Assembly (NCBI RefSeq): GCF_024490875.1
Contig: NZ_JACCLX010000039.1
Location: 1-43,955 of the forward strand
DNA length: 43,955 bases
Reading direction: 5' to 3'
From: Methanocaldococcus sp.
GTDB lineage: Archaea > AGJL01 > Methanococci > Methanococcales > Methanocaldococcaceae
Positions 1 to 43,955 of the stretch are shown here, piece by piece. Every line of letters begins with the position of its first letter. Within the stretch, counting starts at the first letter, position 1. The notes under the pieces were generated by a model. It worked only from the letters and a program-made list of their open reading frames with translations. It was not told the DNA's origin and did no database searches. A program made the translations under genes and the position numbers.

Positions 1-108
1 GCCACGTGTTACTGAGCCGTGCGCCGGTGCTCCCCGAAGGGAGCCCCATGACTCGCATGGCTTAGTCGGACCCCGATAGCAGTGGCCTCCGGCAGGATCA
101 ACCGGAAT
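1..108 (-). rRNA. 16S ribosomal RNA, 5' end only
   Basis: Read on the minus strand, this stretch begins with ATTCCGGTTGATCCTGCCGG, the hallmark 5' end of archaeal small-subunit rRNA. It continues through the GCACGGCTCAGTAACACGTG helix region. The gene is cut by the left window edge, so only about the first 108 nucleotides are present. The mature 5' end is set at about base 108 by family resemblance. Six tRNA genes lie upstream on the same strand. Confidence 0.97.
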
Positions 109-240
109 TAAGTTAGGAGTACGGTCGCAAGAAAGGATAAACCTTTCTTGCAACTGGTTGCTGTGGGGTTTCACCACCCCAGTCGTGGGCTTGCCTCAGC
201 CCCGATCTTATTAGATCGGGGACGCATCTTCCATTGCATC
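109..240 (-). other. 16S rRNA leader with three perfect hairpins
   Basis: The leader between tRNA-His and 16S carries three perfect inverted repeats: arms 127-136/142-151 (10 bp), 164-169/176-181 (6 bp) and 200-208/213-221 (9 bp, GC-rich). Archaeal rRNA leaders form processing stems that are cut at bulge-helix-bulge sites, so these are probably pre-rRNA processing structures. The partner strand 3' of 16S is outside the window, so the long processing helix cannot be checked. Confidence 0.6.
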
Positions 241-275
241 CAATATTCCAACATCGTCATATGTATCGTTTTTAG
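236..275 (-). promoter_or_regulatory. Possible internal rRNA promoter
   Basis: On the minus strand an A-rich BRE-like stretch is followed by TACATATG (258-265) and, about 22 bases on, by ATGC (236-239). This matches the spacing of the TATA box and start-site motif (box A/box B) of methanogen stable-RNA promoters. If real, 16S transcription can start independently of the upstream tRNA cluster. The TATA match is imperfect, so confidence is low. Confidence 0.35.
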
Positions 276-309
276 GTTCAGAACAATTAAAGTAATAAAA
301 ATAAAAAAG

Positions 310-382
310 GGCCGGGACCGGGAATTGAACCCGGGTCAGGGGATCCACAGTCCCCCAGGATAGCCACTACCCCATCCCGGCC
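310..382 (-). tRNA. tRNA-His (GTG)
   Basis: A full cloverleaf reads on the minus strand. The anticodon stem GGGGA/TCCCC encloses the loop CTGTGGA, giving anticodon GTG. The gene includes an encoded G at -1 (base 382) opposite C73 (base 310), as expected for histidine tRNA. No CCA is encoded. It is the last of six tRNAs before 16S and lies 10 bases from tRNA-Leu. Confidence 0.95.
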
Positions 383-392
383 ACACTACCTA

Positions 393-480
393 TGGTGCAG
401 GGGCAGGGATTTGAACCCTGGAACCCCTACGGGACTGGGTCCTAGGCCCAGCGCCTTTGGCCAGGCTTGGCGACCCCTGC
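393..480 (-). tRNA. tRNA-Leu (TAG)
   Basis: A class II tRNA with a long variable arm. The anticodon stem CTGGG/CCCAG encloses CCTAGGA, giving anticodon TAG (leucine, CUN codons). The acceptor GCAGGGG pairs with CCCCTGC, the discriminator is A, and CCA is encoded (393-395). It sits between tRNA-Glu and tRNA-His on the same strand. Confidence 0.95.
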
Positions 481-508
481 ATTAAACATATAAAAAATAG
501 TAATATAA

Positions 509-583
509 TGCTCCGGCCGGGATTTGAACCCGGGTCGCGGGCTCGAAAGGCCCGCATGATTGGCCGGACTACACCACCGGAGC
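509..583 (-). tRNA. tRNA-Glu (TTC)
   Basis: The acceptor GCTCCGG pairs with CCGGAGC, with discriminator A at base 509. The anticodon stem CGGGC/GCCCG encloses CTTTCGA, giving anticodon TTC. No CCA is encoded. It lies only 6 bases from the CAU tRNA, so the two are almost certainly on one transcript. In methanogens tRNA-Glu also feeds tetrapyrrole synthesis through the C5 pathway. Confidence 0.95.
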
Positions 584-589
584 ATATAG

Positions 590-664
590 TGGGCCCGAAG
601 GGATTTGAACCCTTGACCACTCGGTTATGAGCCGAGCGCTCTAACCAGGCTGAGCTACGGGCCC
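590..664 (-). tRNA. tRNA with CAU anticodon (Ile2 or elongator Met)
   Basis: The acceptor GGGCCCG pairs with CGGGCCC, with discriminator A. The anticodon stem CTCGG/CCGAG encloses CTCATAA, giving genomic anticodon CAT. It lacks initiator features, since the acceptor starts with a G:C pair rather than A1:U72. It is therefore either elongator methionine tRNA or the AUA-reading isoleucine tRNA whose C34 is modified to agmatidine. I lean weakly to Ile2 but cannot settle it from sequence alone. No CCA is encoded. Confidence 0.9.
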
Positions 665-700
665 AATAAAAAAATAAAAAATCTGATGATTAAAAATTAA

Positions 701-776
701 TGGCGCCCCCAGCAGGACTCGAACCTGCGACCTACGGATTAACAGTCCGTCGCTCTACCAACTGAGCTATGGGGGC
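701..776 (-). tRNA. tRNA-Asn (GTT)
   Basis: The acceptor GCCCCCA pairs with TGGGGGC, with discriminator G at base 704 and an encoded CCA (701-703). The anticodon stem ACGGA/TCCGT encloses CTGTTAA, giving anticodon GTT. The gene lies 8 bases downstream of tRNA-Phe. Confidence 0.95.
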
Positions 777-784
777 ACATAAAA

Positions 785-861
785 TGGTGCCGCGGGGGTG
801 ATTTGAACACCCGACAACTGGATCTTCAGTCCAGCGTTCTCCCAGGCTGAACTACCGCGGC
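785..861 (-). tRNA. tRNA-Phe (GAA)
   Basis: The acceptor GCCGCGG pairs with CCGCGGC, with discriminator A and an encoded CCA (785-787). The anticodon stem CTGGA/TCCAG encloses CTGAAGA, giving anticodon GAA. It is the first tRNA of the cluster and has a strong TATA box upstream. Confidence 0.96.
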
Positions 862-894
862 ACCGAATGTTTGCATAATTATCCATTACATTTC

Positions 895-915
895 ACATAT
901 ATAAACTTTTCGGTT
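895..915 (-). promoter_or_regulatory. Promoter of the tRNA-rRNA cluster
   Basis: On the minus strand CGAAAAG (BRE-like) is followed by TTTATATATG (about 897-906), a textbook archaeal TATA box. A start about 25 bases on falls near 875, some 14 bases before tRNA-Phe. Nothing comparable lies between the tRNAs, so this is the likely main promoter for all six. Confidence 0.7.
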
Positions 916-952
916 TAATGTATTAAAATATGTAAATATTATTTAGATAAGA

Positions 953-1336
953 TTAATCTATTAATTTAGAAAATAGTTTTATAATATCTTTTGAACTTAA
1001 AACACCAACTATTTTCTCTTCACAGGGAGATCTAACATACAAGTGATGAATATTATGCTCTATCATAATATCAATTGCTTTTTCTAATGGTGCTTCAGGA
1101 CTAATAGTTATTGGATTTACTGTCATAATTTCTTCAGCTGTTTTATCTAATTCATGATAATGCTTTAATATATCAGTATCAGTTATTATTCCCCAAAACC
1201 TTTCTCCATCAGAAACTACAACAGAGGAGATATCATACTTTGCCATAGTTTTAATGACGTCACATAACTTTGTGTCCAAAGATACTTCTACAACACCCTT
1301 TTTCATAACATCTCTAACTAAATATTTAGATATCAT
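953..1336 (-). CDS. CBS-pair protein (127 aa)
   Basis: The whole protein is one Bateman module: CBS motif 1 at about residues 4-58 and CBS motif 2 at about 66-127, each with the V-I-T-x-x-D type signature ([24 protein letters not shown]). Stand-alone CBS pairs usually bind adenine nucleotides or S-adenosyl compounds and report energy state to a partner protein. No effector domain is attached, so the target is unknown. The ATG is supported by GGTGTGAT just upstream. It stands alone between the tRNA cluster and radA; a CBS gene precedes radA in M. jannaschii too, as I recall. The family is clear; the ligand is not. Confidence 0.88.
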
Positions 1337-1549
1337 TATATCACACCATAAACTTTTATCACTAAATTTTAATTAGAAAATTTTTAAGTATAAAAGATTT
1401 TTCAATTATAATTTTATTATTTATACATTGAAATATATTAAAATATGTATTCTAATAACAACATTCATATACTCCTTTGACTATAACATTCTATTACTTA
1501 CATTATATCATAATATTAACAATTATAAATTTATGCTGATGGTGATAAT

Positions 1550-2512
1550 ATGGACGATTTAACACAATTACCCGGTGTAGGACCATCAATTGCTGAAAAG
1601 TTAAAAGAAGCCGGATATTCTGACTTTATGAAAATTGCAACTGCAACTATTGGAGAACTTACAGAAATTGATGGAATTAGTGAAAAAGCGGCTGTAAAAA
1701 TTATAGAAGCCGCAAGAGAACTTTGTAATTTAGGATTTAAAAGTGGAAGTGAAATATTAGATCAAAGAAAATATATTTGGAAATTATCTACAGGAAGCAA
1801 AAATTTAGATGAAATTTTAGGTGGAGGTTTAGAAAGTCAGTCAATTACAGAATTTGCTGGAATGTATGGTTCTGGAAAAACACAGATAGCTCATCAAGCA
1901 TGTGTTAATTTACAATGTCCAGAGAGAATTTTAGCAGATGACTCAATAAGAGATGAGTTTTTAAACGAACCAAAGGCAGTTTATATTGACACAGAAGGAA
2001 CATTTAGACCTGAGAGAATTATCCAAATGGCAGAAGCATTAGGATTAGATGGAAAAGATGTTTTAAACAATATATTAGTCGCAAGAGCTTATAACTCAGA
2101 TATGCAAATGCTTTATGCAGAAAATGTTGAAAAGTTAATTAAAGAGGGGCTAAATATAAAATTAGTAATTGTAGATTCATTAACATCAACATTTAGAACT
2201 GAATATACAGGGAGAGGTAAATTAGCAGAGAGACAACAAAAATTAGGTAGGCATATGGCTACACTCAATAAATTGGCAGATTTATACAACTGTGTTGTTA
2301 TAGTAACTAACCAAGTATCTGCCAGACCTGATGCAATATTTGGACCTTCAGAGCAGGCAATTGGAGGACATATAGTAGGACATGCAGCAACATTTAGAAT
2401 ATTCTTAAGAAAAGCAAAAGGAGATAAAAGAGTTGCTAAACTCTATGATTCTCCACACTTACCAGATGCTGAAGCAATGTTTAGAATAACTGAAAAAGGG
2501 ATTCACGATTAA
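1550..2512 (+). CDS. radA: DNA repair and recombination protein RadA
   Basis: Archaeal RecA/Rad51 recombinase (320 aa), which forms ATP-dependent filaments on single-stranded DNA and catalyses strand exchange. An N-terminal helix-hairpin-helix domain (residues 1-60, [12 protein letters not shown]) is followed by the polymerisation linker and the ATPase core. Walker A is GMYGSGKT at 104-111 and Walker B is KLVIVDS at 204-210; the DNA-binding loops follow. The ATG is placed by GGTGAT three bases upstream. No intein interrupts the P-loop, a common insertion site in archaeal recombinases. It is convergent with fsr (18 bases between stops). Confidence 0.97.
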
Positions 2513-2530
2513 TTTAAAAATATAATTAAT

Positions 2531-4399
2531 TTATGATTCTTTTTTCATTAATTTCATAACTTCCTTTAAAAATGTCTCTTGACCAACTCTTTTCATGACT
2601 GCAGCTAATCTTTCTCTCTGTGGTTTTATAGCATACTTGTTATAAACAACTAATACTTTATCTATTAAATTAATTATTTCATCAACACTGTTCATCTTCA
2701 TGCTGATTCCTTCAACAACTTCTCTTCCAGTTTTACCACCAACATAGACCATAAATCCCTCTTCTTTAACATCTCTTGCCTCATTTGGACATGCTTTTAT
2801 ACACTTTCCACAACCAATACATACATTGTAGTTAGTATAGGAAGTTTCTCCTCTTATATAAATTGCTTCAACTTTACAAACTTCAAAGCATCTTCCACAA
2901 CCGTTACATTTTTTCTCATCAACAGCAGGGAATTTAACTCCTGCTATACCAATATCATGTACTTGTGGTCTTACACATCCATTTGGACAGCCACTAATTG
3001 CAATCTTAAATTTGTATGGAGCGGGTCTTTCTTTGAATTTATCTTCAATGATTTTACATAGTTCAAATGTATCTACTAAACCACTACTACAGTTTCCTCC
3101 TCCCGGACATGCCAATGTAGCTCTAACTAATGGTCCTTCTGAACCAGTTATAAATCCTTTATTTGTTAGATCTAAAACAGCATCTTCAACATCAAATCCA
3201 CTAATGCCGTGAAGTTCATAAGCACTTCTATCAGTAATCTTTATTTTAGCATTGTATTTTTCAGCAATGTTTAATACTTCTCTTATTTCATCAATAGAAT
3301 ACCATCCTCCTGGCTTAGCCCTAATTCTTATAAAGTAAGTTCCATCAGATCTCTTTCCAATTCCACCATAATCAGATGTCCAGTAGAATGAGATATATTC
3401 ATTATTCTCTCTCCTTCTTTCAACTTCTTTTTTAAATCTCTTTAATTTTAACTTTCCTAATTTTTCAATTTCTTCTAAGTTAACCCCTTCTTTTAATTCA
3501 ACTGCATTTTTAATTTCCTCCCCTTTCTTAGTCCTTATTATAACTGTTGAATAACCATCAGGACTTCCAACACAACCTACTGAAACATCTGCCAGTTCAG
3601 CATCAAAATCTCTACATATTTTACAGCCAGGACATATTTCAAACTCTTTTAAGTCAATTTCTTTCTTCTCTCCATCTATATAAATAAATAATTTTCCTTT
3701 TTTAATGTCAAATTTTTCAACTTTCTCAATCTCAATATTATGCTTTGCTAAAACTTCTTTCATGTTGTTATATTCAAATTTCTCAGTACAGAATAATCCT
3801 ATGAGATATTCAATTTTTGGTAATTTTACAGGTTTTCCATTTCTTCCAAGTTCTCCATCATATTTGGCTAAGTAAGGGAAGTATTGTAATTTTCTTAAAC
3901 CATTAATTTGGCAAGGTAATCCAACGACTGCTACTCTTTCTAATCCCATTTCTCCAGCCTTTCTTAATGCATCTAAGGTTGATATCGCATACTTTGATTT
4001 TGCAGTTTTTAATAAATCTTCTGCAGTTTGAACGACTAATGAAACTGGCTTCCAGCACTCATCTCCAACAACTATTGCTCCATCAATTTTTCCATTTTCT
4101 AATAAGTATTTTAGAAAAGCGGTTACAACTCCTCCATCTTGGCCTTCAATATCACTTTTTCCATAGTAATATTCTTCCTTAAACTTCTCTCTGATTTTTA
4201 TTTGGTATTTTCCTGATGATACTCTTGGACAAACATCATAACACATTCCATGTCCTTTTCTTAAACATTCCTCCTCAATATATGGTTTTTCATCAAATTT
4301 TATTATATTGTTTGGACATACAACTTCACAAGTTCCACACCTTGCACAGATACCACTATCAACTATCTCATTTAACTTCCATTCATACATTAATCTCAC
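2531..4399 (-). CDS. fsr: Coenzyme F420-dependent sulfite reductase
   Basis: Fsr (622 aa) reduces sulfite to sulfide with F420H2, detoxifying sulfite and letting the methanogen use it as sulfur source. The N-terminal half resembles the F420H2 dehydrogenase subunits FpoF/FrhB: an 8Fe-ferredoxin-like region (Cys18, 21, 24, 28, 45, 53, 57), then a flavin domain with GLPCQINGLRK. The C-terminal half is a dissimilatory-type siroheme sulfite reductase. Its siroheme-[4Fe-4S] ligands are Cys431/437 (CPGGGNC) and Cys471/475 (SGCPNGC), with an inserted 2[4Fe-4S] ferredoxin (Cys498-508 and 527-537, all eight cysteines present). Length and layout match M. jannaschii Fsr as I know it. The start is set by GGTGAG before the ATG; Met4 is a weaker alternative. 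It is divergent from the related gene at 4490. Confidence 0.97.
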   Translation of the reverse strand: MRLMYEWKLNEIVDSGICARCGTCEVVCPNNIIKFDEKPYIEEECLRKGHGMCYDVCPRVSSGKYQIKIREKFKEEYYYGKSDIEGQDGGVVTAFLKYLLENGKIDGAIVVGDECWKPVSLVVQTAEDLLKTAKSKYAISTLDALRKAGEMGLERVAVVGLPCQINGLRKLQYFPYLAKYDGELGRNGKPVKLPKIEYLIGLFCTEKFEYNNMKEVLAKHNIEIEKVEKFDIKKGKLFIYIDGEKKEIDLKEFEICPGCKICRDFDAELADVSVGCVGSPDGYSTVIIRTKKGEEIKNAVELKEGVNLEEIEKLGKLKLKRFKKEVERRRENNEYISFYWTSDYGGIGKRSDGTYFIRIRAKPGGWYSIDEIREVLNIAEKYNAKIKITDRSAYELHGISGFDVEDAVLDLTNKGFITGSEGPLVRATLACPGGGNCSSGLVDTFELCKIIEDKFKERPAPYKFKIAISGCPNGCVRPQVHDIGIAGVKFPAVDEKKCNGCGRCFEVCKVEAIYIRGETSYTNYNVCIGCGKCIKACPNEARDVKEEGFMVYVGGKTGREVVEGISMKMNSVDEIINLIDKVLVVYNKYAIKPQRERLAAVMKRVGQETFLKEVMKLMKKES

Positions 4400-4410
4400 C
4401 TTTTGTAATA

Positions 4411-4429
4411 TGTGAATAATTTATTCACA
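4411..4429. promoter_or_regulatory. Perfect palindrome, candidate operator of fsr
   Basis: TGTGAATAA-T-TTATTCACA is a perfect inverted repeat with 9-bp arms around one central base. It lies about 25-30 bases downstream of the TATA box as read toward fsr, right where fsr transcription should begin. That is a typical archaeal repressor position. A winged-helix regulator is encoded in the divergent operon and is the natural candidate to bind it. Function is inferred; the symmetry is directly visible. Confidence 0.6.
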
Positions 4430-4450
4430 CTTTAATTTTAGATACATCTG

Positions 4451-4460
4451 CATATATAAA
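4451..4460. promoter_or_regulatory. Shared TATA box between fsr and the divergent operon
   Basis: CATATATAAA reads as a TATA element in both directions and is the only strong one in the 90-base gap. Toward the plus strand it puts the start near 4482, just before the GGTGAT ribosome binding site of the gene at 4490 (very short leader). Toward the minus strand it puts the fsr start near 4430, at the edge of the palindrome. Confidence 0.6.
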
Positions 4461-4489
4461 ACTTACTATCAATATAGTGGTGATATGTA

Positions 4490-5314
4490 ATGTTTTGCAG
4501 TCAAAATTACAAATTTGGAGTTATTCCCAAAAAGGATGGATACACAATAAGATTATCTTTAAAGCCAGGTTATTTAACATCTGAACAATTAGATGCTATA
4601 AGTTATATTGCAAAAAATTTTGGTGAAAATAAAATTCATATCACAACAAGACAAGGTATTGAGTTAAAGATAAAGTTTGAATACTTAGAAGATGCTGAAA
4701 GAATATTAAATAAAGTTGGAATAAAGTTAGGTTCAACAGGTAGGAGGATTAGGCAGATAGTTGCATGTACTGGAACTGAATGTCCAAATTCTATTGGAGA
4801 CTCTATAAAATTGGCAAGAATTATTCATGATGAGTTTGAAGGAATTTGGGTTCCAAAAAAGTTGAAAATAAATGTAAGTGGATGCCCAAATGATTGTACT
4901 CATTACCAATTTTGTGATATTGGCATTTGTTTTAAATATATTTTAGAAATTAATAAAAAAGAATGCAAAGAATGTGGAAAATGTAGAGGTTTTTGTGAAA
5001 TAGATGCAATAGATTGGGTAAATAAAATTATAAAAGAAAATTGCATTGGAATGGGAGAATGTCTCAAACTCTGCAATGCTATATATATTAAAGATAGAGT
5101 TATATCAATATTCATTGGTGGAAAAGGAGGAAAGTTTCCAAAAAAAGGAAAATTCTTAATAAATGTTAAAAAAGAGGATGATGTTATAGAAGTTATTGAC
5201 TTTATAATTGGATTATATTCAAAGTATGGAAAAGGTAGAATGTATGATTTTGTTAAAAATTTAGGAATTGAAAAAATTAAAAAAAGATTAAAAGATGAGA
5301 TTTTAATTAGGTGA
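4490..5314 (+). CDS. Dissimilatory sulfite reductase-like protein (small, ferredoxin-containing)
   Basis: A 274-aa homologue of the C-terminal half of Fsr without the F420H2 dehydrogenase half. It has a sulfite/nitrite reductase half domain (residues 15-85, with ITTRQGIELK), siroheme-cluster ligands Cys93/98 (CTGTEC) and Cys132/136 (SGCPNDC), and a ferredoxin insert. The first ferredoxin site is complete (Cys159, 162, 165, 169). The second reads C185-IGM-GEC191-LKLC195, with Met188 where a cysteine is expected. Proteins of this type occur in many methanogens (Dsr-like proteins) and their reaction is not settled; sulfite, nitrite or another small oxyanion could be the substrate. ATG follows GGTGAT. 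It heads an operon with the regulator at 5319 and membrane protein at 5692. Confidence 0.88.
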   Translation: MFCSQNYKFGVIPKKDGYTIRLSLKPGYLTSEQLDAISYIAKNFGENKIHITTRQGIELKIKFEYLEDAERILNKVGIKLGSTGRRIRQIVACTGTECPNSIGDSIKLARIIHDEFEGIWVPKKLKINVSGCPNDCTHYQFCDIGICFKYILEINKKECKECGKCRGFCEIDAIDWVNKIIKENCIGMGECLKLCNAIYIKDRVISIFIGGKGGKFPKKGKFLINVKKEDDVIEVIDFIIGLYSKYGKGRMYDFVKNLGIEKIKKRLKDEILIR

Positions 5315-5318
5315 TAAA

Positions 5319-5666
5319 TTGGATAATCTCATAGTAGCAAGGATGCAGAAATTTACTATTGAGGATTTAATGAGATGTATTTTAGGATTACAGGAAATTG
5401 AAATTAGAATTTATTTTGAACTTTTGGATATGAAAGAAGCAACAGTAATGGAAATTGCTGAAAGAGTAGATAGAGATAGAACAACAGTTCAAAAAGCATT
5501 GAGAAGTTTAATGAATTGTGGATTGGTTGAGAGGGAAAAAATAACAGAAAAGAGTGGATTTAAATATATATATAGACCAGTTGAATTTAAAGAAGTTAAA
5601 GAAAAGATGGAAAAACTTTTGGATGAGTGGTATTTAAGTGTCAAAGATTGGCTAAAAAAATTTTAG
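5319..5666 (+). CDS. Winged-helix transcriptional regulator (TrmB/MarR-like)
   Basis: A 115-aa DNA-binding protein. Residues about 18-90 form a winged helix: the recognition region is VMEIAERVDRDRTTVQKALR, followed by the wing (GLVEREKITEKSGFKYIYRP). The C-terminal helix (95-115) could dimerise. There is no ligand or metal domain. It starts with TTG at 5319, supported by AGGTGAT three bases upstream, which overlaps the stop of the preceding gene; Met9 is the alternative. The four-base spacing shows co-transcription with the sulfite-reductase-like gene. It probably controls this operon and/or fsr through the palindrome at 4411-4429; that link is inference. Confidence 0.8.
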   Translation: MDNLIVARMQKFTIEDLMRCILGLQEIEIRIYFELLDMKEATVMEIAERVDRDRTTVQKALRSLMNCGLVEREKITEKSGFKYIYRPVEFKEVKEKMEKLLDEWYLSVKDWLKKF

Positions 5667-5691
5667 TTTTCCAAATATTACGGTGATTTGT

Positions 5692-6636
5692 ATGTATTAT
5701 ATAATGCTTTTATTTGAGTGCGTCAAAACTTCTCTATATTATACGATAAAAATATCTATTGTTGTATTATTAACGATGTTTATTGTAAATTACATTATGA
5801 ATATTGGAGCAATGAACAAACTAAGTGAATATTTATTTCCATTTTTAAAGAAGTTAAATATAAATTCTATTTCAATCTCTTCAATATTAGCGTGTTTTTT
5901 TAGTCCTACAGTTGGCTATTCTATTTTAGCAGAAGGTTTAAAAGAGAATAAAATAACTGAGAAAGAACTTATAGGAACTTCTTTGGCAAATTCATTTCCA
6001 TCGGTTTTATCACATATATTTACTTTTTTTATTCCCGTAGTTATTCCAATATTAGGATGGACAGGAGTATTGTTTATATTAATTAGATTGGGAGTAGCAT
6101 TTACAAAAACAATAATTGGATTTTTATATCTTTTTTCAATCTCAAAAAATGATTTTTATGAAGTTCCAAAAATTAATAAGTTGAATAAAAAAGAGAATTT
6201 AAAAAAATCACTAACAAAAACATTAAAATTTTCTAAGAGATTTATACCGACAATGTTTTTTATGATGACTTTGGTTTTATATCTATACAAAGTTGGTTTC
6301 TTTAACTATATTGAAAAATTAATCCAGCCAATAATAAGTGTATTAAATTTAAATCCGAATGTTGGAATATTAGCCTTAACTGAGGTCTTAAATGTTCAAG
6401 CCGCAATAGTTATGGCAGGAGGTTTTTTAAATGAAAATATTTTAAGTTCAAAGGAGGTTCTAATTGGATTAATTATTGGAAATGTATTAACATTTTCAAC
6501 AAGATATGTAAAACACTCTTTGCCACTACATGTTTCATTGTTTGGAGCCAAGTTAGGAACTAAAATAGTTATGATCAATGCAATAATTACCCTAATTTTG
6601 GATATTTTTATAATATTTGGATTACTATTAGTGTGA
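5692..6636 (+). CDS. Membrane protein with nucleoside-recognition (Gate) domain
   Basis: A 314-aa polytopic membrane protein with about eight hydrophobic segments. It contains two Gate-like halves, one around FFSPTVGYSILAEGL and one around ALTEVLNVQAAIVMAGG. Related uncharacterised proteins occur in several copies in M. jannaschii; the family also includes spore-maturation and FeoB-gate-like proteins, and no substrate is established. I place the start at ATG 5692: the upstream in-frame GTG at 5683 lies inside the ribosome binding site GGTGAT. It follows the regulator by 25 bases in the sulfite-linked operon, so transport of sulfite, sulfide or a related anion is a reasonable but unproven guess. 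Confidence 0.75.
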   Translation: MYYIMLLFECVKTSLYYTIKISIVVLLTMFIVNYIMNIGAMNKLSEYLFPFLKKLNINSISISSILACFFSPTVGYSILAEGLKENKITEKELIGTSLANSFPSVLSHIFTFFIPVVIPILGWTGVLFILIRLGVAFTKTIIGFLYLFSISKNDFYEVPKINKLNKKENLKKSLTKTLKFSKRFIPTMFFMMTLVLYLYKVGFFNYIEKLIQPIISVLNLNPNVGILALTEVLNVQAAIVMAGGFLNENILSSKEVLIGLIIGNVLTFSTRYVKHSLPLHVSLFGAKLGTKIVMINAIITLILDIFIIFGLLLV

Positions 6637-6660
6637 GACATATTATAAATTTTCATAATA

Positions 6661-6873
6661 AATCATATTCAGCAAGAAAATTTCCCAGGATTCGATAATA
6701 TTAAATCGTAAAAAATAGAAAATTTTTATTATAATCTATTACGATTTTTAGGATATTTAATATTACTATAATATTTTTTAGATATTTTTCATATTTTATA
6801 ATATTGAATTGAAAATTTACCGGGGGTCAGTATTACTTTTAAAAAGTATGAGAATATGGAGATTTATAAATTC
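6661..6873. repeat. Structured repeat, copy A (~210 bp)
   Basis: This element is similar over about 210 bases to 6989-7190. Shared landmarks in order are GGATTcGATAATAT, a central hairpin with arms 6703-6711/6739-6747 (AAATCGTAA/TTACGATTT), the run CTATAATATTTTTTAGATATTTTT split by a few changes, TAATATT, and GGGTCAGTATTACTTTTAAAAA at the right end. No open reading frame of note crosses it. It could be a palindromic mobile or dispersed element, a structured RNA, or a decayed part of the adjacent CRISPR locus. Confidence 0.7.
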
Positions 6874-6988
6874 AGTATGTAATAAAGGATTTTCTGCCCT
6901 TTTTTAAGCCTATAAGATTTACAACTATATCAAAGAATTTAAATTTATGATATATATTCGTAATATTATCCTTATAGATTTTCATATA

Positions 6989-7190
6989 AACATATTATTC
7001 ATTCTCGGGATTTGATAATATCATATCATAAGAAAATTCTGTTTTTTATTATAATAATATTATGATTTTAGAATTTATCATATTATTATAATATTTTTTT
7101 GATATTTTTATGATTTTGTAATATTCAGATAGAGATTTTCCCGAGGGTCAGTATTACTTTTAAAAAAGATGTGAATATATAAATCTATAA
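6989..7190. repeat. Structured repeat, copy B (~200 bp)
   Basis: Second copy of the element at 6661-6873, in the same orientation and about 330 bases on. Its central hairpin arms are ATCATAA (7025-7031) and TTATGAT (7060-7066), where copy A has ATCGTAA and TTACGAT: both strands of the stem changed together. Copy B also has outer arms CTCGGGA and TCCCGAG near its ends, which copy A lacks. Paired change in the stem suggests selection for folding. Confidence 0.7.
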
Positions 7191-7218
7191 ATATTTTATA
7201 TTATTAAAAATTTTAAAT

Positions 7219-7417
7219 ATTTTTATCCCCTTTGGGGCCTGATTTTATACCCATAGGGCTCCGCCCTATTGCTATACTCCCTATGCATCGCTTCTTAAAA
7301 GAAGCAATGCCTCTTTTTATTTCCCCCTTTGGGGCTTGATTTTAAACCAGAAAGATTAGGATTAAGCGATGAATTAAAACAAATTGTTTCCATCCCCTTT
7401 GGGGCGTGATTTTAGAC
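7219..7417 (-). CRISPR. Three-repeat CRISPR array, decaying away from the leader
   Basis: Three related units lie at about 7219-7250, 7314-7347 and 7386-7417. On the minus strand the best copy (7386-7417, 32 bp) starts GTCTAAAATCACGCCCC, has the palindrome CCCCAAAGGGG, and ends GATGGAAAC. This resembles the Methanocaldococcus repeat family (..TTAAAATCAGAC..GGAATGGAAA) and fixes transcription on the minus strand. The other two have lost the GGAAAC end. Intervals are 38 nt (normal spacer, 7348-7385) and about 63 nt (7251-7313, abnormal). No cas genes are in the window, so it is an orphan array here. Confidence 0.72.
7251..7313. other. Double-hairpin interval within the array
   Basis: The 63-base interval between repeat units 1 and 2 holds two perfect inverted repeats: TAGGGC-TCC-GCCCTA, and GCTTCTT-AAA-AGAAGC, the latter inside a longer GCAT...ATGC frame. 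It is GC-rich for this genome and too long for a normal spacer. It may be an inserted short palindromic element. Confidence 0.5.
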
Positions 7418-7800
7418 AGGACACAATTTGAAGAGATAATTTTCTAAAATTACTTTATTATACTTCTTTATATAGGGGTTATAGTTCGGAGGGTCAATAA
7501 CTGCTATTATTTATATACCTCCGAACTTATATATAAATTTTTCTATTTTTATTTATTTGCTTAAAAATCCTTAAAATTTTTAATATTAACCTAATTATCG
7601 GGGAAAATTGAAGATAGAAACAATTAAGTAAAATCTCCAAAAAATCTTAATAATTTAATAAAATTAAATATTAAAATTAATCAAAACAGGCGACCCTTCG
7701 AAATTTGATAAAAATCCTCTAAATTAAAAAATAAAAATTTTTAGCGAGAGAGGTGATAATAAATAAAGACTAATTTATGGGAGGTATATAGAAGGCAGAG
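7418..7800 (-). promoter_or_regulatory. AT-rich CRISPR leader-like region
   Basis: Gene-free, very AT-rich sequence lies directly upstream (minus strand) of the best-conserved CRISPR repeat, where a leader belongs. It contains TATA-like elements (CTATATAAAG near 7466-7475 and TTTATATATAAG near 7527-7538) and a perfect 10-bp inverted repeat, AGTTCGGAGG/CCTCCGAACT (7483-7492/7518-7527), with a 25-base gap. The region also holds the 3' flank of argF. The leader call rests on position and composition only. Confidence 0.5.
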
Positions 7801-7806
7801 CCCTCT

Positions 7807-8721
7807 CTATGCTTTAAATATAAATTTAAATACTCCTTTTTGGACATGTAATCTATTTTCTGCCTCATCATAGACAACTGAATGCACCCCATCAATTACA
7901 TCGTCAGTTATTTCATAACCTCTATTTGCTGGAAGACAGTGCATAACAATTACATCCTTTTTGGCATACTCTAATAATTTATTATTTATTTGGAATGGAG
8001 GAAATACTTTTAAAACTTCCTCTTTATTTTTCTCATCACCCATACTTACCCAAACATCAGTATATAACACATCAGCATCTTTTGCAGCATCTATTGGATC
8101 GTTAGTTAAAGTTAAAGAACCTTCTCCATACTCTTCAATAATTTCTTTTGCCTTTAACACTACCTTGGCATTTGGCTCATAACCTTTTGGTGTTCCCACA
8201 TATATATCCATTCCTACTAAGGCAGAACCTAAAATTAAAGAATTACATACATTGTTGCCATCTCCCAAATAAGCAATTTTTAATCCTTTAAATTTTCCCT
8301 TATATTCTTTTATTGTCATTAAATCAGCCAATATCTGACAGGGATGAGCCATATCACTTAGTGCATTTATAACTGGAACTGAGGAATACTTCGCCATCTC
8401 CTCTAAATCTCTATGCCTATAAACTCTTGCCACAATTGCATCTACATATCTACTCATAACCCTTGCAGTATCTTTTATTGACTCCTTTTTACCCAAGTGT
8501 ATCTCATTTTGATTCATTATTAAAGGATGACCTCCTAACTCATAAACAGCAATATCAAAACTCATTCTTGTTCTTGTTGAGGGTTTTTCAAATAATATTG
8601 CTACACTCTTACCATCTAAAACTTTTTCGTGTTTTCTTCTATTTTTTTTAAAATATATCCCATAGTCAATAATTTTCAATACATCTTCCCTACTCAAACA
8701 ATCTAAATCCAAAAGATGCAT
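7807..8721 (-). CDS. argF: Ornithine carbamoyltransferase
   Basis: Transfers the carbamoyl group of carbamoyl phosphate to ornithine, giving citrulline in arginine synthesis. The 304-aa protein has every family signature: STRTR (residues 48-52) and HPCQ (126-129) for carbamoyl phosphate, and DVWVSMG (222-228) and HCLP (261-264) for ornithine, which separates it from aspartate carbamoyltransferase. ATG 8721 is chosen because GGTGAT lies four bases upstream; the in-frame GTG at 8730 is part of that ribosome binding site. It is a single gene, divergent from the methyltransferase at 8819. Confidence 0.96.
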
Positions 8722-8818
8722 TAATATCACCTTTAAGGATAAAATTACATAAAATTTTATTTATAGTTGGAGATTAATATTTTAATTTAAACAAAGTTAT
8801 AAACATTTTGGTGATACA

Positions 8819-9415
8819 ATGCACTATTTCTCTGAACGTCCTACTACAAAATCAGACATTAAAATTATTGAAGATATATTAAGAGGCAAAAAATTGAAAT
8901 TTAAAACTGACTCTGGCGTTTTTTCTCATGGTAAGGTAGATAAAGGAACTAAAATTTTGATTGAAAATGTGGAAGTTAATAAAGATGATGATATCTTAGA
9001 TTTAGGTTGTGGTTATGGAGTTATTGGAATATCTTTGGCTGATGAAGTAAAGTCAGTTACAATGGTGGATATAAATAGAAGATCTTTAAAATTGGCAAAG
9101 GAAAATATAAAGTTAAATAATTTAGAAAATCAAAATATAAAAGTTATTTACAGTGACTTATATGAAAATATTAAAAACCGTAAGTTTGATAAAATTATAA
9201 CCAACCCTCCAATAAGGGCTGGGAAGGAAGTTCTTCACAGAATTATTAAAGAAGGCAAGGAGATGTTAAAGGATAGAGGAGAAATTTGGGTAGTTATACA
9301 GACAAAACAAGGAGCTAAATCATTAGCAAAGTTTATGAAAGAAGTTTTTGGAAATGTTGAAACTGTTACAATTAAAGGAGGATATAGAGTTCTAAAGTCT
9401 GTAAAGAAAAAATAA
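8819..9415 (+). CDS. SAM-dependent methyltransferase, RsmC-like
   Basis: A 198-aa class I methyltransferase. Motif I is DLGCGYGVIG (61-70), the acidic ribose-binding residue follows in MVDINRRSL, and the catalytic N-P-P motif is TNPPIRAG (128-135). That motif is typical of N-methyltransferases acting on nucleic acid bases and places the protein with the RsmC/RlmG group (16S/23S rRNA guanine N2). It appears to be the counterpart of M. jannaschii MJ0882, known structurally; its RNA substrate is not established as far as I know. It starts at an ATG after GGTGAT and is divergent from argF, as in M. jannaschii. Confidence 0.9.
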   Translation: MHYFSERPTTKSDIKIIEDILRGKKLKFKTDSGVFSHGKVDKGTKILIENVEVNKDDDILDLGCGYGVIGISLADEVKSVTMVDINRRSLKLAKENIKLNNLENQNIKVIYSDLYENIKNRKFDKIITNPPIRAGKEVLHRIIKEGKEMLKDRGEIWVVIQTKQGAKSLAKFMKEVFGNVETVTIKGGYRVLKSVKKK

Positions 9416-9453
9416 ATATAATATTAGTCAATATACAGTAATTTAAATATACT

Positions 9454-9466
9454 ACAATAATATTGT
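9454..9466. promoter_or_regulatory. Palindrome upstream of the permease
   Basis: ACAATA-A-TATTGT is a perfect inverted repeat. It sits just after a TATA-like TTTAAATATA (9442-9451), between that box and the expected start of the permease transcript. It may be an operator; its AT-rich composition makes chance symmetry possible. Confidence 0.3.
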
Positions 9467-9499
9467 TATAAAATCTCAACAAAACTTAGGAGGGATTAC

Positions 9500-10813
9500 A
9501 TGCTGGAGAAAATTGCAGAATATTTTGAGTTTGAGAAGTATAATACAAATTTTAGAATTGAGACATTGGCAGGAATAACAACATTTATGACAATGGCATA
9601 CATTATCTTTGTGAATCCACAGATATTAAGTGCTACAGGGATGGACTTTGGGGCAGTTATGGCAGTTATGGTTGCAACCTGTATATCATCTGCGATAGCC
9701 ACATTGTTAATGGGTGTTTTTGCAAGGTATCCATTTGCACTCGCTCCTGGAATGGGGTTAAATGCATACTTTACCTATGGTGTTTGTTTAGGAATGGGAA
9801 TTGATTGGAGAGTTGCCTTAGGAGCAGTATTTATATCTGGGATATTGTTTGTAATTTTAACACTTACAAAAATAAGAACAATGATATTTAACGCAATTCC
9901 AAATGCTATAAAATATGGAACTGCTGTTGGTATTGGTTTGTTTATTGCATTTATTGGTTTGAAAAATGCTGGAATTATTGTTGAAAGTAAAGCAACATTG
10001 GTTACATTAGGTAATTTATTAGAACCATCAACATTACTGGCAATGTTTGGAATATTTTTAACAGGGATTTTACTTTGTAGAAGAATTGTTGGGGCTATTT
10101 TGTGGGGAATAATAATTACTGCGTTGATTGGGATGATTTTAGGAATAACACCCTTCCCAGATGGAATAGTTTCAATGCCTCCATCAATAGAACCAACATT
10201 TATGAAATTGGATGTTGTGGGGGCCTTAAATTTAGGATTACTAACTATAGTATTGTCATTCTTCTTTGTTGATTTATTCGATACATTGGGGACATTGAGT
10301 GCTTTGAGTTCACAGGCAGGTTATTTAAAGGATGGAAAACTACCAAGGGCTGAGAGAGCATTAATGTCAGATTCTCTTGGAACAGTTATTGGCTCAATTT
10401 TAGGAACATCAACAGTAACCACATACATAGAATCTGCCGCAGGAATTGCAGTTGGAGGAAGAACTGGCTTTGTTTCAATAATTGTGGCTTTACTGTTTTT
10501 GTTGGCTTTATTCTTTTATCCTATTGTAAAGGTAATCCCAACCTACGCAACAGCGTCAGCATTGGTTGTTGTTGGGGCATTAATGATGACTTGTGTAAAA
10601 TACATAGATTGGGACGACATTTCAGAGGCAATTCCTGCATTTATAACATTAATATCAATTCCATTGACTTTCAGTATAGCAACTGGTTTAGCACTGGGCT
10701 TTATAACTTACCCAATATTAAAAGTATTTAGTGGAAAAGCAAAAAAAGTTCATTGGCTCGTTTATGTATTGGCAGTAGCTTTTGCCTTAAGATTTGTCTA
10801 CCTTTCTGGATAA
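9500..10813 (+). CDS. Purine permease, AzgA/NCS2 family
   Basis: A 437-aa transporter with 12 or more hydrophobic segments. Family marks are FALAPGMGLNAYF (79-91), the substrate/proton region FFVDLFDTLGT (255-265) and TYIESAAGI (308-316). These are the hypoxanthine/adenine/guanine (AzgA-like) branch of the nucleobase-cation symporters rather than the uracil/xanthine branch. It likely imports purine bases with protons. The start at ATG follows AGGAGGGATT. It is followed by two T8 tracts (10827-10834, 10857-10864) and appears monocistronic. It sits between genes I remember as neighbours in M. jannaschii, so its place here may be a rearrangement. Confidence 0.9.
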   Translation: MLEKIAEYFEFEKYNTNFRIETLAGITTFMTMAYIIFVNPQILSATGMDFGAVMAVMVATCISSAIATLLMGVFARYPFALAPGMGLNAYFTYGVCLGMGIDWRVALGAVFISGILFVILTLTKIRTMIFNAIPNAIKYGTAVGIGLFIAFIGLKNAGIIVESKATLVTLGNLLEPSTLLAMFGIFLTGILLCRRIVGAILWGIIITALIGMILGITPFPDGIVSMPPSIEPTFMKLDVVGALNLGLLTIVLSFFFVDLFDTLGTLSALSSQAGYLKDGKLPRAERALMSDSLGTVIGSILGTSTVTTYIESAAGIAVGGRTGFVSIIVALLFLLALFFYPIVKVIPTYATASALVVVGALMMTCVKYIDWDDISEAIPAFITLISIPLTFSIATGLALGFITYPILKVFSGKAKKVHWLVYVLAVAFALRFVYLSG

Positions 10814-10826
10814 ATTATAAAAATTC

Positions 10827-10864
10827 TTTTTTTTGAAAACTAATTTTACAGTATTATTTTTTTT
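10827..10864 (+). terminator. Oligo-T terminator after the permease
   Basis: Two runs of eight T (10827-10834 and 10857-10864) follow the permease stop within 55 bases. Oligo-T tracts on the coding strand are sufficient for intrinsic termination by archaeal RNA polymerase. This separates the permease from the accessory operon at 10952. Confidence 0.55.
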
Positions 10865-10951
10865 GTAAAGTATTAAATTTGATGCTCGATAACGTAAAAA
10901 CCATTAATATTAAAATATTAAAAGATAAAAATTATTAATAGTGGTGGAAAA

Positions 10952-12286
10952 ATGAACTCTTATTATGATACAATTCCAAATTTTAAATATTGGGATGTAG
11001 AGGCATGGAAAGAATATATTCAAAATTATATCGTCCCAATTTATGAAAATACAAAATATCTTTTAGAACTTAAAGATAAACTTTATTTTTATGTAGATAT
11101 GTCCTTAGAAATGGTAAATCAATGTGAGAAAAAGATACTACCTTTCTTTGTTGGAGATATTGATGAAAATGGAAATTATAAAGAAAATAGCCTTGCAAGA
11201 TTAATTTATTTAATGTTTGGAATATATGTTGAACCAAAGGAATTTGCTAACACTATAAAAGAACTTGGAGAAGAGGGATTAAAAGATATTAAAATAAAAT
11301 CTAAAAACAAAGATGAATGGGCATTTATTAAGTTTTTAGAGGAGATGTATAATTATAGTTCAGAGATTATTGAAAAATTGAAAATTGATATTCAAACATC
11401 TATTAAGATTGATGATATAATACAAAACCCAGATAAAATTTTAGACATTTTAAAGGAACTTTATAAAGTATGCGTTTCTTTTAGTGCGAATTATAATTAT
11501 TACACATTCTTTGTTATAAGTTCTTATGGAATCCATTGGAAATATTTAGTTTCAGCATATCCAAAATTAAATGAGCATTTTGGGGAGATAAAAGAATTTT
11601 TAGGATTTTGTCCTATGTTTGTTCCAGATGTTAATAGTGATGCATTTAAAAAAGATTATACAATATGGTATTATGAAAAAGGGAGTATTGGAGATAGTTT
11701 GTTTAATATGCAAATAATTTTATGGCATTTCTTTGATTTTTTCAATTATGAAAAATATTATGATTATTATTTTGAATATGAAAAATATAAAGAGGGTTAT
11801 GAAAAATTTTATGAAATTTTTAAATATATTGTTGAAAAGCCCGAGAACTTAAAAGAAACATACAAAGAACTTGTTAAAAAATCCCTTGAAAATGTATTTG
11901 AGGAAATAAATATTGAAAATGCAAAAATAAATTTAAAAGATGTGTATCTCTTTATAATAGATGAAAAATATATTGTGAAATGGCCAAAAAAAGAAATTGT
12001 AGATAGATATTATCATGCTAAAAATGATTACAGAAACAATAAAATAATTTATAGAACTAAATATAATTATGAAATACCTTATGAAGAAGAATTATCAAAA
12101 CCCAAAATTTTACTTTTTGATTTTTTAAATAAAGTTGCTCCTATCTTATTTTTAAAACTTGCAATAATTTTAACTATTGAGAACAGTGAATATTGGGAAA
12201 TTACTAACTATGGAAAGTTGCCTATTTTAATGTATTATGGTGATTTCTTAAGAGACTTTCCATACAGATTGAGGAGATTAAAATGA
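10952..12286 (+). CDS. Unrecognised protein, first gene of accessory operon (444 aa)
   Basis: I do not recognise this protein. It is soluble-looking, rich in Tyr, Phe, Lys and Glu, and probably mostly helical. Residues about 255-300 form an extraordinary aromatic stretch (NYEKYYDYYFEYEKYKEGYE) that could be a coiled coil or packing surface. There is no P-loop, no cysteine cluster and no signal peptide. It starts at ATG after GTGGTGG and ends in an ATGA overlap with the next gene, so the two products are probably translated together and interact. Relative to M. jannaschii it lies between the methyltransferase and trm5 genes I remember as adjacent, so it looks like inserted accessory DNA. Confidence 0.8.
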   Translation: MNSYYDTIPNFKYWDVEAWKEYIQNYIVPIYENTKYLLELKDKLYFYVDMSLEMVNQCEKKILPFFVGDIDENGNYKENSLARLIYLMFGIYVEPKEFANTIKELGEEGLKDIKIKSKNKDEWAFIKFLEEMYNYSSEIIEKLKIDIQTSIKIDDIIQNPDKILDILKELYKVCVSFSANYNYYTFFVISSYGIHWKYLVSAYPKLNEHFGEIKEFLGFCPMFVPDVNSDAFKKDYTIWYYEKGSIGDSLFNMQIILWHFFDFFNYEKYYDYYFEYEKYKEGYEKFYEIFKYIVEKPENLKETYKELVKKSLENVFEEINIENAKINLKDVYLFIIDEKYIVKWPKKEIVDRYYHAKNDYRNNKIIYRTKYNYEIPYEEELSKPKILLFDFLNKVAPILFLKLAIILTIENSEYWEITNYGKLPILMYYGDFLRDFPYRLRRLK

Positions 12287-14160
12287 ATGAAAAAATTCTA
12301 TTAAAATATGAAGATAAATATAAAGATAGAGAAAAAAGAAGAAAAATAACTGATAAAAAACAACAAAAAGAAAATAAAAGTTCTCAAATCATCAACATTT
12401 CAAAACAAAAAGAACTTAAAGAAAAAACTATAAGCAATGAAGAGACAAAAATTTTTGAAATTCCAAAAATTGTTTTTGATAATGCAAAATTAAACTTTAA
12501 ACATGTTATTTTAGAGAAAAATATAACTCTACAAAGAAAAAATCTCGAACTGAAAATACCAAACATCAAACTAACAACTCCATATTATGAATTTTTAAAT
12601 ATAAATGTAGATAAAAGCTTTAACATTACAAAAGCTGAAAACTCTTTATTAATTCCAAAATTTGAGACTATATTTCCAAATATTACATTTTTAAATGCTG
12701 GAATTAACATAGAATTTAACATTTCAAAAGATAAAAATGACTTATACATTCCAAAAGTTAAAATTTTAAATCCAGAAATTGAATACACTCAAAATAAATT
12801 AAATAGCGATTATCTAATCTTAAAACAGATAGAAAAGAGTTTTAGTATTCCTAAGATTGCTATTTCAGAACCTTCACTAAATATTACTGATTTTAGGGGA
12901 CTTAAAATGGCTAAAAACTTGGGAATTAAAGAAACTCTTAATATTCAGAAAGAAAAACAAGAATCTGTAATTAAAGGAATTAAAGAAGATACATTAACAG
13001 AAAAAATTGAAATAGTAAATACTACTGTTTCAAACGCAAATGAAACCAAAGAAACAGAAATTGAAGAATTTAAAGAGCCTATAGAATTTTTATTTGGTGG
13101 TAATGTTGAGGGAATAAAAAGAGGAGAACCATTAATTGTTTTATTTAAAGATTATAAAGATGACAACTACATTCAAACATTTGAGACATTATTATTAAGA
13201 ATTTGTAGAGAAAAATATGGAGGAATCCCAGAAGTTAAAAAGCTAAGTTTAAAGGAGGATTGGAACAAATATGAGATTGAAAGATACCTCGATGAAGGAA
13301 ACATATTTCTTATAGAGTTAGATTCTAAAAATGACATAGATAAAGATAATCTTGCCGATAGATTATGGGCAATATTTTCAAAAGAAAGAGGAATTGTTAT
13401 TTTCTATACAAAATCTGAAAATATCTTTGAAAAATACAAAACAATCCTAAACGAAATAAAGTGGAACAAATTAAATTTAAAAGCAAAAATCATTGAAATA
13501 ATCCCAAGAAAATTATCCTTTGAAGAAAAAATTAATATTACAAAAGCACTTTTTGGTTTTGTTGATATAGAAAATGCTCCGCAAACTGCACCAATGGATG
13601 CTATCCTTAATTTTGCCAAAGAAAAATATAAAGAAATACTTGAAAAAATTAACAATAAATATTATACTACCTTAGGAATCATAAATGAAGGAGAAAACGA
13701 AAGTAAAGAGCATATAAATGTAAAATCCTTTGTCACTCATTGTTTAATCAAAAAACTTGAAAAAGATGAAAAAATTCAAAAAGACGACAAAGAAAAAGAT
13801 TGGGATGCTATTAAAGAAAACATCATCAAAACCGAACATCCAAAGGAAGGAAAGAACAAGAATATAATTGTTGATGTGTATTTTGTTGATAGAGATGAGA
13901 ACTACGAAATTGAAACATTATTTGAAGAGGGCTTTGGAAAAATCCACAAAACGATAGAGAAATACAACCCAAATGAAAAAATTAACATTGTTATTGAAAA
14001 CATAACTGCTTTCTTGCACGCAAAAGAATTCTTTGATTTAATAAATCTTATTGAGAATAAACAAAGATATAAGAATTTACAAATCAATTTATACACACTT
14101 GATATAAAAAATAAAAAATTAATAAATCTAAAAGATTATTTAAAGGCATTAAAACGGTGA
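12283..14160 (+). CDS. Repeat protein with nuclease-like C-terminus, second gene of accessory operon (625 aa)
   Basis: No named family recognised. Residues 1-57 are a charged Lys-rich tail. Residues 58-200 hold five tandem units marked by Ile-Pro at 60-61, 92-93, 124-125, 156-157 and 189-190: spacing 32, 32, 32, 33, probably beta-rich. Residues 265-425 look like an alpha/beta Rossmann-type domain (PLIVLFKDY, IFLIELD, GIVIFYTKS) without a Walker A motif. Residues 470-625 resemble PD-(D/E)XK nucleases of the E-x-E-T kind: ESKEH (473-477) in the first helix, D531 in IIVDVYF, then E542 and E544 in YEIETLF. The final catalytic Lys is not obvious, so activity is uncertain. It overlaps the gene at 10952 by four bases and is followed four bases later by trm5. 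Confidence 0.8.
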   Translation: MNEKILLKYEDKYKDREKRRKITDKKQQKENKSSQIINISKQKELKEKTISNEETKIFEIPKIVFDNAKLNFKHVILEKNITLQRKNLELKIPNIKLTTPYYEFLNINVDKSFNITKAENSLLIPKFETIFPNITFLNAGINIEFNISKDKNDLYIPKVKILNPEIEYTQNKLNSDYLILKQIEKSFSIPKIAISEPSLNITDFRGLKMAKNLGIKETLNIQKEKQESVIKGIKEDTLTEKIEIVNTTVSNANETKETEIEEFKEPIEFLFGGNVEGIKRGEPLIVLFKDYKDDNYIQTFETLLLRICREKYGGIPEVKKLSLKEDWNKYEIERYLDEGNIFLIELDSKNDIDKDNLADRLWAIFSKERGIVIFYTKSENIFEKYKTILNEIKWNKLNLKAKIIEIIPRKLSFEEKINITKALFGFVDIENAPQTAPMDAILNFAKEKYKEILEKINNKYYTTLGIINEGENESKEHINVKSFVTHCLIKKLEKDEKIQKDDKEKDWDAIKENIIKTEHPKEGKNKNIIVDVYFVDRDENYEIETLFEEGFGKIHKTIEKYNPNEKINIVIENITAFLHAKEFFDLINLIENKQRYKNLQINLYTLDIKNKKLINLKDYLKALKR

Positions 14161-14164
14161 GAAA

Positions 14165-15178
14165 TTGGTTTTATGTGCAAAGGTCTATGCCAAAGAAGGA
14201 GAAAAAATAAGAAGATTGTTGTTAGAAAACAAATTGCTAAATAAAAATTACAAAATAGTAAAGGAGGGAGATTTTTTATACATTCCATTAAATGAAGAGA
14301 ATTTAAAGAATATTAATTTAAAAGATTTAATTCCAAATATTGAAATAGTTGAAAAAGATTTAAAGAAAAAAGAGATTAAAAGAAAACCAAGTTTTAGAGA
14401 AGTTATATCAAAAAGATTTAGAAAGGAGATTGATGAGGGATTAATATCTTTATCTTATGATGTTATTGGAGATTTAGTAATTTTGCAAATATCTGATGAA
14501 ATTGATGAAAAAACGAGAAAGGAGATTGGAGAAATTGCATATAAATTAATTCCATGTAAAGGAGTTTTTAGAAGAAAAAGTGAGGTTAAGGGAGAGTTTA
14601 GAGTTAGAGAGTTGGAGCATTTAGCGGGAGAGAATAGAACTTTAACACTACACAAAGAAAATGGTTATAGATTGTATGTTGATATTGCGAAGGTTTATTT
14701 CTCTCCAAGGTTAAGTGGTGAAAGAGCAAGAATTATGAAAAAAGTTAATTTAAACGATATAGTTGTTGATATGTTTGCAGGAGTTGGACCCTTTTCAATT
14801 GCATGCAGAAACGCTAAAAAAATATATGCCATAGATATAAATCCACATGCAATAGAACTTTTAAAAAGAAATATAAAATTAAATAAATTAGAGCATAAAA
14901 TAATTCCTATATTGAGCGATGTTAGAGATGTTGAAGTTAGGGGAAATAGAGTTATAATGAATTTGCCAAAATACTCCCATAAATTTATAGATAAAGCATT
15001 AGAAATAGTAAATGAGGGAGGAGTTATACATTACTATACAATTGGCTCTGATTTTGACGAGGCAATAAAGTTATTTGAAAAAAAATGTGATTGTAAAGTA
15101 TTAGAAAAGAGAATTGTCAAAAGTTATGCTCCACGAGAGTATGTTTTATCTTTAGACTTTAAAATTCTTAAAAAATAA
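14165..15178 (+). CDS. trm5: tRNA (guanine37-N1)-methyltransferase Trm5
   Basis: Makes m1G37 next to the anticodon, preventing +1 frameshifting. The 337-aa protein has the N-terminal D1 domain (residues 1-70), the D2/D3 Rossmann methyltransferase with VDMFAGVGPFSIACR (201-215), the SAM-binding aspartate in AIDINPHA, and NLPK (266-269) in place of NPPY. Glu186-Arg187 and Arg146 align, with an offset of one, with catalytic residues I recall from M. jannaschii Trm5. It starts at TTG 14165, backed by GGTGAG three bases earlier that overlaps the stop of the upstream gene. rfcL follows 15 bases on. Confidence 0.95.
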   Translation: MVLCAKVYAKEGEKIRRLLLENKLLNKNYKIVKEGDFLYIPLNEENLKNINLKDLIPNIEIVEKDLKKKEIKRKPSFREVISKRFRKEIDEGLISLSYDVIGDLVILQISDEIDEKTRKEIGEIAYKLIPCKGVFRRKSEVKGEFRVRELEHLAGENRTLTLHKENGYRLYVDIAKVYFSPRLSGERARIMKKVNLNDIVVDMFAGVGPFSIACRNAKKIYAIDINPHAIELLKRNIKLNKLEHKIIPILSDVRDVEVRGNRVIMNLPKYSHKFIDKALEIVNEGGVIHYYTIGSDFDEAIKLFEKKCDCKVLEKRIVKSYAPREYVLSLDFKILKK

Positions 15179-15193
15179 AGTTTAGGGATTTTT

Positions 15194-16702
15194 ATGTTAA
15201 GTTGGGTGGAAAAGTATAGACCAAAATCTTTAAAGGAAGTTGTTGGAAATGAAAAAGTCAAAGAAAAATTAAAAGGTTGGATTGAAAGTTATTTAAAAGG
15301 AGAAAAACCAAAACCAATTTTATTAGTTGGACCTCCTGGCTGTGGAAAAACTACAATGGCTTATGCTTTGGCAAATGATTATGGCTTTGAAGTTATTGAG
15401 TTAAATGCGAGTGATAAAAGGAGTGGTTCAGTAATAAAAAAAATTGTTGGTCATGCGGCAACATCATCATCAATATTTGGGAAGAAATTTTTAATTATCT
15501 TAGATGAAGTTGATGGAATTTCAGGAAAAGAAGATGCTGGTGGAGTTTCTGAACTAATAAAAGTTATAAAGAAGGCAAAAAACCCAATAATTTTGATAGC
15601 AAATGATGCATATGCTACATCAATAAGGAATCTTTTACCTTATGTAGAGGTTGTTCAACTAAAACCGTTGAGTAAAACTGCCATATATAAAGTTTTAAAG
15701 AGGATAGCTGAAAAAGAAAAACTTGATGTGGATGATAGAACATTAAAAATGATAGCCCTAAGAGCCGCTGGGGATTTGAGAAGTGCTATAAATGATTTGG
15801 AGGCATTAGCTTTGTCTGGAGATTTAAGCTATGATGCTGTTCAAAAATTACCAGATAGAAATAGAGAGGCAAATATTTTTGATGCTCTAAGGATAATTTT
15901 AAAAACTACTAACTATGGAGTTGCTACAACTGCATTGATGAATGTTGATGAAACACCAGATGTTATAATAGAATGGATTGCCGAAAATGTTCCAAAAGAG
16001 TATGAAAAGTTGGAAGAAATAAATAGGGCTTTTGAATATTTATCTAAGGCGGATAGATATTTAGGTAGGGTGATGAGAAGACAAAATTACAGTTTTTGGA
16101 AGTATGCAACGACATTAATGACTGCTGGTGTTGCTTTATCAAAAGATGAGAAATATAGAAAATGGACGCCATACAGTTATCCGAAAATATTTAGATTACT
16201 AACCCAGACAAAGGCGGAGAGAGAAATATTAAATAAAATATTAAAGAAAATTGGAGAGAAAACCCATACTTCATCAAAGAGAGCGAGATTTGACTTACAA
16301 ATGCTAAAAGTAATTGCTAAAGAAAATCCATATATTGCCGCTGATTTAGTCGATTACTTTAATATAAATGAGGATGAGTTAAAAGTTTTAGTAGGTAATA
16401 AATTAGCATCTGAAATATTAAAAATATTGAAAGAAAAGAAAAAATTAGAAAGAAAAAAGAAAAAAGACCCAGAGAAACTTAAAGGAAATATAGAAACTCA
16501 AATAGAAAAAAAAATAGAGATTAAAAAAGATATAAATATAAAAACAGAGGAAAAAATAGATGGAGAAGATAAAACAAAAACAGAGTTAAAAGAAGAAACA
16601 AAAGAAACTTCTAAAAAATCTAAAAAAGAAAAAGAAAGTAAGAAAGAAAAAAAGAAAGAAGACAAAGGGAAACAACTAACTTTAGATGCCTTTTTAAAAT
16701 AA
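15194..16702 (+). CDS. rfcL: Replication factor C large subunit
   Basis: Clamp-loader subunit (502 aa) that, with RfcS, opens the PCNA ring and loads it on primed DNA. The AAA+ domain has Walker A GPPGCGKT (46-53), Walker B ILDEVDG (102-108) and a sensor region; the helical collar follows to about residue 400. The tail (about 405-490) is almost entirely Lys/Glu and should be unstructured. The last nine residues, QLTLDAFLK (494-502), are a PCNA-interacting peptide. The ATG follows TAGGGA. It is convergent with polB, whose product ends in nearly the same peptide. Confidence 0.97.
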
Positions 16703-16721
16703 ATTTATTTTTTTAACTATT

Positions 16722-19700
16722 TCATAGTATGAACTTATCTAATGTTAATTGAGATCCTTCTTTCTTTAACTCATTTTTTGAAACTCCTACAGCCTCCATA
16801 ATTCTCAAAACTGGTGGCAAAATTTGGTTATCTATATAATAATTTACATCTACATCATCAATATCTACTTCTTCTGGAAGTTTTGCTCTCTCACTTATAG
16901 ATTTAGATCCTTTAACTATTATATATCCAATAATGTCTCCAACTTTAATTTTCTTTCCTTCTCTCATCAATTTCTTAGCAATTTCAACATGTGGGGCAGT
17001 GGTTTTATACTCTCTGGGATCTTTTGTTAGTTGAGTATAAATTATTAAATCCTCTTTTTTTATTTTTCCTTCTCTTAAATTTTTAATAACATCTTGAATT
17101 ATTTTTTTTGCTTTCTCTATATTACCTTCAACTAATAATGCCTCTAAAACCTTTTTTTGAGTTATCTTTGCTATTTTAGACCAATCTCTTCTAATATATT
17201 CAAGACCTTTAATTGTAATTTTCCCATTCTCATCAATTAGGGCGTATTTCTTTTTAGTAACAAAGATACCTCTTTTAAAGTAGCCCTCAAATTCTAACTC
17301 CATAGTTCCAGGCAGTTTTGAGTTTATATATTCAATAAATTCCAATGCTTTTTTTATTAACTCATCTTTGCTAATTTTTTCTTTCCAAATTGCATAGAAT
17401 CCATCAGTATTATGAACTAAAATTCCATTTGCAAAGAATCTATGTGATTCCTCAACTTCAATATCATAGACATAGTCATTGTAGTCAATTTCTTCTACTT
17501 TTTTAACATTAACTAAATCAAAATCAAAGAAAGTTGATTTATATCTACTGTTTGGTTTTAAATGGTCTATAAGTTTTTTCTGTTTCCTCTCAATTAAAAA
17601 ACCTATTCTTTTAGCGAATAACCACTTATTTTTAATGAATATATACATTGAATATGTTCCACTATCTTTAAATATGGAGTGAGAAATTCCTACAAGCCAT
17701 AGGAGTTTCCTTATACTTTTTAACAGTTCCTCATTAATACATGTTAGCATAACTTCTGGATATCCTCTTTTTATTATTACACTACCATCTGCACTGAAAA
17801 AACCCCTTAAAAACGCTTCAATATATTTTCTTCTTAATTTGTATAAAAACTTTGGAATTATCTTTCTGTCATTCTCATCTTTAAATACTCTCATAAACTT
17901 TACTAACTTCTTGCTCAAAATTTTAACATCTCCCTTTCTATTTACATAGTAATATGTAATAACTCCTGCCTTTTTAAGAGGTTCTAATATTTTATTAACT
18001 ATTTCATCTCTATCAAGTCCTGCTGACAAATGTAAGTAATATTTTGCAATATTTGTATAATCTTCCCAACTACCCTCTCCTATTAATAATCCAATTAATT
18101 CCCAAAACTTAACTCCTATATTTATAGCAAAATCACTATCTTTTATTAAAGTTCCATTTAGAGTTATTAAAGACTTTACAGTTTTTCCGATTTCACAAGG
18201 CTTAATTTCTATAAACCTTTCTCCAATTTTTTTCACTTTTTTTATAGATTTTGTATTTAAGTAGCCAATTAGTGAATGGTCTTCGGTAACATCTATATAC
18301 CAACTATTTGTAATCCATACTCTATACATCTTTTTTCTTGCTAAATGTCTCATAATATATGGAATTTTTTTCCAAACTAATTTACCATTATCATCTAATG
18401 TTAGTGCCTCAACATCTTGTAGAGTGCAATATTCTTTATCACCAAGTTTATATTCAACTTTCTTGAATAAATCTTTAATTTTTGTAAATTTTATTTCCCC
18501 TTTTTCTCTAATTATTATTTCTGTATTTCCAGAAACACTGTCCGCATAGATTACTTTAAATCCAAATTTTTCAGCCTCTTCTATTGTTTGTTGTATATAC
18601 TTCCTACCTAAGTATGTAACAATTTCTGCACATTCCTTACTGTAAAATCTTGCTCTTGGATATGCTAAATAACCATAATGGCTATTGTGAGCATATATAT
18701 TATTAACTAAAAAGTTTTCATTTTCTTCTACACTTAAATCATAAACATAGCCGTTATATTCAAACTCTTCAATACTTTTAACTTTATCGAGCATTAAATC
18801 TTTATCAAATAGATAGTTGCGTGTATTTGAAGGGATTACAGTTAATTTATAACCTTTATTTTTAACTGGTGTGAATCTTGTAGGAATTCCCACTAAGTTG
18901 AACAATAACATTAATTGATATAAATATTCTTCATCCTTAGCCATAAATGTTAATGGCTCTTTAAATTTGTTTTTCTTTGCTATAATGAAGCCCTCTATAA
19001 AACTTCTTATAACACTTTCTTTAGCAAAAAATAACTCTTCTGGAATGCGTTTTTTAGTATCTTTTCCTTTATCTCCAAATTTAAAGATATACTTTAACAA
19101 TAGATAAACTATCTTTTTTTCCATCCTCACTTTATCCTTAGAGATACTACCAGAACCAAAAACTTCCCTAAATATCTCTAAAACCTTCTCTTGATGCTCA
19201 GGAATTGATTTATAAACTGCCACTTCGTAAATAATGTAGTCATCTTGTACAATCTTGGATAATACTCCCCTTGGAACGAAAACTCCTAAAAACTTTGCCA
19301 ACTTTTCATCTAACTTTAAAATTGCATCTAACTTTTCAGAGTATGCTCCAATTTCACAATCTTCAAATTCTTTATCAGGCAATTTTAATACGAAATCCTT
19401 TATTTTTAAATATGGGATACTGCAAAAATTCTTTTTAAAATTCCCATATTTTAAAAATGTCTCAACATACTTTTTATAAATGGCAAATTTCTTTTTATTT
19501 GATATATTAACAGTTATCTTATTTATTTTTGAATATTTTTTAAATGTAATTAAGTTAAGTTCGTTTAAATATTCTAAACTGTCAGTAAATCCTTTATCAA
19601 ACTCTTTATTTTCTATACTTTCAATAGTTTTCAATAATTTAACGAAAAACTCCTTATTTTTGTATTTTCTTATATGAATATTTTTAATCTCTTCTTCATC

Positions 19701-21653
19701 AGCATTAACTAATCCTTTTGGAATATTTATATATATCTCTTTATTGGCAGATTTTAATTTTTTTGGAACCACAATTAAATCTCCAACCTTTATTTCGTTA
19801 CCTTTAATGCATACAATTCTTCCATTTTCATATTTAAATAAACTATGACCTTCAGTTATTTTTATCGTTCTTCCAGATCTCAACCTTATTTTATATGCCT
19901 TCCCAGAGTATTTATGCCTTATTAATCCTTTAACTTTGTTTATAGAACTTTCTTTACTTTCTATATTAAAGGAGAATGTTTTTAAGTTTATAGTTGATAA
20001 ATTCAGGATTTCACTATCTCCACTGACTTTAATTTTACTTCCATATCTTTCCATTAATTTATCAATATATTCCCCTATCTTTACCACTTTACATTTCTCA
20101 TCATTTTCTATAATAGTTAAATATTCATCTGGTAAGATACTATTAGCCAAAATCTTTAAAGATTGTTGCTCATAATTTAGTAATTTATATTCCTCATCTT
20201 CTTTATTTAGTTGTTTCATTTTTTTCTTAATATTTATTCTTCTCTCAATTAAATTTCTCAATGTTTTTGGAATTAAACCCTCTCTTTTTTTACAGAACCA
20301 ATGTCCTAATATTTTTTCACTTTCATCTTTACAACATTCACAGTCCAATGTATCTGGGCTTATATTATAGGAAATTATTATAGATGGATACAAACTTCTG
20401 AAGTCCAATGATATTATATCCTCAAATATTCCCTTTTCTGGGCTTTTAACATATCCTCCTTCATATGTAGTTAATAAACGCCTTCTATATTCTTCATCAT
20501 CTGGCTTGTTCGGAACTATCATATTTTCCTTAAATGCATTTTTCATTAGTAAATATTCAACCATCTGCCCAGAAGTCATTCTTGTAATCTCAAATGGTGT
20601 CTGATTAACAATTCTTGAAAACATCACTTCTAAAGGGAAGAAATAATTTCCTACTTTGTATGTATATTTAGCGTCTTGTAAGGAATATTCAACTAGAGTT
20701 TTATCATTATTTATCCAATAATTTGCAATATCTTTGTGCGAAATCTTCAACTTTTTAATTCCAAATAGATTATAGACAACATCTTCCAATGTGTATTTTG
20801 TTAATTTTAACAATCTTCTTGAAATTGGATATAAATCAATATGAACTCTTCCTGGAATATAACTTCTATATTCCATTCCCCCTCTTTTTATTTTTATTTC
20901 TTCATTTTCCTTTCCCAACTCAACTTTTATGTTGTATAATTTAGCCCTCTCTTTTAAGTAAGGAAAGTCAAAGTTATCTCCATTGTAAGTGTAGATAATA
21001 TCATACTGCCTCAATGTTTCAATTATTTTTTTAATTAACATTTTTTCATTTTCAACGACTTCAATATTTGGATGATCAAATTCTTTATAGGTAATAACTT
21101 TTCTTCCATTTTCGTCCCAAAAACTTGCCATTAATATTGAGTCTCTTTCTGGGTCTGGCTCGGTATCTCTATTATAAACTTCAATATCAAAAGATACTGC
21201 CTTTAATTTAGGAATCTCTCTACTTACTGGTTTATTATTTTCAAAATCCCAATATGTCATAGGAATAATATCTTTATCAATTAAATATCTCTTAGCAAAA
21301 GGAATATCATGCTCGTAAATTTCTTTAACAATTGGACATTCTCTAACTTTTCTAAGTTTCGGAACTTTTTGTGGATGAGTGGCAATAATTTTTAAAATTT
21401 CTTTTTCTTTTTTAAATATCTTTTTTTTAACTACTTTAAAATCTTCAACAAATTTTAACAAATCATTTTTTAAAAGAAAATCTTTTATTGTCTCAATATC
21501 TTCATAATCTATCTTATCTTTATTCAACTCAACATAAAAGTATGGTTTAAAATCTCTATCCTTTAATATAGAGTTAGTTAGATAAAGGTAAATTATGGCT
21601 TTATCATCAACGGTCTTGTATGTATTGTCTATTAATGCCTCTATTTTTTCCAT
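16722..21653 (-). CDS. polB: Family B DNA polymerase, precursor with two inteins
   Basis: Replicative/repair polymerase; 1643-aa precursor from ATG 21653, or 780 aa after loss of inteins of 486 and 377 aa. Numbering here counts from an in-frame ATG 22 codons upstream. The exonuclease motifs are SFDIEVYN (176-183), TYNGDNFDFPY (244-254) and YSLQDAKYTY (345-354). Polymerase motif A is DFRSLYPS (439-446), motif B KILAN-SHYGY is split by intein 1, and motif C YAD-TDGFY is split by intein 2; KKKYAL follows. The last residues QLTLDKFIL form a PCNA-binding peptide. ATG 21653 was chosen because GGGG lies six bases upstream and the polymerase N-terminus MEKIEALIDN starts there; the upstream extension is hydrophobic and unlike the family. 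Confidence 0.95.
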   Translation of the reverse strand: MEKIEALIDNTYKTVDDKAIIYLYLTNSILKDRDFKPYFYVELNKDKIDYEDIETIKDFLLKNDLLKFVEDFKVVKKKIFKKEKEILKIIATHPQKVPKLRKVRECPIVKEIYEHDIPFAKRYLIDKDIIPMTYWDFENNKPVSREIPKLKAVSFDIEVYNRDTEPDPERDSILMASFWDENGRKVITYKEFDHPNIEVVENEKMLIKKIIETLRQYDIIYTYNGDNFDFPYLKERAKLYNIKVELGKENEEIKIKRGGMEYRSYIPGRVHIDLYPISRRLLKLTKYTLEDVVYNLFGIKKLKISHKDIANYWINNDKTLVEYSLQDAKYTYKVGNYFFPLEVMFSRIVNQTPFEITRMTSGQMVEYLLMKNAFKENMIVPNKPDDEEYRRRLLTTYEGGYVKSPEKGIFEDIISLDFRSLYPSIIISYNISPDTLDCECCKDESEKILGHWFCKKREGLIPKTLRNLIERRINIKKKMKQLNKEDEEYKLLNYEQQSLKILANSILPDEYLTIIENDEKCKVVKIGEYIDKLMERYGSKIKVSGDSEILNLSTINLKTFSFNIESKESSINKVKGLIRHKYSGKAYKIRLRSGRTIKITEGHSLFKYENGRIVCIKGNEIKVGDLIVVPKKLKSANKEIYINIPKGLVNADEEEIKNIHIRKYKNKEFFVKLLKTIESIENKEFDKGFTDSLEYLNELNLITFKKYSKINKITVNISNKKKFAIYKKYVETFLKYGNFKKNFCSIPYLKIKDFVLKLPDKEFEDCEIGAYSEKLDAILKLDEKLAKFLGVFVPRGVLSKIVQDDYIIYEVAVYKSIPEHQEKVLEIFREVFGSGSISKDKVRMEKKIVYLLLKYIFKFGDKGKDTKKRIPEELFFAKESVIRSFIEGFIIAKKNKFKEPLTFMAKDEEYLYQLMLLFNLVGIPTRFTPVKNKGYKLTVIPSNTRNYLFDKDLMLDKVKSIEEFEYNGYVYDLSVEENENFLVNNIYAHNSHYGYLAYPRARFYSKECAEIVTYLGRKYIQQTIEEAEKFGFKVIYADSVSGNTEIIIREKGEIKFTKIKDLFKKVEYKLGDKEYCTLQDVEALTLDDNGKLVWKKIPYIMRHLARKKMYRVWITNSWYIDVTEDHSLIGYLNTKSIKKVKKIGERFIEIKPCEIGKTVKSLITLNGTLIKDSDFAINIGVKFWELIGLLIGEGSWEDYTNIAKYYLHLSAGLDRDEIVNKILEPLKKAGVITYYYVNRKGDVKILSKKLVKFMRVFKDENDRKIIPKFLYKLRRKYIEAFLRGFFSADGSVIIKRGYPEVMLTCINEELLKSIRKLLWLVGISHSIFKDSGTYSMYIFIKNKWLFAKRIGFLIERKQKKLIDHLKPNSRYKSTFFDFDLVNVKKVEEIDYNDYVYDIEVEESHRFFANGILVHNTDGFYAIWKEKISKDELIKKALEFIEYINSKLPGTMELEFEGYFKRGIFVTKKKYALIDENGKITIKGLEYIRRDWSKIAKITQKKVLEALLVEGNIEKAKKIIQDVIKNLREGKIKKEDLIIYTQLTKDPREYKTTAPHVEIAKKLMREGKKIKVGDIIGYIIVKGSKSISERAKLPEEVDIDDVDVNYYIDNQILPPVLRIMEAVGVSKNELKKEGSQLTLDKFIL
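17409..18539 (-). other. Intein 2 in PolB (pol-c site), endonuclease apparently intact
   Basis: A 377-aa intein inserted in the catalytic YAD-TDGF motif. It runs from Ser (SVSGNTEIII) to Asn (ILVHN), followed by extein Thr. The splicing blocks TEDHSLIGY and YVYDIEVEESHRFFANG are complete. The LAGLIDADG blocks keep their acidic residues (LLIGEGSWED and LRGFFSADGSV), so the homing endonuclease may be active. It closely resembles the T. litoralis intein containing PI-TliI. Confidence 0.92.
18684..20141 (-). other. Intein 1 in PolB (pol-b site), endonuclease decayed
   Basis: A 486-aa intein from Ser (S-ILPDEYL) to Asn (YAHN), before the extein residue Ser of SHYGY. The splicing blocks are intact: the N-terminal Ser, TEGHSLF (block B), YVYDLSVEENENFL (block F) and terminal His-Asn. 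This is the site of the Thermococcus litoralis polymerase intein that also begins SILP. The LAGLIDADG blocks are damaged: LGVFVPRG, where relatives have LGYYVSEG, and FIEGFIIAKKN, where relatives have LEGYFIGDGD. Both catalytic acidic residues are missing. Confidence 0.9.
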
Positions 21654-21752
21654 AACCATCCCCACTTTGTATATTTTTAAGTAAAATTTAAACAATAGGA
21701 GATTTATTTTTATCTTCATTAAATATGTTTAATACTCAAAACTATGAACCAT

Positions 21753-23618
21753 TTAATTTTCCCATATAATTTCTCCACAATTTTCTGGCTTTTCAAATGG
21801 CAATTTAACTTTTTTTAAACCTTCAATAAATTTCTTTACATCTTCATCATTAAACCTTTCCTTTCTAATTAAAAAATCATAATGCTCATCTGCTAACTTT
21901 ATAAATCCTAATCCATACTGTTCTGCAACTGTCTTTATCCCTAATCCAATATCTGCCTTTTTCATAGCCACTGCTGTTGCCACTGCTGAATGAGTTTTTG
22001 CCTCTATGTTGTATCCTTTAATCTCTTTTGGATTAATTTTATTTTCTTTTAAAAACTTATCAAACAATATCCTTGTCCCAGAACCTTTATTTCTATTTAT
22101 AAACTCCAAATTATATATATTTTTCAAAATGTCCTCAATAGTTTTAAAGTTGAATTCTTTCCTAAACATAAAACCCTGCTCTCTAATATACCCCCTAACC
22201 AAAACTGCATCTTTAATTTTATATCTCTCTAAGAATGGAATATTATATTCGTTGGTTTTCTCATCCAACAGATGAATTCCTGAAATATCTGACTCTCCTC
22301 TTTTTATTGCCAACAATCCTCCTAAGGAACCAACATTTATTGTCTTTGCCAATAAATTAGTTTCTTTTAAAATTAAGTCAATTCCTATACAGTGACTACC
22401 AATTATATTCAATCCAACTTTAACATCTCCAAATAAATATACATTAACTTCTTCATTCTCTAAGATTTCTTTATTCTCCTCTACAACAATGTATCCATCC
22501 GCCTCTGATAGAGATGTTATTGCTCCACTACCCTTAGTTATAGGATATGCTGAATATCCATTTTTATGCTTAACTAAAATAACTGGTAAGTATTCAACTC
22601 TACCCATAGCAGACATGTATCTTAAAGGAAACTTCGCCTTTACAACATTTTTTTTGTCACCAAAGAGAACATCAAATATTGTTAAGCAAGATGTAGGATA
22701 TCCTGGCAATCCGACAATTAATTTATTATCAATTTTTCCAATTATTGTTGGCTTTCCCGGTTTTATCTTTATTCCGTGAATTAAAATCTCTCCACCTAAT
22801 TCTTTAATAGCAGTTTCAGTTAAATCTCCAACTCCTGCTGAAGTTCCCCCACTCAATAAAATTATGTCGCATTTTTTTAATGCCTTTTTAATTTTTTCTT
22901 TTAAATCTTCTACATCATCCTTAGATATTCCAAAAAATTCAAAATCATATCCAAGATTTTTTATATATGATGCCAATGTATATGTATTGATATCATAAAT
23001 TTTTCCAAATTTTAAAGGTTCTCCTGGACTTATAAGTTCGTTGCCAGTTGAGATAATTCCAAATTTTAATTTTTTATAAACTTTAACTTTGTTTCTACCA
23101 ATTGCCGCTAAAACTCCTATATCTCTTGGAGTCAATTTAGTGTTTTTTCTTAAAACTAATTCACCAGTCATTATATCTGAGCCAGTGAATTGAATATTTT
23201 CCATAGGAGGGACTGCCTTATATATTAAAACTTTGTTATCTTTTTTTTCTGTGTATTCAACCATTACAACTGCATTAGAACCCTTTGGAATTACAGCCCC
23301 AGTTGCTATTTCTACACATTCTCCATTATTTATTTTTAGGTCTTTAATTTCTCCTGCCTTTAATGAGCCAATTATTTTCAATTCTATTGGATTATTTTCA
23401 TCTGCCTCATAGGTGTCTTCTGCCTTAACTGCATATCCATCCATCTTTGCTCTATCGTAAGGTGGAATATCAACATCTGAAAATACATCTTCAGCCAAAA
23501 CTCTACCAATGGCGTTAAATAAATTAACCTCTTCAATCTCATTTTTTAATTTATCTATATAATTATTTACTATAAATTTTGCTTTATTAATACTATGTAA
23601 TTTTAAATATCTTCTCAT
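21753..23618 (-). CDS. moeA: MoeA-like molybdopterin protein fused to a PBP-like domain
   Basis: A 621-aa protein. Residues 1-400 are MoeA (molybdenum or tungsten insertion into molybdopterin-AMP): [10 protein letters not shown] (59-68), FTGSDI (144-149), [11 protein letters not shown] (255-265) and GLPGYPTS (303-310). Residues about 405-621 form a second domain ([43 protein letters not shown]) like the periplasmic-binding-like domain of molybdate-responsive and ModE/LysR-type proteins, probably a metal-oxyanion sensor or donor. This fusion is known from methanogens. It serves formylmethanofuran dehydrogenase and other Mo/W enzymes. The ATG follows GGAGGGA, one base after the cofC stop, so the genes are translationally coupled. 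Confidence 0.93.
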
Positions 23619-23619
23619 T

Positions 23620-24276
23620 TTACTCCCTCCTTATTATAAATCTACCAGCAGATGAATGCTTTGGCTCCACAGTAATCCCTAAACTCTCTAAATATTTTTT
23701 TGTAAAAGAGGAATCTCCGTGTATAAATATCTCCCCCAAATCTTCTGGAGTATTAATATCAACTGAAATTAAAAAAGAGTCATAAATATAATATTTTAAA
23801 TTTCTCTTTTTTGCCTCTTCTAAGTGTTTTAAAAAGCTAAAACCCTCATATTTTATTTCAATCAAATTCTTCGATTTTAAATATAATAAATTAGTTCCTC
23901 CTCCTCTTGATGGGGCAATAATTAAGTCATAATGTTTAGATAGATTTAATATATCTTCAATATGCTTTTTATTAATTAAAGGAACATCTGCGGGAATAAT
24001 AATAATTTCCTCATCGTCTATTTCTTTAAATGCCTGCTTTATAGCGTTATTTAATCCATTATATTTTTCTTTTATAATTTGGGCGTTTAACTCATTTTTA
24101 GCAAAATTTAGTACTTCCTTATCTTTACTAACAACCACTATATCTAAACCTTCTAAGGCTTTTTTAATGTCTTTAAGCATATTAAATAATAAGTTTTTTC
24201 TCTCTTCGTCATTTAAAAATTCTGATAGTCTGGTTTTTAAAGAGTTTATTGGAGATATTGGAATTATAACTTTCAT
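23620..24276 (-). CDS. cofC: 2-phospho-L-lactate guanylyltransferase CofC
   Basis: Activates 2-phospho-L-lactate with GTP, supplying the substrate for CofD in coenzyme F420 synthesis; cytoplasmic. The 218-aa nucleotidyltransferase fold begins with the modified loop [19 protein letters not shown] and has the metal-binding IIPADVPLI (Asp) and SRGGGTNLL segments typical of CofC. It starts at ATG 24276 after GAGGGAGAT. The gene lies in a tight minus-strand run (radical SAM, zinc ribbon, beta-lactamase fold, cofC, moeA-like). F420 is the reductant used by Fsr, encoded 20 kb away. Confidence 0.93.
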
Positions 24277-24288
24277 TATTATCTCCCT

Positions 24289-24912
24289 CTACAAAAATAA
24301 CTTAGCATAACTAAAAGCCATTCTATCTCCTACATCTCCATGTCCAGGATATATCTTATCTATATTTCTCTCATACGCTATTCTTTCCAACTTATTTATA
24401 GAATCTCTCAACTCTATAATATTTCCAGTAGGTAAATCCCATCTTCCTACGCCATAAGAAAAAATAGTATCTCCAGTTATTAAACTATCTTTGTATATTA
24501 TTGAAATTGAGCCATAGGTATGTCCCGGTGTTCTTATAACTTCTAAATCATATTTTTTTAATTCTTCCTCAATTTCTGATAGTGGAATTATCTCCTTTGG
24601 AGGTTTAAGGTCTCTTTCAAATAAAGATGAAACTGTAACTTTATCTCCACTTTTTAAATGTTTAACTTCTTTATCCTCTATAACTGTTGGGCAGTTAAAA
24701 TATTCCTCAACTAAGTAATTTGCAGATGTATGGTCATAATGACAGTGAGTATTTATAATTAAGTCAATATCTTTTATGCCATATCTTTTCAATTCATCCA
24801 TTAATATGCTAAAATTTTCTTCGATTCCTGGATCTATAAGAATATTTTTATTTTTAGTTTTTATTAAGTAAGAATTTGAACTGTATCCATATCCATTAAG
24901 TTTTAAAATCAC
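24289..24912 (-). CDS. Metallo-beta-lactamase fold hydrolase (glyoxalase II-like)
   Basis: A 207-aa protein with the complete binuclear metal site of the fold: HCHYDH (56-61), a later His in TPGHTYGS, Asp in LITGDTIF, and His in YPGHGD. The GVGRWDLPTGN loop resembles hydroxyacylglutathione hydrolase-type enzymes, but methanogens lack glutathione, so the natural thioester or ester is unknown. It starts with GTG 24912, backed by GGTGGGA; the overlapping ATG is followed directly by a stop in its own frame. It sits 12 bases upstream of cofC in the same operon. Confidence 0.88.
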   Translation of the reverse strand: MILKLNGYGYSSNSYLIKTKNKNILIDPGIEENFSILMDELKRYGIKDIDLIINTHCHYDHTSANYLVEEYFNCPTVIEDKEVKHLKSGDKVTVSSLFERDLKPPKEIIPLSEIEEELKKYDLEVIRTPGHTYGSISIIYKDSLITGDTIFSYGVGRWDLPTGNIIELRDSINKLERIAYERNIDKIYPGHGDVGDRMAFSYAKLFL

Positions 24913-24927
24913 ATTCCCACCAAATGG

Positions 24928-25284
24928 TTATTTAATTTTCTTAAGGATTTTAATCAAAATATATAAAGTTTCTGCGATTTCTTTAATTCTATTAATTTCA
25001 TTTTCATTTTTTAATTTCTCTCCCAAGTAATTTATTTTTTCTTTTATTATTTCTTCAATATTTACTTCTACTTTTTTATCCTCTTTATCTTTTTGAGTAG
25101 TTAATTCTTTTTCTTTATCCTTAGTTTTTATCTCTTCCTCTTTAATCCTTTCACATACAGGGCAGTATATTTTCCCATTCTTTTCAAATAGAGGATAACC
25201 ACATTTTTGACAATGTTTTGATAGCATTTTACTACCTTTCAATAATTCATTTGATAAGATTTTTATAAATTCATCTTCTTCCAT
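24928..25284 (-). CDS. Zinc-ribbon protein of the autoantigen p27 family
   Basis: A 118-aa protein. Residues 15-46 form a zinc ribbon (Cys25, 28, 41, 44: CQKCGYPLF, YCPVC), the pattern of the Sjogren's syndrome/scleroderma autoantigen 1 family found across archaea and eukaryotes. The remainder is a highly charged linker and a C-terminal helix. Its role is unknown; nucleic-acid or protein binding is likely. ATG 25284 is chosen since GGTGAAA precedes it; an in-frame TTG four codons upstream lies before that site. Its start overlaps the end of the radical SAM gene by 14 bases. Confidence 0.82.
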   Translation of the reverse strand: MEEDEFIKILSNELLKGSKMLSKHCQKCGYPLFEKNGKIYCPVCERIKEEEIKTKDKEKELTTQKDKEDKKVEVNIEEIIKEKINYLGEKLKNENEINRIKEIAETLYILIKILKKIK

Positions 25285-26131
25285 AATTTTCACCAAATAG
25301 TTTCATTAAAAATTCTCTTGCAAAACATTGATTACTTTTTACCTTAGGTAATTCTATATTATCTTTATTTATATTTCCTAAGCATTTAAACCCTTCCAAT
25401 GCAGGGCATAAATAAACATCTCCATATTCATTAACAAATAGCAAATCTCCAGAGTTTAAATAGCAATATTTATTTTTATCTCTTTTTTGTAAATTTTTTA
25501 TATAGATTGGATAACTTTTTAATTTATTTAGTAAGTTGTTAAATTCCTCAAAATTTGGCATTAACTTTAAATCTTCTTTTTTTGTTACTTTTAATAAGTC
25601 AAAACTTATACTTTTTACGCCAAAAGCAATTAGGTATTTAACAAAATCCTCTAAATATGGTAGATTTTTATTTGTAACAACTGTTGTTATTCCAAAAGGA
25701 ACATTATAAGATTTTAAAATATACATTCCTCTCAATGTGTCTAAGGTTGATGATTTTCCATCTTTATAAGGTCTCAAAATATCATTTATCTCCAATCCAT
25801 CAATACTAACTCCAACTTTTATATTAAGTTCCTTGATTTTTTCTGCCATTTTTTCAGTAATTAAACTTCCATTGGTTTGAATTGCATATTCAATTTTAAA
25901 GTCATTGTATTTGTTATTACAATATTCAACAACTTTTTCAATTAAATTAAAATTTAATAGGGGCTCTCCGCCAGTAAATTGTATTTTTATCTTATTATCT
26001 AAATTTGTTAAATAGTTTATAGCGTTTTTGGCTGTTTTAAAATCCATATCTTTATTATTTTTATTGTTAGCATAGCAGTAAATACATTTTAAATTACATC
26101 TATTCGTTACTTTCAATATTAGATATTTCAT
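25271..26131 (-). CDS. Radical SAM protein with a short C-terminal Cys region
   Basis: A 286-aa radical SAM enzyme. The cluster motif is Cys12-x3-Cys16-x2-Cys19 (CNLKCIYC) and the SAM-binding motif is FTGGEPLLN (52-60). After the barrel, YCYLNSGDLLFVNEYGDV, CPALEGFKC and QCFAREF supply further cysteines. This resembles a shortened SPASM/twitch domain for auxiliary Fe-S clusters, as in peptide-modifying and anaerobic sulfatase-maturating enzymes. No precursor peptide gene is visible nearby. The substrate is unknown. It leads the minus-strand operon into the zinc-ribbon and hydrolase genes, starting at ATG 26131 after GGGATT. Confidence 0.85.
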   Translation of the reverse strand: MKYLILKVTNRCNLKCIYCYANNKNNKDMDFKTAKNAINYLTNLDNKIKIQFTGGEPLLNFNLIEKVVEYCNNKYNDFKIEYAIQTNGSLITEKMAEKIKELNIKVGVSIDGLEINDILRPYKDGKSSTLDTLRGMYILKSYNVPFGITTVVTNKNLPYLEDFVKYLIAFGVKSISFDLLKVTKKEDLKLMPNFEEFNNLLNKLKSYPIYIKNLQKRDKNKYCYLNSGDLLFVNEYGDVYLCPALEGFKCLGNINKDNIELPKVKSNQCFAREFLMKLFGENYGRR

Positions 26132-26217
26132 TTAAATCCCAATTTTGATTTTTAGAGAAAATATTTTTAATAAAGAAATTGTTATATTAAATTTAAAAAT
26201 ATTTTGGAGGTAAGGTT

Positions 26218-26952
26218 ATGAAAGCCAAGGAAATTATAGAATTTATTGAAAGTTTTGCACCAAAGGAGTTGGCAATTGAAGGAGACAATGTAGGATTACA
26301 AGTTGGAGACAACTTAGACAAAGATATAGAAAAAATGGGCATTGCCTTAGATCCTTCACTGTCAGTTATTAAAAAAGCCGAAAAAGAGAAAGTAGATTTT
26401 TTATTTACACATCATCCATTATTAAAAGACCCAATAAAAAATTTTACAGGCATTATTTATAAAAAACTAAAAATATTAATGGAAAATGACATTATTTTAT
26501 ACTCTGCCCATACAAACTTAGATATCTGCAAAAATGGGTTAAATGATGCTTTAGCTGAAGTTTATAATTTGGAGAATGTTGAGCCTTTATATGATAATGG
26601 ACTTGGGAGAGTTGGACTATTTAGAGGAACATTTGAAGAATTTTTGGATATAACTAAAAAATATATCTACAAAAATCCTATTGTTGTTAAGAGTAAAGAA
26701 GTAGGAGATAACTTTAAATTAGCAGTTTTATCAGGATATGGTTTATCTCAATCCTCTATAAAATATGTTTCTGAAAAGGCAGATGTATATCTTTCAGGAG
26801 ATTTAACTCACCACTCAAAAATTTTGGCTGAGGATCTTGGTTTAGTTGTTGTTGATGCTACACATTATTCAACAGAAGTTTATGGATTAAATAAATTTAA
26901 AAAATATTTATCTTTAAATTTGAATGTAAAAATATTTAGTTTAGATTTTTAA
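26218..26952 (+). CDS. NIF3-family dinuclear metal protein
   Basis: A 244-aa member of the NIF3/YbgI family (often misnamed GTP cyclohydrolase I type 2). The metal ligands are visible: His65-His66 (THHPLL), His98 and Asp102 (SAHTNLD), His216 and Glu220 (THYSTE). Members form hexameric rings with two metals per subunit; the physiological reaction remains unclear. The M. jannaschii counterpart is MJ0927 as I recall. The ATG follows GGAGGTAAGG. It is transcribed alone, divergent from the radical SAM gene. Its last 14 bases are duplicated in tandem (26941-26968). Confidence 0.92.
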   Translation: MKAKEIIEFIESFAPKELAIEGDNVGLQVGDNLDKDIEKMGIALDPSLSVIKKAEKEKVDFLFTHHPLLKDPIKNFTGIIYKKLKILMENDIILYSAHTNLDICKNGLNDALAEVYNLENVEPLYDNGLGRVGLFRGTFEEFLDITKKYIYKNPIVVKSKEVGDNFKLAVLSGYGLSQSSIKYVSEKADVYLSGDLTHHSKILAEDLGLVVVDATHYSTEVYGLNKFKKYLSLNLNVKIFSLDF

Positions 26953-26968
26953 TTTTAGATTTTTAATT
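26941..26968. repeat. Perfect tandem 14-bp duplication over the NIF3 stop
   Basis: TTAGATTTTTAATT occurs twice back to back (26941-26954 and 26955-26968). The first copy contains the final codons and stop of the NIF3-like gene; the second gives an in-line duplicate of the stop region. This is a likely replication-slippage duplication. Confidence 0.85.
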
Positions 26969-27012
26969 AAGTTATATTTACTTAAAGTTTTAATATAATT
27001 TCAACATTTAAT

Positions 27013-27060
27013 TTTATATAGCGCTATAATTTTGTTTATAATTTAGTTTTATAATTTAGT
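27013..27060 (+). promoter_or_regulatory. Promoter with palindrome and 13-bp tandem repeat
   Basis: A TATA-like TTTTATATA (about 27012-27020) runs into the perfect palindrome TATAGCGCTATA (27017-27028). Two adjoining copies of TTTATAATTTAGT follow (27035-27047, 27048-27060), just before the ribosome binding site of the winged-helix gene at 27075. The layout suggests autoregulation by that regulator. Confidence 0.55.
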
Positions 27061-27074
27061 ATAAGTGTGATACT

Positions 27075-27395
27075 ATGCCAATATTTCAAGTTCTTGGTAA
27101 AAAGGGAACAATAGAAATATTATATAAAATTAAAGATGGGGTTAATTCTTTTACTAACATAAAGGAAGCTATGGATAGGGATGGCTGTAGTGTTAGTACA
27201 AGAACTCTTGCTGAAAGATTAAGTGAATTAGAGAACGAAAATTTAATACAAAAAATCGGAAATAAATATTATCTGACTAAAAAAGGAGAAGAATCTTTAG
27301 AAATTATTGAGAATATTTTAAAATGGGAAGCCAAGTGGGAAGAAGCAAAAATCCCAAAAATTATAATTGGAATGCTTGGAGATAAAGAAAGATAA
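27075..27395 (+). CDS. Winged-helix regulator (HxlR-like)
   Basis: A 106-aa protein consisting of one winged helix. Residues 5-20 (QVLGKKGTIEILYKI) and the recognition part (CSVSTRTLAERLSELENENL, about 38-57) match the HxlR/PadR-like fold, followed by the wing (IQKIGNKYYLTKKGEE) and a C-terminal dimerisation helix. There is no ligand-binding domain. The ATG follows GTGTGAT. The MinD-like ATPase starts 14 bases after its stop, so the two are co-transcribed; the regulator may control this pair from the symmetric promoter upstream. Confidence 0.82.
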   Translation: MPIFQVLGKKGTIEILYKIKDGVNSFTNIKEAMDRDGCSVSTRTLAERLSELENENLIQKIGNKYYLTKKGEESLEIIENILKWEAKWEEAKIPKIIIGMLGDKER

Positions 27396-27409
27396 TGGGT
27401 GAATAATGT

Positions 27410-28180
27410 ATGAAAATAGTTACATTTTCTGTTGCAAAGGGTGGTGTAGGAAAAACAATCATTACAGCAAATGTTGCAGCAGCATTGGCAATAAAAAATA
27501 AGAAAGTTTTGCTTATTGATGGAGATATAGGATCAAAATCCTTATCTCATCTTTTAAATATAAAATCAGACGTATTTTTGTTGGATGTAATAGAAAGTGG
27601 AGGTTCAATAAAAGATGCCATAGTTAAAACATTAATTGAAAATCTTGAATTATTGTCAATTGGTAAGTCACTTACTGATTACTTAAAATTTGACATAGAT
27701 GTGCTAAAAAAATTTGATGAGTTAAAAGATTACGACTATATATTTATAGATGCCCCAACAACATCAAGTGGTATTGAAACATACTTAGCGTTAGGGTTTT
27801 CTAACTACTTTGTTCCAATTTTGGATTATACTGCATTTGGTCCAAGTTTGCAGGGGGCTATTAATACCATAGTAATTGGAAAAAATTATTTAGAAAGTGA
27901 GCCAGTAGGATTTATAATAAACAAAGCTGATGAGTTGCCAGAAACAGTTGTTAACGATGTTAAGAAAATATTAGGTTTGGAGTGTATCTCTATCATTCAC
28001 AAAAGTTCTGTAGTAGAACAATCCTACGCAAAAAAAGAAATTGTCTATTTAAAACATTCAGATAAAAAATTCAACTCTGAAATTAATAAAATCGTTAATG
28101 TATTGGAAAAACTAAAAGAAGCAAAGAAAAGAAACATTCCTAAGGTTCTTGAAAAAATAAAAGAAAGTACATTGTTATAA
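27410..28180 (+). CDS. MinD/ParA-family ATPase
   Basis: A 256-aa deviant-Walker ATPase. KGGVGKT (10-16) carries the signature Lys10, LLIDGDIG (about 34-41) is the switch/Walker A' aspartate region, and YDYIFIDAPTT is Walker B. Members position proteins or DNA at the membrane or nucleoid by ATP-driven dimerisation. The MinD-type C-terminal amphipathic helix is not obvious, although the tail is Lys-rich (KLKEAKKRNIPKVLEKIKES). The cargo is unknown. Translation starts at ATG after GGTGAATAAT. Its stop codon abuts the stop of the convergent membrane protein gene with no gap. Confidence 0.9.
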   Translation: MKIVTFSVAKGGVGKTIITANVAAALAIKNKKVLLIDGDIGSKSLSHLLNIKSDVFLLDVIESGGSIKDAIVKTLIENLELLSIGKSLTDYLKFDIDVLKKFDELKDYDYIFIDAPTTSSGIETYLALGFSNYFVPILDYTAFGPSLQGAINTIVIGKNYLESEPVGFIINKADELPETVVNDVKKILGLECISIIHKSSVVEQSYAKKEIVYLKHSDKKFNSEINKIVNVLEKLKEAKKRNIPKVLEKIKESTLL

Positions 28181-29071
28181 TTAACCTTTTTTAGTTTTTT
28201 TGTTATTTTTTAATACCATAATATCTACAATATTCATTAAAATTTCTTTTTGCTCTTCTTCAGAGGGTATTTTTAAATTATACTTTTTTAGTAATTTCTC
28301 ATCTACATTAAATTTACGACCTAATTTTACTTCTTCATCAATGTATTTTCTTAATAATTCTTCTTTTAATTTCGTAGCATTTTTTAAGAAACATTTACTA
28401 ATTTCTAATACAAGAATTACAAATATAGCTCCCACGATTGTCATAACTATTCTTTCTTTTATATATTCGGGAATAGATATAATGTAATCCTCTGCATTTA
28501 GATGTAAATACAGTATTCCCAAAATAGAACCATAAAGATGATCAACCATAACTGATGTAAATGATAATATTAAAGCTCCAATTAGGGTTTTTTTAAAATC
28601 TTTGTTGAATAATAATTTGCTTATTTTATCTCTACAAATAACAACAAGAAGTAAAGCAAAAATTGTTAAAATAGGATGATAAAATGCAACTCTACCAACA
28701 TTTGTTGAATAAAATATTAATAACCCCACAATAAATATTAATATAGAATACTTCCATTTACCTTCTGATAGTGCTCCTGCTGATATTGTTGCTAGTACTG
28801 GAGGCATTATTGAATATAATCCAAAATAAAACGCTTTTGGTTTTATAAAAAAGTAAATTAATGTAGAAACTCCTATCGCAAGAGCTCCATATATAGGACC
28901 TAACACAAGACCACATAATGCGGAAATACTTGGATATGCATTTATTTTGTGCGGAACTCCTACCATTTCAAATCTGAGAAATGGAATAAATATAAATATA
29001 AATGTAACTATGCCACTAAAAAGCAATAATAAGGTTTTTTTATCTTTTCTAATGTATTTAAATAAGTTCAT
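28181..29071 (-). CDS. Membrane protein resembling an ECF-type substrate-binding subunit
   Basis: A 296-aa membrane protein with about six hydrophobic helices between residues 12 and 225 and a charged cytoplasmic tail (225-296). The region SISALCGLVLGPIYGALAIG and the Gly-rich segment after it resemble S components of energy-coupling factor vitamin or metal transporters. No ATPase or T component gene is adjacent, and similarity was judged by eye only. It could equally be another small multi-pass protein. The ATG at 29071 has no strong ribosome binding site; a TATA-like TTTATATATG (minus strand) lies about 115 bases upstream. Confidence 0.7.
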   Translation of the reverse strand: MNLFKYIRKDKKTLLLLFSGIVTFIFIFIPFLRFEMVGVPHKINAYPSISALCGLVLGPIYGALAIGVSTLIYFFIKPKAFYFGLYSIMPPVLATISAGALSEGKWKYSILIFIVGLLIFYSTNVGRVAFYHPILTIFALLLVVICRDKISKLLFNKDFKKTLIGALILSFTSVMVDHLYGSILGILYLHLNAEDYIISIPEYIKERIVMTIVGAIFVILVLEISKCFLKNATKLKEELLRKYIDEEVKLGRKFNVDEKLLKKYNLKIPSEEEQKEILMNIVDIMVLKNNKKTKKG

Positions 29072-29184
29072 ATTACCACATAATGCATATTATTATTAAA
29101 ATCATTTAATATAGCTATTAGATAAATTATAGAAAAACTTCAATATTCTTATTAGACCTAAACACAATATATTAAAGACTTTCG

Positions 29185-29224
29185 CATATATAAACAATAA
29201 GGAAATGGGATGCCTTTAGGCATC
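29185..29224 (+). promoter_or_regulatory. TATA box and palindrome upstream of the CBS gene
   Basis: CATATATAAA (29185-29194, preceded by TTTCG) is a strong TATA element. GATGCC-TTTA-GGCATC (29209-29224) lies at the expected transcription start, with 6-bp perfect arms. Because the start would fall inside it, a DNA operator is likelier than an RNA hairpin or terminator. About 75 bases of AT-rich leader separate it from the gene at 29300. Confidence 0.5.
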
Positions 29225-29299
29225 TTATTTTCAATATTATTTATTATATAATAATAGATACTAAAAATTAATCCAATAAAATTTCAATAGGTGTTATAA

Positions 29300-29725
29300 A
29301 TGGTTTATGCCCTAAAAGATATAAAAGTAAAGGATATAATGACAAAAAATGTTATAACAGCAAAAAAAGATGAAGGTGTTATAGAGGCATTTGAAAAAAT
29401 GTTAAAATATAAAATTAGCTCCTTGCCTGTAGTTAATGACGAAAATAAAGTTATAGGAATCGTTACAACAACTGACATTGGATACAATTTAATAAGGGAT
29501 AGATACACATTAGAAACTAAAATTGAGGATGTAATGACTAAAGATGTGGTTACCATAGATAAAAATGCAAGTATATTAGAGGCTATTAAAAAAATGGATA
29601 TTACTGGAAAGACAGAAATTATTAATCAACTTCCAGTCGTTGATGATAATAACAAGTTAGTTGGAATAATTTCAGATGGAGACATAATTAGGGCAATATC
29701 AAGATTTATTATTAGAGATAAATAA
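29300..29725 (+). CDS. CBS-pair protein (141 aa)
   Basis: A stand-alone Bateman module: CBS 1 at about 8-66 ([13 protein letters not shown]...[14 protein letters not shown]) and CBS 2 at about 77-140 ([13 protein letters not shown]...[13 protein letters not shown]). Both T/S-x-x-D nucleotide-binding signatures are present, so adenine nucleotide or SAM binding is expected. No effector domain is attached. ATG follows AGGTGTTATAA. The methanogenesis marker 11 gene begins 16 bases downstream, suggesting co-expression. Confidence 0.9.
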
Positions 29726-29741
29726 ATATTTAGGTGATTTT

Positions 29742-30668
29742 ATGCATCATAATGATATTCATTATAAAAAAGTTATAGCTATGGTTGATGATGCTCTAAA
29801 TTTTGTTGAAATAGTTGAGGAACATCCTTGTCCTAATGGCAGTGAGTGGGTTATATATCAATATAAGAGAACTTCTCCATTAATTTTATCAGCGTGGAGA
29901 AATGGAAATAAACATCATTTTGTAACTAAAATTGGTAAAGAAAAATTAAATTTAGTTCCTTCATTATCTGCCGCTGGAATTGAGGAAGTTTATATTGAAA
30001 ATGATAAAGTTCATATCGTCTATGCTGGATTAGCTGGAGGAGGAGTAGGGACTGAATTAAGAAAAGGGGCTGAAAATGTCATTGAAGTAAATATCTTAGA
30101 GAAGGGTGGTGGTTCAAAAATAGGAAGGGCTGAAGTGGTAACTCCAAAAATGGAGAAGGTTATTATTGGTATAGATGATACAGACACAAAAGAGAAAGGA
30201 GCCACTTGGGTTTTGGCTCACGAAATTGGTTTAGAAGTAGAGAAACATAAGTTAGGTTATTACTTAGACCATACAATTGTCCAACTATATCCGGGAAATC
30301 CTAACAAAACTCAAAATTGCGTTTCAATTGCTTTAAGTTTTGCTGTTTATCTAGAATACAAATATAAAATTGATAAATTTGTTAAAAAATTGTTAAAAGA
30401 GAGAAGTTTATCAGATAATACTGCAATGGCTGTATATTATGGACTATTTCCATCAAAAAGTATGAAATTATTTACTATGAAGGCAAAAAAGAAAATGGTT
30501 ACATTAGAAGAAGCAAAATCTATCGCCTTAAGAAACAATATAAAAATAATTCCAGTTACTGGTGAAGGAGGAATTATTGGAGCTGTGGCAGCGTTAGGTT
30601 TGGCTGAACATCACGACTTAGCTCCTAAATTATGCGAAGATATTGAAATGAAGAAAACTATAATATAA
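29742..30668 (+). CDS. Methanogenesis marker protein 11 (TiaS-related)
   Basis: A 308-aa member of a family restricted to methanogens and relatives. The middle carries GIDDTDTKEKGAT (143-155), the DDTD nucleotide-binding motif shared with TiaS, the enzyme making agmatidine at C34 of tRNA-Ile2. The N-terminal 130 residues (GGGVGTELRKGAE) are specific to this family. The function is not established; an ATP-dependent transfer is likely from the motif. Starts at ATG after AGGTGATTTT. It is flanked closely by the CBS gene and a GTPase gene. Confidence 0.9.
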   Translation: MHHNDIHYKKVIAMVDDALNFVEIVEEHPCPNGSEWVIYQYKRTSPLILSAWRNGNKHHFVTKIGKEKLNLVPSLSAAGIEEVYIENDKVHIVYAGLAGGGVGTELRKGAENVIEVNILEKGGGSKIGRAEVVTPKMEKVIIGIDDTDTKEKGATWVLAHEIGLEVEKHKLGYYLDHTIVQLYPGNPNKTQNCVSIALSFAVYLEYKYKIDKFVKKLLKERSLSDNTAMAVYYGLFPSKSMKLFTMKAKKKMVTLEEAKSIALRNNIKIIPVTGEGGIIGAVAALGLAEHHDLAPKLCEDIEMKKTII

Positions 30669-30695
30669 GTAAATTTAAAATCTTTTTGTGATATT

Positions 30696-31253
30696 ATGGA
30701 AGATAGAAATTTCAAAATAGTACTATTAGGACCTGAAAACTCTGGAAAATCTTCTATAATGAACGCTTTATTTGGTAGGTATGTTTCATTAGTTTCTGAA
30801 GTTGGTGGAACTACAAAAATGCCAATAAAAAGATACTGGGGAAAGTTAAAGATAGGTAGAAGTAAAGAAAATCCAGAGTTTATAAATATAGTTTTTGTTG
30901 ATTTAGGAGGTTTATATACTACATCAGATAAACAATCTCCAATTATGACTCCAAAAATATTAGAAAAAACTTTTAAAGAAATAAACGATTCCGATATGGT
31001 CATTCATGTAATTGATGGTAGTATAGGATTATTAAGAAGTTTTGAAAAACTCCATCATATGTTAAAGTTTAGATACCAAAAACCTATTATAGTTGTAGTT
31101 AACAAATGTGATTTATTAACCAATGTTGATAAAGAAATATTAAAAAAATATGTAGAAAATAGATTAAAAAATACACCAATATTTGTATCTGCAAAAACTT
31201 TTGAAGGAATTCCAGAATTGTTAGATATAATTATTAGATATTTAAAAAGGTGA
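30696..31253 (+). CDS. Small Era/Arf-like GTPase
   Basis: A 185-aa P-loop GTPase with all G motifs: G1 GPENSGKSS (12-20), G2 Thr in VGGTTK (36-41), G3 DLGG (69-72), G4 NKCD (136-139) and G5 SAK (165-167). The VDLGGLY switch resembles Arf/Gtr-like proteins more than translation factors. It has no extra domains. It ends four bases before the SepF-like gene, whose ribosome binding site GGTGAT overlaps its stop. That coupling suggests a GTPase-SepF functional link, perhaps at the membrane or division site; this is inference. Confidence 0.88.
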   Translation: MEDRNFKIVLLGPENSGKSSIMNALFGRYVSLVSEVGGTTKMPIKRYWGKLKIGRSKENPEFINIVFVDLGGLYTTSDKQSPIMTPKILEKTFKEINDSDMVIHVIDGSIGLLRSFEKLHHMLKFRYQKPIIVVVNKCDLLTNVDKEILKKYVENRLKNTPIFVSAKTFEGIPELLDIIIRYLKR

Positions 31254-31257
31254 TTTA

Positions 31258-31692
31258 ATGCTGGAAAAATTAAAAAAACTATTTAAAGGAAAAAATAATG
31301 AAAATCTTAATCCTCCCACACCAGTTTCTATAGACGATTATTTACAAGATATTGAAGAACTTCCAATAACCTCAGTAGAAGATGAAAAAATAGTTATTAA
31401 AGTATGTAGTATCGAAGACGAGAAAGATGCTGTAACAGCCATAGTTCTGGCTGAGGCAGGATATATAGTAATTGCAAAAACTCCAAACTTAGAAAAAGAA
31501 ATTGATGATGAATTTATTGAAATTATTAAAAAAATTAGAGATGAAGTTTTAAAAAATGGAGGCAATGTAATTATTTTAGGAGATGAGCATTTATTAATAA
31601 CTCCAAAAAATGTTGTTATAGAAAAACAAAAAGAAGAACCTAAAAAAAATAAAATCTTGGAAAAATATATTAAAGAAGAAAAAAAGAATTAA
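31258..31692 (+). CDS. SepF-like protein (144 aa)
   Basis: The N-terminus LEKLKKLFKGKN (2-13) is an amphipathic, membrane-targeting type helix, followed by a linker (NLNPPTPVSIDDY). A SepF/DUF552 fold follows at about 43-122: VIKVCSIEDEKDAVTAI, IVIAKTP, EIIKKIRDEVLKNGGNVIIL, LLITPKNVVIE. SepF anchors FtsZ to the membrane in archaea. A second such gene lies at 38460. This copy is coupled to the GTPase gene four bases upstream and followed by trpC. It is a paralogue, so a role outside division is possible. Confidence 0.7.
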   Translation: MLEKLKKLFKGKNNENLNPPTPVSIDDYLQDIEELPITSVEDEKIVIKVCSIEDEKDAVTAIVLAEAGYIVIAKTPNLEKEIDDEFIEIIKKIRDEVLKNGGNVIILGDEHLLITPKNVVIEKQKEEPKKNKILEKYIKEEKKN

Positions 31693-31718
31693 CTTTTTAT
31701 CCATCCAAAGGGATAATT

Positions 31719-32519
31719 ATGAACATATTAAAAAAAATAGTATATGATAGAAAAAAAATGATTGAATTAGAAAAAAGGAAAAATATAATTCAAGATTTAA
31801 GAAGTTTTATTGAAAATAGAGATATAGATGTTGAAAAAAAGAAAAAGTTAAAATTATCTAAGAGTATAAAAAAGACAAAAGAGATAAAAAATCCTATAAT
31901 AACTGAGATTAAGCCAGCATCTCCATCAAAGGGAAATATAAAAAAGATAGATCTTGAAGATGTTGAGAATATTGCAAAAGAAATGATTGAAGGAGGTTGT
32001 TGTGGAATATCTATTTTAACTGAACCAAAATACTTTAATGGAAGTTATTATAATTTAATAGTCGCGAGAAAATTTGATATTTCTATATTGATGAAAGATT
32101 TTATCGTTGATTTTTATCAGATAGACATTGCCAGTGAAATTGGATCTAATGCTATTTTGTTGATAGTTTCTGTTTTAGGAGAAGACATTGGAGAATTTTT
32201 AGATTATGCTAAGGAGAATGACTTAGAGTGTTTAGTTGAGACTCATAATGAGGAAGAAATAGATATAGCCTTAGATGCAGGGGCTAAAATAATAGGGATA
32301 AACAATAGAGATTTAAAAACATTGAAAATAGATTTAAAAACAATTGAAAAATTAGCCCCATTAATTCCAAACAATAAAATAAAAGTTGGAGAGAGTGGAA
32401 TTTATAATAAGGAAGATTTAAACTATATATTAAAATTTGTAGATTCTGCACTAATTGGCTCTTCTATAATGGAAAGTAAAAATATTAAAGAAAAGGTTAA
32501 TGAATTAATTAAAAAATAA
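31719..32519 (+). CDS. trpC: Indole-3-glycerol phosphate synthase
   Basis: Closes the indole ring from carboxyphenylamino-deoxyribulose phosphate in tryptophan synthesis. The 266-aa TIM barrel has the catalytic strand ITEIKPASPSKG (61-72, Lys65), ILMKDFIVD with the second lysine, ECLVETHNEEE, GINNRDLKT and the phosphate-binding VGESGI near the C-terminus. Translation starts at ATG after AAGGGATAA. It is separated from other trp genes, which are not in the window; its position after a GTPase-SepF pair seems unrelated to its function. It is convergent with the NAD kinase gene. Confidence 0.95.
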   Translation: MNILKKIVYDRKKMIELEKRKNIIQDLRSFIENRDIDVEKKKKLKLSKSIKKTKEIKNPIITEIKPASPSKGNIKKIDLEDVENIAKEMIEGGCCGISILTEPKYFNGSYYNLIVARKFDISILMKDFIVDFYQIDIASEIGSNAILLIVSVLGEDIGEFLDYAKENDLECLVETHNEEEIDIALDAGAKIIGINNRDLKTLKIDLKTIEKLAPLIPNNKIKVGESGIYNKEDLNYILKFVDSALIGSSIMESKNIKEKVNELIKK

Positions 32520-32522
32520 TTT

Positions 32523-34238
32523 CTATTTTACTTTAAAGCATCTATTTAATTTATCATAAAAACTCTGTCCCTTTACAAAGTATGCGTAACTATCTGATTT
32601 TTTAAATATTAATTCATCATCTCTATTTATTTCATATTCAACACTACCATCTATTACCAATAGAGCGGGTTTATCTAATTTAAGTTTTAATTTAATTTTA
32701 TCTGAACTTGGAACTACCAGAGGTCGAGAAGATAGTTTATAGGGGCATATTGGGGTTATTATAAAGCAATCTACATTTGGAGATACTATGGGACCACCAG
32801 CACTTAATGAATAGGCAGTTGATCCAGTTGGTGTTGAGATAATAATTCCATCTGCCCTAACATTTTCTATGAGTTTATCATTTATATATACTTCAAACTC
32901 TAAAATTTTTGCTGGATTTTTAGTAATAACAACCATTTCATTTAAGGCAGATGGAGTTTCTATAACTTTATTATCTTTTATAATTTCACATTTTAATTTA
33001 CTTCTTTTTTCTATATCATAATCCCCAGAAATTACTTTATCAATTACTTTAAAAATTTCATCTTTACTAAATTCAGATAAAAATCCAACTTTTCCCATAT
33101 TTACTGCAATTATTGGAACTACTTCACCATTAACTAATCTCGATGCTCTCAATATAGTTCCATCTCCCCCTATTGCTATGATGTGCGACATTTTTTGAAT
33201 ATTAAAAGGTTCTCCTCCAACTATATCTTTCAAAAATGGCTCAACGCAGTAAGGTATATTTTTATTTTTTAAATACTCACAAACTTTTATAGCCAATTCA
33301 ATTGCCTCTTTTTTATCTTCTCTAACTACTATCCCAAAACTTATTGGCTTTATAATCCACTTATTTCCAAAAAGAGATATTAACTTTTTATGTAAATATT
33401 TATTACTAACAATTAAAGAAGTTTTTTCCATTAAATCTAACCTTATATTTAACTCTTTCCCATTTTTGTTAGTTATTACAGCATTACCCTCCTTACAAAT
33501 AACATATGCCCCAGCAATATCACATAGTCGAGAGTTTTCATTAACATTTATATAGGCATCTAATGAACCACTAACAACATAACACATTTCTAAGGCAGTT
33601 GAGCCAAATAATCTAATTCTCCTAACTTTTTTCTCTTTTAAAAATTCTAAAAGGTCATTAGATAATCCATAAACAAATAGTCCAATAGATGCTTCACGTA
33701 AATTTTTTATATTTTTGGTTTTAATTCTTATTTTTTCATTGTCCTTCTCTAAGTAACTACCATATCCTTTAATTCCATAATATATTTCCCTAGTAGCTAA
33801 ATTTTTTACAATTCCGATATATAAGTCGTTTATACTATAGTTGTTTGCTATGAACTTTTTAATCCATTTTAAATCGTTAATATTCTCCCTAATTGATTTT
33901 TTATCTTCACTTCTAATTTTTGCAATGGCAATAGATGTTGAATAAATAGGAATAGATTTCAGAGCGTTGTATGTTCCATCTATTGGATCTAAAATAAATA
34001 TATGCTCTAAATCGTTGCCAATAACTTTTAAACCAATTTCCTCACTTATTAAAATGCCTCCTCCATACTTTTCTAATATACTTATGGCAATATTTTCTGC
34101 AATAAGATCTATTCTCTTAGTTGGAGTTCCATCTGCTCCTATTTTTACAATTTCCTCAGCCTTTTCCCAACCAATTAATGGCTTTATCTTTTTATCAATC
34201 TCTTCAATAACTTTCATTGCAATTTTAAAACCTTCCAT
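32523..34238 (-). CDS. nadK: Bifunctional NADP phosphatase/NAD kinase
   Basis: A fusion that balances NAD and NADP. The N-terminal half (residues 1-260) is an inositol-monophosphatase-type fold with metal sites EE (66-67) and LDPIDGT (83-89), giving NADP phosphatase. The C-terminal half (about 295-571) is NAD kinase, with IGGDGTILRASR (356-367), the conserved TPTGSTAYSLSAGGP segment, and RPLVVP. The bifunctional enzyme is known from M. jannaschii (MJ0917). ATG 34238 is chosen: an in-frame GTG three codons upstream is part of the GTGTGAT ribosome binding site. Convergent with trpC, divergent from the PRC-barrel gene. Confidence 0.96.
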   Translation of the reverse strand: MEGFKIAMKVIEEIDKKIKPLIGWEKAEEIVKIGADGTPTKRIDLIAENIAISILEKYGGGILISEEIGLKVIGNDLEHIFILDPIDGTYNALKSIPIYSTSIAIAKIRSEDKKSIRENINDLKWIKKFIANNYSINDLYIGIVKNLATREIYYGIKGYGSYLEKDNEKIRIKTKNIKNLREASIGLFVYGLSNDLLEFLKEKKVRRIRLFGSTALEMCYVVSGSLDAYINVNENSRLCDIAGAYVICKEGNAVITNKNGKELNIRLDLMEKTSLIVSNKYLHKKLISLFGNKWIIKPISFGIVVREDKKEAIELAIKVCEYLKNKNIPYCVEPFLKDIVGGEPFNIQKMSHIIAIGGDGTILRASRLVNGEVVPIIAVNMGKVGFLSEFSKDEIFKVIDKVISGDYDIEKRSKLKCEIIKDNKVIETPSALNEMVVITKNPAKILEFEVYINDKLIENVRADGIIISTPTGSTAYSLSAGGPIVSPNVDCFIITPICPYKLSSRPLVVPSSDKIKLKLKLDKPALLVIDGSVEYEINRDDELIFKKSDSYAYFVKGQSFYDKLNRCFKVK

Positions 34239-34318
34239 AACTATCACACAAAAAATTATAAATAAATATTAATAAATAAACATTAAATAAAAAATTCTCT
34301 AATTATTAAGGTGAAACT

Positions 34319-34597
34319 ATGGCAATTAGAGTTAGTGATTTATTAGATAGACCAATTTATACTACATCTGCGGTATATGTAGGAAAAGTTTATGATGTAA
34401 TGATTGATTTAAATAAAGGGGCAATTAGTGGTTTAATAGTATCTGATATCCAAAATGGATGCTTAAAAGATTATGTTACTGATCCTTCAAAGAAAGTCGT
34501 TTTACCATTTAACTTAATCACAGCCATTGGAAACATAATATTAGTTAAACATCCTGCAGGGAATAACTATGGATTTTTAAAGAAAAAAGAAAAATAA
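34319..34597 (+). CDS. PRC-barrel domain protein (92 aa)
   Basis: One PRC-barrel: a small beta-barrel of about 80 residues ([36 protein letters not shown]). In archaea such single-domain proteins are abundant and are implicated in binding partners such as cell-division or ribosome-associated proteins; no enzymatic site is expected. ATG follows AAGGTGAAACT. The KaiC-like gene follows 70 bases later with its own AT-rich promoter region, so co-transcription is uncertain. Confidence 0.87.
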
Positions 34598-34667
34598 ATA
34601 ATTATAAATATATATTAAAATAAAATTATAATATTGTAAATAAGTCAAATACAGATAAGGTGAGAAA

Positions 34668-35396
34668 ATGAGAAGAGTAAAAACAGGAATTCCTGGAATG
34701 GATGAAATTTTACATGGAGGAATACCAGAGAGGAATGTTGTATTATTATCAGGAGGTCCAGGAACTGGAAAGTCAATATTCTGCCAACAATTTTTATACA
34801 AGGGAGTAGTAGATTACAACGAACCAGGAGTTTTAGTAGCATTAGAGGAACATCCTGTCCAAATTAGAGAAAATATGAAGCAGTTTGGATGGGATGTTAG
34901 AAAGTTAGAAGAAGAAGGGAAATTTGCTATAATAGATGCATTTACTTATGGAATTGGTAGTGCCGCAAAGAGAGAGAAGTATGTTGTAAATGACCCTAAC
35001 GATGAGAGAGAATTGGTAGATGTTTTAAAAACGGCAATAAATGATATTGGGGCTAAGAGAATTGGAATAGATTCAGTTACTACATTATACTTAACTAAGC
35101 CAATGATGGCAAGGAAAACCGTATTTTTATTAAAGAGAGTTATTGCTGGATTAGGTTGCACTGCAATATTTACTTCTCAAATATCAGTTGGAGAGAGAGG
35201 TTTTGGAGGACCAGGAGTAGAACATGCAGTTGATGGAATTATAAGATTAGATTTAGATGAAATTAACGGAGAACTTAAAAGAAGTCTAATTGTATGGAAA
35301 ATGAGAGGAACAAGCCATTCATTAAAGAGACATCCATTTGATATAACTGATAATGGAATTATTGTATATGCTGACAAGGTTTTAAAACTTAGATAA
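34668..35396 (+). CDS. KaiC-like RecA-superfamily ATPase
   Basis: A 242-aa single-domain KaiC/GvpD-type ATPase. Walker A is GGPGTGKS (29-36), Walker B is RIGIDSVT, and the N-terminal [16 protein letters not shown] and catalytic Glu region ALEEHP are typical of the family. Archaeal single-domain KaiC homologues act in signal transduction rather than a clock; some bind small PRC or HTH partners. ATG follows AAGGTGAGAAA. A PRC-barrel gene lies just upstream and an HTH gene downstream on the same strand. Confidence 0.9.
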
Positions 35397-35497
35397 GTTT
35401 TATATTCAATTATTCTTATTTTAATCAAAAATTTTATATAGAACTTTAACGGTATATATTATATGTAGACAATAAAAATTAAAGTGGGGGATAAAAT

Positions 35498-35989
35498 ATG
35501 ATTCCATTGGTGCCAACGTCAAGAACAGAAATAGACAAATTAGAGCATGTTTTAATTTTAGGAACTCTTTTTAGACCAGAAATTTTAGAGTTAATAAAAG
35601 ATCCTGTTGAAAAAGTTACATGGGTTGATTCATTAGCAATTGCCGCTGGGGCCTTAGCAAGAGAAAAGGCAGGTTACACAATAAGGGAAATTGCTGATGA
35701 GTTGGGAAGAACTGAACAAACAATTAGAAAACACTTAAAAGGAGAAACTAAGGCAGGTAAATTAGTAAGAGAAACCTATGAGATGTTAAAGAGAGGAGAA
35801 TTGAACATTGAAGAAGTTGAGAAATTCTTAGAGGCAGTCGTAAGAAAAGAAGATATAGAAGAAAAATTGGCAAATATTAAGAAATTAGAAGAAGAAATTG
35901 AAAAACTTAAAAAAGAGAATGAAGAGTTGGCTAAGAAATTAGAAAAAGTTAAAGAAATCTTAAAAGAAGCATTAAAAGAATTTGAATAA
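35498..35989 (+). CDS. HTH protein with C-terminal coiled coil (163 aa)
   Basis: Residues about 45-85 contain a helix-turn-helix (TIREIADELGRTEQTIRKHL) of a type found in archaeal probable regulators. Residues about 115-163 form a strong coiled coil of EEIEKLKKENEELAKKLEKV type, implying dimers or larger assemblies. The N-terminal part (1-45) is of unknown fold. A highly expressed gene is suggested by the strong AGTGGGGGAT ribosome binding site and the TATA-like GGTATATATTATA (about 35450-35462). No target is known. Confidence 0.82.
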   Translation: MIPLVPTSRTEIDKLEHVLILGTLFRPEILELIKDPVEKVTWVDSLAIAAGALAREKAGYTIREIADELGRTEQTIRKHLKGETKAGKLVRETYEMLKRGELNIEEVEKFLEAVVRKEDIEEKLANIKKLEEEIEKLKKENEELAKKLEKVKEILKEALKEFE

Positions 35990-36063
35990 ATTCTATAATT
36001 TTTTTATTTTTTATACTATTTTTAAAATTTTATATCTATTTTTGTTTTTATTAGGTGATAATC

Positions 36064-36357
36064 GTGAGAAAAGTTGTGGCAGAAGTTTCAATAATCCCAT
36101 TAGGAAAAGGTGCAAGTGTTTCAAAGTATGTTAAAAAGGCTATTGACATTTTTAAAAAATACAACTTAAAAGTTGAGACAAACGCAATGGGCACAGTGTT
36201 AGAAGGAGATTTAGATGAAATTTTAAAAGTATTTAAAGAAGCACATTCAACTGTTTTAAATGATGTGGATAGAGTTGTAAGTAGTTTAAAAATTGACGAA
36301 AGAAAAGATAAAGAAAATACAATTGAAAGAAAGTTAAAGGCTATTGGAGAACTATAA
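36064..36357 (+). CDS. Thiamine-binding (MTH1187/YkoF) family protein
   Basis: A 97-aa ferredoxin-like-fold protein of the UPF0045/MTH1187 family: VVAEVSIIPLGKGASVSKYV, NLKVETNAMGTVLEGDLDEI and a C-terminal helical end. Members bind thiamine or hydroxymethylpyrimidine. GTG 36064 is preferred since AGGTGAT lies four bases upstream; the in-frame GTG at 36055 is within that site. It is followed 14 bases later by the carbamoyltransferase, a neighbour pair I also recall from M. jannaschii (MJ1052-MJ1051). Confidence 0.88.
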   Translation: MRKVVAEVSIIPLGKGASVSKYVKKAIDIFKKYNLKVETNAMGTVLEGDLDEILKVFKEAHSTVLNDVDRVVSSLKIDERKDKENTIERKLKAIGEL

Positions 36358-36371
36358 TTTTTGGTGTTTAT

Positions 36372-37922
36372 ATGATTTTAGGGTTATGTGATGGACATAA
36401 CGCAAGTGCCTCATTAATTGATAAAAATAATATTTTATATGCAATTAGTGAAGAAAGATTTACAAGAAAAAAAAATCAAAGGGGTTTCCCAGAAAACTCT
36501 ATAAATTATATTTTAAGCAATGTTGATACTGAAAATATTGAATATGTTTCTGTTGGGGGAGTTTTTAGGAGAGGAGAAAGAATAAAGAAATTAAAAAATT
36601 TTCAAAATAAAATAAAGAAAAAATTTTTATACATTTATCATCATATGGCACATTCATATCTATATAAATTATCAAATTTTAAAGAATCCTTAGTTATTTC
36701 AATTGATGGGGGAGGGGATGGACTCTCTTTTTTGGCGTCTATTGCAAATAAAAATGATTTAGAAATTATTGCTCAAAGTGATTTAATAGATTCAGTTGGA
36801 GATTTTTACGCATCAATAACTGAACTACTATGTTTTAAACCAATGAAAGATGAAGGTAAGGTTATGTCATTATCATCTTTTGAATGTGAAGATAATATAA
36901 ATTTAAAAGTTATTGATTATATTGAGGAAATAAAATCATTTAAAAACTATTTAGGAGTTGTTGGATATGAAGCCACCAAAGCATTAAAAAAACTTATGAT
37001 TCCTTATCTAAATAACAAAGATAAATTATCTTTTGAAGATAAAGTAAAAATATCAAAATTTGCTCAAAAAACTTTGGAAGATATTGTTTTAAAGGCTGTA
37101 AATAGTTTAACTTATGAATTTGATATAGATAATGTTGTGTTTGTTGGAGGTGTGGCTCAGAATGTTAAGTTAAACTCAAAAATTGCTGAAAAGTATAATC
37201 TATTTGTCCCTCCTTTTATGGGTGATGAAGGGCTTTGTTTAGGAGCAAGTTTATCAGATAAAAGAATAGACAGAATTAATTTAATAAATACATACTTTGG
37301 ATATCAAATTAAAAACGAGAATATTGAAAAAATATTGGAAGATATAAAAAACAAACTTAAAAATTACAAAATAGATTTTATTGAAGAAAAGGACATTCCA
37401 GAAGTTGTTGGTAATTTAATAGTTGAAAATAATATTGTATGCATAGCAAGAGGTAAAATGGAATTTGGCCCAAGGGCTTTGGGAAATAGGAGTATTATAT
37501 CTTTACCTACAAAGGAAAATAAAGAAAAAATAAACAAAAAATTAAAAAGAGACTGGTTTATGCCATTTGCTCCTACAATACTTTATGAGTATATAGAGGA
37601 TTATTTAATAAATCCAAGATACTCTCCATTTATGACGCAAATATTTAAAGTTAAAGAAGATAAAATAAAAGAAATTGAAGGAGTAGTTCATGTAGATAAA
37701 ACTACAAGACCACAAACATTAAAAAAAGAATCAAATGAGACATATTATAATTTAATAAAATATATATATGACATAACTGAAGTTCCAGTAGTTTTAAATA
37801 CATCTTTTAATATACATGGAGAGCCAATAGTTTGCAACGAAAAGGATGCAATAAAAAGCTTTTTAACGGCAGATTTTGATGCTCTACTATTAGGAAATTA
37901 TTTAATCTCTAAAGTTAAATAG
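36372..37922 (+). CDS. Carbamoyltransferase, NodU/CmcH family
   Basis: A 516-aa O-carbamoyltransferase. The N-terminal Kae1/TsaD-like ATPase domain has the metal-binding HHMAH (90-94) and IDGGGDGLS (111-119); the C-terminal YrdC-like part has FGPRALGNRS and FNIHGEPIVC. Members make carbamoyl-adenylate and carbamoylate sugars or nodulation and antibiotic scaffolds. Here surface glycan or pseudomurein-like sugar modification is possible, but the acceptor is unknown. ATG follows TTGGTGTTTAT. Its last 25 bases overlap the 3' end of the convergent kinase gene. Confidence 0.93.
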   Translation: MILGLCDGHNASASLIDKNNILYAISEERFTRKKNQRGFPENSINYILSNVDTENIEYVSVGGVFRRGERIKKLKNFQNKIKKKFLYIYHHMAHSYLYKLSNFKESLVISIDGGGDGLSFLASIANKNDLEIIAQSDLIDSVGDFYASITELLCFKPMKDEGKVMSLSSFECEDNINLKVIDYIEEIKSFKNYLGVVGYEATKALKKLMIPYLNNKDKLSFEDKVKISKFAQKTLEDIVLKAVNSLTYEFDIDNVVFVGGVAQNVKLNSKIAEKYNLFVPPFMGDEGLCLGASLSDKRIDRINLINTYFGYQIKNENIEKILEDIKNKLKNYKIDFIEEKDIPEVVGNLIVENNIVCIARGKMEFGPRALGNRSIISLPTKENKEKINKKLKRDWFMPFAPTILYEYIEDYLINPRYSPFMTQIFKVKEDKIKEIEGVVHVDKTTRPQTLKKESNETYYNLIKYIYDITEVPVVLNTSFNIHGEPIVCNEKDAIKSFLTADFDALLLGNYLISKVK

Positions 37923-38431
37923 TCAAAATATTGATTAATCCAATCTACAATACCCTTTCTCTCTTTTTTATGTTTTATTGCTTCAATAATCTCATTGACA
38001 ATATCATCAACATCTCTATTTGTCGTATCTATCTCATAAACTTTGCCTTTACTTTCACATAAACAAACATCTAATATTTCTGCTTGAACATTTTCCAAAA
38101 CCTTTTTTGGCTTATATCCTCTCTCTTCTAATCTTTTTTTAATAATCTCTGGATTGCATCTAAGAACTATCGTGTAATCAGGATTTAATAAGTGAGATAC
38201 ATGACCATCTAAAATTATAGTTTTTTCTTTATCTTCAATTTTTTTAATAAAGTTTTCTAATTTTTCAAAATCAATGACATAAGAGTCCATATCAATATCT
38301 TTTTCCTTATATAGTTTATATTTTTTAACAAACTCAGTTATATCTATAACTTTTATTCCTAACTTATCTCCTAAAACCTTAGATACTGTTGTCTTTCCAA
38401 CTCCCGGAGTTCCAGTTATGGCAATTCTCAT
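37898..38431 (-). CDS. Adenylate kinase-like NTPase (AK6/Fap7 family)
   Basis: A 177-aa P-loop kinase. Walker A is GTPGVGKT (7-14), an NMP-binding helix follows, then IILDGHVSHLLNPDY (Walker B region), the lid EERGYKPKKVLENVQAE, and a C-terminal extension. The pattern matches archaeal relatives of human AK6/yeast Fap7, which have adenylate kinase activity and act in small-subunit ribosome assembly. ATG follows TTGGTGATTTA. It is convergent with the carbamoyltransferase gene, overlapping by 25 bases, and upstream (minus strand) lies the SepF-like gene 28 bases away. Confidence 0.9.
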   Translation of the reverse strand: MRIAITGTPGVGKTTVSKVLGDKLGIKVIDITEFVKKYKLYKEKDIDMDSYVIDFEKLENFIKKIEDKEKTIILDGHVSHLLNPDYTIVLRCNPEIIKKRLEERGYKPKKVLENVQAEILDVCLCESKGKVYEIDTTNRDVDDIVNEIIEAIKHKKERKGIVDWINQYFDYLTLEIK

Positions 38432-38459
38432 TAAATCACCAAAAAAACAATAAAAAAGT

Positions 38460-38930
38460 TTATTCTATACTCTCCGCATCGTCAGAAATTTCTGAGACAT
38501 ATTTGTCTAATACAACATCATCCTTATATGCCAATAATACATTTTCAGCAATGAATCCCAATTTGTAATTTAAAACATTCATATAATCTCTAAATTCATT
38601 GAGTTCTTTGATTATGGATTCAAATGGAACCTCTTCTAAGTTTACTATTATAACATCATACTCAGGGATTTTATCTTTAATATTTTCAAAGTCTAAGGGA
38701 TGCTTAATTCTTATGACATACAATTTAGGATATATTTTTTCAATTTTTACGACTTCCTTAACTTCAACCTCTTTTATTTTATCTTTTTCTTCTTGAGATT
38801 CTTTTTCTTCTAATATATAAGAAGGTTTTTCTTCTCCAATGACAATATATTCTTCCTCTTCAGGAACTTCAACGGGTGTAGGAAGGTCTTTATTACCTTT
38901 AATCTTTTTTAGAATTTTTTTTATAACCAT
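38460..38930 (-). CDS. sepF: SepF-like cell-division protein (156 aa)
   Basis: The start is an amphipathic basic helix (VIKKILKKIKGNK, 2-14), then DLPTPVEVPEEEEY, an acidic linker, and a SepF fold at about 65-145: LYVIRIKHPLDFENIKDKI, DVIIVNLEEVPFESI, ELNEFRDYMNVLNYKLGFI, NVLLAYKDDVVLD. Archaeal SepF tethers FtsZ rings to the membrane. The layout (short helix, linker, C-terminal fold) matches. It shares this design and the PTPV motif after the helix with the protein at 31258. I consider this one the likelier true SepF because its core follows the family pattern better. Confidence 0.72.
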   Translation of the reverse strand: MVIKKILKKIKGNKDLPTPVEVPEEEEYIVIGEEKPSYILEEKESQEEKDKIKEVEVKEVVKIEKIYPKLYVIRIKHPLDFENIKDKIPEYDVIIVNLEEVPFESIIKELNEFRDYMNVLNYKLGFIAENVLLAYKDDVVLDKYVSEISDDAESIE

Positions 38931-38962
38931 AACACAACCCTCGTTAAATTTTAAAGTAAATG

Positions 38963-40309
38963 TTATTTTTTAATAAGTTTATTTAATGCATCTTCTGCGG
39001 CTAAAGATAAAGGCTCATACACCATAGAAACTGGTGGAGCATAGCAGAATTCCATATTAGCAAGTTCTTCAGATGTAACTTTTTTAAATATTGCAATTGA
39101 CATTGCGTCAATTCTTTCAGATACTCTTTCTCCTCCTACTATTTGACATCCAACAACTCTACAATCTTCATTAAATATCATTTTAATATCTATTCTCTTC
39201 CCTCCTGGATAGTATCTTGCTCTTGTTAATGCTGTTGCTTTACCAATAATTATAGGAATTCTTTTTAAATTGGCAGAAAATGCTGTTAATCCAGTTCCAC
39301 CAATTTCTAAATCTCCAATTTTACTAACTGCTGAATTTAAAACTGGATAGAACTTTACTTCAATTCCAGCAATGTTTTTACCAGCAACAATTCCCTGCCT
39401 TACAGCAGTTGATCCAAATGGAGATAATGTTTTCTCCCCAGTTATAAAATCAGTTACTTCAACACAGTCTCCAACTGCATATATATTTGGAATTGATGTT
39501 TGCATTTTTTCATTGACTTCTATAGCATATTTACCTATTTTACATCCTGCCTTTTTTGCCAATTCTATATTTGGTCTTACACCAGTAGCCATTACTACCA
39601 TATCAACATTATATAATTTATTATCAACACAAACTGCTTCAACTCTATCTTTTCCTACAATTTTTTCCAAAGGTTTTGACAATATAATTTTAATCCCTTC
39701 TTTTTCCAAATATTTTTGGACGATTTCAGCCATGTCTGGATCTAAAAATCTTGGTAAAACCTGAGGAGCCATTTCAATAACTAAAACTTCTAAACCTCTT
39801 TTCTTTAAACCATAAGCCATTTCTAAACCTATTGCCCCTGCTCCAACAACAGCAACTTTTTTACAGTTATTTTCTTCAATATATTTTAATATATTTCTTC
39901 CATCCTCAATAGTTCTAACCTTAAATACTCCCTCTAAATCTTTCCCTTCAATTGGTGGAATAAATGGAACTGCCCCAGTAGCTAAAACTAAATAATCATA
40001 ATCTATTTCAAATTTATTTCCTTCTTTATCTATGCACATTATTTTATTTTCCTTTGAACTTACATCTATAACAGTGGTTTCAGTTAATATTTCAATGTTT
40101 CTTTCCTTTTTGTAATATTCTGGTGTGTGCATAACTATATCGTCAAAACTCTTTATAACTCCTTCAATTACATAAGGAATAGCACAAGGAGAATAGGCAA
40201 TCTCTTTCTCTTTGGTTACTACAACTATCTCAATATCTTTATCGTATTTTCTAACTGTTGATGCTGTTGTTAAACCTCCTGCTCCACTTCCTACAATTAC
40301 TACCCTCAT
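38963..40309 (-). CDS. CoA-disulfide reductase/NADH oxidase family flavoprotein
   Basis: A 448-aa FAD and NAD(P)H-dependent disulfide reductase with a single active cysteine. It has the FAD dinucleotide fold VGSGAGGLTTA (6-16), redox Cys42 in YSPCAIPYVIEG, the NAD(P)H fold VGAGAIGLEMAYG, the second FAD motif YAVGDCVEV, and a C-terminal dimerisation domain. Such proteins in methanogens and Thermococcales act as NADH or NADPH oxidase, CoA-disulfide reductase or sulfur reductase. ATG follows AATGGTGAAGAG. The DUF2115 gene lies 17 bases upstream, so the two probably share a transcript. Confidence 0.93.
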   Translation of the reverse strand: MRVVIVGSGAGGLTTASTVRKYDKDIEIVVVTKEKEIAYSPCAIPYVIEGVIKSFDDIVMHTPEYYKKERNIEILTETTVIDVSSKENKIMCIDKEGNKFEIDYDYLVLATGAVPFIPPIEGKDLEGVFKVRTIEDGRNILKYIEENNCKKVAVVGAGAIGLEMAYGLKKRGLEVLVIEMAPQVLPRFLDPDMAEIVQKYLEKEGIKIILSKPLEKIVGKDRVEAVCVDNKLYNVDMVVMATGVRPNIELAKKAGCKIGKYAIEVNEKMQTSIPNIYAVGDCVEVTDFITGEKTLSPFGSTAVRQGIVAGKNIAGIEVKFYPVLNSAVSKIGDLEIGGTGLTAFSANLKRIPIIIGKATALTRARYYPGGKRIDIKMIFNEDCRVVGCQIVGGERVSERIDAMSIAIFKKVTSEELANMEFCYAPPVSMVYEPLSLAAEDALNKLIKK

Positions 40310-40326
40310 CTCTTCACCATTATAAT

Positions 40327-40824
40327 TTAATTTTTTAGTTCATCAATACTTTTTGCCACACAAAATTCGCACAATGAATACTCATTAAGTTGTTTATTTT
40401 TAACAGGGCAATAATAGTTATTACCTTTTTTAACAATTTTTACATTTCCAGGGAATGTTAAATATGTAGGATGTAAGGGTTTTTTTGCAATGAAAGTTAA
40501 ATAAGGACATAATATTTTAGAAAGATTTATAAATGTTTCCTCATCCTCAGTATTATACTTTTTAAAACTTTCAATCCTTTTAAGCATTTCATTTAATTTT
40601 TCTTCATCAATTTCTTCATCATTAATTTCGTTAATTTTTTTCCTTTTAATTTCATTAAATGTTTCAATTAGATATTTCATCATTGATTCAACATAATGAT
40701 TTTTATATTTATCTGGAAGATACTTGGCATCTTTTTCAATATAACACTTAATTTTCATTATGTCATATATACTGAAATTATCAAGTTCTTTTTTTAATTT
40801 TTCAAATAATTCTCTTGCTTTCAT
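40327..40824 (-). CDS. DUF2115 (UPF0305) family protein
   Basis: A 165-aa protein of a family known only from methanogens. The N-terminal half is helical and charged. The C-terminal half carries four cysteines, Cys106 (KILCPYL), Cys139 (YYCPV), Cys152 and Cys155 (SLCEFC), plus HPTYLTFPGN. Four spaced cysteines could hold a Fe-S cluster or zinc. The function is unknown. Its start is ATG after TAGGGGATACT, 12 bases after the upstream VIT-like gene, in an apparent operon that continues to the NADH oxidase. Confidence 0.85.
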   Translation of the reverse strand: MKARELFEKLKKELDNFSIYDIMKIKCYIEKDAKYLPDKYKNHYVESMMKYLIETFNEIKRKKINEINDEEIDEEKLNEMLKRIESFKKYNTEDEETFINLSKILCPYLTFIAKKPLHPTYLTFPGNVKIVKKGNNYYCPVKNKQLNEYSLCEFCVAKSIDELKN

Positions 40825-40836
40825 AGTATCCCCTAA

Positions 40837-41412
40837 TTAAAATGCTTTCTCTATCATAAAGCATAGAAATGTTACTATTATCGCCCCTATAACCATTTTT
40901 ATTCCTGAAATTAATACATTTTCCTTGGAAATATTTCCAATAAATACACCCAATATAAATAATAGACATATAGTTATTGCCACTGCTAAATATAAGGCAG
41001 TTTTTATATCAAATAAAAAAAATGGAATAATTGGTAGTGCAGATCCTACTGTTGTAGATATTCCATCAATAAGCCCACAGATCATAGTTTCTCTAATAGC
41101 CCTTTTGTAAATTATAGATTTTTTTAAATATCCACTATGCTTTAATAAGTTTTTTTCCTTTTGAATTCTGTCTCTCTCTAACGATGCCTTTTCTGCTGTG
41201 AATGCCCCTAAGATATTAGATAAACCATTAGCCACTCCTCCTCCAAGACCTGCGGCTATAATAACTGACGGATCTGAGGAACCACTAGCTCCAATAACCA
41301 CTCCAAGAGCTGATAAAGTTCCATCTATAAGTCCTCTAACAATATATCTTGTCCCTGATTCTTTATTTAGTATTTCTAAAACTAACTTCAAACTACGCGG
41401 AATTTTCAACAT
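40837..41412 (-). CDS. VIT1/CCC1-like membrane protein
   Basis: A 191-aa membrane protein with five probable helices. GLIDGTLSALGVVIGASGSS (27-46) and CGLIDGISTTVGSALPIIP (111-129) are an internal repeat typical of the VIT1/CCC1-related family, which carries iron or manganese in plants, yeast and bacteria. The central charged loop (FTAEKASLERDRIQKEKNL) is the family's cytoplasmic metal-binding region, here short. The substrate is not proven in archaea. ATG follows AAAGGTGATAT. Upstream is the RraA-fold gene at 41476. Confidence 0.87.
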   Translation of the reverse strand: MLKIPRSLKLVLEILNKESGTRYIVRGLIDGTLSALGVVIGASGSSDPSVIIAAGLGGGVANGLSNILGAFTAEKASLERDRIQKEKNLLKHSGYLKKSIIYKRAIRETMICGLIDGISTTVGSALPIIPFFLFDIKTALYLAVAITICLLFILGVFIGNISKENVLISGIKMVIGAIIVTFLCFMIEKAF

Positions 41413-41475
41413 ATATCACCTTTTAAATATTTTATTATTTTAATATATCAATTAAATTTATTATTTAATTTATTT

Positions 41476-42066
41476 TTATTCTAATTTTAAAATGTCTCTT
41501 AAATCATCACCTCTTAAAATTCTTTCTTTTATCTTTTTCTCTTTTTCTTTTATATATTTAACATTTTCAATAATTTCTTGGAGATTTTCTTTTTTTATAA
41601 TTGCCACTCCATTGTAGTCTCCAACAGCAATATCTCCTGGATTAACTAAAACATTTCCACAAGTTATAGGAACATTTATTTTTCCACAATTTAAAGGTTT
41701 TCCTGCATTTGGACAAAAGTTTTTTGCAAAAACTGGGAACTTTAATGATTTTATATCCTCTAAATCTCTAACACAACCATCTATAACTACTCCTTTAACT
41801 CCTTTAATTTTAGCATTTAAAGAGGCTAATCCACCCCATACAGCAGTTTCATATTTTTTTTCTCCTACAACTTCAACAACTATAATTTTATTTTTAGCAA
41901 AACTTATTGATTTAATTAAAGTTCCCCAGTCATCATAGTTTATCTTTACAGTTATTACTTCTCCAAAAATTAATTTTTGATTCTCTAAAATAGGTTTAAT
42001 GTCTTTTAAAGGCATTGCCCCAGCGTCACAAAGGTTAGGAACTGAAAAATTTTTTAATATCTTCAT
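41476..42066 (-). CDS. RraA-fold protein (demethylmenaquinone methyltransferase-like/aldolase superfamily)
   Basis: A 196-aa protein of the RraA/HMG aldolase superfamily. Core motifs are DAGAMPLKDI near the N-terminus, WGGLASLNAKIKGVKG, VIDGCVRDLEDI (the Arg-Asp metal site), and PGDIAVGDYNGVAII. Archaeal members are often annotated as methyltransferase or aldolase by error; the reaction here is unknown, with lyase or aldolase chemistry on a 4-hydroxy-oxo acid possible. It starts at ATG after AAGGGAATAGT, 20 bases downstream of hemB in transcription order. Confidence 0.85.
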   Translation of the reverse strand: MKILKNFSVPNLCDAGAMPLKDIKPILENQKLIFGEVITVKINYDDWGTLIKSISFAKNKIIVVEVVGEKKYETAVWGGLASLNAKIKGVKGVVIDGCVRDLEDIKSLKFPVFAKNFCPNAGKPLNCGKINVPITCGNVLVNPGDIAVGDYNGVAIIKKENLQEIIENVKYIKEKEKKIKERILRGDDLRDILKLE

Positions 42067-42086
42067 ACTATTCCCTTAACTTTTAT

Positions 42087-43058
42087 TTAGAGTAATTTTT
42101 CAGCGGCATACTTAGCCCAGTATGTAATAATAAAATCAGCCCCTGATCTTTTTATACTTAACAGTATTTCATAAATAACCTTATCTCTATCTAACCATCC
42201 ATTTTTAGATGCCGCCTCAACCATTGCATACTCTCCACTTACGGAATATCCTCCAATAGGCACATTAAAATTATTTTTAGCTAATCTTATAATATCTAAG
42301 TAAGATAATGCTGGTTTAATTAATATCATATCTGCCCCTTCTTCAATGTCTAAGGCTATTTCTTTTAGTGCCTCTCTTGAATTGCCAATATCCATCTGAT
42401 AACTTTTTCTATCTCCAAACTTTGGAGCACTTTCTGCGGCTTCTCTAAATGGTCCATAAAATGAAGAGGCATACTTTGCAGAATAACTCATTATTAATAC
42501 ATCATCATATCCATTTTTTTCTAAACTTTCTCTTATTACTCTAACTCTTCCATCCATCATATCTGATGGGGCTACAATATCAACTCCAGATTCTGCATAA
42601 GATAGGGCTATCTTTGCTAAAATTGGTAGTGTGGCATCATTTAATATTTTGCCATTTTTAACAATTCCACAGTGTCCATGGCTTGTATATTCACATAGAC
42701 AACAGTCAGCAATAACTAAAAGTTCATCTCCTAACTCCTCTTTAATTCCTCTTATAGTTCTCTGAACTACTCCATTTTTATCGTAGGCAGAACTTGCAAT
42801 TTCATCTTTATACTTTGGAATACCAAATAATATTATTGCTGGAATTCCCAAATCTGCAATATTTTTTGCTTCTTCTATTGCCCCTTCAACACTAAATCTA
42901 TACTGGTTAGGCATAGAATTTATTTCTCTCTTTTCATTCCCTTTTAAATTTTCATCAACAAAAATAGGCATAATTAAATCGTTCTTTGTTAAAGTAGTTT
43001 CTCTAACCAAATCTCTAATTTTTTGATTTTTTCTCAATCTTCTTGGTCTTATTAACAT
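42087..43058 (-). CDS. hemB: Porphobilinogen synthase (delta-aminolevulinic acid dehydratase)
   Basis: Condenses two 5-aminolevulinate molecules to porphobilinogen, the first common step of tetrapyrrole synthesis, needed here for F430, cobamides and siroheme. The 323-aa TIM barrel has the zinc-ligand cysteines Cys120, 122 and 130 (DCCLCEY, SHGHCG), the Schiff-base lysines Lys195 (YSAKYASS) and Lys248 (LIKPALSY), and the N-terminal arm RPRRLRK. The ATG follows ATGGTGAATATCA. It probably leads the minus-strand run into the RraA-fold and VIT-like genes. Siroheme made from it is the prosthetic group of Fsr. Confidence 0.97.
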
Positions 43059-43151
43059 TGATATTCACCATATATTTTTAAAATACAACATTAATATATT
43101 TAAGAATTTATCTATTGAATAACATAAAAATCGGTCTAAAAAAGATTATTT

Positions 43152-43370
43152 TTATATATTTTTTAACCTATTAGCATATTTTTTAGAAAAATTATTTAAT
43201 ACATCTATAGTTTTATTTGCGGTTTTTCCAGGAGTTTTAGGATTTGAATCTAAATATCCTGAAAAATAATAATAAGAAACAATAGTAGCCATTATAATAG
43301 AAGCAAATATTATTATACCAATTTCCATAGACAGTTGCCCTTTCTTTGAAAAGAGCTTTTTAATTAACAT
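43152..43370 (-). CDS. Type IV pilin-like protein with class III signal peptide (72 aa)
   Basis: The sequence starts with a basic leader (MLIKKLFSKKG), followed by QLSMEIGIIIFASIIMATIV, a Q-x-S-x-E hydrophobic pilin helix. The prepilin peptidase EppA is expected to cut between Gly11 and Gln12. The short remainder has one Ser/Thr/Pro/Asn-rich segment. ATG 43370 is chosen because GGTG lies upstream; an in-frame ATG 11 codons further upstream lacks a binding site and adds a hydrophobic stretch unlike the family. It follows the similar pilin gene at 43424 and is probably a minor pilin of the same structure. Confidence 0.85.
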   Translation of the reverse strand: MLIKKLFSKKGQLSMEIGIIIFASIIMATIVSYYYFSGYLDSNPKTPGKTANKTIDVLNNFSKKYANRLKNI

Positions 43371-43423
43371 AAAAAACACCAAAAATTTAAAATAAATGGC
43401 CAATAGATAAAAGATCTATTCTC

Positions 43424-43645
43424 TTATGAGAGATTTTGTATTTTCTGTGCATAATTAACTGCTGTTTGATTAAGAACTCCAGTTGTTTGATTTACCGCTG
43501 CTCCGGATCTTGTTGCTGCATTTTGAACATTCTTTACATAGAAGTATGCTGCAATAGCGGCAACTGCAACTGCTGCTGCAATTAAAATACCTACTTCCAT
43601 TGAAAGTTGTCCTTTTTTTGATAATAATTTTTTTAAGATTTTCAT
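43424..43645 (-). CDS. Type IV pilin-like protein with class III signal peptide (73 aa)
   Basis: The basic leader MKILKKLLSKKG precedes QLSMEVGILIAAAVAVAAIA; the EppA cut is expected between Gly12 and Gln13. The mature part is small, Ala/Asn/Gln-rich (NAATRSGAAVNQTTG) with potential N-glycosylation sites NQT and NLS. This looks like a major or minor structural pilin of Methanococcales surface pili. Its ATG follows AAGGTGATCA. The strong TATA box at 43695-43704 serves this gene and probably the related gene at 43152, 53 bases on. Confidence 0.88.
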   Translation of the reverse strand: MKILKKLLSKKGQLSMEVGILIAAAVAVAAIAAYFYVKNVQNAATRSGAAVNQTTGVLNQTAVNYAQKIQNLS

Positions 43646-43694
43646 TTGATCACCTTCACATTATTTTTTTACATTTTAATATCTTACTCCTAAT

Positions 43695-43706
43695 CATATA
43701 TAAAAG
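43695..43706 (-). promoter_or_regulatory. Promoter of the pilin genes
   Basis: On the minus strand CTTTTATATATG is a near-consensus archaeal TATA box. The start would fall about 25 bases on (near 43675), giving a leader of roughly 30 bases before the pilin ATG. Confidence 0.6.
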
Positions 43707-43955
43707 TTACACCTTGTGATATATATTATTTATTTTTAAAGATTTTATAAATTAGGTATTTCATATATTAATACATTATATTTATATACCTTTTCCTAAA
43801 TTATCAGAGATTGTCAAGATAAGGATAAGAGGTAGTTATAGATGGAGGCGAAAGAATTAAGCCAGGAGATAATGGTAATAAATTTGAAATTATTAGGGAA
43901 TCTATTATAGAAGGACTTAGTTTTTCGTTTAAGGAGGGAGAAGAAGCTTTCTACA
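43707..43955 (+). other. Right edge: promoter-like DNA and an incomplete reading frame
   Basis: AT-rich sequence with a TATA-like TTTATATACC (about 43781-43790), then a frame open from about 43829 to the window edge reading [20 protein letters not shown] and on. It has no ATG, GTG or TTG: a TAA lies just before it. A competing ATG at 43842 after GAGGT yields only 22 codons before TAG. It may be a broken gene, a frameshifted start, or the body of a gene whose real start is elsewhere. I cannot name it. Confidence 0.35.

Follow-up and report, generated by a model that had tools for sequence, protein, structure and literature searches.

What are two large genes of no recognised family doing in the midst of archaeal housekeeping genes, and what might their products achieve together? 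The question is raised by a 43,955-nucleotide stretch of Methanocaldococcus sp. DNA (hereafter the window), in which the genes that we call A and B (Table 1) lie among argF, an MJ0882-like methyltransferase gene, a permease gene, trm5, rfcL and PolB (identified by eye). A sequence-only reading had singled them out as two ATGA-coupled genes, and the open reading frames lie exactly where it had put them, with an overlap of 4 nt (ATGA); trm5 starts 4 nt past the end of B. That reading had also placed the pair between a methyltransferase gene and trm5, which are direct neighbours in six genus mates, also where A-B is absent, but it had left out the permease, so that in the window three genes (permease, A and B) separate the two. 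The closest sister genomes (G005 and G006, with trm5 95% identical) lack A-B and carry another gene upstream of trm5, and the G+C content of A and B (0.234 and 0.244) is below the window average of 0.282. Housekeeping genes flank the pair in the window as well as in G008 and G013, and in Methanocaldococcus-like genomes (so called by gene content) A-B is found among trm5, rfcL, nop5 and purM. Elsewhere in the window, at 16722-21719, a family B DNA polymerase gene is apparently split by two inteins, presumably like those of M. jannaschii.

Table 1. Features of the A-B locus, in window coordinates
Feature	Position	Strand	Basis or remark
MJ0882-like methyltransferase gene	8819-9415		conserved trm5 neighbour in genus mates
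Permease gene	9500-10813		also between MJ0882-like gene and trm5 in the window
Gene A, 444 aa, dedicated partner of B	10952..12286	+	ORF; homologue upstream of B in 61/69 loci
C-terminal half of A, first part of exchangeable cassette by homology	11618..12283	+	replaced in L153/L154 and L182/L183; window boundary by analogy
Gene B (625 aa): variable N-terminal repeats, then central and putative nuclease domains	12283..14160	+	ORF, family matches
Ile-Pro repeat region, B residues 48-205, five units of 32-33 residues	12424..12897	+	spacing statistics; second part of exchangeable cassette
Central alpha/beta domain, B residues 265-455, no P-loop	13075..13647	+	two-sequence AF2 model; weak Foldseek matches
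C-terminal PD-(D/E)XK-type nuclease domain (putative), B residues 456-625	13648..14157	+	conserved motif, natural DxK-T variants, ExE/DxK profile match
H477 and K481, predicted first helix of nuclease domain	13711..13725	+	H 67/72, K 71/72
E518	13834..13836	+	70/72
D531, PD aspartate	13873..13875	+	71/72
E542-I-E544-T545	13906..13917	+	DxK-T in eight homologues

For the C-terminus of B, a PD-(D/E)XK-type nuclease had been proposed on the strength of D531, E542 and E544, with E476 and H477 upstream. An alignment of 72 homologues bears this out: the three acidic residues lie where they were said to be and H477 is conserved (67/72), whereas E476 is not. Positions 542 and 544 read E-x-E in 63 of the aligned sequences and D-x-K in eight, with a threonine next in nearly all (T545 is kept in 68), and one of the eight contains KPDIYVKEFGLVIDAKTS, a textbook PD-(D/E)XK signature. 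Profiles of the ExE family and of the DxK group align motif on motif (hhalign, 99.3% probability, E 6.5e-21), and the DxK group has a single PDB match, a marginal one (E 0.12), to a phage exonuclease, with D...DxK as the aligned motif. AF2 models built from two sequences (window and L020) have a pLDDT of 52 both times and a pTM of 0.41-0.44, with an order of strands and helices compatible with a restriction-endonuclease-like fold; Foldseek on the nuclease domain of these low-confidence models gave no significant match. Because the K, E, D and ExE-T positions are near-invariant and DxK-T occurs naturally in eight members, sequence comparison supports well the assignment of the B C-terminus to a nuclease of the PD-(D/E)XK superfamily. 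Since ExE stands in place of (D/E)xK, most B members could be catalytically altered or inactive, a point to which we return below.

Upstream of the putative nuclease lies the alpha/beta domain without a P-loop that the sequence-only reading had described, and here too the comparison agrees: the Walker A pattern GxxxxGK[ST] occurs neither in residues 265-455 of window B nor in the aligned members inspected. The AF2 model covering this domain, again from the window and L020 sequences, has a mean pLDDT of 52 with block means of up to 81, and in its better-modelled blocks, residues 80-130 of the modelled piece, the order of strands and helices resembles that of AAA+ proteins. Foldseek searches with that pLDDT-52 model returned AAA+ ATPases and clamp-loader subunits with E-values down to 6e-5 at TM-scores of only 0.2-0.3. 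These models offer the suggestion that the domain is perhaps a degenerate AAA+-like fold devoid of its P-loop.

The N-terminal arm of B is of a different nature. Five units marked by Ile-Pro at exact spacing had been noticed, and Ile-Pro indeed occurs at residues 60, 92, 124, 156 and 189, a spacing of 32, 32, 32 and 33 that lies far outside what shuffling produces: five [ILV]P never lined up at intervals of 31-33 residues in 20,000 shuffles of B, and self-similarity at lag 32 is 83, as against -35 +/- 13 in shuffled sequences (0/2000 as high). The repeat character is a feature of the family, because, in a set of 65 homologous N-termini, distances of 32-33 (z 10.8) and 34-36 residues (z 10.2) between [ILV]P pairs are overrepresented. 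A match of B to PHIKZ161 (E 0.018) is confined to the repeat region and was set aside. In G008, two contigs (L024 3-740 and L023 1-1766) both end within the B repeats, and, as the ends differ, a longer or duplicated array that broke the assembly is suggested.

How do the variable and the constant parts of the pair behave during evolution? In two syntenic loci (L153 and L154), the flanking DNA is 94-95% identical on both sides, whereas a stretch of about 1.45 kb, from around residue 135 of A to around residue 205 of B, is devoid of DNA similarity; protein identity is 22-47% at the end of A and 93-97% in the C-terminal part of B. The B gene of L154 seems shortened at its N-terminus. The same pattern recurs in another phylum (L182 and L183), where the upstream gene is 96% identical, A mostly 11-57%, the N-terminus of B 27-40% and its C-terminus mostly 92-100%. 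In two pairs of loci, then, unrelated sequence has jointly taken the place of A's C-terminal part and of the B repeats, while the nuclease half is kept. Fifteen close pairs point the same way, the N-terminal half of A being more conserved than its C-terminal half in 12 and the central domain of B more conserved than its repeat arm in all 15; between the window and L151, identity is 60% for the N-terminal and 36% for the C-terminal half of A, and 30, 65 and 59% for the N-terminus, central domain and nuclease domain of B, respectively. Taken at face value, this suggests that the end of A and the B repeats are parts of one surface under diversifying pressure, which we infer to serve recognition; the exchangeable cassette, to judge by these alignments, probably gives specificity.

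Gene A itself thus has a conserved N-terminal and a fast-changing C-terminal half. M1, G68 and P397 are invariant in the family alignment, and W19, G69, G90 and N182 nearly so; its best match among PDB sequences, a designed helical protein, would suit an alpha-helical A and is otherwise uninformative. Weak matches to A alone in single-sequence searches (HisS-like frames in L025, L026 and L029, a DNA ligase or MinD region in L028) were rejected, as B is not present there and the matches vanish with the family profile.

How widespread is the pair? G008 and G013 have close A-B pairs. Searching with a profile of the C-terminal part of B added 14 further archaeal genomes, after which an A profile placed A beside most of those B genes. 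A 13-member B profile found the family in 21/115, 39/398 and 26/394 genomes of three other archaeal phyla (about 9% of 907). Among 69 near-complete B genes with room upstream, A lies directly upstream on the same strand in 61, at a distance of 40 nt or less in 54 and overlapping in 34, and the trees of A and B mirror each other (r 0.71, against a maximum of 0.17 in 2000 permutations, n=51). A was thus rightly called a dedicated partner, and B homologues, rather than standing singly and always in housekeeping contexts, are mostly paired and in part lie within defence loci (see below). Three related genomes (L177, L178 and L179) carry B without a detectable A in one conserved locus, beside a membrane-protein gene.

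Searches with A and B against Pfam, NCBIfam and PADLOC gave no match above cut-off, nor did 13 diverse members of each family against Pfam, and nothing significant came from PDB sequence searches with A, B and members; hits in B to Imm63 (E 0.003-0.01) and FAD_binding_1 stayed below cut-off, were not common to the family and were discarded. No relatives of window B were found in viral contigs, phage records or plasmid records, and haloarchaeal queries matched one hypothetical protein of a Halorussus plasmid. The family is missing from every library searched; by 'undescribed' we mean not found in these libraries nor, by term, in the open-access literature. Passages on archaeal dark matter and BREX diversity retrieved by term from PMC4158269, PMC6393860 and PMC12839542 do not describe the A-B pair.

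The pair occurs in several operon variants. A gene for a proteasome-like Ntn hydrolase (matching Pfam Proteasome) precedes it in operons of the type Ntn-A-B or Ntn-X-A-B (L157, L158, L160 at 5750-10214, L163 and L166) and follows it in A-B-Ntn operons (L172 and L181), where the hydrolase starts with Met-Thr. Genes overlap in these operons, and four of the loci have an extra gene of 304-311 aa that belongs to no known family; no convincing homologue of the hydrolase was found in the window's own genome (best E 0.03). An AAA+ ATPase gene follows A-B in L027, L192, L193 and L206, and B in L207; a winged-helix-like gene lies between A and B or replaces A in L057, L199, L200, L210 and L203; and a metallopeptidase-like gene is located upstream of A-B in L182 and L183. 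Genes of the HExxH type beside A-B (L182 2550-3437, L183 6500-7384 and L060 1300-2082) belong to two families of unknown function and are probably metallopeptidases.

Known defence genes are also among the neighbours. In a haloarchaeal-type BREX operon (L203 2640-17345), brxC and pglX/pglZ enclose B together with a 91-aa winged-helix-like gene and a short A-like piece, and in L055 A-B is followed by brxA-brxB-brxC. A DUF499/HmaC ATPase lies near the pair in L053, TmtA in L168 and a type II methyltransferase beside it in L152; by eye, HsdM/HsdR-like genes (type I restriction-modification) adjoin it in L027, and a methyltransferase and a possible endonuclease gene lie nearby in L057. In 19 matched genomes, 73 PADLOC families were matched by 113 A-B neighbours and 23 by 112 control genes (mostly HerA and helicases), a count of redundant families rather than of loci, with an enrichment carried by a minority of loci; many other A-B loci have no recognisable defence neighbours.

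The distribution of the pair is patchy. It is absent from most genomes, nearest sisters included, and reaches up to four hits in one (G420). Cassettes from different phyla can be very similar: L027 and L192 share 76% identity in A and 88% in B, AAA gene included, and L061 and L195 share 79 and 61%, respectively. Several copies have decayed, among them that of G035 (L022 6841-9910), which is broken by a TnpB-type insertion, with some 405 N-terminal residues remaining of A and 97 C-terminal ones of B. Near-identical cassettes across phyla, together with patchy, multiple and decayed copies, are more in keeping with a module that is selfish or serves defence than with a housekeeping gene.

What, then, might A and B do? 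We consider it probable that they constitute an undescribed, mobile archaeal module for the restriction of invader DNA, with B as nuclease effector, A as its partner and an exchangeable recognition cassette shared by the two. B would cut nucleic acid with its C-terminal domain, to whose predicted catalytic set we ascribe this activity; the P-loop-less central domain may hold or relay a regulatory state; and the repeat arm, together with the C-terminal half of A, would form the recognition surface. As these two parts are adjacent in the DNA and are exchanged as one block, a strain could change its target and keep its nuclease, while A might either silence B until the target is met or deliver B to it. 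Variation among lineages is what one would expect of a modular defence system: in some, the pair is joined, or A replaced, by an AAA+ ATPase or by a proteasome-like Ntn hydrolase, a metallopeptidase-like or a winged-helix protein, whereas the window has the minimal A-B form. A bolder version, possible but doubtful in our estimation, sees a methyltransferase-less restriction module whose recognition cassette lies across a two-gene junction and which, in some lineages, joins an Ntn hydrolase or AAA+ unfoldase in a new nuclease-protease immune complex. Of the defence or DNA-processing system envisaged by the sequence-only reading, comparison upholds the repeat arm, the P-loop-less domain, the PD-(D/E)XK-type nuclease motif and the partner; the role in defence is our interpretation, and the neighbours in the window are housekeeping genes.

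Could the same features serve the pair itself rather than its host? A toxic nuclease B restrained by A, the loss of which would be lethal, would make A-B a selfish or addiction module or the cargo of a mobile element, any antiviral effect being secondary. Patchiness, cross-phylum transfer, the TnpB-type decay in L022 and the tight co-transcription of overlapping genes would all suit such a module, but the two proteins, of about 400 and 600 aa, are large, joint exchange across the A/B junction is unexpected of a simple antidote pair, and viral contigs, phage and plasmid records offer no relative except on one haloarchaeal replicon, so that we regard this explanation as unlikely. Slightly less likely still is a host nuclease for nucleic-acid processing or repair that has spread by horizontal transfer without a part in defence. 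It would sit naturally beside trm5, rfcL, nop5 and purM in Methanocaldococcus-like genomes, and a nuclease with a dedicated partner could equally serve repair; yet a gene pair confined to about a tenth or fewer of archaeal genomes and absent from sister species, with up to four matches in one genome, several decayed copies and a hypervariable segment, does not look like one.

The last alternative concerns the mechanism. Should the ExE majority be mostly inactive, the nuclease domain might act as a sensor of nucleic acids or nucleotides and exert its effect through the Ntn hydrolase, AAA+ ATPase or metallopeptidase where one is present. This would account for ExE-T rather than DxK-T in most members and for proteolytic or unfolding partners in the operons of several lineages, and it has a parallel in inactive REase domains proposed, in the passages of PMC12839542 on other immune systems, as nucleotide sensors. 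The acidic residues are almost always kept, though, which one would not expect if the site were dead, and a third gene of this kind is missing from the window and from most other loci. Moreover, BamHI is an active enzyme with a D...ExE site. We therefore judge a sensor-only domain improbable, more so than either a selfish module or a host nuclease, and retain invader-DNA restriction by an exchangeable A-B module as the favoured interpretation.

Why does this matter? Of the archaeal genomes sampled here, roughly every eleventh carries the pair, and yet the lack of a Pfam, NCBIfam or PADLOC entry hides it from annotation and from the tools that look for defence systems. Should it restrict foreign DNA, it would be a system widespread among archaea in which two proteins share a recognition part that is exchanged in nature, and its variants would allow one to ask directly how a nuclease acquired a proteasome-like hydrolase or an unfoldase as its companion. 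As Thermococcus-like genomes (by gene content) carry A-B, genetic tests may be feasible.

Set against known systems, the pair combines familiar elements in an unfamiliar way. With the PD-(D/E)XK superfamily, B shares by sequence the order helix(K) - E - D - ExE/DxK-T - helix - strand and has eight members with the canonical D...DxK, but it differs in its ExE-T majority and in having no significant Pfam or PDB match. Shedu (SduA), described in the pertinent part of PMC12839542 as a variable N-terminal sensor fused to a PD-(D/E)XK nuclease, resembles B in its succession of a variable N-terminal region and a C-terminal nuclease of this type, whereas in A-B a second protein shares the variable region and B has a P-loop-less central domain; window B has no PADLOC match, the SduA (DUF4263) models included, at E-values up to 10 and no significant Pfam match, and the B proteins of L203, L204, L027 and L055 have no PADLOC match at 0.01. 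Auxiliary PD-(D/E)XK nucleases are described for BREX loci in the same source (PMC12839542, passages on BREX), and in two archaeal groups BREX operons enclose or adjoin A-B, or else a B gene accompanied by a short A-like fragment and a winged-helix gene; no BREX model is matched by A or B, and pglZ, brxC and pglX are not among the window reading frames next to A-B, PglZ and BrxC being found only at other loci such as L203. Nor does the window hold a cognate DNA methyltransferase for A-B, as a type II restriction-modification system would have; the MJ0882-like gene keeps its place beside trm5 also in genus mates that lack A-B, and adjacent DNA methyltransferases were seen only elsewhere (for instance in L057 and L152). 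The closest analogy to the exchange itself is type I restriction-modification, where the recognition part, HsdS, is exchanged and the enzymatic part stays. A-B follows the same principle, but its module contains neither a methyltransferase nor HsdS, and the swapped block spans the junction between two proteins.
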